Shown in pieces: positions 1-64,000 of a stretch of 64,000 nt of DNA (the first letter of the stretch is position 1; each line of letters opens with the position of its first letter). The notes under the pieces were generated by a model that worked only from the letters and a program-made list of their open reading frames with translations, ran no database searches and was not told where the DNA came from. This DNA comes from Nocardioides sp. JQ2195 (lineage in GTDB: Bacteria; Actinomycetota; Actinomycetes; Propionibacteriales; Nocardioidaceae). The stretch lies in the NCBI RefSeq assembly GCF_012272695.1, contig NZ_CP050902.1, positions 868,001-932,000 on the forward strand, in the 5' to 3' direction. Both the position numbers and the translations under genes were made by a program.

Positions 1-2695
<2,695 letters not shown>

Positions 2696-2699
2696 GGTC

Positions 2700-3227
2700 A
2701 TGGGCGTGTCGACCATCGGAGTTGCCATCGCCATCCCGGAGCCCTGGGCCTCGCAGCTGCAGGACTACCGGACGGCGATCGGTGACACCACCGCCACTCG
2801 CATCCCGACGCACATCACGTTGGTCCCTCCGACCGAGTGCGATGACCTCGACCTGGTCGAGGAGCACCTCTCCGGCGTCGCTGCGCAGACGACGGACTTC
2901 CCCGTGCACCTGCGTGGCACCGGGACCTTCCGCCCGGTGTCGCCCGTGGTCTTCGTCGGCGTCGTCGAGGGCATCTCTGCCTGCGAGCGCCTGGCCGACG
3001 CCGTGCGCCGGGGGCCGCTGGCCAGCGAGCTGGCCTTCCCCTACCACCCGCACGTGACCATCGCCCATCACCTCGACGACGTCGCCCTCGATCGTGCGTT
3101 CACCGAGCTGGCGGGGTTCGAGTGCCGCTTCACCGCTGAGGAGTTCCACCTCTACGTCCACGACGACGAGATCGGATGGCAGGTGGACCGCTCGTTTGCC
3201 CTCACCGGCGATGACGTGGTGATCTGA
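2700..3227 (+). CDS. 2'-5' RNA ligase / cyclic phosphodiesterase family protein
   Basis: A 175-residue protein of the 2H phosphoesterase superfamily. Both catalytic H-x-(T/S)-hydrophobic motifs are visible: THITLV (about residues 36-41) and HVTIAH (about 118-123). These enzymes open or hydrolyse 2',3'-cyclic phosphates of RNA or small nucleotides; the substrate here cannot be told. The frame is open upstream inside trpS, but the ATG at 2700, 4 bp after the trpS stop, gives a family-length protein. It sits between trpS and the yihY-like gene with gaps of only a few bases, so the three probably form one transcript. Confidence 0.85.
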   Translation: MGVSTIGVAIAIPEPWASQLQDYRTAIGDTTATRIPTHITLVPPTECDDLDLVEEHLSGVAAQTTDFPVHLRGTGTFRPVSPVVFVGVVEGISACERLADAVRRGPLASELAFPYHPHVTIAHHLDDVALDRAFTELAGFECRFTAEEFHLYVHDDEIGWQVDRSFALTGDDVVI

Positions 3228-3232
3228 CCCCT

Positions 3233-4393
3233 GTGGCCTCACTGAAGGAACGACTTGACGTTCGCATCACGCGCCTGCGTGCCCAACGCCCGATCTTCGA
3301 CCACGTCGTGCGGATGGTCCAGCACTTCGGCGAGGTGAAGGGGAACCTGCAGGCCGGGGCGGTCACCTACTTCGGCTTCCTGTCGTTCTTCCCGATCCTC
3401 GCGCTCGCCTTCTTCGTGATCGGTTGGGTGGCGAAGGTCTACCCCGACGCCCAGGACAACCTCACCGAGGCGATCGGCGAGGTGCTGCCCGGGATGCTCG
3501 GTGACGGCAAGGGTCAGATCTCCCTGGAGTCGATCCAGGACTCCGCCGGAGCCGTGGGGATGATCGGTCTGGTCGGTGTTCTCTACGCGGGCCTGGGTTG
3601 GTTGTCGGGCATGCGCGAGGCGCTGCTCGTGATGTTCGAGACTCCGCAGCGCGAGCAACCCAACTTCGTGGTGGGCAAGGTGCGTGACCTGGTCTCACTC
3701 GGCCTGATCGGGCTGGTGATGATGGTCAGCGTCGCGGTGTCGGGGATCATCTCGCGCTTCTCCGAGCAGCTGCTCGACCTGCTCGGCCTCGGTGTCGGGC
3801 TCTCCCCGCTCCTGCTGGTGATCTCGGTCGCGGTCGGCGTCGGCGCGAGCGCGGTGCTGTTCTTCGCCCTGTTCAAGCTGCTGGCGGATCCGGACGTTCC
3901 CCGCGCGTCGCTGTGGTCGGGCGCGTTGCTCGGCGCCCTCGGCTTCGAGATCCTCAAGCAGCTGTCCACGTTCTTGATCGCCTCCACGAAGTCGCAACCG
4001 GCATTCCAGGCATTCGGCATCGCGTTGATCCTGGTGGTCTGGATCAACTACTTCTCCCGTGTCGTCATGTATGCCGCCGCCTGGGCCTACACGTCGCGTC
4101 GGGCGCGTGCTTCCCGATCGGGCATGCAGCAGGGCCACGTCGCCAAGGTGGTCGCAGCACCCGACGTGCCTGGGGGACCGTCTGGCGGTGCCGGTGGCCC
4201 CGTCGGACAGTTCGTCGGAGCGGGCGCCGACAGGCGCGGTGTGGGCGGGCGCGGTGTGGGCGGGCGCGGTGCGGGCGGGAGTGCGCCTGGCGCCCGGGAT
4301 GGCAGGGGCGTCAGCCCGAAGGCCGCCTTCGCGGCCGGGGGAGCCGCCATGCTGGCCGTGATCGCGGCCGTACGCCGACGTCCGAAGGGTTAG
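3233..4393 (+). CDS. YihY/virulence factor BrkB family membrane protein
   Basis: A 386-residue integral membrane protein. The family start pattern GNLQAGAVTYFGFLSFFPIL (about residues 37-56) is clear, followed by about five further hydrophobic segments and the conserved QAFGIALILVVWINY region (about 258-272). The exact function of the family is unsettled. The GTG start at 3233 lies 5 bp after the preceding stop. The C-terminus is unusual: after about residue 320 it becomes Gly/Arg/Ala-rich, with repeated GRGVGG units (DNA repeat of about 15 bp near 4235-4280), and ends in a short hydrophobic stretch and RRRPKG. The tail is probably cytoplasmic and disordered. Confidence 0.9.
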   Translation: MASLKERLDVRITRLRAQRPIFDHVVRMVQHFGEVKGNLQAGAVTYFGFLSFFPILALAFFVIGWVAKVYPDAQDNLTEAIGEVLPGMLGDGKGQISLESIQDSAGAVGMIGLVGVLYAGLGWLSGMREALLVMFETPQREQPNFVVGKVRDLVSLGLIGLVMMVSVAVSGIISRFSEQLLDLLGLGVGLSPLLLVISVAVGVGASAVLFFALFKLLADPDVPRASLWSGALLGALGFEILKQLSTFLIASTKSQPAFQAFGIALILVVWINYFSRVVMYAAAWAYTSRRARASRSGMQQGHVAKVVAAPDVPGGPSGGAGGPVGQFVGAGADRRGVGGRGVGGRGAGGSAPGARDGRGVSPKAAFAAGGAAMLAVIAAVRRRPKG

Positions 4394-4415
4394 GCAGCCA
4401 CAGACACGGTCGGAC

Positions 4416-4434
4416 GAGCCGACTCAGTCGGCTC
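4416..4434. terminator. short hairpin between convergent genes
   Basis: GAGCCGAC-TCA-GTCGGCTC forms a perfect 8-bp stem with a 3-nt loop. It lies between the ends of the yihY-like gene (+) and the orphan gene at 4433-5047 (-) and overlaps the stop codon of the latter. There is no T-run, as is common in high-GC actinobacteria. It could act in both directions. Confidence 0.45.
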
Positions 4435-5047
4435 AGGCCCTGCCGTCGCGCTCGTTGACCCCCACCCACGGATTGTTCAACCGCGCGCGAGGCAGGATCG
4501 TCCAGGGTCGGCCCCGTGGGGTGATGAGGATGCGGTGGTGCAGCCCCTCGTACCAGTCGTCCGGTGGACCGAGGCGCAGGCTGGTGGAGGTGTCGGTGGC
4601 CGATTGTCGGGCGCCCAGAATCGTGGCGCCGACGACCACGAAGCCACCGCAGGTGGCGAGCAGGGGCATCGGGACGCCGTAGGTGGCTCGCGCGACCAGC
4701 ACCAGGCGGGTCTGCCACCCCATGTGCCAGCCATCCGAGATCGAGTCGCGACGTGCGTCGTCCTCCTGGTGGGCGGTGAACCGGACGATGTCCGGAGCAC
4801 CGAACCACAACCGCAGCACGAAGGTGCCCTTGTCCAGGGGGTGGGGGAGCGTGCCCTCGGTGAGCGGTTCGCGGATCAGGTCGCGGATCGTCCGGCGTCG
4901 GTAGAGCAAGGAGCCCCGCGTGCGGATGGCTTCACCCGCGACGCCTGCGGCCAATGCGCGACGTACCGAGGTTCGTGGCAGTCCCGTGACGGCCAACATG
5001 TCAGCAGCCTCCCGTGCGGTCGCGTAGGGATGCCGCTCGATGCCCAT
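4433..5047 (-). CDS. conserved-looking hypothetical protein with N-terminal HTH-like region
   Basis: 204 residues if translation starts at the ATG at 5047, which has GGAGGA 7 bases upstream. An ATG at 5080 has no ribosome site. Residues about 8-50 (YATAREAADMLAVTG...VRRALAAG) look like a helix-turn-helix/excisionase-type fold. A central hydrophobic stretch (LVLVARATYGVPMPLLATCGGFVVVGATILG, about 112-142, quoted in two parts by its ends LVLVARATYG and VVVGATILG) may be a membrane or buried segment. The C-terminus, DDWYEGLHHRILITPRGRPW, is hydrophilic. I do not recognise a family. It is convergent with the yihY-like gene, and its upstream region is the flank of the IS256 insertion. Confidence 0.6.
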   Translation of the reverse strand: MGIERHPYATAREAADMLAVTGLPRTSVRRALAAGVAGEAIRTRGSLLYRRRTIRDLIREPLTEGTLPHPLDKGTFVLRLWFGAPDIVRFTAHQEDDARRDSISDGWHMGWQTRLVLVARATYGVPMPLLATCGGFVVVGATILGARQSATDTSTSLRLGPPDDWYEGLHHRILITPRGRPWTILPRARLNNPWVGVNERDGRA

Positions 5048-5276
5048 GTCTGAGTCCTCCACTTCCGCTCGCTGCGTCATCGGCGAGCGTAGAGCGGTGT
5101 AGCGCAGGGTGTGGGTCCACCTGAGCCAGCCTGTGGAAACAGGCGTGAATTCCGTGCAACCAGATGCGGATCCCCGCCCAGACCGTCGTGGACGGGTCGC
5201 CCGGTGCTCCAGACCGAAGCCTCCCGCGCCCTGACCGCGCCGGCCCAACTGGGCCGTCGTCCTCTATCACTGGGTC

Positions 5277-5312
5277 CGGTCGGGGGTCAAGTCCCAGGTA
5301 GTGGTGTAGCGC
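5277..5312. repeat. left target duplication and left inverted repeat of the IS256-family element
   Basis: 5277-5284 is the 8-bp direct repeat CGGTCGGG, found again at 6704-6711. 5285-5312 is the 28-bp terminal repeat starting GGTCAAGTCCC and ending TAGTGGTGTAGCGC. It pairs with 6676-6703 with only a few mismatches (terminal base, positions 3-4, and two further in), and its inner 14 bases are identical. Confidence 0.85.
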
Positions 5313-6703
5313 TGCGTTCTCCTTGCTGAAGGATCAGGCAGTCAATACGGGCAGGTCATCAGCTCCGATCTCGGGCTCGGTGGTGGGGACGATGGTGACC
5401 CGGCAGCGGGTCAGGACCTCGAGTCCCAGGTAGCGGCGGCCCTCGGCCCATTCGTCGCTCTGCTCGGCCAGGACGGCACCGACCAGGCGCACGATGGCGT
5501 CACGGTTGGGGAAGATCCCGACCACGTCGGTGCGACGACGGATCTCACGGTTGAGCCGTTCGGCGGGGTTGTTGGACCAGATCTGGGTCCACACGTCCTT
5601 CGGGAAGCTGGTGAACGCCAAGATGTCGGCCCGGGCAGCATCGAGGTGTTCAGCGACAACGGGTAGCTTCTCGGTGACGTAATCCAGCAGCCGGTCGAAC
5701 TGGGCGTGCACCGCCGTGGTGTCGGGCTGGTCGTAGACCGAGTGCAGCATCGCCTTGACCGCCGGCCACATCGACTTCGGGCAGATGCTCATCAGGTTCG
5801 CCGCGTAGTGGGTGCGACAGCGTTGCCAGGATGCGCCCGGGAGGTTGGCGGCGACGGCCTCGACCAGACCGGCTTGCGCGTCGCTGGTGACGAGCCGGAC
5901 GCCGCTCAGGCCGCGGGCGACCAGGTCGGCGAAGAACTCGTTCCAGGCGGTCCTGGTTTCGGCGGTGGCGACTCGGATGCCGAGGACTTCGCGGTGGCCG
6001 TCGGCGTTGACGCCGGTGGCGACCAGGGCGACGGCGTTGATGACTCGGCCGCCTTCGCGGACCTTCATCGTCAGCGCGTCGGCCGCTACGAAGGTGAACG
6101 GGCCGGCATCGTCGAGGGGGCGGTGGCGGAACTGCTCGACAGTCTTGTCGAGGTCGGTCGCCATTCGGCTGACTTGGGACTTCGACAGGGAGTCGATGCC
6201 CAACGTCTTGACCAGCTTGTCCATCCGCCTGGTGCTAACCCCTGCGAGGTAGCAGTCCGCGACCACGGTGATCAGGGCAGCTTCGGAACGCTTGCGGCGC
6301 TCGAGGAGCCACTCGGGGAAGTAGGAGCCCTGCCGCAGCTTGGGGATCGCGACATCGATCGTGCCGACGCGGGTGTCGAGGTCGCGGTGGCGGTAGCCGT
6401 TGCGCTGGGTCGTGCGGCCCGGGCTAGGCCGTCCCCACTCGGCACCGACCACGGCGTCGGCATCAGCAGAGAGAAGGGCGTTGATCATCGTCTGCAGCAT
6501 CTGCCGCATCAGGTCCGGGCTGGCTTCGGTCAGGGCTTCGCTGAGCAGGCCGGCAGGGTCGACAATGTGTGGAGCGGTCATCGTGATGTTCCGTTCGAGA
6601 GATCTGTGGAAGGTGAACTCGAAGGATCACGCGGTGGCCGCGTCTACGTCCACGACCGGGACAATCTCGGCGACCGCGCTACACCACTATCGGGGACTCA
6701 ACT
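5285..6703 (-). mobile_element. IS256-family insertion sequence, complete
   Basis: A 1419-bp element with 28-bp imperfect terminal inverted repeats, a single transposase gene on the minus strand and an 8-bp target duplication, all as expected for IS256-family elements. The transposase frame is open and the catalytic residues are present, so the copy looks intact. It lies between the orphan gene at 4433-5047 and the sdh terminator. The joined flanks show no interrupted gene, so it probably landed in intergenic DNA. Confidence 0.92.
5334..6581 (-). CDS. IS256-family transposase
   Basis: A 415-residue DDE transposase, typical length for the family. The DDE set is visible: first Asp in FVAADALTMKVR (about residue 168), second Asp in VTSDAQAGL (about 235), then the C-x-x-H of CRTHYAANL, and Glu in SNNPAERLNREIRRR (about 342). 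The N-terminal zinc/HTH region contains RTTQRNGYRHR and ends in IPKLRQGSYFPEWLLERRKR, the 'mutator' family hallmark. The ATG at 6581 follows a short leader inside the right inverted repeat region. No frameshift or stop is seen, so the enzyme should be functional. Confidence 0.95.
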   Translation of the reverse strand: MTAPHIVDPAGLLSEALTEASPDLMRQMLQTMINALLSADADAVVGAEWGRPSPGRTTQRNGYRHRDLDTRVGTIDVAIPKLRQGSYFPEWLLERRKRSEAALITVVADCYLAGVSTRRMDKLVKTLGIDSLSKSQVSRMATDLDKTVEQFRHRPLDDAGPFTFVAADALTMKVREGGRVINAVALVATGVNADGHREVLGIRVATAETRTAWNEFFADLVARGLSGVRLVTSDAQAGLVEAVAANLPGASWQRCRTHYAANLMSICPKSMWPAVKAMLHSVYDQPDTTAVHAQFDRLLDYVTEKLPVVAEHLDAARADILAFTSFPKDVWTQIWSNNPAERLNREIRRRTDVVGIFPNRDAIVRLVGAVLAEQSDEWAEGRRYLGLEVLTRCRVTIVPTTEPEIGADDLPVLTA

Positions 6704-6711
6704 CGGTCGGG
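6676..6711. repeat. right inverted repeat and right target duplication of the IS256-family element
   Basis: 6676-6703 is the inverted copy of 5285-5312 (reads GCGCTACACCACTA, then GGGGACTCAACT). 6704-6711 is CGGTCGGG, identical to 5277-5284. Confidence 0.85.
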
Positions 6712-6905
6712 CCGTCTCCCGGCCACAGAAGGCTCGATTGGACCCAGTGGCGCGAGTGAATGGATCGGGTGGGCCGAGTGTGAAGAGTGGTATGGCCCAA
6801 GCGGGGCGGAGCGGGTAGTGCTCGAGGAGGGGCATTGAAATGCCTGACGGGGCGTTCCGGCGACAGCCGGAACGCCCCGTCGAGGGTGAGACCAGGGAAC
6901 TCTGC
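6712..6905. other. non-coding stretch between IS element and sdhB end
   Basis: I see no gene here. Apart from the strong hairpin at 6848-6879 (listed separately) the stretch has no clear promoter or repeat. With the IS right end it makes a 324-base gene-free region between the transposase start and the sdhB stop. Confidence 0.6.
6848..6879 (-). terminator. strong terminator hairpin of the sdhCAB operon
   Basis: A perfect 14-bp stem (CGGGGCGTTCCGGC paired with its complement) with the 4-nt loop GACA, 26 bp beyond the sdhB stop. On the minus strand it is followed by TCAGGCATTTCAATG, with only a short T-run. Position and symmetry make it the likely end of sdhCAB transcription. Confidence 0.85.
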
Positions 6906-7649
6906 TCAGAGGCCGTGCTGCATGGCCGTGCGCAGGTCCTTGTTGAGCTGGGAGATCACGTCGAGCGGGATCTCCTTCGGGCAGGCAGCGGTGCACTCAC
7001 CGATGTTGGTGCAACCGCCGAAGCCCTCGTGGTCGTGCTGGGCAACCATGTCGACGACGCGGGTGTCGCGCTCCGGCTGGCCCTGGGGCAGCGAGCCCAG
7101 GTGGGTGATCTTCGCACCGAGGAACAGCGATGCCGAACCGTTCGGGCAGGCGGCCACGCAGGCGCCACAGCCGATGCAGGTGGCGACGTCGAACGCGCGG
7201 TCGGCCTTGGCCTTCTCGACCGGCAGGTTGTTGGCCTCAGGGGCGGAACCGGTGTTCGCCGAGATGTAGCCGCCCGACTGGATGATCCGGTCGAACGCGG
7301 AACGGTCGACCACCAGGTCCTTGAGCACCGGGAACGGCTCCGCGCGCCACGGCTCGACGGTGATCGTCTCGCCGTCCTTGAACGAGCGCATGTGCAGCTG
7401 GCAGGTCGTGGTGACCTCCGGACCATGCGCCTGGCCGTTGATCATCAGGCTGCACATGCCGCAGATGCCCTCGCGACAGTCGGAGTCGAAGGCGACCGGG
7501 TCCTCGCCCTGCTCGTTGAGGTTCTCGTTGAGCAGGTCGAGCATCTCGAGGAACGACATGTCCTCGGACACTCCGTCGAGCTCGTACTTCTGCATCGCGC
7601 CCTTGGTGGCCGCGTTGGCCTGGCGCCAGATGTTGAGAGTGATCTTCAC
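6906..7649 (-). CDS. sdhB: succinate dehydrogenase iron-sulfur subunit
   Basis: Carries electrons from the SdhA flavin to the membrane anchor in complex II. 247 residues. Cluster ligands are visible: 2Fe-2S Cys at about 58, 63, 66 and 83 (CREGICGMC...C); then [13 protein letters not shown] (about 158-170) and [16 protein letters not shown] (about 213-228) for the 4Fe-4S and 3Fe-4S clusters. The GTG start at 7649 overlaps the sdhA stop as GTGA, so translation is coupled. The frame is open upstream inside sdhA, but the family begins with [10 protein letters not shown] as here. Last gene of sdhCAB, followed by a strong hairpin. Confidence 0.97.
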
Positions 7650-9655
7650 TTGTAGCTCCGTGCCTTCATCTCGATGGCTTCGTAGGACAACGACTCCTTG
7701 TGGAGCACCGGCATGTGGCCGTCCTCGCCAGCCCATTCCCAGGCGGCGACGTAGGCGAACTCCTCGTCGATGCGCTCGGCCTCGCCGTCCGCCGTCTGGG
7801 ACTCGGCACGGAAGTGCCCGCCACAGGACTCGCGCCGGTTGAGGGCGTCGATGCACATCAGCTCACCGAGCTCGAAGAAGTCGGCCACCCGGCCGGCCCG
7901 CTCGAGGCTCTGGTTGAGGCTCTCCGCGGTGCCGAGCACCTTCACGTTCTTCCAGAAGTCGGCCTTCAGCGCGCGGATCTTCTCGATCGCGAGCGTCAAC
8001 CCCTCCTTCGTGCGCTCCATGCCGCAGTACTCCCACATCAGGTGCCCGAGCTCCTTGTGGTAGCTGTCGACCGAGCGGGTGCCGTTGACGGTGAGGAAGT
8101 GGTTGATCCGCTCCTCCACGTCCTTCTTGGCCTCCACCACGGCGGGGTGTGACTCGTCGATCCGCTCGTGGCTGTCGGCCAGGTAGTTCGCGATCGTGTA
8201 GGGCAGCACGAAGTAGCCGTCGGCCAGGCCCTGCATCAGCGCCGAGGCACCGAGCCGGTTCGCGCCCTGGTCGGAGAAGTTGGCCTCGCCGGCCACGAAC
8301 AGGCCCTTGACGTTGCTCTCGAGGTCGTAGTCGACCCACAGGCCACCCATGACGTAGTGCACCGCCGGGTACACGCGCATCGGGACCTCGTACGGGTTCT
8401 CCGCCGTGATCTGCGCGTACATGTCGAACAGGTTGCCGTACTTCGTCTCGACAGCATCACGGCCGAGGCGCTTGATGGCGTCGGCGAAGTCGAGGTACAC
8501 ACCACGGCGTACGCCGTCGACCTCGGGACCGACACCGCGGCCGTCGTCGCACATGTACTTCGCCTGGCGGGAGGCGATGTCGCGGGGGACCAGGTTGCCG
8601 AACGCCGGGTAGATCCGCTCCAGGTAGTAGTCGCGGTCCTCCTCGGGGATGTCGCGCGGGTCCTTGGCGCAGTCTTCCTTCTTCTTCGGCACCCAGATGC
8701 GACCGTCGTTGCGCAGCGACTCCGACATCAGGGTCAGCTTCGACTGGTTCTCGCCGGAGACCGGGATGCAGGTCGGGTGGATCTGCGTGTAGCAGGGGTT
8801 GCCCATGTAGGCGCCCTTGCGGTGCGCACGCCACGCAGCGGTGACGTTGGAGCCCATCGCGTTGGTGGAGAGGAAGTAGACGTTGCCGTAACCACCGGTC
8901 GCCAGCACGACCGCGTCACCGAGGTGCGTCTCGATCTCGCCGGTGACCATGTCGCGGACGATGATGCCCTTGGCCCGGGGCTGTCCAGAATCGTCGTCGA
9001 CGACAACCAGCTCCAGCATCTCGTGGCGCGTGTGGGTGGTGACGGTGCCGGCGGCGACCTGGCGCTCGAGCGCCTGGTAGGCGCCGATCAGCAGCTGCTG
9101 GCCGGTCTGGCCGCGGGCGTAGAAGGTGCGGGAGACCTGCACACCACCGAACGAGCGGTTGTCGAGCAGGCCGCCGTACTCGCGGGCGAACGGGACGCCC
9201 TGGGCGACGCACTGGTCGATGATGTTGGCCGAGACCTCCGCGAGACGGTAGGAGTTCGACTCCCGCGAGCGGAAGTCGCCACCCTTCACCGTGTCGTAGA
9301 AGAGGCGGTAGACCGAGTCACCGTCGTTGCGGTAGTTCTTCGCCGCGTTGATGCCGCCCTGGGCGGCGATCGAGTGGGCCCGGCGCGGGGAGTCCTGGTA
9401 GCAGAAGCTCTCCACCTGGTAGCCGGCCTCGCCGAGCGTGGCGCCTGCGGCGGCGCCGGCAAGCCCGGTGCCGACGATGATCACCTTGATCTTGCGACGG
9501 TTGGCCGGGTTGACCAGCTTGGCGTGGGCCTTGCGCTCCTCCCAGCGGGTGGGGACGGAGGCCTCGGCCGGTGCCTTGGTGTCCGCGATCGCGTCACCGA
9601 GGGTGAAGAAGCCAGCGGCGTCGCTGGACGGGGCATGGGTCTGGGTTTCAGTCAT
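7646..9655 (-). CDS. sdhA: succinate dehydrogenase/fumarate reductase flavoprotein subunit
   Basis: Oxidises succinate to fumarate with covalently bound FAD. 669 residues, in line with the long-type SdhA found with a single-gene cytochrome b558 anchor. Visible features: FAD Rossmann motif [11 protein letters not shown] (about 56-66), the [15 protein letters not shown] segment with the flavin-linking His (about 94-108), the substrate-loop region [13 protein letters not shown], and [17 protein letters not shown] near 450. The start at 9655 is the ATG of MTETQTHAP. It lies 16 bp after the sdhC stop and overlaps sdhB by 4 bases at its own end. Confidence 0.97.
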
Positions 9656-9671
9656 GTTCTTGGATCAGCCC

Positions 9672-10373
9672 TTAGTCGACGATGCCGAGGAGGATGGACA
9701 GCGGGACCAGCGCAAAGCCGCCGGCGATCACCACGGCGAGGAATACGCCGGCGAAGTTCGCACGGGCTCGGCTCTTCGCGTTGTTGGTGAGGCCGAGGGT
9801 CTGGCAGGCACTCCACACGCCGTGGCGCAGGTGCATCGCCAGGGCGCCCATCGCGAGCAGGTAGATCACGGTGACCCACCACGTCTCGGGCTGGAAGGAG
9901 CTCACCACCCGGTCGTACGGCGAGTCCTTGTCGCCGTTCACGTTGATGGTCCGCGTGGTGAAGTGCAGCAGGTGGAAGATCACGAACAGCAGCAACGTCA
10001 CCCCGCCCCAACGCATCATCTTCGAGCTGAGGGTCGCAGCCACGGCCTTCTTCACGACGTACTTCTGGGTGCGTGCCTTGCCGGCACGGGCCCAGAGCGT
10101 GAACGCCGCGTAGGCGTGACCGACGAGCGACAGCAGGAGCACCGCGCGGATCACCCACAGCAGACCTTCGTAGGGGAGCATCGGCTCCCCGAAGGTGCGC
10201 AGGTGGTGCGCGTACTCATCGAAGGCTTCCTGGCCGGCGAAGACCTTGAGGTTGCCGTACATATGGAGCAGCACATAGCCGATGAAGACCAGGCCGGTGA
10301 CGGCCATGAGGAGCTTCAGCGCGATCGTGGATCGCGTCGACCGGCTGCCTTTCACGAGAGTCGGAGTTGCCAC
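9672..10373 (-). CDS. sdhC: succinate dehydrogenase cytochrome b subunit (b558 type)
   Basis: Single membrane anchor of complex II, 233 residues with about five hydrophobic helices (around residues 20-40, 70-90, 120-140, 165-185 and 207-228). Heme-ligand type histidines sit in LLHMYGN, LVGHAYAAF, FHLLHFTTR and MHLRHGVWSA, the pattern of the SdhC b558 family that needs no separate SdhD. The GTG start at 10373 lacks a clear ribosome site. First gene of sdhCAB, so the promoter must be between 10374 and the divergent-free gap up to 10456; a TAGGTT element (minus strand, 10418-10423) is a possible -10 box, but no good -35 box is seen. Confidence 0.93.
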   Translation of the reverse strand: MATPTLVKGSRSTRSTIALKLLMAVTGLVFIGYVLLHMYGNLKVFAGQEAFDEYAHHLRTFGEPMLPYEGLLWVIRAVLLLSLVGHAYAAFTLWARAGKARTQKYVVKKAVAATLSSKMMRWGGVTLLLFVIFHLLHFTTRTINVNGDKDSPYDRVVSSFQPETWWVTVIYLLAMGALAMHLRHGVWSACQTLGLTNNAKSRARANFAGVFLAVVIAGGFALVPLSILLGIVD

Positions 10374-10456
10374 GAAGGCACGGTACCGCCCGAAAGGGCC
10401 TCTTTGCTGCGAAGGTGAACCTAACCCCGTGTGAGATCCGTTTCGTTACCCGTCAG

Positions 10457-11731
10457 TCACCGTTCACCCCGCGGTCGTCCACCACGGTCGTCCACCACGG
10501 GGCCGCTCACCGTCAGCGCCGCGATGGCGGTGGTGGCCGGAACCGCCAGCACCAGGCCGATCGCCGAGGCGAGAGTGCGCATCACCTCGGCAGCGATGTT
10601 CTCGTCGTACAACGTGTCCAGCAACGGCCGGTCATAGAGGGAGAGCAGCATCAGGACGGCGAGCGCGGTGCCGGCATAGGCGAAGACGATCGTGTAGATC
10701 GTCGAGGCGATGTGGTCGCGCCCGATGCGCATGCCGCTGGTGAAGAGCTGCATGCGACTCATCCGCGGAGCCGCGGCGCGCAGCTCCCACACCGCCGACG
10801 ACTGGGTGATGGTGACGTCGTTGAGCACGCCGAGACCGGCAATGATCACCGCGCAGGTGAGCAGGCCGCGGAAGTCCAGGTCGGGCGCATTGAGCATGAG
10901 GTACTCGTTGCCCTCGTCGCTCACGCCACTGAGCCGGGCGGCCCGGACTCCCCAGATGCCCAGGGCCGTGATGATGCCGATGCCGACCAGGGTTCCCGCC
11001 AGGGCGGTGCTGGTCCTGGTCGAGAGCCCGTGCGTCAGGTAGAGCACCACGAACATGATCGCGCTCGCCCCGACGAGTGCGACACCCACGCCGGAGCCGC
11101 CCTCGAGCAGCGCCGGCAGCATGAACCTGGCGACCACGAACCCGGCGAAGCCCAGGCCGAGCAGGGCCATGATGCCGCGCAGCCGAGCGACCAGCGCCAC
11201 GACCAGGACGAAGACGAGCGTCATGGCACCGAGCGGGAAGTCGCGCTGGGTGCCGACCCAGCCGTACGTCGCCTCGCCGGCGCCCGTCGGGATCCTCGCC
11301 AGCTTCACGTCGTCGCCCGCACCCAGCCCCGACTTGGCGACGTACGGCGGCACCTGCACCACCACCTCGTCCCCGTCGACGGTGGCCGTGAGCTCGTTGC
11401 AGTGCTCCGGGAAGGGCTCGTTCTCCCCTGGGGGAATGGACGGGTCCGCGATGATCACCGGGCAGGGTTCGCTGACCGACACCACCTTGGCCGACGGGAA
11501 GGTGGTGCCCTCGGCGGCGTACTGCACGGCCTCGGGGCGGTCGCCGTCGCCGGGCCACATCATCACGAGGCCGACGACCGTGCCGAGTGCGACGAGCACC
11601 AGCCCGCCGAGGAGCAGGATGCGGGGGAGGGCGCCGACCTCGACGTCGGGGACCTCCCCGCCGTGCGAGTGCCCGGGGCCGGGACCCTGGTCTGGAACCG
11701 GTCCACGAGACCGGGAGTGTGCGCCGCCCAT
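10457..11731 (-). CDS. YibE/F family membrane protein
   Basis: 424 residues. One N-terminal membrane helix (about 37-58) is followed by an extracytoplasmic part with CPVIIADPS...CNELTATVDGDEVVVQVPP. Then come about seven membrane helices containing the YibE/F core (LLGLGFAGFVVARFMLPALL, GVLNDVTITQSSAVWEL, RIGRDHIASTIYTIVFAYAG). The family is conserved in actinobacteria and firmicutes without a proven function. The N-terminus is His/Gly/Pro-rich (GPGPGHSHGGEVP), possibly cytoplasmic metal-binding or just disordered. Start is the ATG at 11731. It ends just upstream of sdhC on the same strand. Confidence 0.9.
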   Translation of the reverse strand: MGGAHSRSRGPVPDQGPGPGHSHGGEVPDVEVGALPRILLLGGLVLVALGTVVGLVMMWPGDGDRPEAVQYAAEGTTFPSAKVVSVSEPCPVIIADPSIPPGENEPFPEHCNELTATVDGDEVVVQVPPYVAKSGLGAGDDVKLARIPTGAGEATYGWVGTQRDFPLGAMTLVFVLVVALVARLRGIMALLGLGFAGFVVARFMLPALLEGGSGVGVALVGASAIMFVVLYLTHGLSTRTSTALAGTLVGIGIITALGIWGVRAARLSGVSDEGNEYLMLNAPDLDFRGLLTCAVIIAGLGVLNDVTITQSSAVWELRAAAPRMSRMQLFTSGMRIGRDHIASTIYTIVFAYAGTALAVLMLLSLYDRPLLDTLYDENIAAEVMRTLASAIGLVLAVPATTAIAALTVSGPVVDDRGGRPRGER

Positions 11732-11755
11732 GCGGGAATCCTGCCGGATGCGTGG

Positions 11756-12856
11756 TCAGGCGGCGTGGGGGCCCGTCACCCTGGTGGCCGAGGTCGCCCC
11801 GTGGCCGTCTCGGAGCCACCCGTAGTGCTCGCCGACCAGCTCGTCGACGGCCGTCGCCCAGCTGCGAGCGATGGCGAGCTCGCGACCCCGGCCGCCGAGC
11901 AGGGCGCGCTGCCGGTCGCCGGCCACGCGGGACACGGCCTCGGCGAAGCCCGACGGGGAGCGTGGGTCGAAGAGGAGCCCGTTCTCCAGTGGTCGCACCA
12001 CGTCGGTGGCCCCGCCTGCCCACGGTGCCACGACCGGGACCCCGCTCGCGGCTGCCTCACGCAGGGCATGGGCGCAGGTCTGCTGCTCGCCCGGGTGCAC
12101 GAGCACGTCGAGCGAGGCCATCGCGGTGGACAGGTCTCCCGGCGCGAGCGCGCCCAGGAACTTCGCGGCGGGAAGTCGGTCCGTGAGCCACTTGCGCTGC
12201 GGTCCGTCCCCGATGACCACCACGCGGATGCCCGGCACCGGGGCGAGCTCGGCCAGGCGTCGTACGCCGTGACGGCGGTGGAGGCTGCCGACGTGTCCGA
12301 CCACGACCCGAGGAGTGGCTTCGAGCTTGCGCCGTGACCAGGCGGCGTGCAGACCCGGGTCACGCAGGCTCGGACTCCACGCCGCGACGTCGACTCCGGG
12401 TGCCCAGACAGGGGCGTCGACACCCAGCGCTGCCAGCCGGTCGCGCATCCAAGCGCAGGTGACCAGGACCTGGCCGGCCCGAGCGCCGACCTTGCGCAGC
12501 CAGCGATCGGCGGTGACCGGTGGGACGGGTGACTGCTGGACCACGAGGCTGCGGCGGCCCTGGAGGCCGGCATGCTCGAGCGCCTTGCGGCCGAGGATTC
12601 CGGGCGAGGCCACGTGCACCAGGTCGGGCGAGAAGTCGGTGAGCGCGGCGGCGACCTGACGTCCGGGCCTGTCGAACGGCCGGATCCGGACGACGGGGGA
12701 GCTGCGGTAGGTCGACAGACCGGGCCCCGGGGCGATCACCTGCACCTCGTGCCCGAGGTCGACCAGTCGGTCGACGACGTGCTTCACGGTCCGTGTGGTG
12801 CCGTCCACGGAGGGATAGAACGACTCGGTCACGACAGAGATCCGACGCGTTTCCAT
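11756..12856 (-). CDS. glycosyltransferase family 4 protein
   Basis: 366 residues, GT-B fold, PimB/MgtA-like. The N-terminal acceptor domain opens with RRISVVTESFYPSVDGTTRTV (residues 3 onward), the usual start of actinobacterial mannosyltransferases of this group. The C-terminal donor domain has VVVGHVGSLHRRHGV, VVVIGDGPQ and the nucleotide-sugar segment EQQTCAHALREAAASGVPVV (about 278-297). Likely role: transfer of a hexose, possibly mannose from GDP-mannose, to a lipid or envelope acceptor at the inner face of the membrane; substrate is inferred from family only. The ATG at 12856 has a GAGG site 9 bases upstream. It lies 24 bp upstream of the yibE/F-like gene on the same strand. Confidence 0.85.
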   Translation of the reverse strand: METRRISVVTESFYPSVDGTTRTVKHVVDRLVDLGHEVQVIAPGPGLSTYRSSPVVRIRPFDRPGRQVAAALTDFSPDLVHVASPGILGRKALEHAGLQGRRSLVVQQSPVPPVTADRWLRKVGARAGQVLVTCAWMRDRLAALGVDAPVWAPGVDVAAWSPSLRDPGLHAAWSRRKLEATPRVVVGHVGSLHRRHGVRRLAELAPVPGIRVVVIGDGPQRKWLTDRLPAAKFLGALAPGDLSTAMASLDVLVHPGEQQTCAHALREAAASGVPVVAPWAGGATDVVRPLENGLLFDPRSPSGFAEAVSRVAGDRQRALLGGRGRELAIARSWATAVDELVGEHYGWLRDGHGATSATRVTGPHAA

Positions 12857-12945
12857 GGCGCCAGCCTCGCCCGACCGGACGTCGTCACGGTGGCAGCGGC
12901 GTGAACGTGCGGGGAACTCCGGGCGGGGCCCACTCGGTGGGGTGT

Positions 12946-12996
12946 CCGGCCCTTGCCCAGCCGGCCCTTGCCCATCAGCCGGCCCTTGTCCATCAG
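12946..12996. repeat. three tandem copies of a 15-18 bp unit
   Basis: Three direct copies of CCGGCCCTTGCCCA(TCAG): 12946-12960, 12961-12978 and 12979-12996, the last with one change. The third copy contains the stop codon of the gene at 12993-13415, so the array sits exactly at its 3' end. Confidence 0.75.
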
Positions 12997-13415
12997 GGAG
13001 AGGTTCGATCCTCACCGAGCGTCCGGGGCGGAACGTCGCCGCGCTCGATCGCTGCGGCCAGGTCCTGGATCTTCTGCCGGCTGTCCGACCAGCCGCCGGC
13101 CTTCACCTCGGACCACGGCCGGAAGCCCTTGCGCGCCTCGACGGTCCAGTGCCGGCCGAGCAGGACACGACCCAGGATGGCGAACGGGAGCACCAGCAGC
13201 ACCAGGAGCAGCTCGAGACCCGCGACCAGGGCCAGGATCACGAACGGCAGCATGATGATCAGGCCGATCAGTCCGATGACCAGGCTGATCGGGTCGTCAC
13301 CCAGGCCGCTGGGCAGGTTCGGACCGGCGTCCACGAACCCCTTGAGCCGTCGCCGCCACGGCACCCAGCGCCGGGTCACTCGCCAGGTCTGGCCGGTGTG
13401 GTCCCTCACCTTCAT
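12993..13415 (-). CDS. small membrane protein of unknown function
   Basis: 140 residues from the ATG at 13415 (MKVRDHTGQTWRVTRRW). After a basic N-terminal region a long hydrophobic block (about residues 47-87, DPISLVIGLIGLIIMLPFV and LVAGLELLLVLLVLPFAIL) gives two membrane helices. A cytoplasmic tail with GRHWTVEARKGFRPWSEVKAGGWSDS follows. This arrangement (Trp/Arg-rich ends, two helices) recurs in actinobacterial proteins of unknown role. Divergent from mutA with 102 bp between the starts; a shared regulatory region is possible but none is recognisable. Confidence 0.75.
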   Translation of the reverse strand: MKVRDHTGQTWRVTRRWVPWRRRLKGFVDAGPNLPSGLGDDPISLVIGLIGLIIMLPFVILALVAGLELLLVLLVLPFAILGRVLLGRHWTVEARKGFRPWSEVKAGGWSDSRQKIQDLAAAIERGDVPPRTLGEDRTSP

Positions 13416-13517
13416 GGGAGGCAGCCTTCCCCGTCGCGTCGCTCCCACACCTGTCCACCAGATGGGAGATCTCACATCGAGTGGCCGAGTCCGGCGCCGT
13501 TCCCTATTGTGCGATCC

Positions 13518-15431
13518 ATGACTTCTGGCCCTGATCCGGACACCGCACAGGACTCGTTGAGCCTGGCCGGTCCCGAGGACCAGCACTCCACCGCGGACTG
13601 GGAGAAGGCCACCGCGGCCGTGCTGCGCAAGACCCGACAGCTGGGCGACGACGCCCCCGACTCCGCGGTGTGGGAGCAATTGACCCGCACCACCCTCGAC
13701 GGGATCGGCGTCGCCCCGCTGGGCACCCGTGACTCCGTCGCCGACCTGCCGGCGGTGGGCCAGCCCGGCGCAGCGCCGTACACCCGAGGTCGTCTGGCGG
13801 ACAAGCCGGAGATCGGCTGGGACATCCGGCCGCACCTGTTCGGCCTCGAGGCCAAGCCGCTCAACGAGGCCGCTCTCGCCGACCTGGAGAACGGCTCCAC
13901 GTCGCTGTGGCTGGAGGTGGGCACGACGCTCGGTGCCGACGACCTCGCCGCGGCGCTCGACGGCGTGTTCATCGACCTGGCTCCTGTCGTGCTCGACGCC
14001 CCCGAGGACCCGGTTGCGGCAGCGGATGCCCTCGCCGCGGTGTTCGCCGACCGTGGAGTCGATCCCGCAGCCGGCACCAACCTCGGCGCCGACCCGATCG
14101 CCGCGCAGGTGCGCGGGGTCTCGACAAGCTCGACCACCGAAGGCACAAGCTCGACCACCGAAGGCACAAGCTCGACCACCGAGGGCACAAGCTCGACCAC
14201 CGACAACGACAACCTCGACGTGCTCGAGCTCGTCGCCACCAGGGCCGAGGAGATGGGTGCGCTCGGCCTGGTCGTCGACGCCACCGCGATCCACGACCGG
14301 GGTGCCTCCGACGCCCAGGAGCTCGGCTACAGCCTGGCCGTGGGCGCCGCCTACCTGCGCCGCCTGACCGCCGAGGGACGCTCCGTCGATGCCGCCCTGG
14401 CGCTCATGGAGTTCCGCTACGCGGCCACCGACGAGCAGTTCCCGACGATCGCGAAGTTCCGCGCGGCCCGTCGGCTCTGGGCGCGCGTCGCCGAGCTGTC
14501 CGGTGCTGCTCCCGAGGCCGGCGGGCAGCGCCAGCACGCGGTGACGTCGCGCCCGATGATGAGCAAGTACGACCCGTGGGTGAACATGCTGCGCACCACC
14601 GTCGCCGCGTTCGCCGCGGGCGTCGGTGGCGCCGAGGCGGTCACGGTGCTGCCGTTCGACTCGACGCTCGGGGTTCCGGACGCCTTCGGACGCCGGATCG
14701 CCCGCAACACCAGCTCCCTGCTGATCTCCGAGTCCCACGTGGCGAAGGTGGTCGACCCGGCGGGCGGCTCCTACGCCGTCGAGAAGCTGACCGACGACCT
14801 GGCCAACGCGGCCTGGGCCGAGTTCGGCCGGATCGAGGAGGCGGGCGGCATCGTGGCCGCCCTCGAGGACGGGTCGCTGCAGTCGCGCATCGACGCGGTG
14901 GTCGCCGAGCGCGACGACCAGGTCGCGCACCGCACCCGCCCGCTGACCGGGGTGAGCGAGTTCCCGAACCTCACGGAGACGTTGCCCGAGCGGCCCGCCC
15001 ACCCGAGCGCGAACGCCGTGCGCCGCTACGGCGCCCCGTTCGAGGACCTGCGTGACGAACCGGCGACCACCCCGGTGTTCCTGGCCACGATGGGCACGAT
15101 CGCCGCCCACACGGCTCGCGCCACCTTCGCCAGCAACCTCTTCGCGGCCGGTGGCATCAGTGTGGTGGCTGCCGGCGCCACGGAGGACGCCGACGCCGTG
15201 CTGGCGGCCTACGACGGCCAGCCGGTGGTCTGCCTCGCCGGTGCAGACAAGGCGTACGCCGCCTGGGGCGCCGAGCTCGTCGCCCGGCTGCGTGAAGCCG
15301 GTGCCCGCCACGTCGTGCTTGCCGGAAAGCCCGGTGACAAGACCGTTTCGCCTGACCTGGTTGACGATTCCGCTGCGGTGGGAGTCGATGCGTTGACCTT
15401 CCTCACCACGACCAGGGAGAAGCTGGCATGA
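13518..15431 (+). CDS. mutA: methylmalonyl-CoA mutase small (beta) subunit
   Basis: Non-catalytic partner of MutB in the adenosylcobalamin-dependent conversion of (R)-methylmalonyl-CoA to succinyl-CoA. 637 residues. The mutase barrel is recognisable ([20 protein letters not shown] with early homology, then [20 protein letters not shown], and later [19 protein letters not shown]), and the degenerate C-terminal domain lacks the cobalamin DxHxxG motif, as normal for MutA. Start is the ATG at 13518 (MTSGPDPDT). Oddity: between about residues 202 and 229 an in-frame array of four 21-bp units encodes repeated S-S-T-T-E-G-T. The stop overlaps the mutB ATG (ATGA), so the subunits are translationally coupled. 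Confidence 0.95.
14119..14204 (+). repeat. 21-bp tandem array inside mutA derived from a dispersed repeat
   Basis: Starting at TCTCGACAAGCTCGACCACC, the unit ACAAGCTCGACCACCGAAGGC recurs at 14124-14144, 14145-14165 and 14166-14186, with a fourth shortened copy from 14187. Seven codons per unit keep the reading frame. The sequence matches the dispersed GTCTCGA...TCGACCA element also seen at 17689-17779. Confidence 0.88.
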
Positions 15432-17659
15432 GCATTCCTGAATCCTTCGCCGGCCTCCCGCTGAACGGTGACGGTGTTTTCGAGACAGGCGCTGGCGCGC
15501 CTTCCTCAACCACCGCGAAGTCTTCGTCGGTCGAGGAGGTCGCGCAGCGACCGTCCCGAGACCAGGGCACCAGCCGCGCCGAGCCGTGGCAGAGCCCCGA
15601 GGGCATCGCGGTGCTGCCGGTCTACGGCCCCGAGCACCTCGACGGCCTCGACGCCCTCGACACGTTGCCGGGACTCAGCCCGTTCCTGCGTGGCCCCTAC
15701 CCGACGATGTACACCACCCAGCCGTGGACCATCCGGCAGTACGCCGGCTTCTCCACCGCCGAGGAGTCCAACGCGTTCTACCGCCGCAACCTGGCCGCCG
15801 GCCAGAAGGGGCTCTCGGTCGCGTTCGACCTCGCCACCCACCGTGGCTACGACTCCGACCACCCGCGGGTGCGCGGCGACGTCGGTATGGCCGGCGTGGC
15901 GATCGACTCGATCTACGACACCCGCACCCTCTTCGACGGCATCCCGCTCGACGAGATGTCGGTGTCGATGACGATGAACGGCGCCGTGCTACCGGTGCTG
16001 GCGCTCTACATCGCCGCCGCCGAGGAGCAGGGGGTGAAGCCGGAACAGCTCGCGGGGACCATCCAGAACGACATCCTCAAGGAGTTCATGGTCCGCAACA
16101 CCTACATCTACCCGCCGGCCCCGTCGATGCGGATCATCTCCGACATCTTCAGCTACACCTCGGCGAAGATGCCGCGCTTCAACTCGATCTCGATCTCCGG
16201 GTACCACATCCAGGAGGCCGGGGCCACGAACGACCTCGAGCTCGCCTACACGCTGGCCGACGGTGTGGAGTACATCCGCGCGGGCCTCGAGACCGGGATG
16301 ACGATCGACCAGTTCGCGCCTCGTCTGAGCTTCTTCTGGGCGATCGGGATGAACTTCTACATGGAGGTCGCCAAGATGCGCGCGGCCCGGGCCCTGTGGG
16401 CCCGGTTGGTGCGCCAGTTCAACCCGGAGAACCCGAAGTCGCTCTCGTTGCGCACGCACTCGCAGACCTCCGGCTGGTCGCTGACCGCACAGGACGTCTA
16501 CAACAACGTGGGGCGTACGGCGATCGAGGCGATGGCCGCGACCCAGGGCCACACCCAGTCGCTGCACACCAACGCCCTCGACGAGGCGATCGCGCTGCCG
16601 ACCGACTTCTCGGCCCGCATCGCGCGCAACACCCAGCTGCTGCTGCAGCAGGAGTCGCGGACCACCGAGATCATCGACCCGTGGGCCGGCTCCTACTACG
16701 TGGAGAAGCTCACCCACGACCTGGCCGAGCGTGCCTGGAAGCACATCCAGGAGGCCGAGGCCGCCGGTGGCATGGCCGCCGCGATCGAGCAGGGCATCCC
16801 CAAGATGCGCATCGAGGAAGCGGCCGCGCGCACCCAGGCGCGACTCGACTCGGGTGCCCAGAAGCTGATCGGCGTGAACACCTATCGGCTGCCCGTCGAG
16901 GACAAGCTCGACGTGCTCAAGGTCGACAACGACGACGTCTACCGCCAGCAGATCGCCAAGCTCGAGCGGCTCCGTGCCGAGCGCGACGACGACGCGGTAC
17001 GCCGTACGCTCGAAGCCCTCACGAACTCCGCCGAGCGCGGTGCCGCCAAGGGCTCGCTCGACGGCAACCTGCTGGCCCTGGCCGTCGACGCGGCTCATGC
17101 CAAGGCCACCGTCGGTGAGATCTCCGAGGCCCTCGAGAAGGTCTACGGACGTCACCAGGCCGTGATCCGTACGATCAGCGGTGTGTACAAGTCCGAAGCA
17201 GCAGAGGGCGGCGACTCCGCCGTCGCCGCCGTCGTCGCCGCGACGGAGAAGTTCGAGGAGGACGAGGGCCGTCGCCCCCGCATCCTCGTCGCGAAGATGG
17301 GCCAGGACGGCCATGACCGTGGCCAGAAGGTCGTCGTCACCGCGTTCGCCGACATGGGCTTCGACGTCGACGTGGGCCCGCTGTTCTCCACGCCCGAGGA
17401 GGTCGCGCAGCAAGCTGTCGACGCCGACGTGCACATCGTCGGTGTCTCCTCGCTCGCCGCGGGCCACCTCACGCTGCTGCCAGCCCTCAAGCGGGCGCTG
17501 GCCGAGCTCGGGCGTCCGGACATCATGATCGTCATCGGTGGTGTGATCCCGCCCGACGACGTCGAGACGCTCAAGGAGATGGGCGCGGCTGCCGTGTTCC
17601 TCCCCGGCACGGTGATCGCTGATTCCGCGATCGACCTGCTGGCGAAGCTCTCGTCGTGA
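15428..17659 (+). CDS. mutB: methylmalonyl-CoA mutase large (alpha) subunit
   Basis: Catalytic subunit, 743 residues. Substrate barrel: [20 protein letters not shown] (about 93-112), [19 protein letters not shown] (about 130-148), and [15 protein letters not shown] (about 345). C-terminal cobalamin domain: [12 protein letters not shown] (about 622-633) contains the DxHxxG cobalt-ligand motif, followed by the [12 protein letters not shown] and [10 protein letters not shown] segments. The ATG at 15428 overlaps the mutA stop. The first 50 residues are a Ser/Thr/Ala-rich, poorly conserved linker. Followed after a repeat-containing gap by the chaperone gene meaB. Confidence 0.97.
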
Positions 17660-17688
17660 CCTGTCCTCAACCTCGGTCGGGGGGCGGA

Positions 17689-17779
17689 GTCTCGAGGCAC
17701 CCGCTCCTTCGTCGCGGGCACTCGACCAGCGCCTCTGTTGGGTGGTCGAGCAGCGAGCGCCGGCGAGCGCATCGAGACC
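17689..17779. repeat. inverted pair of a dispersed actinobacterial repeat element
   Basis: The left arm 17689-17728 begins GTCTCGAG and ends CTCGACCA; the right arm 17743-17779 begins TGGTCGAG and ends ATCGAGACC. Their ends are complementary, giving a large imperfect hairpin. A related sequence is embedded in mutA at 14119-14204. From memory, similar elements are common between genes in Nocardioides-type genomes. Confidence 0.75.
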
Positions 17780-17792
17780 CACGGACCGATTC

Positions 17793-18776
17793 GTGAGCCG
17801 GCGAGAGGTCGACGTCCCGGAGCTCGTCGCGGGCGTCCGTGAGGGACGACGCGCGGCGGTGTCCCGGGCGATCACGCTCGTGGAGTCCTCACGTCCGGAT
17901 CACCGACTCGCCGCGCGCGAGCTCCTCGCCGCGCTGACCCCGGACTCCGGCAACGCGGTGCGCGTGGGTGTCTCCGGGGTGCCCGGCGTCGGCAAGTCGA
18001 CCTTCATCGAGGCGCTCGGCACGAAGCTGGTCGACGGCGGCCACAAGGTGGGGGTGCTGGCGGTCGACCCGTCCTCGGTGCGCACCGGTGGCTCCGTCCT
18101 CGGCGACAAGACCCGGATGTCGCGGCTCTCCGCCAGCCCGGGGGCCTACATCCGGCCGTCGCCCTCGGCCGGCACCCTCGGCGGCGTGGCCCGTGCGACG
18201 ACCCAGGCGATGATCATCCTCGAGGCAGCCGGGCACGACGTGGTGCTGGTCGAGACCGTCGGAGTCGGTCAGTCCGAGGTGACCGTGGCCGGCATGGTCG
18301 ACACCTTCCTGTTCCTGACCCTGGCCCGCACCGGTGACCAGCTGCAGGGCATCAAGAAGGGCATCCTCGAGATCGCCGACGTGATCGCGGTGAACAAGGC
18401 GGACCAGGACCACGAGGGAGAGGCCCGGGTCGCGGCCCGCGAGCTCGCCGGGGCCATGCGCCTGGTGCAGGGCAGGGGGGAGTGGGCGTCACCGGTGGTG
18501 ACCTGCTCCGCGCTCACCGACGTCGGCATCGACGACGTCTGGGAGCGCATCCTCAGTCACCGCGAGCACCTCGGCGAGGACGGGTTGGCGGGCAAGCGTG
18601 CGAACCAGCAGCTCGAGTTCACCTGGGCGCTGGTGCGTGACGAGCTGGCCGACCGGCTGCGTCGCTCCCCGGGCGTGGCAGCGGTGCGTGACGACGTACG
18701 CCGCTCGGTGCTGGACGGCGAGATGGCCGCGCCGGAGGCCGCCGACCGCATCCTCGCGGCGTACGACGGGACCTGA
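17793..18776 (+). CDS. meaB: methylmalonyl-CoA mutase-associated GTPase
   Basis: P-loop GTPase of the MeaB/ArgK family, which protects methylmalonyl-CoA mutase and gates cobalamin loading. Visible: Walker A GVPGVGKST (about residues 60-68), LAVDPSSVRTGGSVLGDKTRM (starting about 85), ETVGVGQSE (about 151-159), and the base-specificity motif NKAD (about 200-203). Start: I prefer the GTG at 17793 (327 residues, SRREVDVPELV). An in-frame GTG at 17742 would give 344 residues, but its extra codons lie within the dispersed repeat. No strong ribosome site is seen at either. It follows mutAB, as in many bacteria. Confidence 0.93.
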   Translation: MSRREVDVPELVAGVREGRRAAVSRAITLVESSRPDHRLAARELLAALTPDSGNAVRVGVSGVPGVGKSTFIEALGTKLVDGGHKVGVLAVDPSSVRTGGSVLGDKTRMSRLSASPGAYIRPSPSAGTLGGVARATTQAMIILEAAGHDVVLVETVGVGQSEVTVAGMVDTFLFLTLARTGDQLQGIKKGILEIADVIAVNKADQDHEGEARVAARELAGAMRLVQGRGEWASPVVTCSALTDVGIDDVWERILSHREHLGEDGLAGKRANQQLEFTWALVRDELADRLRRSPGVAAVRDDVRRSVLDGEMAAPEAADRILAAYDGT

Positions 18777-18836
18777 CCGGGGAGGGCGTGGACGCCGACG
18801 TGCTGGACCGTTCCCGACGGATATGCTCGGAGGGAC

Positions 18837-20012
18837 ATGTCTGAGGCCCACGAGATCATCGCCACCGTGCTGGAGAAGTACGCCACCGAGCTCCTGGAGT
18901 TCCGGCGCGACCTGCATGCCCACCCCGAGCTGTCCTGGAGCGAGGCACGCACGACGGAGCTCGTCGCCGGACGCCTCGAGCAGGCCGGGGTCCGGGTGCG
19001 TCGGCTGCCGCGCAACGGCTTGATCGCCGAGGTCGGCGAGTCCGGTCCCGTGGTGGCGCTCCGCGCTGACCTCGACGCCCTCCCGGTCGAGGACCGGAGC
19101 GGCGACCCGTGGTCCAGCACGGTCCCCGGCGTCGCACACGCGTGTGGGCACGACGTCCACACCACGTCGTTGCTGGGCGCCGGACTCGCCCTGACCGAGC
19201 TCGCCGACCGCGGCATGCTGGCCGGCCGAGTGCGACTCCTGTTCCAGCCGGCCGAGGAAGTCATGCCCGGGGGCGCGCTCGAGATGCTGGCGCGCGAGGC
19301 GCTCACCGGCGTCGACCGGATCTTCTGCCTGCACTGCGACCCCACGCTCGACGTCGGCAGCGTCGGCCTCCGGGAGGGGGCGTTGACCGGAGCCGCCGAT
19401 GCGCTCGACGTGCGCCTGGTCGGCAAGGGCGGGCACACCTCCCGCCCCCACCTCACGGAGGACCTGACCTTCGCGCTCGGCAAGCTGGTCACCGAGCTGC
19501 CCGCAGTCCTGTCGCGCCGACTCGACCCGCGGGCCGGCGTCAGTGTGGTGTGGGGCCTGGTCCACGCCGGCGCCATCCACAACGTCATCCCGTCGACCGG
19601 GCGGGTCGCCGGCACGGTGCGGATGCTCGACGCGGTGGCCTGGCACGGAGCCGAGGACCTGGTCCGCCAGTTCGTCGACCAGATCATCGCGCCGTACGGC
19701 GTCGCGGCGGAGATCGGCTACGTGCGCGGCGTCCCACCGGTGGTCAACGACCACGAAGCCGTCGGCGCGCTCGGTCGGTCCGTGGCCAAGGTGCTGGGAC
19801 CCGACGGGGCAGTCGCGACGATGCAGAGCCTCGGAGGCGAGGACTTCGGCTGGTACCTCGAGCACGTCCCCGGTGCCATGGGCCGCCTCGGGACACGGAC
19901 GCCGGGTGGTCCGACGTACGACCTCCACCAGGGCGACCTGCGCATCGACGAGCGCGCCATCGGCATCGGCGCCGCAGTCCTCGCCGGCGCTGCGCTGGAG
20001 TCCTTCGGCTGA
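18837..20012 (+). CDS. M20 family amidohydrolase
   Basis: 391 residues. Metal-dependent hydrolase of the hippurate/N-acyl-amino-acid type. Visible: FRRDLHAHPELSWSE (about 23-37), metal-binding HACGHDVHTT (about 101-110), FQPAEEVMPGGALEML (about 136-151) with the catalytic Glu pair, the dimerisation-domain start GKGGHTSRPH (about 197-206), and SLGGEDFGWYLE (about 332-343). The probable reaction is release of an amino acid from an N-acyl substrate; the exact substrate is unknown. Related amiA/amiB genes lie near deoD in mycobacteria. Start ATG at 18837. It lies 60 bp after meaB. Confidence 0.9.
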   Translation: MSEAHEIIATVLEKYATELLEFRRDLHAHPELSWSEARTTELVAGRLEQAGVRVRRLPRNGLIAEVGESGPVVALRADLDALPVEDRSGDPWSSTVPGVAHACGHDVHTTSLLGAGLALTELADRGMLAGRVRLLFQPAEEVMPGGALEMLAREALTGVDRIFCLHCDPTLDVGSVGLREGALTGAADALDVRLVGKGGHTSRPHLTEDLTFALGKLVTELPAVLSRRLDPRAGVSVVWGLVHAGAIHNVIPSTGRVAGTVRMLDAVAWHGAEDLVRQFVDQIIAPYGVAAEIGYVRGVPPVVNDHEAVGALGRSVAKVLGPDGAVATMQSLGGEDFGWYLEHVPGAMGRLGTRTPGGPTYDLHQGDLRIDERAIGIGAAVLAGAALESFG

Positions 20013-20177
20013 ACGCCGGTGCCGAGGACGTCACGGCCCGGACACTTCGCCCGCGGCAGTGGTCGATCACCGGCAGGTAACAGTTCTCCGGGAATCCATC
20101 TTTTTCGCCGACGGTGGGCTTAGTGTGACCCGGTGGCCCGGGATCCGCGGGGCCGAAACCGAACTCAGGAGGACGCC

Positions 20178-21272
20178 GTGAAGAAGACGGCACGCATTGC
20201 AGTAGCGCTGAGCCTGGCCGCGCTTGCGCTCGCCGGGTGTGGGGAGCGCCCCGGCGACGACGACTCGAACGCCTCGGGTGAGCCCAGCTCGAGCTCGAGT
20301 GAATCCTCGACCACGCCCAAGGAGAGCCACCCCGACTTCAAGGCGTGCATGGTCTCCGACTCCGGCGGCTTCGACGACAAGTCGTTCAACCAGACCTCCC
20401 ACGACGGCCTCGTGAAGGCCAAGGAGGACTTCGGCATCCAGACCGCCGAGGCCGAGTCGAAGTCCGACTCCGACTACGCCGCCAACCTGGAGAACCTCGC
20501 CAAGGCTGGTTGCAACCACATCAGCACCGTCGGCTTCCTGCTCGGCGACGCGACCGAGGCCGCCGCGAAGAAGCACAAGAAGATCGACTACTCGATCGTC
20601 GACTTCGGCTACGCCAAGCCTCCGAAGAACGTCAAGGGCCTCGGCTTCGCCACCGACCAGCCGGCCTTCCTGGCCGGTTACCTGGCTGCCTCGCAGACCG
20701 AGTCGGGGATCGTCGGCACCTTCGGTGGCGCCAAGATCCCGACCGTGACCATCTTCATGGACGGTTTCGTCAAGGGCGTCGAGTACCACAACCAGGAGAA
20801 GGGCACCGACGTCAAGGTCGTCGGCTGGGACGTCGACAAGCAGAACGGTTCGTTCACCGACGACTTCGAGAACCAGTCGAAGGGCCAGTCGCTGGCCGAG
20901 GCGCTGATCCGCCAGGGCGCCGACATCGTCATGCCGGTCGCCGGCCCGGCCGGGCTCGGTGGACTGCAGGCCGTCAAGCAGGCTGACAAGAAGGCGATCT
21001 GGGTCGACACCGACGGTTGCGTCTCCGCCGCCGAGTACTGCGACATCCTGCTCAGCTCCGTCATGAAGGGCATGGACGTGGCCGTCGAGGATGCCATCAA
21101 GTCCTCCATCGACGAGTCGTTCACCAACGAGCCGTACACCGGCACGCTCGAGAACGGCGGCGTCTCGCTGGCTCCGTACCACGAGTTCGACGGCGACATC
21201 GACCAGGAGACCAAGGACGAGATCGAAGCTCTCAAGGAGAAGATCATCTCGGGAGAAGTCACCGTCTCCTGA
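20178..21272 (+). CDS. BMP-family ABC transporter substrate-binding lipoprotein
   Basis: 364 residues. Nucleoside-binding lipoprotein (PnrA/BmpA family) of an ABC importer. The signal peptide has a lipobox LALAGC with the acylated Cys at about 21, then a Ser/Glu-rich linker. The mature domain begins ACMVSDSGGFDDKSFNQTS (about 54-72), the hallmark ligand-binding start of the family, and continues with GADIVMPVAGPAGLG and AIWVDTDG. Start: the GTG at 20178 has AGGAGG 6 bases upstream. The gene is separated from the ATPase gene by a strong hairpin, so it may be expressed at a higher level than the rest of the transporter. Confidence 0.94.
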   Translation: MKKTARIAVALSLAALALAGCGERPGDDDSNASGEPSSSSSESSTTPKESHPDFKACMVSDSGGFDDKSFNQTSHDGLVKAKEDFGIQTAEAESKSDSDYAANLENLAKAGCNHISTVGFLLGDATEAAAKKHKKIDYSIVDFGYAKPPKNVKGLGFATDQPAFLAGYLAASQTESGIVGTFGGAKIPTVTIFMDGFVKGVEYHNQEKGTDVKVVGWDVDKQNGSFTDDFENQSKGQSLAEALIRQGADIVMPVAGPAGLGGLQAVKQADKKAIWVDTDGCVSAAEYCDILLSSVMKGMDVAVEDAIKSSIDESFTNEPYTGTLENGGVSLAPYHEFDGDIDQETKDEIEALKEKIISGEVTVS

Positions 21273-21290
21273 TGGCTCCAGCAGCACGAT

Positions 21291-21324
21291 GATCGGGGCG
21301 GGAACCACGGTTCCCGCCCCGATC
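21291..21324 (+). terminator. intra-operon hairpin after the binding-protein gene
   Basis: A perfect 16-bp inverted repeat (GATCGGGGCGGGAACC and its complement) separated by AC, 18 bp after the lipoprotein stop and 47 bp before the ATPase start. It is followed by CGTCTCATC, with no T-run. It may partly terminate transcription or stabilise the upstream mRNA. Confidence 0.75.
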
Positions 21325-21370
21325 CGTCTCATCTATCCTTCCTACGACCGCCATCGCACAAGGGAGTGCC

Positions 21371-22879
21371 ATGCAGTTGCAGATCAAGGGACTGACCCGC
21401 CGGTTCGGTGACTTCGTCGCCAACGACGCGATCGACCTGACCATCGAACCCGGCGAGATCCACTGCCTGCTGGGGGAGAACGGCGCCGGCAAGTCGACCC
21501 TGATGAACATGCTCTACGGGCTCCTCGAGCCCAGCGAGGGCGAGATCCTGCTCGATGGCGAGCCGGTGCGCTTCGGCACCCCGGGTGACGCGATCAAGGC
21601 CGGCATCGGCATGGTCCACCAGCACTTCATGCTGATCCCGGTCTTCACCGTCGCCGAGAACGTCATGCTCGGTCGCGAGGGCGGCCCGGTGCTGAACCGC
21701 AAGGCGGCCGGCCAGCGGGTCCGCGACCTGTCCGACCGCTACGGGCTCCAGGTGGACCCCAAGGCGCTGGTCGAGGACATCTCCGTGGGCGTGCAGCAGC
21801 GCGTGGAGATCCTCAAGGCGCTGGCCAACGAGGCCCAAGTCCTGATCCTCGACGAACCCACTGCCGTGCTGACCCCGCAGGAGATCGACGAGCTGATGGG
21901 CATCATGCGCCAGCTCAAGGAGCAGGGCACCTCGATCATCTTCATCACCCACAAGCTCCGCGAGGTCAAGGCGGTCGGCGACAAGATCAGCGTGATCCGA
22001 CGAGGCAGGATCGTCGGCACGGCGGACCCGTCGGCCAGCGAGGCAGAGCTGGCCGAGATGATGGTCGGTCGAGCCGTGAAGCTGGTCGTCGACAAGGACG
22101 CCGCCGAGGTCGGCAAGCCGGTGCTCGAGGCGCGTGGCGTCACGATCATCGACCCCCGCGGACACCAGGTGGTCAAGGACGTCTCGTTCGAGGCACGCGC
22201 CGGGGAGGTCCTCGGCATCGCGGGGGTCCAGGGCAACGGCCAGACCGAGCTGATCAAGTCCCTCCTCGGCCTGACGAAGCTGTCCGCCGGCGAGATCTTC
22301 CTCGACGGCACCGAGATCACCAGCTTCGGTCCCAAGCGCTCCCTGGAGTCGGGCATCGGCTACATCCCCGAGGACCGCTCCCACGACGGGTACGTGGCGT
22401 CGTTCAGCGTGCGTGAGAACCTGGTCCTCGACCTCTGCCGCACCCCGGAGTTCGCATCCGGACCGGCGCTGAAGCTCGGCGCGATCGAGCAGAATGCCGA
22501 TGCTCGGATCGAGGAGTTCGACATCCGCACCACCTCGCCGGAGACCCCGGTGGGTTCGCTCTCCGGTGGAAACCAGCAGAAGGTGGTCGTGGCCCGTGAG
22601 TTCTCCAGGCCACTGAAGGTGTTGATCGCCTCCCAGCCGACCCGCGGCGTCGACGTGGGCTCCATCGAGTTCATCCACAAGCGCATCATCGAAGAACGCG
22701 ACCGGGGCACCGCCGTCGTCATCGTCTCCACGGAGCTCGACGAGATCTTTGCGCTCTCCGACCGGATCGCGGTGATGTACGACGGCCGCATCGTCGACAC
22801 CGTCTCGCCCGACATCGAGCGTGAACAGATCGGCCTGCTGATGGCCGGCGCAGTCCCGAAGAAGGGAGGTGCCGCGTGA
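21371..22879 (+). CDS. ABC transporter ATP-binding protein, two ATPase domains (nucleoside import)
   Basis: 502 residues with tandem ATPase domains as in the YufO/NupA group. Domain 1: Walker A GENGAGKST (about 36-44), signature SVGVQQRVEI (about 138-147), Walker B LILDEPTA (about 157-164). Domain 2: Walker-A-like GVQGNGQTEL (degenerate), signature LSGGNQQKVV (about 397-406), and Walker-B-like LIASQPTRGVD, where the usual Asp is missing. Degeneracy of the second site is normal for this family. ATG at 21371 with GGGAG 5 bases upstream. The stop overlaps the next GTG (GTGA). Confidence 0.94.
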   Translation: MQLQIKGLTRRFGDFVANDAIDLTIEPGEIHCLLGENGAGKSTLMNMLYGLLEPSEGEILLDGEPVRFGTPGDAIKAGIGMVHQHFMLIPVFTVAENVMLGREGGPVLNRKAAGQRVRDLSDRYGLQVDPKALVEDISVGVQQRVEILKALANEAQVLILDEPTAVLTPQEIDELMGIMRQLKEQGTSIIFITHKLREVKAVGDKISVIRRGRIVGTADPSASEAELAEMMVGRAVKLVVDKDAAEVGKPVLEARGVTIIDPRGHQVVKDVSFEARAGEVLGIAGVQGNGQTELIKSLLGLTKLSAGEIFLDGTEITSFGPKRSLESGIGYIPEDRSHDGYVASFSVRENLVLDLCRTPEFASGPALKLGAIEQNADARIEEFDIRTTSPETPVGSLSGGNQQKVVVAREFSRPLKVLIASQPTRGVDVGSIEFIHKRIIEERDRGTAVVIVSTELDEIFALSDRIAVMYDGRIVDTVSPDIEREQIGLLMAGAVPKKGGAA

Positions 22880-24123
22880 GCGAGCACGACGACAAGACCC
22901 CCGCGGAAGGCTCCCGGAGCCCCGGCGAGGACACGTTGGCCCCTCTGGCCGAGACGAAGCCGACGAAGTCCGGGGGGCGGTCCAGCAGCCCGCTTCTCGA
23001 CACCGTCCTGACCACGGCGGCGGCGATCTTCCTGGCCCTGGTCATCGGTGCCGTCCTGATGGCGCTGAGCAACCAGGAAGTCATCGACTCGATGGGCTAC
23101 TTCTTCGTCTACCCGTGGGACTTCTTCACGCGCTCCGCGGACGTGGTCACCACGTCGTACGGCGCACTGCTGAAGGCGTCCCTCGGCTCCGGAGAAGCGA
23201 TCGCCCACACCCTCAACCGGTCGGCCCCGCTGATCTGCGCCGGCCTCGGCGTCTCCCTCGCCTTCCGGGCCGGGCTGTTCAACATCGGCGCGCAGGGCCA
23301 GATCATCCTCGGCACCCTGGCCGCCAGCTACGTCGGCTTCACCTGGGACCTGCCCGGGCCGATCCTGCTGCTGGCCTCGATCGTCGCCGGCATCCTGGCC
23401 GGTGCCGTGTGGGGTGCCATCGCCGGCGCCCTGAAGGCATTCACCGGAGCCCACGAGGTGATCAGCACGATCATGCTCAACTCCATCGCCGCCTCCGGCG
23501 TGCTGGCCTATGCGTTGGGCGAGCTGAAGTCGTTCCAGCGGCCCGGGGACGAGCTGGGCCTGCCGCAGTCCCCGCCGGTCCCCGACGCGGCCGCGTTCCC
23601 CGAGGTCTTCGGGGTGCACCTGGGCGTGCTGCTGGCGATCGCGGCGGCGGGAGGCGTGTGGTGGGTGCTCACCCGCAGCACCTTCGGCTTCGAGCTGCGC
23701 TCGGTCGGGGCCAATCCCGACGCGTCCCTCACGGCCGGCATGAGCACGGCCAAGGTGTTCGTGCTCACCATGGCCATCGCCGGAGCCTTGAGCGGACTGG
23801 CGGCGACCATGTTCATCAACGGTGACCAGGCATCGAACAACGCCAGCCTGGTCGGGACCGTCGGGTTCGACGCCATCACGGTGGCGCTGCTAGGTCGAGG
23901 CACGCCACTGGGCAGCGTGCTGGCCGGCCTCCTCTTCGGGGCCCTCGCCGTCGGTGGTGGCGCCATGCAGACCAGCTCCGCTGGCACCGCGCCCGAGATC
24001 GTCCAGGTCGTCCAGGGCCTCATCGTCCTGTTCGTCGCCGCACCTGCTGCCGTTCGGTGGCTGGTGCGACAACGACGCAAGGAACCCACTGACACGTTTG
24101 CAGCGAAGGGAGCGACTGCGTGA
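22876..24123 (+). CDS. ABC transporter permease (nucleoside import)
   Basis: 415 residues, BPD-transp-2 family. A hydrophilic Ser/Pro-rich N-terminus of about 40 residues precedes roughly nine membrane helices. The family motif FRAGLFNIGAQGQIILG (about 131-147) and GVRSV-like coupling region FGFELRSVGANPDAS (about 272-286) are clear. The GTG start at 22876 and the stop both overlap neighbours by 4 bases, so the four transporter genes are tightly coupled after the hairpin. It pairs with the permease at 24120-25433 to form the membrane pore. Confidence 0.93.
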   Translation: MSEHDDKTPAEGSRSPGEDTLAPLAETKPTKSGGRSSSPLLDTVLTTAAAIFLALVIGAVLMALSNQEVIDSMGYFFVYPWDFFTRSADVVTTSYGALLKASLGSGEAIAHTLNRSAPLICAGLGVSLAFRAGLFNIGAQGQIILGTLAASYVGFTWDLPGPILLLASIVAGILAGAVWGAIAGALKAFTGAHEVISTIMLNSIAASGVLAYALGELKSFQRPGDELGLPQSPPVPDAAAFPEVFGVHLGVLLAIAAAGGVWWVLTRSTFGFELRSVGANPDASLTAGMSTAKVFVLTMAIAGALSGLAATMFINGDQASNNASLVGTVGFDAITVALLGRGTPLGSVLAGLLFGALAVGGGAMQTSSAGTAPEIVQVVQGLIVLFVAAPAAVRWLVRQRRKEPTDTFAAKGATA

Positions 24124-25433
24124 GCACCACAGCCACCCCTGCGGCACCGGCCGCCGAGCGTCCGGTGCGTGACCGCGCCGACAAGTTCCGGCAGGTCAAG
24201 CTCGTCGTCACCTTTGCCATCACGTTCGCACTCGTGCTGTGGATGGCGATCAGCATCGACAACTCCGACGTGCTGTTCCTCAACGCTCCGTCGCCCGACC
24301 TGGAGCACCAGCCGGAGCCGTTCAACGGGCTCCGCCTGGTCTGGATCGCCGTGGTCATCAGCGGCATCGCGCTGGCCATGGCGGCGTTCAACCTGGTCCC
24401 ACGCAACGGGTGGGCCCTGCTGGTCTACCTGGCCGTCGGGTTGTCGTTCTACGTCGCGTTCACGATCTGGTACTACGCCGACCAAGACTCCGCGGTCGAG
24501 GCGTGGATCACCAATCCCTTGCCCAGCATGGTGAAGTACTCCCCGCCCCTGGTCCTCGGAGCACTGGCCGGTGTGATCTGCGAGCGGGCCGGTGTCATCA
24601 ACATCGCCATCGAGGCCCAGCTGCTGATGGGTGCCTTCTTCGGCTACGTGATCAGCTCGCTGGCCTTCAGCAACGGGGTCGGCATGGTCGGTGCTGCCCT
24701 GGCGGGGGTCCTCGTCGCGCTGGTGCTGGGGCTGTTCTCCCTGCGCTACCACGTCGACCAGGTGGTCGTCGGGGTGGTTCTCATCGCGTTGGCCCTGGGG
24801 CTGACCACCTTCCTGCTCGGGCAGATCCCCACCCAGCAGGAGAACGCATCGCTCAACACGTTGCTCAGCGACCCGCCGGACCCCCTCACCCCGATCGAGA
24901 TCCCCGGTCTCTCGCAGATCCCGTTGATCGGCCGTGCGCTGTTCAACCAGTCGATCCTCGTCTACATCACGCTGCTCGCACCGATCGTGGTCTGGTTCCT
25001 GCTCTACCAGACCCGGTGGGGGCTGCGGGTCCGTTCGGTGGGCGAGCACCCGAAGGCTGCTGACACGGTCGGCATCAAGGTCAACCGGGTGCGGTGGCAG
25101 GCGATCCTGCTCGGGGGCGGACTGGCCGGCCTCGGCGGCGCGTTCTACTCGGTCGGGTCGTCGGGCTCCTTCACGGACAACGCCGCGAACGGGCAGGGCT
25201 TCATGGCCCTGGCCGCGGTGATCATGGGCCGGTGGCACCCCATCGGGGCGACCATGGCGGCATTCTTCTTCGCGTTGACCGCTGCCATGAAGGATGACTT
25301 CGGTCTGGTCACCAAGGTGCCCTCGGAGCTCATCGCGGTGGCTCCCTACCTGGCGACCCTGATCGCCGTGGCCGGCTTCGTCGGGCGCGTGCGCCCGCCG
25401 GCCGCCGACGGCCAGCCCTACGTCAAGGACTGA
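24120..25433 (+). CDS. ABC transporter permease (nucleoside import), second subunit
   Basis: 437 residues with about ten hydrophobic helices. The family core includes GVICERAGVINIAIEAQLLMG (residues about 155 onward, with the key stretch AGVINIAIEAQ), ALRYHVDQVVVGVVLIALALG region and WGLRVRSVGEHPKAADTVGI (about 300-319). The N-terminus has two extra hydrophobic segments (about 25-45 and 75-115) compared with the first permease. GTG start at 24120 in a GTGA overlap. The stop is 4 bp before cdd, linking nucleoside import directly to pyrimidine nucleoside breakdown. Confidence 0.92.
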   Translation: MSTTATPAAPAAERPVRDRADKFRQVKLVVTFAITFALVLWMAISIDNSDVLFLNAPSPDLEHQPEPFNGLRLVWIAVVISGIALAMAAFNLVPRNGWALLVYLAVGLSFYVAFTIWYYADQDSAVEAWITNPLPSMVKYSPPLVLGALAGVICERAGVINIAIEAQLLMGAFFGYVISSLAFSNGVGMVGAALAGVLVALVLGLFSLRYHVDQVVVGVVLIALALGLTTFLLGQIPTQQENASLNTLLSDPPDPLTPIEIPGLSQIPLIGRALFNQSILVYITLLAPIVVWFLLYQTRWGLRVRSVGEHPKAADTVGIKVNRVRWQAILLGGGLAGLGGAFYSVGSSGSFTDNAANGQGFMALAAVIMGRWHPIGATMAAFFFALTAAMKDDFGLVTKVPSELIAVAPYLATLIAVAGFVGRVRPPAADGQPYVKD

Positions 25434-25437
25434 CGGC

Positions 25438-25851
25438 GTGGACGTCGACTGGGACGCCCTGACGGCGGCGGCGAGCGAGGTCGCTGCCCGCGCCTACGCG
25501 CCGTACTCGAGCTATCGGGTCGGCGCAGCGGCGCTGGTGGACGACGGGCGCACCGTGGTCGGCTGCAACGTCGAGAACGCGGCGTACGGCGTGACGTTGT
25601 GTGCCGAGTGCGGCCTGGTGAGCTCGTTGCACGCCACGGGCGGCGGTCGGCTCACCCACTTCGTCTGCGTCAACGGGGACGGCGCGGTGATCATGCCGTG
25701 CGGTCGCTGCCGACAGCTGCTCTTCGAGAACGGTGGGCGCGAGCTGTTGCTGCTCACCGTCTCCGGCGTACGCCGCATGGACGAGGTGCTGCCCGACCCG
25801 TTCGGACCCGATGACCTGACCACGGACAGCGCAGCCAAGGAGGGCAAGTGA
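25438..25851 (+). CDS. cdd: cytidine deaminase
   Basis: Converts (deoxy)cytidine to (deoxy)uridine with a catalytic zinc. 137 residues, the small tetrameric type. Zinc motifs: CAE in TLCAECGL (about 53-60, with the catalytic Glu) and PCGRCRQ (about 84-90). The substrate region YAPYSSYRVGAA (about 20-31) and NVENAAYG (about 43-50) are typical. The GTG at 25438 lies 4 bp after the permease stop, and the stop overlaps the deoA GTG (GTGA). Confidence 0.95.
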   Translation: MDVDWDALTAAASEVAARAYAPYSSYRVGAAALVDDGRTVVGCNVENAAYGVTLCAECGLVSSLHATGGGRLTHFVCVNGDGAVIMPCGRCRQLLFENGGRELLLLTVSGVRRMDEVLPDPFGPDDLTTDSAAKEGK

Positions 25852-27131
25852 ACCAGCACGACGCCGTCGAGATCATCACCGCCAAGCGTGACGGACAGGA
25901 GCTGAGCGACAGCCAGATCGACTGGGTGATCGCCAGCTACACCGACGGTGTCGTGGCCGACGAGCAGATGTCGGCGCTGGCGATGGCGATCCTGCTCAAC
26001 GGCATGAACCGGAGCGAGATCGCGCGATGGACTGCCGCGATGATCGCCTCGGGGGAGCGGATGGACTTCTCGTCCCTCTCGCGCAGGACCTCTGACAAGC
26101 ACTCGACCGGTGGAGTCGGCGACAAGATCACCCTCCCGCTGGCACCCCTGGTGGCAGCCTGCGGCGTCGCGGTCCCGCAGCTCTCCGGGCGCGGGTTGGG
26201 CCACACCGGCGGCACCCTCGACAAGCTCGAGGCCATCCCGGGCTGGCGCGCGGCGCTCAGCAACGACGAGATGATGACTCAGCTCGAGGACATCGGTGCG
26301 GTGATCTGTGCCGCCGGCACCGGTCTGGCTCCGGCCGACAAGAAGCTCTATGCGCTGCGTGACGTCACCGGCACCGTCGAGGCGATCCCGCTGATCGCCT
26401 CCTCGATCATGTCGAAGAAGATCGCCGAGGGCACCGGCTCGCTGGTGCTCGACGTGAAGGTCGGCACGGGTGCCTTCATGAAGGATCTCGAGAAGGCCCG
26501 CGAGCTCGCCGAGACGATGGTTGACCTCGGGAAGGACGCCGGGATCCACACCGTCGCACTGCTCACCGACATGTCGACGCCGCTCGGGTACACCGCCGGA
26601 AACGCGATCGAGGTCGCCGAGTCCGTGGAGGTCCTCGCTGGTGGTGGTCCTGCTGACGTCGTCGAGCTCACCGTGGCGCTGGCCCGCGAGATGCTGGCCG
26701 GCGCCGGGGTCACCGACATCGACCCGGCCGACAAGCTCGCCGACGGGTCCGCCATGGACGTGTGGAAGGCGATGATCCGCGCCCAGGACGGCGACCCCGA
26801 CGCACCGATGGCAACGGCCCGCGAGACGCACGTGGTCAACGCACCGGCCTCCGGTGTGCTGACCCGGCTCGACGCCATGTCCGTGGGCCTGGCGTCGTGG
26901 CGCCTCGGCGCCGGACGCGCCAAGCTCGGCGACGCCGTCCAGGACGGCGCCGGCGTCAGCTGGCATGCGCGACCCGGCGACGAGGTCACCGAGGGTGAGC
27001 CGCTCTTCACCCTGCTCACCGATGAGCCGGAGCGCTTCGAGCGGGCCCTGGCCTCCCTCGAGGGCGGCTACGACATCGGCGACGCAGCCGGGTTCAGTGC
27101 GCAGCCGTTGATCATCGACCGCGTCTCCTGA
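25848..27131 (+). CDS. deoA: thymidine phosphorylase
   Basis: Phosphorolysis of thymidine/deoxyuridine (and possibly uridine) to base and (deoxy)ribose-1-phosphate. 427 residues. Visible: KHSTGGVGDK (about 84-93, phosphate-binding loop of NP-II enzymes), SGRGLGHTGGTLDKLEAIPG (about 113-132), the ALRDVTGTVEAIPLIASSIMSKK segment (its core TGTVEAIPLIASSIMSKK at about 174-191) and DVKVGTGAFMK (about 201-211). Last gene of the transporter-cdd-deoA operon. Confidence 0.95.
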   Translation: MNQHDAVEIITAKRDGQELSDSQIDWVIASYTDGVVADEQMSALAMAILLNGMNRSEIARWTAAMIASGERMDFSSLSRRTSDKHSTGGVGDKITLPLAPLVAACGVAVPQLSGRGLGHTGGTLDKLEAIPGWRAALSNDEMMTQLEDIGAVICAAGTGLAPADKKLYALRDVTGTVEAIPLIASSIMSKKIAEGTGSLVLDVKVGTGAFMKDLEKARELAETMVDLGKDAGIHTVALLTDMSTPLGYTAGNAIEVAESVEVLAGGGPADVVELTVALAREMLAGAGVTDIDPADKLADGSAMDVWKAMIRAQDGDPDAPMATARETHVVNAPASGVLTRLDAMSVGLASWRLGAGRAKLGDAVQDGAGVSWHARPGDEVTEGEPLFTLLTDEPERFERALASLEGGYDIGDAAGFSAQPLIIDRVS

Positions 27132-27199
27132 CCTGCGGGTGCACTCTTCCCGGCTGAACTGCCCCCTCCCGACCGGAATTTCGGCCGGAAGGTGACCCG

Positions 27200-27234
27200 T
27201 TCACCGGGTACCCGGCGCGAGTCCGCCCGGTGAA
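27200..27234. terminator. hairpin between convergent deoA and MaoC genes
   Basis: TTCACCGGG (27200-27208) and CCCGGTGAA (27226-27234) pair perfectly with a 17-nt loop that itself can fold (CCGGGTACCCGG overlaps the left arm). It lies 68 bp after deoA and 17 bp from the MaoC gene stop, so it may serve both strands. Confidence 0.5.
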
Positions 27235-27251
27235 AGGTGCGGCAGAAGGCG

Positions 27252-27704
27252 TCAGGGGAGCAGGAGCACAACGGTCTCGGCGACGCAGGCGGGCTTCGGC
27301 TCGTCCTCGATCTCGATGGTGTGCTTGACGGTCAGCTGCTTGCCGGCGGGGATGTCAGCGACGTCCGCGATCGACACGTGGGACCGGATCCGCTTCCCGA
27401 CCCTCAGCGGATTCGGGAAGCGCACCTTGTTCACGCCGTAGTTCAGCTTCGCACCCGGCGTCTGCAGGCTGAAGACCTGGCTGCCGAGCCACGGGATCAA
27501 CGACAGCGTGAGGTAGCCGTGGGCGATGGTGCCACCGAAGGGGCCGTCCTTGGCGCGCTCGAGGTCGACGTGGATCCACTGGTGGTCACCGGTGGCGTCG
27601 GCGAACGCATTGACCCGTCGTTGGTCGATGGTCACCCAGTCGCTGGTGCCGAGCTCGGTGCCGGTGGCTCCGGTGAGTTCCTCGAAGGTGTTGAAGACGC
27701 GCAT
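27252..27704 (-). CDS. MaoC-family (R)-enoyl-CoA hydratase-like protein
   Basis: 150 residues, single hotdog domain. The hydratase motif [14 protein letters not shown] (about 34-47), with the catalytic Asp and His, and [16 protein letters not shown] (about 54-69) match NodN/MaoC-like dehydratases. The likely reaction is hydration of trans-2-enoyl-CoA, but the substrate is unknown. ATG at 27704. Divergent from add, 86 bp apart. It is unrelated to the nucleoside genes around it. Confidence 0.88.
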
Positions 27705-27790
27705 GGATGGCTCCTGTGGGCGGGGTCACGGTGACGTCACGAAGGTACCGCTTGTCGTTCTCGTGGAGGAGGTGGTGCAAGGATGGTGAG

Positions 27791-28873
27791 ATGCTGAAGC
27801 CGTCACCCACGCGCGACCAGGTCCGTCAGGCCCCGAAGGTCCTGCTGCACGACCACCTCGACGGCGGGCTGCGTCCCGCGACGGTGGCCGAGCTGGCCGC
27901 CGAGATCGGCCACGAGCTGCCGGTCGACGATGCGGGCGACCTCGGCCAGTGGTTCGCCGACGCGGCCAACTCGGGGTCGTTGGTGCGCTACCTGGAGACC
28001 TTCGACCACACCGTTGCCGTGATGCAGACCGGAGCTGCCCTGAGCCGCGTCGCCCGCGAGTGCGTCGAGGACCTGGTTGCCGATGGAGTGGTCTACGCAG
28101 AGATCCGCTACGCCCCCGAGCAGCACGTGTCCAACGGTCTCACCCTCGACGAGGTCGTCGCCGCGGTGCAGGAGGGCTTCGACGAGGCCGTGGCAGCGAC
28201 GGGGCAACGCATCGTGGTCCGCCAGCTGCTCACCGCCATGCGGCACCAGGCACGCTCGATGGAGATCGCCCAGCTGGCGATCGCCTGGCGCGACCGCGGC
28301 GTCGCCGGCTTCGACATCGCCGGCGCCGAGGACGGGTTCCCGCCGACCCGACACCTGGATGCCTTCGAATACCTGCAGCGGGAGAACGCGCACTTCACGA
28401 TCCACGCCGGTGAGGCGTTCGGGCTGCCCTCGATCTGGCAGGCGATCCAGTGGTGCGGCGCCGATCGGCTGGGCCACGGGGTCCGCATCATCGACGACAT
28501 CACGGTCCACGACGACGGATCGGTCGAGCTGGGCCGGTTGGCTGCCTACGTCCGCGACCAGCGCATCCCGCTGGAGATGTGCCCCTGGTCGAACATCCAG
28601 ACCGGCGCGGCGACGTCGATCGCCGAGCACCCGATCGGGTTGCTCACCAGGTTGAAGTTCCGGGTCACGGTCAACACCGACAACCGCCTGATGAGCGGCA
28701 CGTCGATGACCCGGGAGATGACCTCGCTCGTGGAGGCCTTCGGCTACGGGCTCGACGAGCTGCAGTGGTTCACCCTGAACGCGATGAAGTCCGCGTTCCT
28801 CCCGTTCGACGAACGGTTGGCGATCATCAACGACGTCATCAAGCCGGGGTACGCCGCCCTCGCCGCCGGCTGA
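27791..28873 (+). CDS. add: adenosine deaminase
   Basis: Converts (deoxy)adenosine to (deoxy)inosine. 360 residues. Metal ligands and catalytic residues are visible: [10 protein letters not shown] (about 20-29), HAGEAFGLP (about 204-212), LGHGVR (about 230-235), and [10 protein letters not shown] (about 297-306). MCPWSN replaces the usual CPTSN segment, as in many actinobacterial Add proteins. The ATG at 27791 gives the family N-terminus; the frame is open upstream to 27707 but that would extend into the MaoC promoter. Its stop lies 2 bp from the convergent next gene. Confidence 0.95.
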
Positions 28874-28875
28874 GC

Positions 28876-29409
28876 TCAGCGCTCCGGCAGGACCGCGATC
28901 CAGGGGTGTGACCAGCCGGCGATGCTCAGGTGGGCACCGAGGAAACGCTCCCGGGTGAAGGTGACACGTCGACCACACGACGGGTCGTAGGTGGTCAGGT
29001 TCCCGTCGAGCACCAGCACGACGTGGCGGGGCAGCCACGCGTTGCCGACGTAGAGCGCCACCTCGTGCCCGCCGTCCGCCGCCGCCTCGATCGAGTCGAG
29101 GCAACGCTGGCGGGCCGTGGGCAGCACGAGTCGTGAGTGGTACGGCGTGTCCGTGATCACCGACAGCTCGCGGGCGACCGCCCACGGAGGAGTGCCGAGC
29201 GCCTGTGGCCAGGGCAGCTGCGAGCGCCCCAGCGCATCCGCGACTCCGGTGACCCGCCGGTGCACGGCCAACGTCTCCTGCTCGAAGCGGGCGGGCGTGT
29301 CGACGTACGTCGCGTAGTCGGCGTCGTGCAGCAACCGGGCCACCACCACGACGGCGGCTCCGCACGAGCGCTGGTCCGGCTGCAGCAGGGGCTGCCCGAA
29401 GGGATCCAC
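28876..29409 (-). CDS. possible papain-fold (C39-like) cysteine peptidase-like protein
   Basis: 177 residues from the GTG at 29409, 5 bp after the stop of the kinase-like gene. No firm family assignment. What I see: QPDQRSCGAAVVVVARLL near residues 11-28, matching the Gln-x5-Cys-Gly-Ala-Ala helix start of C39-type peptidases, then LPRHVVLVLDGNLTTYDPSCG (about 131-151; key residues His 133 and Asp 147), matching the His and Asp of the same fold. No signal peptide, so it would act in the cytoplasm. Likely translated together with the upstream P-loop gene. The peptidase idea is inference; it could also be a dead or repurposed fold. Confidence 0.5.
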   Translation of the reverse strand: MDPFGQPLLQPDQRSCGAAVVVVARLLHDADYATYVDTPARFEQETLAVHRRVTGVADALGRSQLPWPQALGTPPWAVARELSVITDTPYHSRLVLPTARQRCLDSIEAAADGGHEVALYVGNAWLPRHVVLVLDGNLTTYDPSCGRRVTFTRERFLGAHLSIAGWSHPWIAVLPER

Positions 29410-29414
29410 GGGAC

Positions 29415-30044
29415 TCAGTCGACCTCGGTCGTCGTGGCGCCGGCGACCAGTGCGCTGATCTCGCGGAACGCCTCTTCGGGGCGCACCTGCCGACACCCCT
29501 TGCCCACGGCGTCAGCGACCACCGCGCGCTGGCCCCGCCAGAGGGCCACGCCACGTCGCACCAGCACCAGCGGTGGCTTCCTGCGCTCGCGCAGGTCGCG
29601 GGTCAGGCGACGCCAGAAGGTCCTGGCCGGATGCTGGGTCACGCAGAACGCCGCGGCCAGCAGGCCGGCTTCACGGCACGGCTGCACGACGTCCTGGGCG
29701 AAGATGCCCTCGGCCAGGAAGAAGGCCGAGCCGCCCAGGTCCAAGGGCTGGGTGCCGCAGCGTCCGTCGCGGGAGATGTCGTAGACCGGGACCGACGCCC
29801 GGCCGGTGCGGCACAGCTCGGTCATCGTCGCGAGGGCGTCGTCGGGCAGCCAGGAATCGGGGTGGTCCCAGTCGACCAGGCCTGCATTGGCCCCCGAGAC
29901 CAGTCGCGGCAGCGTGGGGTCGGAGCCGTCCTTGTAGAAGTCGTCGAGCCTCAGCACCGGCACGCCGAGCCGCTCGGCGAGATGGGACTTCCCGGCTCCG
30001 GAGGGACCGGCGAGGACAAGGACACGTGAACGCACGGAGGACAT
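29415..30044 (-). CDS. uridine kinase-like P-loop ATPase
   Basis: 209 residues. Walker A LAGPSGAGKSHLAERLG (about 11-27), then LRLDDFYKDGSD (about 32-43) and WDHPDSW (about 59-65), the Asp-containing segments that bind the nucleoside in uridine kinase-like proteins. LAEGIFAQ (about 110-117) resembles the Walker-B-like strand. The C-terminal half is Arg-rich (RRLTRDLRERRKPPLVLVRRG), the lid region. Likely phosphorylates a small molecule, possibly a nucleoside given the neighbours. ATG at 30044. It forms a two-gene unit with the gene at 28876-29409. Confidence 0.8.
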   Translation of the reverse strand: MSSVRSRVLVLAGPSGAGKSHLAERLGVPVLRLDDFYKDGSDPTLPRLVSGANAGLVDWDHPDSWLPDDALATMTELCRTGRASVPVYDISRDGRCGTQPLDLGGSAFFLAEGIFAQDVVQPCREAGLLAAAFCVTQHPARTFWRRLTRDLRERRKPPLVLVRRGVALWRGQRAVVADAVGKGCRQVRPEEAFREISALVAGATTTEVD

Positions 30045-30141
30045 TGTGCCTCCTGCCTGTGGACGGATATTTCACAGGCGGACAGGCGTCGATTAACCTC
30101 ACGTCGGGGAAATTGCACAATTCGTGCGTTTGGGAGGCGTC

Positions 30142-31749
30142 ATGAGTGGTGGTTCGCACGCGCTTGAGCGCGCGCCGCGCAACCGGTGGCTGTTGTGGAC
30201 GGGGCTGGTCGTCCTGGTCCTGCTGCTTGCCGCAGCGCTGGTCTGGCGGGGACTTGCCGACGACGAGGACCCGAGCGCGTGCGCGACGGTGGCCGATGCA
30301 CGGCTCGCCGCCTCCCCTGACATCGCCCCTGCCCTGGCGGCAGCGGCCGCTTCCCTGGAGGATCAGGGCGGCTGCGCATCCGTCGACGTGGTGGCAGTCC
30401 CGTCCGACGAGGTGTTCACCCGGTTGACCACCCGCTCCGGTGACATCCCCGACCTGTGGGTGCCCGACTCGGACGTGTGGACCCAACAGCTGGCCGGCAA
30501 CGGCGTGACCGCTGAGACCGTGGTGCCGGCCCTCGCCACGAGTCCTGTGGTCCTGGCCGGGGGACCGGCCGCTGAGGCCCCCGCGTCATGGCTGGCCGCG
30601 GCGACGTCGGGCCAGCTGGAGATGCTGCACCCGCTGGACTCCACACCCTCCGCCCTCGCCCTGATCGCGCTGCGCGCCGAGCAGTCGAAGACGGGGGCCT
30701 CCACCTCCGACCTGCAGGCCGGCCTGGTCACCGCGGCCCAGCACTACGCGGCGCAGTCTCCCGGTCAGGAGGCTGACAAGCTGCTGGCGTCGGTCACGGC
30801 GTCCACGAAGCGGCTGATCCCCGTCTCCGAGCAGGAGTTCTTGGCGGCCAGGCGTGACAACCGGAGCCTGCAGGCGACGTTGCCCGAGACCGGCACCATC
30901 ATCCAGAAGTACCCTCTCCTCTCCCTGCCGGGGCACAGCCAGGAGTCCCAGTCCGCGATGGCCGAGCTCGTCGAGTTCATCCAGCGTCCCCAGGGCGCCG
31001 TCGCCCTGGGTGAGCACGGCTTCCGGGGCCCGGACGGCGCTGCCCTGCCCGACCGTGGCGTCGGGGGCATCACCGAGCTGGCCGTGCCGGACCGTGCGGA
31101 GGTCGAGGACGACCTGCGCACGTGGCAGGTGCTGGCGGTGCCCTCGAGCATGCTGGTGGTCCTCGATGCCTCCGGATCGATGGACTTCGCGACCAGTGAC
31201 GGCACCCGGATGCAGCTGGCGGCCGAGGCCGCCGCCAAGGCGCTGGTCACCTTCCCGGACGCCACCCGCATCGGGCTGTGGTTGTTCTCCGTCGACCAGG
31301 GCGGCCCCGGAGTCGACCATCGGGAGATGGCGCCCCTGCGTCGACTCGACAGGACAGTGGGCGACCTGACCCAGCGAGAGGTCCTCGGACGGAGGATCAA
31401 CGAGGCCTTGGACCTCACCACCGGCGGCACCGGTCTCTACGACACCACGTTGGCGGCCTACCGTGACGCCCTGCGCAACTACGACGAGGACTACTTCAAC
31501 GCGGTCGTGCTGCTGACGGACGGAGCCAACGACGACCCGGGCTCCATCGACCTCGAGGAGCTGCTCAGCACGCTGCGGTCGGAGCTCGACTCGGCCAAGC
31601 CGGTCCGGGTGATCGCCATCGGCATCTCGGAGGACGCCGACATGGCAGCCCTCAAGAAGATTGCCGGGGCGACCGGTGGGCAGGCCTTCGCGGCACGCGA
31701 CCCACGTGACATCCTCACCGTCGTGTCACAGGCGCTCCTGGCCCGCTGA
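30142..31749 (+). CDS. membrane-anchored solute-binding-like protein with C-terminal VWA domain
   Basis: 535 residues. The N-terminal anchor helix (about 16-36, WLLWTGLVVLVLLLAAALVW) is followed by a region resembling type II extracellular solute-binding proteins (PDLWVPDSDVWTQQLAG, ALATSPVVLAGGPAAE, GQLEMLHPLDSTPSALALI). A von Willebrand A domain follows: MIDAS VLDASGSMDF (about 338-347), TGLYDTTLAAY, and VLLTDGANDD. No lipobox is seen. The fusion suggests an exported binding/adhesion or signalling protein, as in actinobacterial VWA/SBP proteins of unknown role. ATG at 30142 with GGGAGG 5 bases upstream. Followed by a bidirectional hairpin. Confidence 0.85.
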   Translation: MSGGSHALERAPRNRWLLWTGLVVLVLLLAAALVWRGLADDEDPSACATVADARLAASPDIAPALAAAAASLEDQGGCASVDVVAVPSDEVFTRLTTRSGDIPDLWVPDSDVWTQQLAGNGVTAETVVPALATSPVVLAGGPAAEAPASWLAAATSGQLEMLHPLDSTPSALALIALRAEQSKTGASTSDLQAGLVTAAQHYAAQSPGQEADKLLASVTASTKRLIPVSEQEFLAARRDNRSLQATLPETGTIIQKYPLLSLPGHSQESQSAMAELVEFIQRPQGAVALGEHGFRGPDGAALPDRGVGGITELAVPDRAEVEDDLRTWQVLAVPSSMLVVLDASGSMDFATSDGTRMQLAAEAAAKALVTFPDATRIGLWLFSVDQGGPGVDHREMAPLRRLDRTVGDLTQREVLGRRINEALDLTTGGTGLYDTTLAAYRDALRNYDEDYFNAVVLLTDGANDDPGSIDLEELLSTLRSELDSAKPVRVIAIGISEDADMAALKKIAGATGGQAFAARDPRDILTVVSQALLAR

Positions 31750-31753
31750 CCCT

Positions 31754-31807
31754 GCGCAACGTCATACGCACCGGTGCCCCCGACCACCGGAGCGTATGAC
31801 GTTGCGC
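31754..31807. terminator. long bidirectional hairpin between convergent genes
   Basis: GCGCAACGTCATACGC (31754-31769) pairs perfectly with 31792-31807; inside, CCGGTG and CACCGG (31771-31776, 31785-31790) extend the stem after a single A-A mismatch. It lies between the stops of the VWA gene (+) and the truncated aldehyde dehydrogenase gene (-). Confidence 0.85.
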
Positions 31808-31822
31808 GAGATGGGTTGCTGC

Positions 31823-32692
31823 TCAGCTGCCGATCGGGTGCCAGACGGTCTTGGTCTCCAGGACGCCGGTCATCCGGTCGATGCCCGGGTCCACGGCCCA
31901 GTCAGGCTCGGTGGCCGGAGCGCGGCGTACGCGCTTGAGGTTCTCGGCGGCCGCCTGCTCGAGGGCGACAGCCAGCTCGGTGTCACCGGCGACCCCGGTG
32001 AGGTCGATGGCGTTGACGTCCATGTGGCCGGCCAGCCACGGCCCGGTGGTCGCTGCGCTTCCGGTGAGGATGTTGACCACCCCGCCGGGCACGTCGGAGG
32101 TGGCGAGCACCTCCGCGAAGGTCACCGCCGGCAGTGGCCGCTCGTAGGAGGAGGTGACCACCACGGTGTTGCCGACCACGATGGCGGGAGCCACCACGCT
32201 GACCAGGCCGAGCAGGCTGGACTCCTGCGGGGCCAGGATGGCCACGACGCCCGTGGGCTCAGGGGTCGAGAGGTTGAAGAACGGCCCGGCGACCGGGTTC
32301 GCTCCGCCCACGACCTGCGTGATCTTGTCGGCCCATCCGGCGTACCAGACCAGCCGGTCGATCGCCTGGTCGACGATCTTGTTCGCCTGGGCGGCGGTGC
32401 GGCCCTCGGACCGCTGGACGGCGTCGACGAACTGCGGGCGGCGGTCCTCCATCACCTCCGCGACGCGGTAGAGGATCTGGGCGCGGTTGTAGGCAGTTCG
32501 GCCGGACCAGCCGGCGAATGCCTTGCGCGCCGCGACCACGGCGTCGCGGGCGTCCTTGCGGGAGGCCAGGGATGCGTTGGCCATGAACTTCCCCTTCGCG
32601 TCGTTCACGACATAGGAGTAGCCCGACTCCGAGCGCGGGAACGCGCCGCCGATGTAGAGCTTGTAGGTCTTGCGGACATCGACCCGAGCCAT
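31823..32692 (-). CDS. truncated aldehyde dehydrogenase-like protein (no catalytic domain)
   Basis: 289 residues covering only the N-terminal, NAD-binding-type half of an aldehyde dehydrogenase: KLYIGGAFPRSESGYSY, DRLVWYAGWADKI, GVVAILAPQESSLLGL, and VPGGVVNILTG. The usual LELGGK segment with the general-base Glu and the whole Cys domain are missing; the protein ends with an unrelated RRAPATEPDWAVDPG tail. Its ATG overlaps the stop of the full-length enzyme by one base (TGATG). Such partners resemble the catalytically empty second domain of ALDH16 enzymes. Probably forms a complex with the upstream enzyme (inference). Confidence 0.85.
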   Translation of the reverse strand: MARVDVRKTYKLYIGGAFPRSESGYSYVVNDAKGKFMANASLASRKDARDAVVAARKAFAGWSGRTAYNRAQILYRVAEVMEDRRPQFVDAVQRSEGRTAAQANKIVDQAIDRLVWYAGWADKITQVVGGANPVAGPFFNLSTPEPTGVVAILAPQESSLLGLVSVVAPAIVVGNTVVVTSSYERPLPAVTFAEVLATSDVPGGVVNILTGSAATTGPWLAGHMDVNAIDLTGVAGDTELAVALEQAAAENLKRVRRAPATEPDWAVDPGIDRMTGVLETKTVWHPIGS

Positions 32693-34164
32693 CAGTTGGC
32701 TCCCTTCAGGTAGGCCTCGAGGCCGTGTCGGCCACCCTCACGGCCGTAGCCGGACTCCTTGTAACCACCGAACGGGCTGGTCGGGTCGAACTTGTTGAAC
32801 GTGTTGGCCCAGACCACCCCGGCGCGCAGCTGGTTGGCCATCGAGAGGATCCGCGAACCCTTGTCGGTCCAGACCCCCGCCGAGAGGCCGTACGGCGTGT
32901 TGTTGGCCTTCTCGACCGCCTCACTGGGCGTGCGGAAGGTCAGCACCGAGAGCACCGGCCCGAAGATCTCCTCGCGGGCGATGCGGTGGGCCTGGGTGAC
33001 GCCGGTGAACACGGTCGGCGGGAACCAGAAGCCGTGGGTGGGCAGCTCGCAGGCGGGCGACCAGCGCCCAGCGCCCTCGTCCTCGCCGATCGCGGACAGC
33101 TCCTTGATGCGGGACAGCTGCTCCGCGGAGTTGATGGCGCCCACGTCGGTGTTCTTGTCGAGCGGGTCGCCGACGCGCAGGGTCGACATGCGTCGCTTGA
33201 GCCGCTCGAGCACCTCGTCGGCGACGCTCTCCTGCACCAGAAGGCGGCTGCCGGCACAGCAGACGTGGCCCTGGTTGAAGAAGATGCCGTTGACGATGCC
33301 CTCGATCGCCTGGTCCATCGGCGCGTCGTCGAAGACGATGTTGGCCGCCTTGCCGCCGAGCTCGAGGGTGACCTTCTTGTCGGTGCCGGCGACGGACTTG
33401 GCGATCGCACGACCCACGTCGGTGGAGCCGGTGAAGGCCACCTTGTCGACGTCGTCGTGCTCGACCAGGGAGCGTCCGGTCTCGCCGGCTCCGGTGATGA
33501 TGTTGACGACACCGGGCGGCAGGTCTGCCTGCTGGCAGATCTCGGCGAACAGCAGCGCGGTCAGGGGAGTGGTCTCCGCGGGCTTGAGCACGACGGTGTT
33601 GCCGGCGGCCAGGGCCGGTGCGATCTTCCACGACAGCATCAGCAGCGGGAAGTTCCACGGGATCACCTGGGCGGCGACGCCCAGGGACTGGGTGCCGAAG
33701 CCGGAGTACTCGAGCTTGTCAGCCCATCCGGCGTAGTAGAAGAAGTAGGCAGCCGCGATGGGTACGTCGACGTCGCGCGACTCCTTGATCGGCTTGCCGT
33801 TGTCGATCGACTCGAGCACGGAGAGCTCGCGTCCACGCTCCTGCATGATGCGTGCGATGCGGTAGAGGTACTTCGCCCGCTCCTTGCCCGGCATCCGGCT
33901 CCACACGCGTGAGTGCGCGCGACGGGCGGCCCTGACTGCGGTGTCGACGTCGGCCGCGCTGGCCTCGGAGACCTCGGCCAGCACCTCTTCGGTGGCCGGG
34001 TTGATGGTCTTGAACGCGGTGCCGGCGCCGTCGACGAACTCACCGTTGACGAACAGTCCGTAGGAGGCCTTGATGTCGACGATGCTGCGGGACTCGGGGG
34101 CCGGTGCGTAGTCGAACACGGCGGCCGCGGCCCGGGTCGTGGTGTTCTTGGTGGTCGTTGCCAT
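32692..34164 (-). CDS. aldehyde dehydrogenase family protein
   Basis: 490 residues, full length. Catalytic Cys in NQGHVCCAGSRLL (about 288-300), general base Glu in LELGGKAANIVF (about 259-270), NAD-site VIPWNFPLLMLSWK (about 156-169) and GSTDVGRAI (about 236-244). Oxidises an aldehyde to the acid with NAD(P). Since the next gene upstream is deoC (10 bp away), the likely substrate is the acetaldehyde released by deoxyribose-5-phosphate cleavage. Part of a deoC-ALDH-ALDH' operon. ATG at 34164. Confidence 0.93.
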   Translation of the reverse strand: MATTTKNTTTRAAAAVFDYAPAPESRSIVDIKASYGLFVNGEFVDGAGTAFKTINPATEEVLAEVSEASAADVDTAVRAARRAHSRVWSRMPGKERAKYLYRIARIMQERGRELSVLESIDNGKPIKESRDVDVPIAAAYFFYYAGWADKLEYSGFGTQSLGVAAQVIPWNFPLLMLSWKIAPALAAGNTVVLKPAETTPLTALLFAEICQQADLPPGVVNIITGAGETGRSLVEHDDVDKVAFTGSTDVGRAIAKSVAGTDKKVTLELGGKAANIVFDDAPMDQAIEGIVNGIFFNQGHVCCAGSRLLVQESVADEVLERLKRRMSTLRVGDPLDKNTDVGAINSAEQLSRIKELSAIGEDEGAGRWSPACELPTHGFWFPPTVFTGVTQAHRIAREEIFGPVLSVLTFRTPSEAVEKANNTPYGLSAGVWTDKGSRILSMANQLRAGVVWANTFNKFDPTSPFGGYKESGYGREGGRHGLEAYLKGAN

Positions 34165-34173
34165 GAGTGCGCC

Positions 34174-35181
34174 TCAGTCCAGGGTGAAGTAGTCGGGACC
34201 GGGATAGCGGGCGGCCCCCTCGGATGTGTACCGGATCTTGGTGCGCTGCATCAGCAGCTCGTTGAGCAAGGAGGATGCGCCGAAGCGGAACCAGTCGGGG
34301 TCGAGCCAGTCGGGTCCGGCGACCTCGTTGACGGTCACGAGGTACTTGATCGCGTCCTTGGTGGTGCGGATGCCGCCGGCCGGCTTCACGCCGACCATCT
34401 GCCCGGTGGCCTCGCGGAAGTCGCGCACGGCCTCGAGCATGATCATCGTGACCGGCAGGGTGGCTGCCGGCTGCACCTTGCCGGTGGAGGTCTTGATGAA
34501 GTGGCCACCGGCCATCATCGCCAACCAGGAGGCGCGGCGTACGTTGTCGTAGGTCTGCAGCTCACCGGTCTCGAAGATCACCTTGAGGTGGGCACTCTGA
34601 CCATTGGGCCGGGCACACGCTTCCCTGACTGCGACGATCTCGTCGTAGACGTCGAGGTAGCGACCGGAGAGGAACGCACCACGGTCGATCACCATGTCGA
34701 TCTCGTCGGCGCCGGCCTCGACCGCGTCACGGGTGTCGGCCAGCTTGATGTCGAGGGCGGCGCGGCCACTCGGGAACGCCGTGGCCACAGCAGCCACGTT
34801 GATCCCGCTGTCACCCAACGTCTCCTTGGCGATGCCGACCATGTCGGGATAGACGCACACCGCGGCGGTCTGCGGGCAGGTCGGGTCGGCCGGGTCCGGC
34901 CGCATCGCCTTGTTGGCCAGGGCACGCACCTTGCCGGGGGTGTCCTGGCCCTCGAGCGTGGTCAGGTCGACCATGCGGATGGCGAGGTCGATCGCGAATT
35001 CCTTGGCGGTCGTCTTGATCGACCTGGTGCCGAGTGAGGCGGCGCGGGCGTCGGCGCCGACCTGGTCGACCCCGGGGAGGCCGTGCAGGAACCGTCGCAG
35101 CGAGCTCTCCGACGAGGTGATGTCGGAGAAGTTCGCGGCTGCACTCGACGCTGAGGCAGGAGCGGTTGAATTGGTGGTCAC
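34174..35181 (-). CDS. deoC: deoxyribose-phosphate aldolase
   Basis: Cleaves 2-deoxyribose-5-phosphate into glyceraldehyde-3-phosphate and acetaldehyde. 335 residues, the longer DERA type. Schiff-base Lys in FIKTSTGK (about 233-240), second Lys in VGVKPAGGIRTTKDA (about 266-280), and the DEIDMVIDRGAF segment (about 168-179). The start is the GTG at 35181 (MTTNSTAPA); the frame is open upstream but would run into the divergent gene. The ribosome site is weak (GGGCGG). First gene of the operon with two aldehyde dehydrogenase genes. Confidence 0.95.
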   Translation of the reverse strand: MTTNSTAPASASSAAANFSDITSSESSLRRFLHGLPGVDQVGADARAASLGTRSIKTTAKEFAIDLAIRMVDLTTLEGQDTPGKVRALANKAMRPDPADPTCPQTAAVCVYPDMVGIAKETLGDSGINVAAVATAFPSGRAALDIKLADTRDAVEAGADEIDMVIDRGAFLSGRYLDVYDEIVAVREACARPNGQSAHLKVIFETGELQTYDNVRRASWLAMMAGGHFIKTSTGKVQPAATLPVTMIMLEAVRDFREATGQMVGVKPAGGIRTTKDAIKYLVTVNEVAGPDWLDPDWFRFGASSLLNELLMQRTKIRYTSEGAARYPGPDYFTLD

Positions 35182-35235
35182 CCGCCCAGCATAGAGTTCA
35201 ATGGGTGGTGTCAGGCAATCAAAGTGGAGACTTCG

Positions 35236-35787
35236 ATGAGTGAGCAACGGTCCCGCAAGTTCGGGGCCAACAACGGGGTCGGTCTCGGGTGGTTCGTGCT
35301 GCTCCTCGGAGTGATCTCGATCGCCGTCCTGGTGGCGACCGGGATGGCCGCCTCGGGCTTCTCCCTGATCGCCGGGATCGTCCTGGTGATGGCAGTGGTC
35401 TGGGCGATCATCCTGCGTCCCTCGGTCATGACGCGCGGTGACGACCTGGTGCTGCGCCACTCGTTCAGCGACGTCTCCATCCCGCTGGCGGCGGTGCGCA
35501 GTGTGCAGGTGCGCCTGTTCATGGTGGTCTCGGTCGGCGACCGGAACTACCACTCCTCGGCGATCGGACGCACCCGCAAGCAGGTGGTGCACCACGGCGC
35601 CCGCAGCGAGACCACCGTCGGTGGGCCTGACCTGGCCGATCTCGTCGAGGACCAGCTCAACGAGCTCGCGGCGAACGCGCGACGCGACAAGCTGCCCACG
35701 GAGCCGATCACCCGCACCCCCGCCTGGCTGCCGATCGCCCTCGTCCTGCTGCTGGCCCTGGTGCTGGTCGCCTCCGTGCTGCTCTGA
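35236..35787 (+). CDS. PH-domain membrane protein of unknown function
   Basis: 183 residues. Two membrane helices near the N-terminus (about 17-38 and 42-60), then a soluble domain like the bacterial PH domain (RPSVMTRGDDLVLRHSFSDVSIPLAAVRSVQVRLF, key parts LVLRHSFSDVSIPLAAV). A final helix follows at about 160-182. ATG at 35236 with GGAG 7 bases upstream; a GTG at 35224 is possible but has no ribosome site. Divergent from deoC, with 54 bp between starts. Probably a membrane-associated protein with a cytoplasmic PH module; no role can be assigned. Confidence 0.75.
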   Translation: MSEQRSRKFGANNGVGLGWFVLLLGVISIAVLVATGMAASGFSLIAGIVLVMAVVWAIILRPSVMTRGDDLVLRHSFSDVSIPLAAVRSVQVRLFMVVSVGDRNYHSSAIGRTRKQVVHHGARSETTVGGPDLADLVEDQLNELAANARRDKLPTEPITRTPAWLPIALVLLLALVLVASVLL

Positions 35788-35870
35788 CCGAGCCATCTGT
35801 CCGCACGCTCGGGTGGCGCTCAGCCCTCAGAACCACTCGACCGTGCAGAGGGTTCACAGCCGGCGGGCGC

Positions 35871-37553
35871 TCAGATGCCGGCCGCTTCCTTGATGCCGTT
35901 GCGCAGCGCGTCGAGCCGCCCGACGGCCACGATGCGCGCCGCACCGACGGCGTCGCGAACGGCATCCGGTGAGTCGGCGCCCTCGACCGGCACGACGACC
36001 TCGAGATAGCACTTGATCTTCGGCTCGGTCCCGCTGGGACGAACGATGACTCGGGCTCCGTCGGCGAGCCGGTAACGCAGGCCATCGGTGGGGGGCAGGT
36101 CGGGTGTGCCGAGGCTGAGGTCCTCCACGCTCTCCACGGCGAGACCACCGAGCACCGCGGGTGGGTTGTCGCGCAGGCGGGCCATGGCAGCACCGATCTC
36201 GGCCAGGTTGGACACCCGGGCCGAGAGCTGGTCGGTCGCGTGCAGTCCGTGGCGCACGGCGATGTCGTCGAGCAGGTCCGACAGCGCCAGGCCCTCCGCC
36301 TTGGCCCGGGCCGCGATGTCACAGAGCAGCAACAGGGCGGAGACACCGTCCTTGTCCTTGACCTGGGCCGGGTCGACGCAGTAGCCCAGGGCCTCTTCGT
36401 AGCCGAACGCGAGTCCCTCCAGGCGGCCGATCCACTTGAAGCCGGTGAGCGTCTCGGCGTACTCCTGTCCTGCTTCGGCGGCGAGCTTGCCGAGCAGTGA
36501 GGAGGAGACGATCGAGCAGGCGTAGACGCCCTGCTTGCCCGAGCGCAGGAGGTGGTCGCCCAGGAGCGCGCCCACCTCGTCACCACGCAGCATCCGCCAG
36601 CCGTGGGGGCCGGCGACGGCAGCGGCGCACCGGTCGGCGTCCGGGTCGTTGGCCACCACCAGGTCGGCGTCGACCTCCGAGGCGAGGGCCATGGCGAGGT
36701 CCATCGCTCCCGGCTCCTCGGGGTTCGGGAAGGCGACCGTCGAGAAATCGGGATCGGGTTCCGCCTGCTGGGGGACCACCGAGGGCGCTGCGAAGCCGGC
36801 GTCGTCGAGCACGCGCAGGACCGAGCTGTTGCCCACGCCGTGCAGGGGCGTGTAGACCAGCTTCAGGCCCGCGCGGTCGTGGGCCGGTGCGTCGTCGACC
36901 ACGCGGCCCACGGTGGCGAGGTATTCGTCGAGGACGGACCCGTCGAGCTGTTCACCGGGCTCGCCGCGAGGCACGTCGGCCAAGGCGCCGACGGCATCGA
37001 TCTGCGCGGCGATCTCGACGTCCGCGGGCGGCACGATCTGGCTGCCGTCCCCGAGGTAGACCTTGTAGCCGTTGTCCTCGGGTGGGTTGTGGCTGGCGGT
37101 GACCATGACACCGGCGACACAACCCAGTCGGCGGATGGACCAGGCGAGCAGGGGCGTGGGCAGCTGGCCGGGCAGCAGCAGGGCACGGAGGCCCGCACCG
37201 GTCATCACCTCGGCCGTGTCGCGGGCGAAGACGTCCGAGTTGTGCCGGGCGTCGTAGCCGATCACGACGGCATCGCCGGGGCCGGCGCCGTTCGCCCTGA
37301 GGTACGCCGCGAGCCCGGCTGCCGCGCGGATCACCACGATCCGGTTCATCCGGTTGGGACCGGCGCCGAGCGCGCCGCGCAGGCCCGCGGTGCCGAACTC
37401 GAGCATGCCGGAGAACCTGTCCGCCAGGTCGGCCGAGGCAGCCGGGTCGCCGGCCTCGACGGCGGCGACCACCTTCTCGAGCTCGACACGGGTGACGTCG
37501 TCGGGGTCCTCGGTGGCCCACGCGCGGGCTCGCTCCAGCAGCTGTTCAGTCAT
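35871..37553 (-). CDS. pmmB: phospho-sugar mutase (phosphoglucomutase/phosphomannomutase family)
   Basis: 560 residues of the alpha-D-phosphohexomutase superfamily. Catalytic Ser in TASHNPPEDNGYK (about 151-163), metal-binding DPDADR (about 302-307), sugar-binding GYEEALGY (about 391-398) and the phosphate-binding RPSGTEPKIKCY (about 509-520). The order of these domains and the length match the actinobacterial PmmB group; in this neighbourhood (add, deoC, punA) it may act as phosphopentomutase, moving phosphate from C1 to C5 of (deoxy)ribose. That role is inference from context. ATG at 37553. Confidence 0.9.
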   Translation of the reverse strand: MTEQLLERARAWATEDPDDVTRVELEKVVAAVEAGDPAASADLADRFSGMLEFGTAGLRGALGAGPNRMNRIVVIRAAAGLAAYLRANGAGPGDAVVIGYDARHNSDVFARDTAEVMTGAGLRALLLPGQLPTPLLAWSIRRLGCVAGVMVTASHNPPEDNGYKVYLGDGSQIVPPADVEIAAQIDAVGALADVPRGEPGEQLDGSVLDEYLATVGRVVDDAPAHDRAGLKLVYTPLHGVGNSSVLRVLDDAGFAAPSVVPQQAEPDPDFSTVAFPNPEEPGAMDLAMALASEVDADLVVANDPDADRCAAAVAGPHGWRMLRGDEVGALLGDHLLRSGKQGVYACSIVSSSLLGKLAAEAGQEYAETLTGFKWIGRLEGLAFGYEEALGYCVDPAQVKDKDGVSALLLLCDIAARAKAEGLALSDLLDDIAVRHGLHATDQLSARVSNLAEIGAAMARLRDNPPAVLGGLAVESVEDLSLGTPDLPPTDGLRYRLADGARVIVRPSGTEPKIKCYLEVVVPVEGADSPDAVRDAVGAARIVAVGRLDALRNGIKEAAGI

Positions 37554-37691
37554 GCAAGCGAGGTTAGGGCATGGCGCTCGGTTCCATGACCTGTCGTGCG
37601 CCGGTCCTTGGTGTCCGGGCGTTCCTGACAGGGCACTCCCGCGACGGGGCGCAGCCGGCCGGGCCGGGCCCAGCGGTCGCTGCCGGGCCCA

Positions 37692-37765
37692 GCGACGGGC
37701 TCTGCGGTCTGGCTCAGCGACGGGCTCTGCGGTCGGGCTCAGCGACCAGGTTCAGCGCCGGGTCA
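37692..37765. repeat. 25-bp tandem repeats at the end of the crotonase gene
   Basis: Units starting GCGACGGGCTCTGCGGTC at 37692-37716 and 37717-37741, 25 bp each and almost identical, then a diverged copy from 37742 to about 37765. The last copy contains the stop codon of the enoyl-CoA hydratase gene (minus strand). Confidence 0.7.
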
Positions 37766-38575
37766 GCGACGACCGCGGGGCCCGAAGACAGGGGCCACCT
37801 TCTTGAACGCGGCCGTGCGGGCCCTGGCGGTGTTGGCGGTGGCCAGCAGGAAGACCTGCTCGGCGCGTTCGCGGGAGAAGGTGCGGCGGGCGCTGTCGGT
37901 GAAGGACCGGTTGAACAGGCGCTTCGCCGCGGCCAGTGCGTCGGGTGACTTCGTCGCCAGCTCCTGGGCGAAGGCCTCGGCGGCAGCCACCGGGTCTGCG
38001 GCAACCTCTCCGACCAGTCCGAGGTCGTGTGCCTCCTTGCCCGAGACCACCTGGGCGGTCATCGTCAGGCGCTTGGCGGTCTCGATGCCGACGACCTCCG
38101 AGAGCGACCGGATCCCCGACATGTCCGGGATCAGTCCCCAACGTCCCTCGAGGACGGACCACTGCGAGTCAGGGGTGGCGATCCGGAAGTCGGCGGCCAG
38201 GGCGATCTGGATGCCGCCGCCGTAGCAGTGGCCGTGCACGGCCGCGATCACCGGAACGGGCAGCCGGCGCCACGCCCAGCAGGCCTCCTGGAACTTGTTG
38301 GTGCCCAGCAGCGGGTTCGGCAGGAACGCGCCGATGATGCCGGTCGGCTTCTTGAGGACGGACGCGAAGTCGAGCCCCGCGCAGAACGCATCGCCGGAGC
38401 CGGAGATGATCACCGCGCGCAGGGTGCGGTCGCGACGCAGCTCCCGGGCGGTCCCGATCAGCTCGTCCAGCGTCTGGAGAGTGAGCGCGTTGAGCTTGTC
38501 GGGCCGGTCCAGCCGCACGTGGGCGATGCCCTCGGAGACGGAGCAGGTGACCAGGGCGTTCGCGGAGTCGGGCAT
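37763..38575 (-). CDS. enoyl-CoA hydratase/isomerase family protein
   Basis: 270 residues, crotonase fold. FCAGLDFASVL (about 64-74) and HGHCYGGGIQIALAADFRIA (about 114-133, with the oxyanion-hole Gly) are present, as is GLIPDMSGIRSLSEVVG. At the second catalytic position the usual Glu is replaced by the DMSG segment, as in isomerase- or thioesterase-like members, so hydratase activity is uncertain. The same 'crotonase/enoyl-CoA hydratase' group often handles odd acyl-CoAs. ATG at 38575. Divergent from the gene at 38622-39161. Confidence 0.85.
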   Translation of the reverse strand: MPDSANALVTCSVSEGIAHVRLDRPDKLNALTLQTLDELIGTARELRRDRTLRAVIISGSGDAFCAGLDFASVLKKPTGIIGAFLPNPLLGTNKFQEACWAWRRLPVPVIAAVHGHCYGGGIQIALAADFRIATPDSQWSVLEGRWGLIPDMSGIRSLSEVVGIETAKRLTMTAQVVSGKEAHDLGLVGEVAADPVAAAEAFAQELATKSPDALAAAKRLFNRSFTDSARRTFSRERAEQVFLLATANTARARTAAFKKVAPVFGPRGRR

Positions 38576-38621
38576 GCCCCAAGGCTAGGTGCTCCGGCAC
38601 GACTGTGGTCATGATGGGGAC

Positions 38622-39161
38622 GTGATTCCCGCCCCATCCGACCTGACGAGGCCGATCGGCCTGCTCGTCCCCGAGCTGGCCGGACACCTCGGGGTGGACG
38701 CGACCGTCGAGCTGGCCTGCGACCTGCTGGGCGGGGCTGATCCGGCGGCGTACCAGCAGGAGATCGTCTACCTGACCGGTCACCGGGACCCGCACGACGA
38801 CTGGGCCGACCACTGGCCGAGGGTCTGGGGTGCCCGGGCGCTGATGTATGTCTGGGACGACCGCGCCACCACCGCGGTCATCGCCGGCCTGGCGGACCCT
38901 GCATGGCGGGTGGCGGAGATGTGCCTGAAGGTGTCGAGCCGGCGCGAGCTGCCTCGGGCGGGCGACGCGGCGGCGAGGTTGTCCGGCCATGAGCTGGCGC
39001 GGGTGCGAGCCCAGGCAGTGCGGTTCCTCGGGCTGGTCGGTGACACCGAGCACGTCGGCCACGTGCGTCGCGCCCAGGACGACCCTGACGGGAACGTACG
39101 ACGAGCAGCGGTGCGGGCCCTGGACCTGATGGCCATCCGGCTCGACCTGGTCGACCCATGA
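38622..39161 (+). CDS. HEAT-repeat-like hypothetical protein
   Basis: 179 residues from the GTG at 38622, which has GGGGA just upstream; an earlier in-frame start at 38589 would overlap the divergent crotonase promoter. The second half contains helical pairs typical of HEAT repeats (GARALMYVWDD, WRVAEMCLKVSSRRELP, ELARVRAQAVRFLGLVGD, PDGNVRRAAVRALDLM), often with Asp/Arg pairs at the turn. No enzymatic motif. The stop overlaps the ATG of the SRPBCC gene (ATGA), so the two are co-translated. Confidence 0.75.
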   Translation: MIPAPSDLTRPIGLLVPELAGHLGVDATVELACDLLGGADPAAYQQEIVYLTGHRDPHDDWADHWPRVWGARALMYVWDDRATTAVIAGLADPAWRVAEMCLKVSSRRELPRAGDAAARLSGHELARVRAQAVRFLGLVGDTEHVGHVRRAQDDPDGNVRRAAVRALDLMAIRLDLVDP

Positions 39162-39595
39162 GCCGGCACTTCCGCTTCGGTGGCGAGTGGTTGGTCGACG
39201 AACCGCACGAGGACCTGCACGATCGGTTGGTCGACCTCGAGCACTACCCGGACTGGTGGCCGGAGGTCCGCGCCGTGGCCAGCCTGGGAGACGACGACGC
39301 GTTGGTCGTGGTCCGCTCCCGGTTGCCCTACGACCTGGAGCTGCACCTGCACGCCGTGCACCGCCGAGGCGACCTGCTCGAGACCACCGTCGACGGTGAC
39401 CTCGTCGGCTGGGTCCGCTGGCGGATGACCCCGGTCGACGAGCGTCGGACCCGGCTCGCGTTCGAGCAGGAGGTCGAGGTCGCGGGTCGACTGCTCGGCC
39501 TGGCGGCCCACGTCGCCAGACCGTTGCTGGTGTGGAACCACAACCGGATGATGGGCTCGGCCGTGCGTCGGATCGCCTCCGCGTCGAGGGCATGA
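39158..39595 (+). CDS. SRPBCC/polyketide cyclase-like protein
   Basis: 145 residues with the START-like pattern: EDLHDRLVDLEHYPDWWPEV (about 18-37; WWPEV is characteristic), then alternating strands and a final long helix (RLLGLAAHVARPLLVWNHNRMM, key part HVARPLLVWNHNRMM). These proteins bind hydrophobic ligands in an internal cavity; the ligand here is unknown. ATG at 39158 overlapping the preceding stop. Convergent with the VOC gene (44 bp gap). Confidence 0.85.
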   Translation: MSRHFRFGGEWLVDEPHEDLHDRLVDLEHYPDWWPEVRAVASLGDDDALVVVRSRLPYDLELHLHAVHRRGDLLETTVDGDLVGWVRWRMTPVDERRTRLAFEQEVEVAGRLLGLAAHVARPLLVWNHNRMMGSAVRRIASASRA

Positions 39596-39639
39596 CCCGA
39601 CCGCGGGCCTGCGCGGGACCACGGGCCGGGCGGGTGCGG

Positions 39640-40131
39640 TCAGGCCACGCAGAACTCGTTGCCCTCGGGGTCGGCCATCAGCACGAAGTAGCCCTCGACC
39701 GCAGCCGCGCCGTCGGAGTCCTCGCGCACCGCGTCGGAGAAGTCGTCGGGGAAACGTCGGATCACCGAGGCGCCCGCCGTGAGCAGCTCCTCGACCGTGG
39801 CCTCGACCAATCGCCTGCGCTCCTCCACGGGGAGCGACCTGTCGCGCCTCGTGGGGAAGAGGTCGAAGTGGAAGCGGTTCTTCAGGGTCTTCCTCTCCGG
39901 CACGATCTGGAACCAGATCGGTGGACCGCCACCGGTGGGATCGTGGATCCGGTCACTGCCGTCACCGTTGGCATCGAGCTCGTGCTCGGGCACGCCGATC
40001 GAGGCGTAGTAGTCGTTCCACGTGTCGAATCCCTCGGGTGGAGGCTGCACCTCGTACCCCAGGGCGGGCGCCCAGAACTTCACCAGGACGCCCGGGTCGT
40101 TGGAATCGATCGTCAGCTGCCAGTCCACCAT
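39640..40131 (-). CDS. VOC (glyoxalase-fold) family protein
   Basis: 163 residues from the ATG at 40131 (MVDWQLTIDSNDPGVLVKFW). The two beta-alpha-beta-beta-beta units of the VOC fold are apparent: VKFWAPALGYEVQPPP (about 17-32) and FVLMADPEGNEFCVA at the end (about 149-163), where the Glu before F-C is the usual metal ligand. NRFHFDLF (about 84-91) provides a second likely ligand, His. Actinobacterial proteins of this subgroup are annotated only as glyoxalase/VOC. Encoded 38 bp downstream of the DinB-family gene on the same strand. Confidence 0.85.
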   Translation of the reverse strand: MVDWQLTIDSNDPGVLVKFWAPALGYEVQPPPEGFDTWNDYYASIGVPEHELDANGDGSDRIHDPTGGGPPIWFQIVPERKTLKNRFHFDLFPTRRDRSLPVEERRRLVEATVEELLTAGASVIRRFPDDFSDAVREDSDGAAAVEGYFVLMADPEGNEFCVA

Positions 40132-40169
40132 GGCTCCAGCCTCGCAGACATCCGGAGGAGGCGTCGGGT

Positions 40170-40670
40170 TCAGGCGAGGAGGCCACGGACGTAGGCAGCC
40201 TGTCCGACGTGCTGGGCGCAGTCGTCGACCACGCTGACCAACCGGACACCGAGCGTGACCGCGGGGTCCCAGCGCGTGTCGACCACGCGGTCGAGGTCGG
40301 CGTCGCCCAGCCCCGCGACGTACCCGACGGTCTGCTCGTGCACCGCGGCGAGGTACGCCGCCAGCAGCCCGGCGTCGGCGCGGACGGCGCCCACCTGCTC
40401 GGACGAGTGGCCGTAGCCGGTGTCGTCCGGAGGGAACGGCAGGGCGAAGCGTTCGACGAACCCCTGCGCCGTCCACACCTGTTCGAGCTCGGCGACGTCG
40501 GCGACGTGGTCGTCCTGCACCCGGGTGAGGTGCCAGAGCAGCCAGGCGATCGAGTTGGCCTCCGGCCCCGGACGGTGGGTGAGCTGTTGCTCGGTGAGTC
40601 CCTCGAGGGCGGCAGTCCCGCCCTCGAGCGAGCGTCCGAAGCCGTCGATCAGCAGGTCGGCTGTGTTCAC
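40170..40670 (-). CDS. DinB-family protein (mycothiol transferase-like)
   Basis: 166 residues, four-helix bundle. Likely metal ligands: His in SIAWLLWHLTRVQDDH (about 40-55) and in DDCAQHVGQAAYVRG (about 149-163), the three-His arrangement of DinB/DUF664 proteins. In actinobacteria this group includes mycothiol-dependent S-transferases; which reaction is catalysed here cannot be told. ATG at 40670, 25 bp downstream of the aldo/keto reductase gene, and followed on the same strand by the VOC gene, suggesting a small detoxification cluster. Confidence 0.82.
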   Translation of the reverse strand: MNTADLLIDGFGRSLEGGTAALEGLTEQQLTHRPGPEANSIAWLLWHLTRVQDDHVADVAELEQVWTAQGFVERFALPFPPDDTGYGHSSEQVGAVRADAGLLAAYLAAVHEQTVGYVAGLGDADLDRVVDTRWDPAVTLGVRLVSVVDDCAQHVGQAAYVRGLLA

Positions 40671-40695
40671 GTGTCACTCCTCGGTGTGGAATCCC

Positions 40696-41697
<1,002 letters not shown>

Positions 41698-41784
41698 GCC
41701 TCCAGTCAACTCCGCCGGTCAAGGACACGGCGCCGGGCAACAGCCACGAGCTGCACGGCCGCCCGAGAGAAGGCCCGGACGGGA

Positions 41785-42582
41785 TCAGCGCGGGTCGAAG
41801 GCCGGACGGTGGAACTGCTCGGTGGCGAACGGGCCACCGACGTGGGCGGCCTCGGCCGGGTCCTCGACGCGCGTCGGCAACCGGTCGGCGAAGTCGGCCG
41901 CGTCGTCCTGGGGGTGGTAGCCGATCCGCCGCCCCGGCTCGAGGTCCCACCACGCCTCGGTGTTGGCGGAGATCCCGTAGACCACCGCGAACCCCGGGGC
42001 CGTCGCGGTGAGGGCGGCGTGGACCATCCGGACGCAGTCGTCGTGGGAGAGCCAGGTGGCCAGATGGCGACGTGTCGTGGGCTCGGGGAGGAAGGAACCG
42101 ATCCGACAGGCGACGGCGTCGATGCCGTAGCGGTCGACGTGGAGCCGCAGCACGGCCTCGGCGGCAACCTTCCCGACACCGTAGAACGTGTCGGGCCGGG
42201 GGAGGGCGTCGTCGGAGACGAGGTCGCGTCGCGGGGTGCCGCCGACTGCGTGGTTGGACGACGCGTAGACGATGCGGCTGACCTGGTGGACCTGCATGGC
42301 GTCGAGCAGGGCTGCCGTGGTGATCACGTGGGAGGCCAGTGACTCGCGGAGGCCGGCCTCGTCCGGGAAGCCGGCCAGGTGCACGACGGCATCGAGCGGC
42401 TGGGCGGCGAAGGCGTCGAGCACGGCATCCGGGTCGGTGCAGTCAGCGGTGTGCCAAGCGCCCTCGAAGCCGTCGGGCGCCGGCAACCGGTCGAACCCGA
42501 TGACGTCGTGGCCGCGGTCGAGGAGGCCGAGCGTGACCACCTGGCCGATGCTGCCGGCGGCGCCGGTGACGAGGACCTTCAT
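41785..42582 (-). CDS. NAD-dependent epimerase/dehydratase family protein (uronate dehydrogenase-like)
   Basis: 265 residues, extended short-chain dehydrogenase. Nucleotide motif VTGAAGSIG (about 5-13), SSN in YASSNHAVGG (about 108-117), catalytic YGVGK (about 134-138). The pattern VVHLAGFPDEAG, SNHAVGGTPR and FLPEP resembles uronate dehydrogenases and related actinobacterial epimerases. The product cannot be named with confidence. ATG at 42582, 11 bp downstream of the purine nucleoside phosphorylase gene. Confidence 0.87.
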   Translation of the reverse strand: MKVLVTGAAGSIGQVVTLGLLDRGHDVIGFDRLPAPDGFEGAWHTADCTDPDAVLDAFAAQPLDAVVHLAGFPDEAGLRESLASHVITTAALLDAMQVHQVSRIVYASSNHAVGGTPRRDLVSDDALPRPDTFYGVGKVAAEAVLRLHVDRYGIDAVACRIGSFLPEPTTRRHLATWLSHDDCVRMVHAALTATAPGFAVVYGISANTEAWWDLEPGRRIGYHPQDDAADFADRLPTRVEDPAEAAHVGGPFATEQFHRPAFDPR

Positions 42583-42593
42583 GGGGCGGCCGG

Positions 42594-43412
42594 TCAGATC
42601 CGCGGAACGATGCGGCCGAGCAGCTCGCCCATGCGGGTGGCCGCGGCCCGACCCGCCTCGAGCACCTCCTGGTGGTTCAGCGGTTGGCCGCTGAGCCCGG
42701 CGGCGAGATTGGTGACCAGGCTGATCCCGAGCACCTCCATGCCCGCCTCACGGGCGGCGATCGCCTCCAGGGTGGTGCTCATGCCGACCAGGTCGCCGCC
42801 GATGGCGCGCACCATGGTGATCTCGGCCGGCGTCTCGTAGTGCGGGCCGGGGAACTGCACGTAGACGCCCTCGTCGAGGGACGGGTCGATCTCGCGACAG
42901 GCGGCCCGCAGTCGGGGGCTGTAGAGGTCGGTGAGGTCGACGAAGTTCGCGCCCTCGATCGGCGAGGTGGCCGTCAGGTTGATGTGGTCGCTGATCAGCA
43001 CCGGTTGGCCGGGTCGCCAGCCCTCGCGCAGGCCGCCACAGCCGTTGGTCAGCACGATCGCCCTGCATCCTGCGGCGGCCGCCGTGCGCACCGGGTGGAC
43101 GACTGCGGCGACGCCCTTGCCCTCGTAGAAGTGGGTGCGGCTCAGGAAGACCAGCAGGTTGCGATCGCCCGACCGGATGCTGCGGATCTTGCCGGAGTGT
43201 CCGGCCACGGCGGCCGCGTTGAAGCCGGGCAGGTCGGTGGTGTCGATCTCGGCCGTCGCCTCGCCCAAGGCGTCGACGGCCGGCAACCAGCCCGAGCCGA
43301 GCACCAGTGCGACGTCGTGCTGCTCGACGCCGGTCGCGGAGCGGAGTGCGGCTGCCGCGTCGGCGGCCAGTGCCTTGTTGGGGTTCTCATCAGTCTGGGC
43401 CACGGCAGGCAC
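42594..43412 (-). CDS. punA: purine-nucleoside phosphorylase (trimeric type)
   Basis: Splits (deoxy)guanosine/inosine with phosphate into base and (deoxy)ribose-1-phosphate. 272 residues. Motifs of the trimeric class are clear: LVLGSGWLP (about 36-44, phosphate-binding), LSRTHFYEGKG (about 89-99), LTNGCGGL (about 122-129), FPGPHYETPAEITM (about 187-200), VGMSTTLEAIAARE (about 207-220) and SLVTNLAAG (about 229-237; base-contacting Asn). GTG at 43412 (a second GTG at 43403 is possible). Corresponds to mycobacterial deoD. Confidence 0.94.
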   Translation of the reverse strand: MPAVAQTDENPNKALAADAAAALRSATGVEQHDVALVLGSGWLPAVDALGEATAEIDTTDLPGFNAAAVAGHSGKIRSIRSGDRNLLVFLSRTHFYEGKGVAAVVHPVRTAAAAGCRAIVLTNGCGGLREGWRPGQPVLISDHINLTATSPIEGANFVDLTDLYSPRLRAACREIDPSLDEGVYVQFPGPHYETPAEITMVRAIGGDLVGMSTTLEAIAAREAGMEVLGISLVTNLAAGLSGQPLNHQEVLEAGRAAATRMGELLGRIVPRI

Positions 43413-43483
43413 TCTAGCCCTCGAGAACGCTGCGCCGGGAGGTGTGCGTGGCGAGTCCCGACCCCGGGGGTGCGACGAGCGGG

Positions 43484-43936
43484 TCAGAGGCCGGTGGAGC
43501 GGCAGGAGCGTGCGCGGAGGGCACTGACGTAGTCGTCGGGAGCTCCGGCCGCCTCGGCGGAGTCGGAGAGGACTCCGATGTGGTACGCCGAGGGGAGGCC
43601 GCCCTCGAAGGCGTCGAGCACGTAGGCCCAGACGACCAGCTCGCCGGTCAGCGTCGCCACCCGGACCTTCGTCTTGCGATAGAGCCCGGTGTCGGCCGAC
43701 TCCCAGCCGTCCAGTGCTGACTCGTCCTCGGAGGTCAGGTCGTAGACGGCCACGAACACCCGCTCGAAGGAGTCCTGGACGATCGTGGTGAGGGCGCCGT
43801 CCCAGCCGTGCTCCTCACCGCCGAAGGTGAGCCGCCAACCCTCCAACCACCCGGTGGTGCGCAGGATGGAATGCGGACACCGCTCGCTCATGCGGGCGGG
43901 ATCGAGGTTCGTCCCGTAGGCGGCGTACAGAGTCAC
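43484..43936 (-). CDS. gamma-glutamylcyclotransferase-like protein
   Basis: 150 residues, AIG2/GGCT fold. Substrate loop YAAYGTNLDPARMSERCP (about 4-21) is typical; a catalytic-type Glu lies in ALDGWESADTG (about 74-84). The family handles gamma-glutamyl or related amide bonds, producing 5-oxoproline in the known cases; this protein's substrate is unproven. ATG at 43936. Divergent from lpd, 47 bp between starts. Confidence 0.82.
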   Translation of the reverse strand: MTLYAAYGTNLDPARMSERCPHSILRTTGWLEGWRLTFGGEEHGWDGALTTIVQDSFERVFVAVYDLTSEDESALDGWESADTGLYRKTKVRVATLTGELVVWAYVLDAFEGGLPSAYHIGVLSDSAEAAGAPDDYVSALRARSCRSTGL

Positions 43937-43983
43937 GGGGTTCAGGTTAGTGGGTCGGCCGCCAGGGTCGTAGGCTGTGCCTC

Positions 43984-45393
<1,410 letters not shown>

Positions 45394-45397
45394 GCCG

Positions 45398-46810
45398 ATG
45401 ACCAGCTCTGAGCGCGTCGTCATCATCGGTGGCGGTCCCGGCGGCTACGAGTCGGCGCTGGTGGCCGCGCAGCTCGGTGCCGACGTGACCGTGGTCGACT
45501 GCGACGGCATCGGCGGCAGCGCGGTGCTGACCGACTGTGTGCCGAGCAAGACCCTGATCGCCACCGCCGAGGTGATGACGGAGGTGACCGACGCCGCCGA
45601 GCTCGGTGTGGTCTTCGAGGACGCGGCCGGCGACGTGGCCAGCAAGGTCAAGGTCGACCTGGCCAAGCTCAACGCGCGGGTCCTGCGGCTGGCGGGCGAG
45701 CAGTCCGCCGACATCGCTCGGCGCCTCGAGCGTGAAGGGGTCAAGGTCGTCCAGGGCCGCGGACGACTCGGCGCTGCCCAGAAGGGCTCCCACCGGGTCG
45801 TGGTCACCGCCGCCGACGGAGCCGAGCAGGAGCTCGGCGCAGACACGGTGCTCGTGGCGACGGGAGCCTCGCCGCGCACCCTTCCCTCGGCCCAGCCTGA
45901 CGGCGAGCGCATCCTGACCTGGGAGCAGGTCTACGACCTCACCGAGGTGCCCCAGAAGCTGGTCGTGGTCGGCTCCGGTGTCACGGGTGCCGAGTTCGCC
46001 TCTGCCTACTTGGCCCTCGGCATCGACGTCACCCTGGTCTCCTCGCGGGACCGAGTGCTGCCGGGCGAGGACGCTGACGCCTCCGCCGTGCTCGAGGACG
46101 TCGCCAAGCGGCGCGGGATGCAGGTGCTGTCGAAGTCGCGGATGGAGTCGGTGACCCGCGACGGCGACACGGTCACCGTCACCCTGACCGACGGCCGCAC
46201 GGTCTCCGGCTCCCACTGCATCCTGGCCCTCGGCTCGATCCCCAACACCGCCGACCTCGGGCTCGAGGACGCCGGCGTGGAGGTCGACGACGGTGGTTTC
46301 ATCAAGGTCGACAAGGTCTCGCGCACGTCGGCGCGCGGCGTCTACGCCGCCGGCGACTGCACGGGCGTGCTCATGCTGGCCTCGGTCGCGGCCATGCAGG
46401 GACGCATCGCGATGTGGCACGTGCTCGGCGACGCCGTGGCCCCGCTCGACCTGCGCAAGGTCTCGTCCAACGTCTTCACCGCCCCCGAGATCGCGACGGT
46501 CGGTTGCTCGCAGAAGGCCGTCGACGAGGGCGAGATCGTGGCCGAGGTCGTGATGCTCAAGCTGGCGGGCAACCCTCGCGCCAAGATGCAGGGCGTTCAC
46601 GACGGGTTCGTGAAGCTGTTCTGTCGCCCCGGCACCGGCACGGTGGTCGGAGGCGTGGTGGTGGGGCCGCGGGCCTCCGAGCTGATCCACCCGATCTCCA
46701 TCGCGGTGTCGGAGAAGCTGACTGCCGACCAGGTGGCCCAGGTGTTCACCGTCTACCCGTCGATGTCCGGCTCGATCGCCGAGGCGGCCCGACGGCTGCA
46801 CAACGTCTGA
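45398..46810 (+). CDS. lpdA: NAD(P)H-quinone dehydrogenase-type flavoprotein (LpdA-like)
   Basis: 470 residues, flavoprotein disulfide reductase fold but without the redox pair: where Lpd has C-x4-C, this protein has GGSAVLTDCVPSKTL (about 38-52), with one Cys only. That is the mark of mycobacterial LpdA (NAD(P)H:quinone reductase) rather than lipoamide dehydrogenase. FAD motif IIGGGPGGYESALVAAQLG (about 8-26), NAD motif VGSGVTGAEFASAY, and YAAGDCTGVLML (about 318-329) are intact. ATG at 45398, 4 bp after lpd. Convergent with the frameshifted ATPase gene. Confidence 0.92.
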   Translation: MTSSERVVIIGGGPGGYESALVAAQLGADVTVVDCDGIGGSAVLTDCVPSKTLIATAEVMTEVTDAAELGVVFEDAAGDVASKVKVDLAKLNARVLRLAGEQSADIARRLEREGVKVVQGRGRLGAAQKGSHRVVVTAADGAEQELGADTVLVATGASPRTLPSAQPDGERILTWEQVYDLTEVPQKLVVVGSGVTGAEFASAYLALGIDVTLVSSRDRVLPGEDADASAVLEDVAKRRGMQVLSKSRMESVTRDGDTVTVTLTDGRTVSGSHCILALGSIPNTADLGLEDAGVEVDDGGFIKVDKVSRTSARGVYAAGDCTGVLMLASVAAMQGRIAMWHVLGDAVAPLDLRKVSSNVFTAPEIATVGCSQKAVDEGEIVAEVVMLKLAGNPRAKMQGVHDGFVKLFCRPGTGTVVGGVVVGPRASELIHPISIAVSEKLTADQVAQVFTVYPSMSGSIAEAARRLHNV

Positions 46811-46814
46811 GCGG

Positions 46815-47547
46815 TCAGTCGTCCTCCAGGGTGTGCCGGAGATAGCGCATCGGGGCGTCGAGGTAGGCCTTCCAGTGGTGGACGAGCTCCAGCTCGTCCC
46901 AGGTCGTCTCGCGCAGGCCCCATTCGCCGACCTCGATGATGTGCGCGCCCGGCATCGCAGCCAGGACCGGGGAGTGGGTTGCGCACAGCACCTGGCCGCC
47001 CTCAGCAGCGATGTCGTGCAACGTGCGGATCAGGCTCAGCGTCGAGCCGAACGACAACGCGGCCTCGGGCTCGTCGAGGCAGTAGAAGCTGGGTGAGGTG
47101 AACTTGCGCCGGAGCACCTCGAGGAACGACTCACCGTGGCTCATCGCGTGGTAGTCGACGTCGTACCGGGGGGTCGCCGTACTCGTCCATGTAGGTGTAC
47201 CACCCGTGCATGGTCTCGGCCCGGAGGAAGAAGCCCCACCGCCCGCTCCCGATGCCGCGCTGGATCAGAAGGTTCTCGTGCAGCGATGACTCGCTCGTTC
47301 GGGTGCGGTGCTGGCCATGGGCGCTACCTCCCTCGGGCGAGAGACCGTAGGCGAGCGCTATGGACTCGACCAGCGTCGACTTGCCGGAGCCGTTCTCGCC
47401 GACCAGGAACGTCACGCCCGCCGGGAGGACGAGGCCCTGCTTCAGCAGGTGGGCCACGGCTGGGATCGTGAGGGGCCACGTGGCGGGATCCAGGTCGGTC
47501 CCGGGGTCCCGGCTGACCCGCACGACGGGTGGTTGGCGCGGCTTCAC
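46815..47547 (-). pseudogene. AAA-family ATPase gene broken by a one-base shift
   Basis: Two overlapping frames on the minus strand join into one protein of about 243 residues. The 5' part (47547-47131) has Walker A LVGENGSGKSTLVES and the 3' part (to 46815) has the signature MSHGESFLEVL, Walker B FYCLDEPEAALS and CATHSPVLA. The break is at a run of six G/C bases at 47168-47173: removing one base gives DPRYDVDYHAMSHGES and restores the frame. Either a true frameshift mutation, a phase-variable homopolymer, or a sequencing error. Predicted cytoplasmic ATPase of the RecF/SMC-like kind; role unknown. Convergent with lpdA. Confidence 0.8.
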
Positions 47548-47583
47548 GACGCCACTGTGACAGGTGGAGCCGGCCGGCGGGGA

Positions 47584-48492
47584 TCAGAAGTCGAAGCCAC
47601 CGAAGTCGAAGCCTCCGCCCACGTCGCCGCCACCGAAGTCACCACCGAAGTCACCGCCACCGGCGTCGCCGCCGCCGAAGTCACCGCCGGCGTCACCGCC
47701 GCCGAAGTCACCACCAGCGTCACCGCCGCCGGGATCGGACCAGTCACCGCCGTCGCCTCCGGTCCCCGAGATATCCCCGCCGTCACCCCCGCCGTCACCC
47801 GTGCCGTCGCCGGAGGTGATCGCCGGGTCCCAGATGCCACTCATCATCGAGCCGATCAGGAACGCGGGGAACAGGCCGTTCATCGCATAGGCGCCGTAGT
47901 AGCCGTCGGCGTAGGCGCCGTACGCGGGCCCGCCCTGGTACCAGGGCACCATGCGGTTCCCGTTGCGCACCTGGCGCACGTCGGGCTCGGCACCGGCGGT
48001 GAGCCGGTCGGCGTCGGCCAGGCAGACCGGGATCTCCCGTTGCTGCCCGCCCGGCGGTGCCCAGAGCACGTCGGTCTGCGCCGGTCCGTGGCGGGGATTG
48101 AAGAAGCACGGAGGCCGTCGCTGGGGGAGCGGCTCGTCGTCCTGCCGGGCCAGCACGCAAGCCTGGGCGTAGCGACCGTCCTCGAGCACACGGGTCACGG
48201 CGGAGACCTCGGCCGGGTCGTCCACGTCGTGGAGCAGCGCCTTGGCGCTCTCGTAGGAGTCGAGGGCGCGTTGGTAGTCCTGGCGCATCGGCACGTCGAG
48301 CTCGGTGGCCAAGGTGTCGATGTGCAGCTCGGTCAGCTCCTCGCCGAAGCGGGTCACGTCCTCCTCGACGACCTTCTTCACCTTCTGCAGCTCGGCGTCG
48401 CGGCGTTGCTGGAGAGCTCGCTGGTCCCGCGCACGAACGAGGAGCAGCGCAACCACGGCTGCCACGGCCACTGCCACCATCAACCACTCCAT
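47584..48492 (-). CDS. membrane-anchored protein with Cys/His module and Gly/Asp-rich tail
   Basis: 302 residues. N-terminal membrane helix (about 2-20), coiled-coil-like segment (about 25-62), then a module shared with the genes at 51500-52657 and 53388-54632: ALDSYESAKALLHDVDDPAEV (about 75-95), GRYAQACVLA, CFFNPRHG (about 129-136) and REIPVCLADADRL (about 151-163). After an aromatic Tyr/Gly segment (AYGAYADGYYGAYAM) it ends in about 75 residues of GGGD-type repeats. Function unknown; possibly a zinc- or metal-binding envelope protein (inference). ATG at 48492. Divergent from the SpoIID gene. Confidence 0.8.
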   Translation of the reverse strand: MEWLMVAVAVAAVVALLLVRARDQRALQQRRDAELQKVKKVVEEDVTRFGEELTELHIDTLATELDVPMRQDYQRALDSYESAKALLHDVDDPAEVSAVTRVLEDGRYAQACVLARQDDEPLPQRRPPCFFNPRHGPAQTDVLWAPPGGQQREIPVCLADADRLTAGAEPDVRQVRNGNRMVPWYQGGPAYGAYADGYYGAYAMNGLFPAFLIGSMMSGIWDPAITSGDGTGDGGGDGGDISGTGGDGGDWSDPGGGDAGGDFGGGDAGGDFGGGDAGGGDFGGDFGGGDVGGGFDFGGFDF

Positions 48493-48520
48493 GACCCGAC
48501 GCTAGCAAGGCTCCGGAAAG

Positions 48521-48544
48521 TACAGGCCTGTAGTTCGACCGAAC
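48521..48544. promoter_or_regulatory. two adjacent palindromes in a divergent promoter region
   Basis: TACAGGCCTGTA (48521-48532) is a perfect 12-bp palindrome, immediately followed by GTTCG-AC-CGAAC (48533-48544). They lie 29 bp before the start of the 302-residue protein gene and 80 bp before the SpoIID gene. They could be regulator binding sites for either gene; the regulator is unknown. Confidence 0.4.
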
Positions 48545-48623
48545 CTGTGGACAGGCGGTGTGCGCCGTGTTTGGCTCAACTGTCCCACCGGACACAGCAG
48601 CCCCACAGTCACCGGAGAGCTCC

Positions 48624-49850
48624 ATGCGGCGTACGTTCCTGATCGCGGTCTCGAGTGCTGCCCTGGCGCTCCCGGCGAGCATCTCGACGGGTCACGCGAC
48701 CGTGGCCACGACGGTCGCGATCGCGCGTGACGGGATCAGCGTCAGCCAGACCTATCCGATGCCGGCGCGGGGCAAGGTGGCCATCGTGGGTCACGGCTAC
48801 GGCCACGGGCACGGGATGTCGCAGTACGGCGCCGAGGGCGCCGCGCGGCAAGGGCTCGGGTGGCGCGAGATCGTCGGCTTCTACTACCCGGGAACCGAGG
48901 TCGCCCGGGACAAGGGGCGGATCGCCGTACTGATCAGCGCCGACACCAGCCCCGACGTGGTGGTGGAGCATCGCAGCCGGCTCAGGGTCACCAAGGAGTC
49001 GACCGGAGTGGTGCACGAGGTGCCCGACCGGGGGGACGGCCTGTGGAGGCTGGTGCCGGCCAAGGACCCGTCCCGCACGAAGGTGCAGTTCCACGACGGG
49101 GGCTGGAAGCGGTGGATGGCCTTCGACGGCAGCGTCAGCTTCTCGGCGGCAGGTCGGCCGGTCCGGCTCCGTCTCGGCAGTTCCACGCAGGCCTACCGCG
49201 GTCGCTTGATCTCGGCGATCCCGACTCCGGGCTCGACCGATCGGGACACGGTGAACTCGGTGGATCTCGACACCTACGTCAGGGGCGTGGTCCCGGCCGA
49301 GATGCCAGCCACGTGGACGCCCGCCGCGGTGCAGGCGCAGGCGGTCGCGGCGCGCACCTACGGGGCCTACGAGAAGGCCCACCCGCGTGCCGGGCACTAC
49401 CAGATCTGCGACACCACGGCCTGTCAGGTCTATCGCGGGGTCTCGGGCGAGCACCCGAGCGCGGACGCCGCCGTCAGGGAGACCCGGGGACGCATCCTCA
49501 CGCACCAGGACGAACCCGCGTTCACGCAGTTCAGCTCGAGCAGCGGTGGCTGGACCTCGGCCAACCAGTTCCCCTACCTCCCGGCCAAGAAGGATCCGTA
49601 CGACGGGTGGTCGGGAAACCCGAACCACACGTGGCGCACGTCGGTCGACGTGTCCCGGATCGAGCGGGCCTGGCCGGCCATCGGCAACCTCAGGTCGATC
49701 AAGGTCACCCGCCGCGACGGCAACGGCCAGTGGAAGGGTCGCATCGAGTCCCTGACCCTGGTCGGGGGCAAGCGCAACGTGACGATCTCCGGCGACAGCC
49801 TGCGGTTCGCCCTGGGGCTCAAGTCGACCTGGCTCACCTTCAAGCCCTGA
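48624..49850 (+). CDS. exported SpoIID/LytB-domain protein
   Basis: 408 residues with a Sec signal peptide (MRRTFLIAVSSAALALPASI, cleavage near 26). It then contains GYGHGHGMSQYGAEGAARQG (about 57-76), the classical SpoIID/amidase-enhancer signature. The SpoIID core follows, DLDTYVRGVVPAEMPATW (about 213-230) and AVQAQAVAARTYGAYEKAHP (about 233-252) with YRGVSGEHP. In sporulators SpoIID is a lytic transglycosylase; in actinobacteria these exported proteins are thought to act on the cell wall. ATG at 48624 with GGAGAG 6 bases upstream. Confidence 0.9.
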   Translation: MRRTFLIAVSSAALALPASISTGHATVATTVAIARDGISVSQTYPMPARGKVAIVGHGYGHGHGMSQYGAEGAARQGLGWREIVGFYYPGTEVARDKGRIAVLISADTSPDVVVEHRSRLRVTKESTGVVHEVPDRGDGLWRLVPAKDPSRTKVQFHDGGWKRWMAFDGSVSFSAAGRPVRLRLGSSTQAYRGRLISAIPTPGSTDRDTVNSVDLDTYVRGVVPAEMPATWTPAAVQAQAVAARTYGAYEKAHPRAGHYQICDTTACQVYRGVSGEHPSADAAVRETRGRILTHQDEPAFTQFSSSSGGWTSANQFPYLPAKKDPYDGWSGNPNHTWRTSVDVSRIERAWPAIGNLRSIKVTRRDGNGQWKGRIESLTLVGGKRNVTISGDSLRFALGLKSTWLTFKP

Positions 49851-49862
49851 GTGCGTGGCGGA

Positions 49863-50918
49863 TCAGCCTTCGCTGATCGCGATCACCACCACGGTGTGGT
49901 TGTCGGGAGCCCCTGCGTCCTCGACCGCCGCGGAGATCCTTGCTGCGACGGTGTCCGGGTCTCCGGGTGCGACCAGCATCTCGTCCAGCTCAGCCGCCTG
50001 CAGGACCGAGTGGACACCGTCGGTGGTGAGCACCAGCCGGTCTCCGGGACGCACGGTGGTCAGCCCGATGTCGGGGACGGACGGGGCACCGGGAGCCAGG
50101 GCCCGGTTGATCAGCATGCGCTTCGGGTGGGCCGCGGCCTCCTCCTCGTTGAGCCGCCCCTCGGCGACGAGCTCGGCCACCATGGTGTGGTCACGGGTCA
50201 GTCGCCGGACCGTCCCGTCGCGGACCAGGTGGATGCGCGCGTCGCCGACGTGTGCGGTGATCGCGCTGCCCTGGTGGAGCCAGAGCGCCGTCAGCGTCGT
50301 GCCGTCCGACTCGGCCACCTCCTCCAGGACTGCCGCGGCCGCCCGGGCGACCGCCGCCTCGATCTCGGCGGCAGGGTCGGTGGTGTGGCAGTCCTCCAGT
50401 CCCACGAGTGTCTCCAACGCCCGCGACGAGACGTCGTCGTGGTTGCCGAACCCGTCGGCCACCGCGAAGAGTCCGGCTCCGGTGAGGACCGCATCCTGTT
50501 GGCTCCTGCGGGCACCCTGGCGGTGGCGGTGTGCCGCACTGGCGGTGAGCTCGGGGTGGGTGGGGTGGGTGGTGTTCATGGGGGTCTTCCTCTCGTGCAT
50601 CCTGGCGACGAGTCCGACCAGCGTCGTGCGGCGCGAGGCGTGGTCCGCCTCGGCCTGGCGCCAGTAGGCCTCGATCTCCACGGCCGCAGCTTCATCCGGC
50701 AGGAGGATGACCTGCCGGATCCGGGCCAGCGGCATCCCGACCAGCCGCAGGCCGGCCACCAGCCGGGCCCGGGGGAGCTGGGCAGGCGCATAGCGACGGT
50801 AGCCGTTGAACGGGTCCACCTCGGCCGGGGTCAGCAGTCCGAGCTCGTCGTAGAGGCGCAACGCCTTCGCGCTCAGCCCCGACTCCCCGGCGAAGTCGCC
50901 GATGTTCATGAGTGCCAT
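49863..50918 (-). CDS. MerR-type regulator fused to a PP2C protein phosphatase
   Basis: 351 residues. N-terminal MerR wing-HTH: MNIGDFAGESGLSAKALRLYDELGLL (key part GLSAKALRLYDELG, about 14-27) and GYRRYAPAQLPRARLV (about 38-53). After a linker, a PP2C (PPM) phosphatase domain: RRSQQDAVL, VADGFGNHDD (about 150-159), GDARIHLVRDG (about 223-233), TTDGVHSVL (about 297-305) and final DNHTVVVI (about 340-347); all the metal-binding Asp residues are present. A DNA-binding head on a phosphatase suggests a signal-linked repressor or activator. ATG at 50918, with GAGG 8 bases upstream. Confidence 0.9.
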   Translation of the reverse strand: MALMNIGDFAGESGLSAKALRLYDELGLLTPAEVDPFNGYRRYAPAQLPRARLVAGLRLVGMPLARIRQVILLPDEAAAVEIEAYWRQAEADHASRRTTLVGLVARMHERKTPMNTTHPTHPELTASAAHRHRQGARRSQQDAVLTGAGLFAVADGFGNHDDVSSRALETLVGLEDCHTTDPAAEIEAAVARAAAAVLEEVAESDGTTLTALWLHQGSAITAHVGDARIHLVRDGTVRRLTRDHTMVAELVAEGRLNEEEAAAHPKRMLINRALAPGAPSVPDIGLTTVRPGDRLVLTTDGVHSVLQAAELDEMLVAPGDPDTVAARISAAVEDAGAPDNHTVVVIAISEG

Positions 50919-50993
50919 GTGGAGATCCTCGTCCCCGGTGACGTTCACCGGTCCGGTGACGGTGCACCTTTCCCCAAGGAGAGTCAACAGTCC

Positions 50994-51242
50994 TCAGAGG
51001 ACGATGAGCAGGTCCCCGCCCTCGACCGACTGGGGGTCGGCGATCGCCAGCCGTGAGACCGTGCCGTCGACAGGTGCGGTGATCACCGCCTCCATCTTCA
51101 TCGCCTCGATGAGGGCGACGGGGTCGCCCGCACGGACTCGGTCACCCTCGGAGACCAGGGGGGTCACCACGCCCACGAACGGTGCCGCGACCTGGCTGAC
51201 CACGCCGGGCACGGCCTTCTCGTGGGCGGTCGTCGGGAACAC
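50994..51242 (-). CDS. stand-alone biotinyl/lipoyl carrier domain protein
   Basis: 82 residues consisting almost only of a biotinyl domain: VPGVVSQVAAPFVGVVTPLV, then VALIEAMKMEAVI (about 42-54) with the biotin-accepting Lys in the middle of the EAMKME loop. No carboxylase domain is attached; either a free biotin carboxyl carrier protein or the surviving end of a longer gene. Start: GTG at 51242 without a clear ribosome site. It lies 75 bp before the MerR-PP2C gene on the same strand, about 3.4 kb downstream of the accA3-like gene. Confidence 0.75.
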   Translation of the reverse strand: MFPTTAHEKAVPGVVSQVAAPFVGVVTPLVSEGDRVRAGDPVALIEAMKMEAVITAPVDGTVSRLAIADPQSVEGGDLLIVL

Positions 51243-51438
51243 GTCCGTGAGGATACTCGACGAGCTGGCGCCGGATCACGGTTGCCGGGAGGCTGAGATG
51301 CGGGGTCGACGCGTGACAGCAGCCACGACGGAGTCGGGGGCCGATGCCCTAGAGTGCTCAGCACGGGCATGGTGGGATGCGCTCCGGAGACGTCGAGCGC
51401 CGCACCGACGAGCCTCTCTCCTGGGAGGGAGCGAGGGG

Positions 51439-51467
51439 AGGGCCGCTCGGTTGCACCGGGCGGCCCT
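51439..51467 (-). terminator. hairpin after the TPM gene cluster
   Basis: AGGGCCGCTCGG and CCGGGCGGCCCT form a 12-bp stem with one T-G pair and loop TTGCA, 33 bp beyond the stop at 51500. Likely end of the accA3-TPM transcript (minus strand). Confidence 0.6.
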
Positions 51468-51499
51468 TTCAGAACGGCCCTCCGGGTCAGCGCCCCACG

Positions 51500-52657
51500 T
51501 CACCGGTGGTCGTGCAGCCGGACCATCAGGTCGGGCTCCAAGGCTCCGTAGCCGGTCGACGCCCACGGCTCGACCTCGGTCTCGAAGTAGTGGACCGGCC
51601 TGCCCTTGTGGACGACGTCGAGGATGTCGGGCACCTTCTTCCTCCGGAGCGCCTCGCGGCACTCGTCGCACACCGGGACCTCGAGGGTGCGGCCCTGCCA
51701 CTCGATGCGCCGTCCCCTCCCAGCCTGGCCGTGCAGCGGGTTGAGGTAGCACGTGGCGGTCGGCTGCCACGCCTTCCCGCCACGGGCGCAGGCGAACGCC
51801 TCACGTCCGCGCTGGGTGAGCACGAGGGCTCCGACCACGTCGAGCTCGGCGGGCTCGTCGGGAGTGAGCAGTCGGCGCACGACGGCGTAGTGGTCGAGTG
51901 CTGCCTGCCACGAGTCGGCATCGTCGCCGGGCTCGATCTCCGCCTGGTCGAGCTGCTCACCCAGTGCTTGGGACTCGTCGCGGGCACGGGCCAGCAGCTC
52001 GCGTGCTCGAGCCGCGCGAATCCGGCGCATCGCCGACTTCGGCAGCGGTGCCGGCTTCCTGCGGAACGACACCGCCACGCGCCAGGCGACGAAGACCGCC
52101 AGCGCCGCCACCAGCACCGTGGTCAGGCCGCCGGGCAGCCATCCGTCATCGTCCTCGGGTCCGTCGCCGCGCGTCGCCGCCCCCTGTGCCAGCAGCTCGT
52201 CGTTCAGCTCGGCGACCTGGTCGGGATCCATGTCCAGCAGTTCGAGCGTGCGACCCATCGCCGACGGGATGTCTTGGTGCTCCTCCTGGTCGACCACCAT
52301 CTCGACGGCCCACTCGGAGAGGTCGCCGTCGGCCTCGCCGGGGATGCCCCACTGCCGGCCGTCGACCTCGACGCTGGTGTGGTCGGTCGGCTCCAGCCTC
52401 GTCGTGGTGGAGAGGTAGATCCCCGGCTCCGGGTACTCGTCGTGCAAGCGGGTCAGCAGGTCCGAGGCCTTGCCGCCGTAGGTGTCGCTCTCGCGCAGCG
52501 GCCACACCACGACGTACGTCGGGTGCTCGGCACGCGCGGCCTCCTGCTCGAGGGCTGCTTCGTCCGCGGGAGTGACGAGGTCGGCGAGGGAGGGGTGGAC
52601 GAAGACCCCGTCCTTGGCCAGCTCCTCGTGGATCCTCGCCAGGTCGTCCTGGTCCAT
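51500..52657 (-). CDS. TPM-like membrane protein with C-terminal Cys/His module
   Basis: 385 residues from the ATG at 52657, which has GAGGAG 6 bases upstream. N-terminal domain (about 1-125) resembles a TPM domain: ELAKDGVFVHPSLADLV, PTYVVVWPLRESDTYG and DEYPEPGIYLST. A membrane helix at about 176-200 (LTTVLVAALAVFVAW) follows. The C-terminal module then has ALDHYAVVRRLLTPDEPAEL (about 251-270), CYLNPLHG (about 304-311) and LEVPVCDECREALRRKKVP (about 324-342), a possible zinc ribbon. The last gene of the accA3-to-TPM series. No known function; TPM domains elsewhere bind metal or phosphate-type ligands. Confidence 0.78.
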   Translation of the reverse strand: MDQDDLARIHEELAKDGVFVHPSLADLVTPADEAALEQEAARAEHPTYVVVWPLRESDTYGGKASDLLTRLHDEYPEPGIYLSTTTRLEPTDHTSVEVDGRQWGIPGEADGDLSEWAVEMVVDQEEHQDIPSAMGRTLELLDMDPDQVAELNDELLAQGAATRGDGPEDDDGWLPGGLTTVLVAALAVFVAWRVAVSFRRKPAPLPKSAMRRIRAARARELLARARDESQALGEQLDQAEIEPGDDADSWQAALDHYAVVRRLLTPDEPAELDVVGALVLTQRGREAFACARGGKAWQPTATCYLNPLHGQAGRGRRIEWQGRTLEVPVCDECREALRRKKVPDILDVVHKGRPVHYFETEVEPWASTGYGALEPDLMVRLHDHR

Positions 52658-52668
52658 CGCGTTGCTCC

Positions 52669-53391
52669 TCACCAGCGCCAGCCTCCGGGCAGGCGTCGCT
52701 TGGTCACCAGGACGATCAGTCCGTGGACCAGGCCGACGCCCAGCAGCACCCCGACGGCGTAGAGGGCACCGATCCCGATGCCGCCGCCGACTCCGCCGTA
52801 GTAGTCGAAGTCCTCGTTCGTGTCGGTCCACTCGACCTGCTCGTCGACCTGCCTGACCAGACGGGGGATGGTGATCGCGGGATCCCCGGCGAAGTCCTCG
52901 TGGGTCGAGATGGACGAGATGTAGCCGTTCCTGCCGTAGGTGTCGAGGGTGCCCTTCTCCGGCCCCTCCCACACCAGGTAGACGCCGTGGCCGCCGCCTT
53001 CCGCCAACCCGGCCTCGAGCTGCTGGACCAGGTCGAAACGCGATGCCCCGGCGAAGCTGGTCTCGGTCCAGACCACCACCTTGACCGGTGTGGTCGAGGC
53101 TGCGATTGCCCGGGCCACCTTCCGTTCCCCCGCCGGGTCGAGCAGGTCGCGGGCGTCGGGAGCGACGTTGACGCCGTCGTCGCGCAACCCGTCCAGTGCA
53201 TGACGCACCCGGTCGACGCGCGCCTCGGGCGCCAACGCAGCAGCCCGGGCGGACACGGCGTCGGCTCGTCGGTCGTGCAGCACCTGGGTGGCGAGCACCG
53301 CCGATCCGGCGCCCAGCCCGCAGGCAACGACCAAGGACACCAGCCCGCGGAGCACTCGTCGGCGCGTGGCAGTCACCCCGGAGCCCGTCAT
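52669..53391 (-). CDS. TPM-like membrane protein, short form
   Basis: 240 residues. An N-terminal membrane anchor (about 10-36, VLRGLVSLVVACGLGAGSAV) is followed by a TPM-like domain: HALDGLRDDGVNVAPDARDLL, PVKVVVWTETSFAGASRFD and GHGVYLVWEGPEKG. A C-terminal helix (about 203-230, GIGIGALYAVGVLLGVGLV) follows, and the protein ends RRLPGGWRW. The Cys/His module of its neighbours is absent. The ATG at 53391 overlaps the stop of the upstream gene (ATGA), so translation is coupled. Confidence 0.75.
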   Translation of the reverse strand: MTGSGVTATRRRVLRGLVSLVVACGLGAGSAVLATQVLHDRRADAVSARAAALAPEARVDRVRHALDGLRDDGVNVAPDARDLLDPAGERKVARAIAASTTPVKVVVWTETSFAGASRFDLVQQLEAGLAEGGGHGVYLVWEGPEKGTLDTYGRNGYISSISTHEDFAGDPAITIPRLVRQVDEQVEWTDTNEDFDYYGGVGGGIGIGALYAVGVLLGVGLVHGLIVLVTKRRLPGGWRW

Positions 53392-54632
53392 CGCGGGACC
53401 TGCTTCCACCAGTCGCCGCCGAGCGACCCGAAGCCGCTCATCGCCCAGACCGTCGAGCCCTCGTAGTAGGGGCGTCGCCCGGCGAGCGTCTCCTCGGTGA
53501 GCGGCTCCAGCCCGGAGCCCCGCTCCAGGGACTTCGCGCAGGATCGGCACACCGGCACACTGACGCCGCCACCGAGCGGTGACCTGGTGTCGGCGAACCC
53601 ATGGCGCGGGTCGACGTAGCAGCAGCGGTACTGCCCCTGCTCCCGGGTGAGGGCGTGCATGCCGGTGCGCGCCAGCACCAGTGCTCCCAGGACCTCGAGG
53701 AAGTCGTCGGACGCGATGCGTGGCTCGGCGCGGTCCAGGCACGTGGAGGCAACGTCGCGACGCTGCCAGTCGTCGAGCTCGTCGCCGCTGCCGAGCACGC
53801 CTGCGAGCGTGCGGGTCTCCGCCGTGGCCTTCGCCTGCCAGTGTCGCAGCTCCTCCCGTGGACCACGGACCGTCGACCGACCGACGGGCGACGAGGACGA
53901 CCGGGAGGGAGACCGCGTGCTGGTGGCATCCTTGGAGCCGAGGGGTGGGTGCGTGGCGCCTCCGACGGCCTGCAGCAGTCGATAGGCGACCACCGCGACG
54001 CACAGCGCCGTCATCGTGGCCACGACCGCATAGAGGCCCGGTGTCGGCATCTCCGCGTCGTCGTGGATCCCGGTCCTGGTCTGGGTGCCCTGCCACGTCG
54101 AGGCGGTGTAGGCGTCGACCTGGGCCGGGCTGAGGGGATCGTCACGTCCGCCGGACAGCCCGGCGTTCACCGAGTCGAGCACCAGCCCTGCCTCGATCAC
54201 GGGGGTGGAGAAGCAGTCGGCGCAGTCGGACCGGATCGCGGCAGCCACCTGGTCCTCGGCGCGGCTCACGGCCAGGGAGAGCTCGGTCTCGTCGTTGTCG
54301 ACCTTCGGGTCGATGTCGCCGTAGACGGCCAGTGCGGTGTGTCCCGTGTCGGCGGTGGCCACGAACCAGACGCCGTCCTCGCCCGAGCGGGCGTGGAGCA
54401 ACGTGAGCAGCTCCTCGGCGGTGTTGTCGGTCGTGAGGCCGACGGGTGCCTTGGTGAGCACCACGTGCACCGGGACCGGGCTCGTCGCGGCCTTGGCACC
54501 CAGCGCCTCGCGGATCGCCTCGGTGTGCCCGTTGCCCATGACCTCCTCGACCAGGACCGGGTCCTGGTCGAGGTGCGCCACGATCTCGGCGACGGTGCCG
54601 GCGAAGTCCTGCTCAGTGGCCGCAGAGGCCAC
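53388..54632 (-). CDS. TPM-like membrane protein with Cys/His module, first of the series
   Basis: 414 residues. N-terminal TPM-like part: VAEIVAHLDQDPVLVEEVMG, PVPVHVVLTKAPVGLT, and EDGVWFVATADTGHTALAVYG. A CADC pair (about 133-136) lies in the extracytoplasmic or linker region. The membrane helix is at about 200-221 (LYAVVATMTALCVAVVAY). The C-terminal module has RDVASTCLDRAEPRI, GALVLARTGMHAL, CCYVDPRHG (about 343-351), and VSVPVCRSCAKSLERG (about 363-378). GTG at 54632, only 3 bp after the accA3-like stop, so expression is tied to the carboxylase gene. Confidence 0.78.
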   Translation of the reverse strand: MASAATEQDFAGTVAEIVAHLDQDPVLVEEVMGNGHTEAIREALGAKAATSPVPVHVVLTKAPVGLTTDNTAEELLTLLHARSGEDGVWFVATADTGHTALAVYGDIDPKVDNDETELSLAVSRAEDQVAAAIRSDCADCFSTPVIEAGLVLDSVNAGLSGGRDDPLSPAQVDAYTASTWQGTQTRTGIHDDAEMPTPGLYAVVATMTALCVAVVAYRLLQAVGGATHPPLGSKDATSTRSPSRSSSSPVGRSTVRGPREELRHWQAKATAETRTLAGVLGSGDELDDWQRRDVASTCLDRAEPRIASDDFLEVLGALVLARTGMHALTREQGQYRCCYVDPRHGFADTRSPLGGGVSVPVCRSCAKSLERGSGLEPLTEETLAGRRPYYEGSTVWAMSGFGSLGGDWWKQVPR

Positions 54633-54635
54633 GGG

Positions 54636-56423
54636 TCAGTCCTTGAGCTCGCAGATCACTGCGCCCTGGGTGACGGTGGCGCCCACCTCGGCCTCGAGAG
54701 ATGTCACGGTTCCGGCCTTGTGCGCCTTGATCGGCTGCTCCATCTTCATCGCCTCGATCACGACGACGACGTCACCCTCGGCGACGCTGGCGCCCTCCTC
54801 GACGGCCACCTTCACGATGGTGCCCTGCATGGGGGAGGTGACCGCGTCACCGGAGGCTGCGGCGCCGGCCTTCTTGGCCTTGCGCTTCGGCTTCTTGGCA
54901 CCGCCGCCGGAACCAGCTGCAGCCAGGCCTCCCAGCCCACCGGGCAGGACGACCTCGAGACGCTTGCCGCCGACCTCGACGGTGACCTTCTGGCGCTCCT
55001 CGGGCTCGTCGGCCTCGGCCGTGGCTCCGGACCAGGCCGGGATCTGGTTGTCGAAGTCGGTCTCGATCCACGTGGTGTAGACCGTGAACTCGCCCTCGCC
55101 TGACGGGTTCGAGGCGCCGACGTACGCCGGGTCGTCGAGCACGACCTCGTCGAAGGTCAACGCGGTCGGCATGCCGTCGACACGGAACTCGGAGATCGCA
55201 CGACGCGAGCGCTCGATGGCCTGGGTGCGGTCCTTGCCGGTCACGATCAGCTTGGCGACCAGGGAGTCGAACGAGCCGGGGACGGTCTCGCCCACCTCGT
55301 AGCCGGAGTCCAGGCGGATGCCGGGGCCGCTCGGGGGCGCCCACTCGGTCAGGGTGCCGGGGGCGGGCATGAAGTTGTTGCCCGGATCCTCGGCGTTGAC
55401 CCGGAACTCGATGGAGTGGCCCCTGACCTCGGGGTCGTCGTAGCCGAGCTCCTCGCCGGCCGCGATGCGGAACATCTCGCGGACCAGGTCGATCCCGGTG
55501 ACCTCCTCGGAGACACAGTGCTCGACCTGCAGACGGGTGTTGACCTCGAGGAACGAGATGGTGCCGTCGGCCGCGACCAGGAACTCGCACGTTCCGGCGC
55601 CGACGTAGCCGGCCTCCTTCAGGATCGCCTTCGATGACTCGTAGAGGCGCTGGTTCTGCTCGTCGGTGAGGAACGGCGCGGGTGCTTCCTCGACCAGCTT
55701 CTGGTGGCGGCGCTGCAGGGAGCAGTCGCGGGTGGAGACCACCACGACGTTGCCGTGCTGGTCGGCCAGGCACTGGGTCTCGACGTGGCGGGGGCGGTCG
55801 AGGAACTTCTCGACGAGGCACTCGCCACGGCCGAAGGCGCTGATCGCCTCACGGGTCGCGGACTCGAAGAGCTCGGGGATCTCCTCGAGCGTGCGGGCGA
55901 CCTTGAGGCCACGACCGCCGCCGCCGAAGACTGCCTTGATGGCAACGGGGAGGCCGTGCTCCTTGGCGAACGCGACGATCTCGTCGGGGCCCTCGACGGC
56001 GTCCTTGAGGCCGGGGGCCAAGGGGGCGCCGGCGGCGAGGGCGATCTGCTTGGCCTTGGCCTTGTCACCGAGGCCCTCGATGGCCGCGGGGCTGGGGCCG
56101 ATCCAGATCAGGCCGGCGTCGAGCACGGCCTGCGCGAACTCGGCGTTCTCGGCGAGGAATCCGTAGCCGGGGTGCACGGAGTCCGCACCGGACTCCTTGG
56201 CCACGTTGATGATCTTGGCGATGTCGAGGTAGCTGTCGGCGGGCGTCGCTCCGTTGAGGGAGTGCGCCTCGTCGGCCTGGCGCACGAACAGTGCGTCACG
56301 ATCCGGCTCGGCATAGACGGCGACCGAGCTGATCCCGGCGTCCTTGCAGGCACGGATGACGCGCACGGCGATCTCGCCTCGGTTGGCGATGAGGACCTTC
56401 TGCAACGGCTTGATCTCGGGCAC
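54636..56423 (-). CDS. accA3: acetyl-/propionyl-CoA carboxylase alpha subunit (biotin carboxylase + carrier)
   Basis: 595 residues. ATP-dependent carboxylation of biotin, the first step for acyl-CoA carboxylases. Biotin carboxylase: [17 protein letters not shown] (about 8-24), [15 protein letters not shown] (about 77-91), [14 protein letters not shown] (about 159-172), [10 protein letters not shown] (about 288-297), and the final Ala/Gly-rich linker. Carrier domain with IEAMKMEQP at the end (Lys near 560). Start: the GTG at 56423 has GAGGAG 5 bases upstream. The position near maf, accE and the carboxyltransferase gene matches mycobacterial accA3-maf-accE5-accD5. Substrate is likely propionyl- and/or acetyl-CoA. 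Confidence 0.94.
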
Positions 56424-56559
56424 GGATTCTCCTCGACTGCTCACAGGTTCGTGGGTGACCGGCATCGGGCACCACTCACGGAGTCTAGGGGCAGAGCGGC
56501 GAAGGGTGATGACCGGTTCCGGGTGGTGGATCTCTCGCGGTTGGTGTGCCCGCCCCGAC

Positions 56560-57006
56560 TCACAGGGGCGCGGCCTCGTGCGCGGGTGGCTCGTCGTCGC
56601 GGGAGGGCCGGCGCCGTTTCCTCCCGACCAGCTGGCCGAGGTCCTCGCGACAGCGAGCCTCGATGCCGTCGAGGTCGGCGATCGTGGCGTCGATGTCACG
56701 GCGCTGCTGCTCCAGCGCGCGCCGGCGTACGTCGCACTGGTCGATGAGGTAGTTGAGCTGGCCCGCCTCGCCCGGCGGTTCGTCGTACATGTTGACGATC
56801 ACCGAGATCTCGTCGAGGGAGAAGCCGACCCGTTTTCCCCGCAGGATCAGCTCGAGACGGATCCTGTCGCGCTGGTGGTACTCCCGGGCGACACCCACAC
56901 GCACCGGGTGCAGCAACCCGAGGTCCTCGTAGTGGCGCAGGGTGCGCAGGCTGACGGCGTACTCGTCGGCGAGCTGGCGGATCGTCCAGGTGGTCACCAC
57001 CGGCAT
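56560..57006 (-). CDS. MerR-family transcriptional regulator
   Basis: 148 residues. HTH start [28 protein letters not shown] (key parts [20 protein letters not shown], about 10-29), then [21 protein letters not shown] (about 41-61), and a long dimerisation helix with Arg/Asp-rich sequence. Ligand residues (Cys) of metal-sensing MerR are absent; it resembles LiuR-type regulators of branched-chain or fatty-acid degradation. Divergent from the acyl-CoA dehydrogenase gene with a palindromic operator in between, so it likely controls that gene and itself. ATG at 57006. Confidence 0.9.
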
Positions 57007-57044
57007 CGCCGTCCTTCGGTCGTCGAGCTGGTCTCGACCTTGCT

Positions 57045-57058
57045 TTACGTCAACGTAA
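57045..57058. promoter_or_regulatory. putative MerR-family operator
   Basis: TTACGT-CA-ACGTAA, a perfect 6+6 inverted repeat, lies between the divergent MerR gene and acyl-CoA dehydrogenase gene, 39 bp from the former's start and 57 bp from the latter's. The 'TTTACGT...ACGTAA' form matches, from memory, operators of LiuR-like MerR regulators. A further imperfect palindrome, GTCGAG...CTCGAC, lies at about 57022-57038. Confidence 0.65.
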
Positions 57059-57114
57059 GCGTAGGAGCATGGTGGACGTACGTCGACAGATTTCCCATGA
57101 AGAGGTAGGCAGTG

Positions 57115-58302
57115 ATGTCAGGGTCGTTCGAGTTGTCCCGTGAGCACGAAGAGTTCCGCCGGTCCGTCCGCGACTTCGCCGAGGCCGAGATCGCGCCGCA
57201 CGTCGCGCAGTGGGACAAGGACCACCACTTCCCGGTCGATGTCGTGCACAAGATGGGTGACCTCGGCCTGTTCGGCCTGACCGCTCCCGAGGAGTTCGGC
57301 GGAGCGGGGCTGGCTCCCGAGGACGGCCCGTTCACCTCGCTGTGCCTGGCCATCGAGGAGCTCGGCCGGATCGACCAGTCGATGGGCATCACGCTCGAGG
57401 CCGGCGTCGGTCTCGGCATCAACCCGATCCTGACCTTCGGCGACGACGCGCAGAAGCAGGCCCACCTGCCCGACCTCGTGGCCGGCAGGAAGCTGGCCGG
57501 CTTCGGTCTCACCGAGCCGGGTGCCGGCTCCGATGCGGGCGCCACCAAGACCAAGGCCGAGCTGGTCGGCGACGAGTGGGTCGTCAACGGGGCCAAGCAG
57601 TTCATCACCAACTCCGGCTCCGAGATCACCTCGCTCGTCACGGTGACGGCCCGCACCGGCACCCGCGACAACGGCAGTGCCGAGATCAGCACCATCATCG
57701 TTCCCGCCGGGACGCCCGGGTTCACCGCGGAGAAGGCCTACGACAAGCTCGGCTGGCACATCTCCGACACCCACCCGCTGTCCTTCGAGGACGTGCACGT
57801 CCCCTCGACGAACCTCCTCGGTGAGCGCGGGCGTGGCTTTGCCCAGTTCCTGGCCACGCTGGACGACGGCCGGGTCGCCATCGCAGCCCTGGCCGTCGGC
57901 CTGATCGAGGCCTGCCGCGACCTCTGCGTGGAGTACGCCCTCGACCGGCAGACGATGGGTGGTCCGATCGGTCGCAAGCAGGGCGTGGCCTTCCAGATCG
58001 CCGACCTCGACGTGATGCTGCAGGCCGGGCGGCTGCTGACCTACAAGGCTGCCGCGATGAAGGACGCCGGGGCCTCGCAGAAGGACTTCAAGCAGGCTGC
58101 GTCGATCGCCAAGCTCCACACCTCGGAGTCGGCGGTGACCGCGACCCGCATCGCCACCCAGGTCTTCGGCGGCTACGGCTTCATGGAGGAGTACCCGGTG
58201 GCCCGCTTCTACCGCGACGCCAAGATCCTCGAGATCGGTGAGGGCACCTCCGAGGTGCAGCGCATGCTGATCGCACGCGGACTGGGCCTGCCGGTCGAGT
58301 GA
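57115..58302 (+). CDS. acyl-CoA dehydrogenase
   Basis: 395 residues, FAD enzyme that introduces the alpha-beta double bond in acyl-CoA. FAD/substrate segments: FGLTEPGAGSDAG (about 130-142), FITNSGSEITSLV (about 162-174), and GGYGFMEEYPVARFYRDAKI (about 346-365). The end GEGTSEVQRMLIARGL (about 374-389) contains the Glu region. The IGRKQGVAFQIADLDV stretch resembles isovaleryl/short-branched-chain dehydrogenases, consistent with a LiuR-like MerR regulator beside it. Start: the ATG at 57115, or the GTG one codon upstream, which is better spaced from GAGG. Confidence 0.94.
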   Translation: MSGSFELSREHEEFRRSVRDFAEAEIAPHVAQWDKDHHFPVDVVHKMGDLGLFGLTAPEEFGGAGLAPEDGPFTSLCLAIEELGRIDQSMGITLEAGVGLGINPILTFGDDAQKQAHLPDLVAGRKLAGFGLTEPGAGSDAGATKTKAELVGDEWVVNGAKQFITNSGSEITSLVTVTARTGTRDNGSAEISTIIVPAGTPGFTAEKAYDKLGWHISDTHPLSFEDVHVPSTNLLGERGRGFAQFLATLDDGRVAIAALAVGLIEACRDLCVEYALDRQTMGGPIGRKQGVAFQIADLDVMLQAGRLLTYKAAAMKDAGASQKDFKQAASIAKLHTSESAVTATRIATQVFGGYGFMEEYPVARFYRDAKILEIGEGTSEVQRMLIARGLGLPVE

Positions 58303-58434
58303 CGGGATGGTGACGTCGTCGCGCTGAGCCCGCCACCCGCCACACCGCGGCTCGCGCAGCGACTCCGCATCGAGCTCGCCGTTCGGCGTATCGGCCGGTG
58401 AGGCAACGAAAGCCGCGTCCTTCGAGTAATCTCG

Positions 58435-59019
58435 ATGACCATGGGACCACGCGCGAAGCGTCTCCTCGACGAGACACTGCGCTTCCTCGCCGTCGGTGGG
58501 GTGGCGACCTTCGTGGCGTTCCTGCTGTTCAACTTCCTCGTGCACGGTTTCTCGATCACCGACGAGCCGTGGATGAACGAGCAACCGACGATGGCCTACG
58601 TGCTGGCCAACACGATCGGCATGGTGATCAGCTATCGCGGCACCCGCAGCTGGGCGTTCAAGAACCGCGAGACGGCCCACGCGGACGGCGGCCGCACGGC
58701 GTACCTCGTGATCAACGTGGCCACGATGGCGCTACCGATCGGCTGCCTGTGGATCAGCCGCAACCTGCTCGACCACGACTCCGCGTTCGCCGACAACATC
58801 GCGGCCAACGTGGTCGGCCTGGGTCTCGGCATGGTGGCCCGGTTCTACCTCTTCCGCCAGGTGATCTTCAGCCAGAAGAACTACGCGCCGGCCACCTTGG
58901 CCGGCACCAGTGCGATGCCGCTGCCGGGCAACTGCGTGTTGCCCCGGGGCGCTGCCCGCCAGCTCGATGACGCGACCGGTGACTCAGGATCGCCAGAGGT
59001 CGACCCACGACTCTCCTAG
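58435..59019 (+). CDS. GtrA-family membrane protein
   Basis: 194 residues with four membrane helices: about 16-37 (FLAVGGVATFVAFLLFNFLV), 52-68, 88-108 (YLVINVATMALPIGCLWI) and 120-140. The family motif NTIGMVISYRGTRSWAFKN (about 59-77) and VGLGLGMVARFYLFRQVIF (about 127-145) are clear. GtrA proteins are linked to export or flipping of polyprenyl-linked sugars. The last 45 residues are a hydrophilic tail that overlaps the 3' end of maf on the other strand by 36 bases, so the stop may have shifted outward. ATG at 58435. Confidence 0.88.
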   Translation: MTMGPRAKRLLDETLRFLAVGGVATFVAFLLFNFLVHGFSITDEPWMNEQPTMAYVLANTIGMVISYRGTRSWAFKNRETAHADGGRTAYLVINVATMALPIGCLWISRNLLDHDSAFADNIAANVVGLGLGMVARFYLFRQVIFSQKNYAPATLAGTSAMPLPGNCVLPRGAARQLDDATGDSGSPEVDPRLS

Positions 59020-59580
59020 CTCGGCGAGCATGTCGCGCAGCAACGGCAGGCTGAGGCCGACGACGTTGTGGTGGTCGCCCTCGACGTGTGTGACGAAGGC
59101 GCCGCCGAGGCCGTCGATGGTGAACGCTCCGGCCACGTGCAGTGGCTCACCGGTGGCGACGTACGCCGCGATCTCGGCGTCGGTGACGTGGGCGAAGTGC
59201 ACGGTGGTTGCTGCGGCTGCGGCGGCCACCCGACCCGATGCGAGGTGGTGCAGCGCGTGGCCGGTGTGCAGGACCCCGGCGCGTCCGCGCATCTCCAGCC
59301 AACGGCTCGTGGCCTCCTCGGGGGAGCCGGGCTTGCCCAGGGCCAACCCGTCGAGCTCGAGGACCGAGTCACAGCCCAGCACGAGCCGGTCCCCGGTCAG
59401 CTGACCGGCGACAGCAGCCGCCTTGAGCTCGGCCAGCTGGAGGGCGAGCTCGCTCGGCGGCAACCCGTCGAGCTGGGACTCGTCGACCCCGGAGACGATC
59501 ACCTCGGGGTCGACACCGGCGGCCTGCAGGACGGCCAGTCGGGCGGGTGACTTCGAGGCCAGGACCAGTCGTTGTGCCAT
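58984..59580 (-). CDS. maf: Maf-family nucleotide pyrophosphatase
   Basis: 198 residues. Hydrolyses non-canonical or excess nucleoside triphosphates to monophosphates; implicated in septum control. Signature LASKSPARLAVLQAAGV (about 7-23), substrate-binding VLGCDSVLELDG (about 66-77) with Asp, KPGSPEEA (about 81-88), and the end AGAFTIDGLGGAFVTHVEGDHHNVVGL (key parts AFTIDGLGG and GDHHNVVGL). ATG at 59580 with GAGGG 4 bases upstream. In mycobacteria maf follows accE5, as in this region (here three genes lie between them). Confidence 0.95.
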   Translation of the reverse strand: MAQRLVLASKSPARLAVLQAAGVDPEVIVSGVDESQLDGLPPSELALQLAELKAAAVAGQLTGDRLVLGCDSVLELDGLALGKPGSPEEATSRWLEMRGRAGVLHTGHALHHLASGRVAAAAAATTVHFAHVTDAEIAAYVATGEPLHVAGAFTIDGLGGAFVTHVEGDHHNVVGLSLPLLRDMLAELGESWVDLWRS

Positions 59581-59587
59581 CCGTCCC

Positions 59588-61279
59588 TCAGATCCGGGCC
59601 AGGGCGGACTTGAGCGGGTCCAGCCCGAGTGAGCCGAGGTTGAGCGCGGCGGTGTGGAACTCCTTGAGGTCGAAGTCGGCGCCCTTGCGTGCCTTCGCCT
59701 CGTCGCGGGCATCGAGCCAGATCCGCTCGCCGACCTTGTAGGACGGGGCCTGGCCCGGCCAGCCGAGGTATCGGTTGACCTCGAACACGATGGTGGGGTC
59801 GTCCATCCGGCAGTGCTGGCGCATGAACTCCAGGCCCAGGGCCGGCGTCCACGTCTCACCGGGGTGGAAGCCGAAGGGGTTGTCCTTCGGGATCTCGAGC
59901 TCGAGGTGCATGCCGATGTCGACGATCACCCGGGCGGCGCGGAAGCCCTGGCCGTCGAGCATGCCGAGCTTGTCGGCGGGGTCCGCGAGGTGGCCGAGGT
60001 CGTCCATCAGCCGTTCGGCGTACAGCGCCCAGCCCTCGCCGTGGCCGCTGACCCAGCACATCAGCCGCTGCCAACGGTTGAGCAGCTCCTTGCGGTAGGT
60101 GGTCTGGCCGACCTGCAGGTGGTGGCCGGGCACTCCCTCGTGGAAGACCGTGGTGACCTCGCGCCACGGCGAGAAGCTGTCGATGCCGTCGGGCACGGAC
60201 CACCACATGCGACCCGGGCGGGTGAAGTCCTCCGAAGGACCGGTGTAGTAGATGCCGCCGTCGTTGGTCGGGGCCAGCATGCACTCGATGCGCCGGATCG
60301 GCTCGGGGATGTCGAAGTGGGTGCCGGCCATCTCGGACAGCGTCCTGTCAGCGAGCTGTTGCATCCACTGCCGGAACTCCTCGCGACCTTCGATGCGGCG
60401 CGCGGGATCGGCGTCGAGGTGGGCGACGGCCTCGTCGATGCTGCTCCCGGGGAGGATCAGGTTCGAGGTCGTGGTCATCTCGTCCTCGATGCGCTTGAGC
60501 TCCTCCCAGCCCCACGCGTAGGTCTGCTCGAGATCGACCGTGGCGCCGAGGAACTGGCGCGAGGCCAACGAGTAGTGCTCGCGGCCGACGGCTTCGTTGC
60601 TGCGGCCCCGCGGCTCCATCTCGTCCTCGAGGAACACGCCGAAGTCAGCCATCGCACGGGTCGCGGCGCGGGCGTTGACGCCGAGCTCGTCCTTGAGCGC
60701 GCCGTCGACGTCGCACCCCTTCACGAGATCTCCGAAGAAGTCTCCGCCCTTGCCTTCCTGGCCGGTCCAGTTGCGCACCTGGGTGGCCACCTCGGCGTAC
60801 TGCCGCGCGGCAGCGACGTTGCCCTTGTTCGCCTCCTCGGCCAGCGTGATCCGGTAGCCCTGCAGGGCCTGGGGGACGGCGGCGACGCGGGCGTTGAGGT
60901 TGCTCCACGCCTCCTCGCCATCGGACGGCATCAGGTCGAAGACCTGGCGGATCTCGTGCAGCCCGCTGCTGATCACCGAGAAGTCGCTGCGGTTGAGCCC
61001 GGCGTCGACCATCTCGACGTCGAGGCCGAGGCGTTCGAGGAACGCGTCACGCGCGACCGCCTCCCGCTCGTCACTGGGCGACGCACTCGTGGCGTCCGCG
61101 AGCGCCGTGCGGGTCAGCTGCTCGCGGGCGGCGAACCCGTCGGGGGAGAGGTCGGTCAGCGCGTCGTCGTGCCCGGCGATGCCGAGGTAGGTGGCGCTGA
61201 TCGGGTCGAGGGCGGCGTACTCCTCGACGAAGCGGTCGGCAAGGGCATCGACGGGTCGCTGTTCAGTCACACCGCCCAC
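59588..61279 (-). CDS. DUF885-family metallopeptidase-like protein
   Basis: 563 residues. The HEGVPGHHLQ motif (about 380-389) with HEXXH-like metal ligands, followed by GEGWALYAERLM (about 413-424) providing the third ligand Glu, marks the DUF885 family of proposed zinc peptidases. WWSVPDGIDSF and FGFHPGETWTPALGLEFM are also typical. No signal peptide, so it is cytoplasmic. GTG at 61279 with GGGAG 7 bases upstream; a GTG at 61270 is an alternative. It ends 7 bp from maf, so both may share a transcript. Confidence 0.9.
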   Translation of the reverse strand: MGGVTEQRPVDALADRFVEEYAALDPISATYLGIAGHDDALTDLSPDGFAAREQLTRTALADATSASPSDEREAVARDAFLERLGLDVEMVDAGLNRSDFSVISSGLHEIRQVFDLMPSDGEEAWSNLNARVAAVPQALQGYRITLAEEANKGNVAAARQYAEVATQVRNWTGQEGKGGDFFGDLVKGCDVDGALKDELGVNARAATRAMADFGVFLEDEMEPRGRSNEAVGREHYSLASRQFLGATVDLEQTYAWGWEELKRIEDEMTTTSNLILPGSSIDEAVAHLDADPARRIEGREEFRQWMQQLADRTLSEMAGTHFDIPEPIRRIECMLAPTNDGGIYYTGPSEDFTRPGRMWWSVPDGIDSFSPWREVTTVFHEGVPGHHLQVGQTTYRKELLNRWQRLMCWVSGHGEGWALYAERLMDDLGHLADPADKLGMLDGQGFRAARVIVDIGMHLELEIPKDNPFGFHPGETWTPALGLEFMRQHCRMDDPTIVFEVNRYLGWPGQAPSYKVGERIWLDARDEAKARKGADFDLKEFHTAALNLGSLGLDPLKSALARI

Positions 61280-61318
61280 CCTAGTGCTCCCGTTTTCCGG
61301 GGTACCCGGGGAGCAGGA

Positions 61319-61348
61319 ACCGCCCGGCCGACATTCCGGCCGGGCGGT
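61319..61348 (-). terminator. terminator hairpin upstream of the DUF885 gene
   Basis: ACCGCCCGGCCG (61319-61330) and CGGCCGGGCGGT (61337-61348) form a perfect 12-bp stem with a 6-nt loop. Positioned 134 bp after the end of the ASCH-like gene and 40 bp before the DUF885 start, it probably ends the upstream minus-strand transcript. Confidence 0.75.
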
Positions 61349-61481
61349 GCACGTCCTGGCCGGGAGGCTGCGAGGCCACCGGACGCGCAGGTCGAGGCTC
61401 GCCGGGGACGGTCACCCGTGGCACCCGGTCTCCGGATCCCATCTCGGGCCCATCTCGGGTCCTTCTCGGGCCGGCGTCGGG

Positions 61482-62072
61482 TCAGTCACGCGACCGCAGG
61501 TGCCTGAGCAGGGCCCGGCCTCGTGGTGAGAGTCGGTAACCCGGCCGCAGGCTCTCGGTCAGGCCCAGTTCCTTGAGCCGGCGGATGTCCGCCTTGAACG
61601 GCAGCTTCGTGCGACCGACGTCTGCGGCGATCGTCTCGGCCAGCTCACCGGGCCGTGCGGCGATCAGCTCGAGGTGGGAGCGGGTCCAGGGACCGTGCTT
61701 GCTGCGCGCGTCCATCGCTGCCAACCGGTCCACGAGCTCGGCACGCTGCTTCGGTCCGAGCCGGTTCTTCTCCCTCAGCGCCACCCGCTCGTCGGCGCCG
61801 GCGAAGCTCATCCTGATCCGGTAGACGTCGCCCTCCTTGCGGGACAGGCGCTCGAGGAGCTCGTCGAGCGGCAACCCCGAGCGGCGGGCCTCGTCCTCGG
61901 TGATCCGGCCGGGGTCGACCACGTCGACCGCATCGAAGCGGATCACTCCGACCGGCGTGCGTTGTGATCCGCCGACCCGATGCATCGGCCGGTTCCACCG
62001 GCGGAAGGCCAGGTCGAGCTCGCCGGCCACGATGCCGTCCTGGATCGCGCGAGGAATCATCACGCGGACCAT
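61482..62072 (-). CDS. ASCH-like domain plus C-terminal winged-helix protein
   Basis: 196 residues from the ATG at 62072 (an ATG at 62060 is an alternative). N-terminal part: IVAGELDLAFRRWNRPMHRV (about 14-33) and TPVGVIRFDAVDVV (about 38-51) with later GDVYRIRMSF (about 81-90), the layout of ASCH/PUA-like RNA- or nucleotide-binding domains. C-terminal part (about 130-196): SHLELIAARPGELAETIAADVG and RDIRRLKELGLTESLRPGY-like HTH pattern (sequence DIRRLKELGLTESLRPGY), ending in RGRALLRHLRSRD, a winged-helix shape. Possibly an RNA- or DNA-binding regulator. Lies 67 bp downstream of the P1 peptidase gene. Confidence 0.65.
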   Translation of the reverse strand: MVRVMIPRAIQDGIVAGELDLAFRRWNRPMHRVGGSQRTPVGVIRFDAVDVVDPGRITEDEARRSGLPLDELLERLSRKEGDVYRIRMSFAGADERVALREKNRLGPKQRAELVDRLAAMDARSKHGPWTRSHLELIAARPGELAETIAADVGRTKLPFKADIRRLKELGLTESLRPGYRLSPRGRALLRHLRSRD

Positions 62073-62139
62073 CCTGCCCGCTTGCGGCTCCCACGTCGCG
62101 TGCGCGGCATCCCGGTGCCGTGCGCAACGGAGGGCGAGC

Positions 62140-63165
62140 TCAGGCAGTGTCAGGGGGGAGCAGTGCCGAGGGGAAGGCGTCGCGGTAGCTGCGCATGCCA
62201 CCGGCCGACTCGGCAGCGAGCACGGCCCGGGCCACGGCGCGCGTCACGCAGTCACCAGCCGGGCCGAGCATGGCCTGCAGGGCCAGCACGCCGGTGGGCT
62301 CGCCGGAGCCCGTGGCCATCGCGAAGATGGTGTCGCCGTCGAACATGGTGTGCACCGGGTTGATCGCGCGGGCGAGTCCGTCGTGGCCGATCCCGGCGAG
62401 CTTCGCGCACTGGGCCTTGGTCAGGGTGGCATCGGTGGCGATCACGCCGATGGTCGTGGCCAGGGGCGGCTTGACCGGCGCCGGGTCCTGGGCGGCGGCC
62501 CCGCGGGCGTCGTCGAGCTCGGCCGGAGCAGGAAGGCGGAGTGGGGGCAGGTCGCCGGGCAGGCAGTGGCGGGCGGCGTAGAGCTCTCCGGTGGTGGGAT
62601 CGACCGCCGAGCCGACGGCGTTCACCGCGACGAGCGCGCCGATCGTCGTGCCGTCGTCGAGGCGCACCGACGCCGAGCCGATGCCTCCCTTCAGCCCACC
62701 GACTCGCGCGCCGGTCCCGGCCCCGTGCGTGCCCAGTCGTACGTCGGCAGCCGCGGCGTCGTAGGCCCGCGCACCCAGCTCGGCATCGGGGTGATGGGCG
62801 AACGTGCCACCACGTCCCAGGTCGAAGAGCACCGCGGCCGGAACGATCGGCACCACCTCGCCCGGACCGCCCATCGGGAAGCCGATCCCGTCGCGCAACA
62901 GTCGTTGGACCACTCCGTCGACCGAGGCCAGGCCCAGCGCGGAACCACCACTGAGCACGATCGCCTGCACCCGCTCGACCAGGTTGCGTGGGTCGAGCAG
63001 GTCGGTCTCGCGGGTGCCCGGTCCACCACCGCGTACGTCGACTCCGCCGACCGCACCCTCCGGCGGTGCGAGCACGACCGTCGTGCCGCTCAACCAGCCG
63101 TCGCCGATGCGCTCGGCCTGGCCCACCCGGATGCCCGGGACGTCGGTGATGCTGTTCGTGGTCAC
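62140..63165 (-). CDS. P1 (DmpA/BapA-type) family peptidase
   Basis: 341 residues, Ntn-hydrolase-like beta-aminopeptidase fold. SITDVPGIRVGQAER (about 4-18) and VDVRGGGPGTRETDLL (about 39-54) open the family; the self-processing site, Thr or Ser after a Gly-rich stretch, would lie in the TTIGVIATDATLTKAQCAKLA region (key part IGVIATDATLTK, about 232-243). Products are short peptides or aminoamides; the substrate is unknown. GTG at 63165 (VTTNSITDV) with a GGGTGG site adjacent; longer starts are possible. It is followed by the ASCH-like gene. Confidence 0.88.
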   Translation of the reverse strand: MTTNSITDVPGIRVGQAERIGDGWLSGTTVVLAPPEGAVGGVDVRGGGPGTRETDLLDPRNLVERVQAIVLSGGSALGLASVDGVVQRLLRDGIGFPMGGPGEVVPIVPAAVLFDLGRGGTFAHHPDAELGARAYDAAAADVRLGTHGAGTGARVGGLKGGIGSASVRLDDGTTIGALVAVNAVGSAVDPTTGELYAARHCLPGDLPPLRLPAPAELDDARGAAAQDPAPVKPPLATTIGVIATDATLTKAQCAKLAGIGHDGLARAINPVHTMFDGDTIFAMATGSGEPTGVLALQAMLGPAGDCVTRAVARAVLAAESAGGMRSYRDAFPSALLPPDTA

Positions 63166-63253
63166 CCACCCAGTATGGCCACGACCGGGAGTCAGGCGGT
63201 GCGACCTTGGCCGGCCCTGCCTGCGGGCGCCGGGGCGCAGCTCAACTGAAATG

Positions 63254-63306
63254 CGACAACGTGTGGGATCCGACGTACCAGGTACGTCGGATCCCACACG
63301 TTGTCG
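63254..63306. terminator. very long perfect palindrome between accE and the P1 peptidase gene
   Basis: Bases 63254-63279 pair perfectly with 63281-63306: a 26-bp stem with a single A at the centre. It lies 15 bp after the accE stop and 89 bp before the P1 peptidase start. It could terminate the carboxylase transcript, or it could be a target site or dispersed palindrome. Confidence 0.8.
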
Positions 63307-63321
63307 TCGGTGGGTCCAGGA

Positions 63322-63549
63322 TCAGCGGGGCAGACCGCTGGAGCGCCAGCCACCCGGTCCGTGGGGGTGGTTGACGCGCACCCGACGGTGCAGCGCCGAC
63401 CACTCCGAGCCGCGCTTCTTCTTCGGTTCCTCGGCGGTTCCGAGCGACGAGAAGACCGCCACCAGCGCGGCGATCTCCTCCGGAGTCGCGTCGGGGTTGA
63501 CGACCTTCAGCATCGGCTGGGTCGTGCCTGCTCCGGTCTCGTCACTCAC
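63322..63549 (-). CDS. accE: acyl-CoA carboxylase epsilon subunit
   Basis: 75 residues. Small accessory subunit that stabilises and activates actinobacterial acyl-CoA carboxylases (the AccA3-AccD5 type). Visible: KVVNPDATPEEIAALVAVFSS (about 15-35, key part NPDATPEEIAALVAV), then the acidic/basic AEEPKKKRG linker and SEWSALHRR, ending GPGGWRSSGLPR. The Trp and final Arg-Pro-rich tail are family hallmarks. ATG at 63549, 55 bp after the carboxyltransferase gene. Confidence 0.92.
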   Translation of the reverse strand: MSDETGAGTTQPMLKVVNPDATPEEIAALVAVFSSLGTAEEPKKKRGSEWSALHRRVRVNHPHGPGGWRSSGLPR

Positions 63550-63604
63550 AGCTCCGCCCTCCTGGTGGCGTCGTACGCCGGGATCCGGCCGCGCGGGCTC
63601 CCAC

Positions 63605-64000
63605 TCACAGCGGGATGTTCCCGTGCTTCTTGGCGGGCAGGATCTCCCGCTTCGAACGGAGCAGGCGCAGTCCGCGAACGATCTCGGTGCGGGTTTCGTG
63701 GGGCATGATCACGGTGTCGACGTAGCCACGCTCGGCGGCGATGTAGGGGTTGGCCAGCGTGGTCTCGTACTCGTCGACCAGCTCGGCACGACGTGCCTCG
63801 ACGTCGCCGCCCTCGGCCTCGACGGCCGCCAGCGTCTTGCGGTGCACGATGTTGGCCGCACCCTGGGCGCCCATCACGGCGATCTGGGCGGTCGGCCACG
63901 CGACGTTGAGGTCGGCACCGAGGTGCTTGGAGCCCATCACGTCGTAGGCGCCGCCGTAGGCCTTGCGGGTGATCGTCGTGATCAGCGGGACCGTGGCCTC
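63605..64000 (-). CDS. pccB: acyl-CoA carboxylase beta (carboxyltransferase) subunit, C-terminal part (cut by window edge)
   Basis: The last 131 codons of a carboxyltransferase gene whose start lies beyond 64000. From the edge: [47 protein letters not shown] (key parts [30 protein letters not shown]), the acyl-CoA/biotin-site region of the family, then the ending [20 protein letters not shown], typical of AccD5/PccB-type propionyl-CoA carboxylases. The AYGG...DVM pocket residues fit propionyl-CoA, but specificity is inference. With accE and accA3 in the window it would supply methylmalonyl-CoA to mutAB. Confidence 0.9.

Follow-up and report, generated by a model that had tools for sequence, protein, structure and literature searches.

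The gene on the minus strand at 49863-50918 of the DNA analysed here (the window: 64,000 nt, C1:868001-932000, of the 4.08 Mb, 99.97% complete genome of Nocardioides sp. JQ2195) encodes a MerR DNA-binding domain fused to a PP2C phosphatase, and probably makes two products, the full-length fusion (L form) and a free PP2C (S form). Two products are predicted because a start codon with a Shine-Dalgarno (SD)-like sequence is conserved at the junction of the two domains in 81/81 family genes; all 81-gene comparisons below rest on the window gene and the best 80 of at least 576 relatives. The best explanation overall, to which we assign a probability of roughly 0.7, would be a self-contained, self-regulated, two-product phosphatase gene. 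The earlier note on this DNA had read the gene as a MerR-PP2C fusion alone; the fusion is real, but a second product is probably made as well. The domain architecture as such was already known, as MerR is among the domains combined with PP2C in a 2025 survey of bacterial PP2Cs (Fig 5 legend, PMC12088040), while the portion of that survey available to us makes no mention of an internal start, promoter or mechanism for MerR-PP2C. No description of a MerR-PP2C gene with an internal start was found in the literature at the level of titles and abstracts, mostly outside subscription journals. What is new is the build of the gene, with its conserved internal start and private MerR promoter.

The L form is an uninterrupted frame of 351 aa plus stop (ATG at 50916-50918, stop codon at 49863-49865), preceded by an SD-like sequence, CGAGGAT, at 50925-50931. 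Pfam assigned both halves of the protein, with MerR_1 at residues 4-71 (50706-50909; E 1.4e-10) and MerR at residues 5-43, both above cut-offs, and with PP2C_2 at residues 138-307 (E 7.1e-8) and PP2C at residues 105-246. The NCBIfam Stp1/IreP PP2C model matched residues 137-346 (E 6.7e-37) with 127 bits, which does not reach its equivalog cut-off of 230 bits. An AlphaFold2 model of the monomer, generated from 42 family sequences (mean pLDDT 89.8, pTM 0.69), places a MerR domain at residues 1-73, its winged helix predicted in blocks of pLDDT 94-98, then a single long helix at residues 75-110 (50589-50696), where MerR-family proteins have their dimerisation coiled coil, a junction at residues 114-118 with pLDDT below 50, and a PP2C fold at residues 121-351 (49866-50558). 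The nearest solved structures by sequence are BmrR, TipA and CueR for the N-terminus and the mycobacterial PP2Cs MsPP (2jfr) and PstP (1txo, 2cm1) for the phosphatase part, and the top Foldseek matches for the PP2C fold are PstP of M. tuberculosis, 1txo (E 1.8e-21, 35% identity), and 2cm1.

The residues R137, D142, D155, G156, D226, D300, D339 and N340, which we take to be the metal- and phosphate-binding residues of PP2C, are shared by the window protein and 81/81 aligned fusions, and D283 and D243 are kept in 78 and 80 of the 81, respectively. The His of DGxGGH, a classical PP2C motif, is not conserved in the family (the H160 column holds R 19 times, A 11, G 9, and others), and the window protein has QQ at a place where PP2Cs often carry NE. 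The window protein is thus a real MerR-PP2C fusion with its core catalytic set intact, and two proposals of the earlier note, a MerR winged helix and PP2C in one gene and an intact phosphatase domain, are borne out by the single frame, the Pfam matches and these residues. From the sequence, the fusion protein would be expected both to have phosphatase activity and to bind DNA.

We surveyed the spread of the family at several depths. Within the genus, 55/215 genomes, the source genome included, carry the fusion (a tally made by hand from the match table), 54 of them over the whole model and one (G205) to model position 312; G215 matched model positions 64-342 only. The closer relatives gave 9/58 genomes, again with the source genome included, and the one stop flagged in each of three relatives' matches is the gene's own terminal stop. 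An even sample of the phylum gave 5/396 genomes including the source genome, the other four being from one genus, with one of them matching to position 295 only. The earlier note had called such a fusion uncommon, which holds in part; the family is commoner than first thought. A pattern scan of GTDB contigs with an alignment query, from which the best 80 of at least 576 relatives were kept, retrieved loci from Nocardioides, Promicromonospora, Saccharopolyspora, Saccharothrix, Streptosporangium, Actinomadura, Streptomyces and others, all of them fusions with open frames and some from MAGs. Because homologues with open frames recur across the genus (the 55 genomes above) and in all 80 kept loci of titled records, an assembly artefact, which the earlier note had allowed for, is ruled out. 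MerR-PP2C is therefore an established actinomycete family with a patchy presence. Among ten matched plasmid records, 'MerR regulator' and 'PP2C protein' are both used as names. We would also like to note two plasmid loci. On a conjugative Streptomyces plasmid (L191, 2001-2927), near parA/parB, a 308-aa protein matches the family over residues 1-158 only, and Pfam gives it MerR and no PP2C. On the Nocardioides plasmid pCHL, the family member (L192, 2983-3999) has a predicted aadA2 gene for aminoglycoside resistance some 2.6 kb away.

Upstream of the long start, many family members carry, at about 70 nt, the motif TTGACC-TTCACCCTGGGGGAAGCCC-CAGCAT or a close variant, which comprises a -35 element, an imperfect inverted repeat, and a -10 element at 19 bp. 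The loose pattern TTGA[CG]N, 19 bp, NANNNT was found in 77/80 upstream regions (the window and the 79 loci with enough sequence, from the best 80 of at least 576 relatives), with a chance expectation of about 2% per region, a rough figure for uniform bases; a stricter core promoter pattern was found in 65/80. The three failures are L095, L102 and the window itself, whose putative own promoter/operator (50959-50987, minus strand) consists of TTGACT (50982-50987), a 17-bp spacer, CTCCTTGGGGAAAGGTG, and CACCGT (50959-50964). MerR-controlled promoters typically have spacers of 19-20 bp, and shortened ones are unresponsive, according to the part of PMC9909328 available to us. In one member of the genus (L010, upstream of 2487, minus strand), the conserved leader is displaced by some 80 nt in the upstream direction compared with its relatives. 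The arrangement looks like an insertion in front of the start used here, and the frame is open throughout it.

Ten sampled genomes were searched with another operator pattern, yielding 11 sites in 8 genomes, 8 of which lie at the family gene itself; the pattern was derived from the same upstream regions, so these self-sites are no independent proof. The pattern missed the family gene's own site in 2/10 genomes, a reversed control pattern gave 0 sites in all ten, and the window's own genome has a single operator site at up to 3 mismatches. As 77/80 regions carry the 19-bp promoter and 8/11 sampled operators lie at the family gene, the family gene should control itself, and the sites indicate its own promoter as the target of transcription control. 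The direct transcription control proposed in the earlier note would then be aimed at this promoter. A wide regulon was considered and is unsupported by these sites. Autoregulation is weakest for the window gene, because its spacer is 17 bp and not 19, with which its promoter may run without MerR distortion. The window copy also sits on a long tree branch with its internal start intact, and normal control by its L form may have been lost or changed.

Of the three operator sites outside the family, two precede separate Streptomyces MerR-type genes (L183, 1557-2525, plus strand, and L184, 608-1495, minus strand) with the same 19-bp operator type. Both have an internal ATG with an SD at the junction (energies -6.7 and -10.3); the C-terminus is GyrI-like by Pfam in L184 and similar by eye in L183, where the only Pfam match is MerR. 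These genes may cross-talk with the PP2C version. The third site (L180, 1501-1554) lies 7 nt before the ATG of a gene that belongs to no MerR fusion and encodes a 288-aa protein with a transglutaminase-like domain.

It may be asked whether the PP2C domain acts at promoters, its targets being the MerR part or partners bound to RNA polymerase, which would make the fusion a DNA-targeted phosphatase with a wider regulon. The covalent joining of the domains, the intact core catalytic residues and the extra operator before the transglutaminase-like-domain gene all fit such a role. Nevertheless, pattern sites are few and lie mostly at the family gene, with one in the source genome, and two of the three others precede separate MerR-type genes; we regard this reading as unlikely and prefer that of a self-regulated two-product gene.

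The gene neighbourhood does not extend the system. The earlier note had taken nearby genes as a hint of envelope signalling; these are not conserved, so the hint finds no support. No neighbour family is shared by more than 3 of 28 family loci (28 of the 80 kept from at least 576 relatives; frames of at least 130 aa outside the gene, from -4.5 to +5.6 kb). Three neighbours from the window, namely the SpoIID gene, the biotinyl gene and the gene at 47584-48492, were found near the fusion in only 1/80 loci (L168, Nocardioides allogilvus), and a fourth in 0/80 (in each case the best 80 of at least 576). For the 'TPM cluster' named in the same context, the two frames tested (51500-52972 and 53388-54632) had no Pfam match at E 0.001. 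The fusion gene looks self-contained and monogenic. Elsewhere in the window, a second, ordinary MerR-family gene (56560-57006, minus strand) lies just upstream of a biotin carboxylase gene, and two adjacent pyridine nucleotide-disulphide oxidoreductase genes (43984-45393 and 45398-46810, plus strand) are separated by 4 nt.

The prediction of a second product comes from the junction itself. In the window gene, an in-frame ATG (Met114, 50577-50579) falls in the disordered junction downstream of an SD-like sequence, GAGAGGAAG (50586-50594; duplex energy -6.0). A start here would yield an S form of 238 aa (49863-50579), within which the PP2C catalytic domain falls wholly, by its residues and by the model. 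The junction codon is in-frame in every family gene compared, 76 having ATG and 5 GTG, and where the Met is replaced, it is replaced by Val written GTG. Examples on the coding strand are GGAAGGACACCACC-ATG in Streptomyces, AGGAACGAGGCAC..-ATG in Nocardioides and GAGAGGAAGACCCCC-ATG in the window. With one fixed junction codon per gene (decided by eye in 9 genes with two candidate codons), the anti-SD duplex energy is -5 or lower in 81/81 genes; elsewhere in the family genes, such energies occur at 13/232 in-frame ATGs, 174/1072 ATG or GTG codons and 5021/24890 codon positions. A scan of the alignment in 13-column windows found ATG with an SD in 94% of genes at the junction, with a next peak of 10%, and ATG or GTG with an SD in 100%, with a next peak of 30%. 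The signature is also present in 23/23 homologues outside the 81-gene set (22 ATG and 1 GTG), with energies of -5.2 to -9.7, though 11 of these only just pass the threshold, at -5.2, and the window's genus supplies most of the 23. This outside set is what was left of 42 loci, of which 40 were parsed (all but L056 and L065), after 7 exact duplicates and 10 genes already in the 81 were removed; four of the 23 (L009, L010, L012 and L014) are among the nine genes in which the Met was first noticed. A chance junction ATG is excluded by the within-gene, synonymous-shuffle, positional and outside-sample controls.

The gene could also be a simple fusion regulator that makes the full-length protein only, with the junction ATG and purine run being a relic or a need for particular residues at the helix end. 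Part of the SD signal does follow from the amino acids, as 62.5% of synonymous shuffles, in which the seven codons upstream of the start were re-drawn, reach -5 or lower. Synonymous choice strengthens the signal further, however: the mean junction duplex energy is -7.17 versus -5.69 (sd 0.19) in 500 shuffles, the lowest of which gave -6.22, and 80/81 genes have a stronger junction SD than their own shuffle mean. It also opens the RNA, since the mean local structure at the junction is -6.66 kcal/mol versus -9.40 (sd 0.25) in 60 synonymous shuffles, with 73/81 genes weaker than shuffled, and versus -14.4 at the 232 other ATGs and -10.3 at 80 long-form starts. In the window gene, folding energy averages -13.5 along the gene and is -0.8 at the junction, where the structure is as weak as or weaker than at 98% of the codon positions. 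Codon choice at the junction therefore favours an SD and weak structure beyond what the protein needs.

The amino acid changes at the junction tell the same way against a full-length-only product. The residue at -5 to the junction start is R in 25 genes, G in 21, W in 11, and others in the rest, and its commonest codons are GGG, TGG, AGG, CGG and AGA, so that dissimilar side chains share one nucleotide pattern and the purine run is kept; this swap and that of M for V preserve the nucleotide signal. All 81 genes have A or G at -12 and -11, and these bases also prevail at -10 to -8. On a quick tree that left out the junction (30/78 inner branches weakly supported), residue -5 changed at least 27 times, linker length at least 21 times and ATG/GTG 5 times, with the start codon retained in every gene; the signal thus outlasted at least 21 changes of linker length, and the genes being related, the 81 are not 81 independent tests. 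We consider a full-length-only gene quite improbable. That the free phosphatase instead comes from an internal transcript, arising within the MerR part from a promoter or as a leaderless RNA, and not from the long mRNA is very unlikely, as the conserved upstream feature with its purines at -12 and -11 is of the ribosome-binding type. The long-form starts, picked by rule, have a mean SD of -8.79, stronger than at the junction (68/80 at -5 or lower), so the S form need not predominate and these energies do not give the ratio of products.

Under the two-product reading, the L form (MerR-helix-PP2C) would switch its own promoter in MerR style: bound as a dimer to the palindromic spacer, it would first hold the promoter and then activate it by distorting the overlong 19-bp spacer. 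Ribosomes on the same mRNA would also start at the internal ATG or GTG between the domains and produce the S form, a free PP2C starting much as a stand-alone PP2C does. Both products, the dimer binding and the autoregulation we infer from sequence comparison. Together these would form a one-gene feedback loop, in which the phosphatase domain of the L form registers a change and thereby alters transcription of an mRNA that also delivers free phosphatase. The PP2C domain is a natural candidate for the sensor because it is placed where the signal-binding domains of BmrR- and TipA-type proteins sit; sensing through a phosphoprotein or metal occupancy would be a guess, as would any proposal for what the L form senses, for the substrates of the PP2C, or for the ratio of L to S. 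The internal start may also be left over from the start of an ancestral PP2C gene.

PP2C phosphatases of bacteria are commonly seen as constant opponents of Ser/Thr kinases. If the two-product reading is true, a phosphatase gene with its own switch and a free enzyme would show a phosphatase setting its own level, and annotation simply as a 'MerR regulator' or 'PP2C protein' would hide the second product. More tentatively, and somewhat against the odds in our judgement, this may be one case of a general actinomycete design, in which a MerR switch that has a standard self-operator, and whose 3' end includes a ribosome-binding site, is joined to PP2C, GyrI-like or TipAS effectors; where the effector is PP2C, that domain would itself do the sensing in a one-gene homeostat of protein phosphorylation. 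MerR-GyrI-like comparators are sparse (3/198 phylum genomes at E 1e-40), and with so thin a sample, the general-design reading rests on two such genes.

Compared with known systems, the phosphatase half resembles PstP/Stp1-type PP2C (PPM) Ser/Thr phosphatases in its fold and core catalytic residues, but differs in sitting behind a MerR domain, in its sub-cut-off score on the Stp1 model and in the unconserved His of DGxGGH. The regulatory half resembles BmrR/CueR-type MerR activators in its winged helix-turn-helix and long helix, and in the 19-bp promoter spacing of the family (17 bp in the window's copy), whereas in place of a GyrI-like or metal-binding C-terminus there is an enzyme. The closest likeness in gene build is to tipA of Streptomyces lividans, a self-regulated single gene with an N-terminal MerR domain and coiled coil and a C-terminal effector domain, whose two start codons give a full-length MerR regulator (TipAL) and a short effector-only protein (TipAS), as described in the parts of PMC7762955 available to us. 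When TipAS-domain control genes were examined by a similar criterion with a wider search window, an ATG with an SD was found in the linker in 14/18 parsed loci (12/30 loci were unparsed), and 2 of the other 4 have a GTG with an SD; the test thus recovers a system with reported internal initiation. The window protein has no Pfam match to the TipAS domain (PF07739) and carries PP2C in its place, so that the C-terminus is an enzyme instead of an antibiotic-binding fold, and two products are reported for TipA while they are predicted from sequence for the fusion family. The conserved internal start and private MerR promoter suggest a TipA-like two-product gene with the enzyme as its short product, which, if true, would carry the TipAL/TipAS principle over from a drug-binding product to an enzyme. 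Having PP2C in place of TipAS, the fusion is no TipA, but its way of working may be similar.
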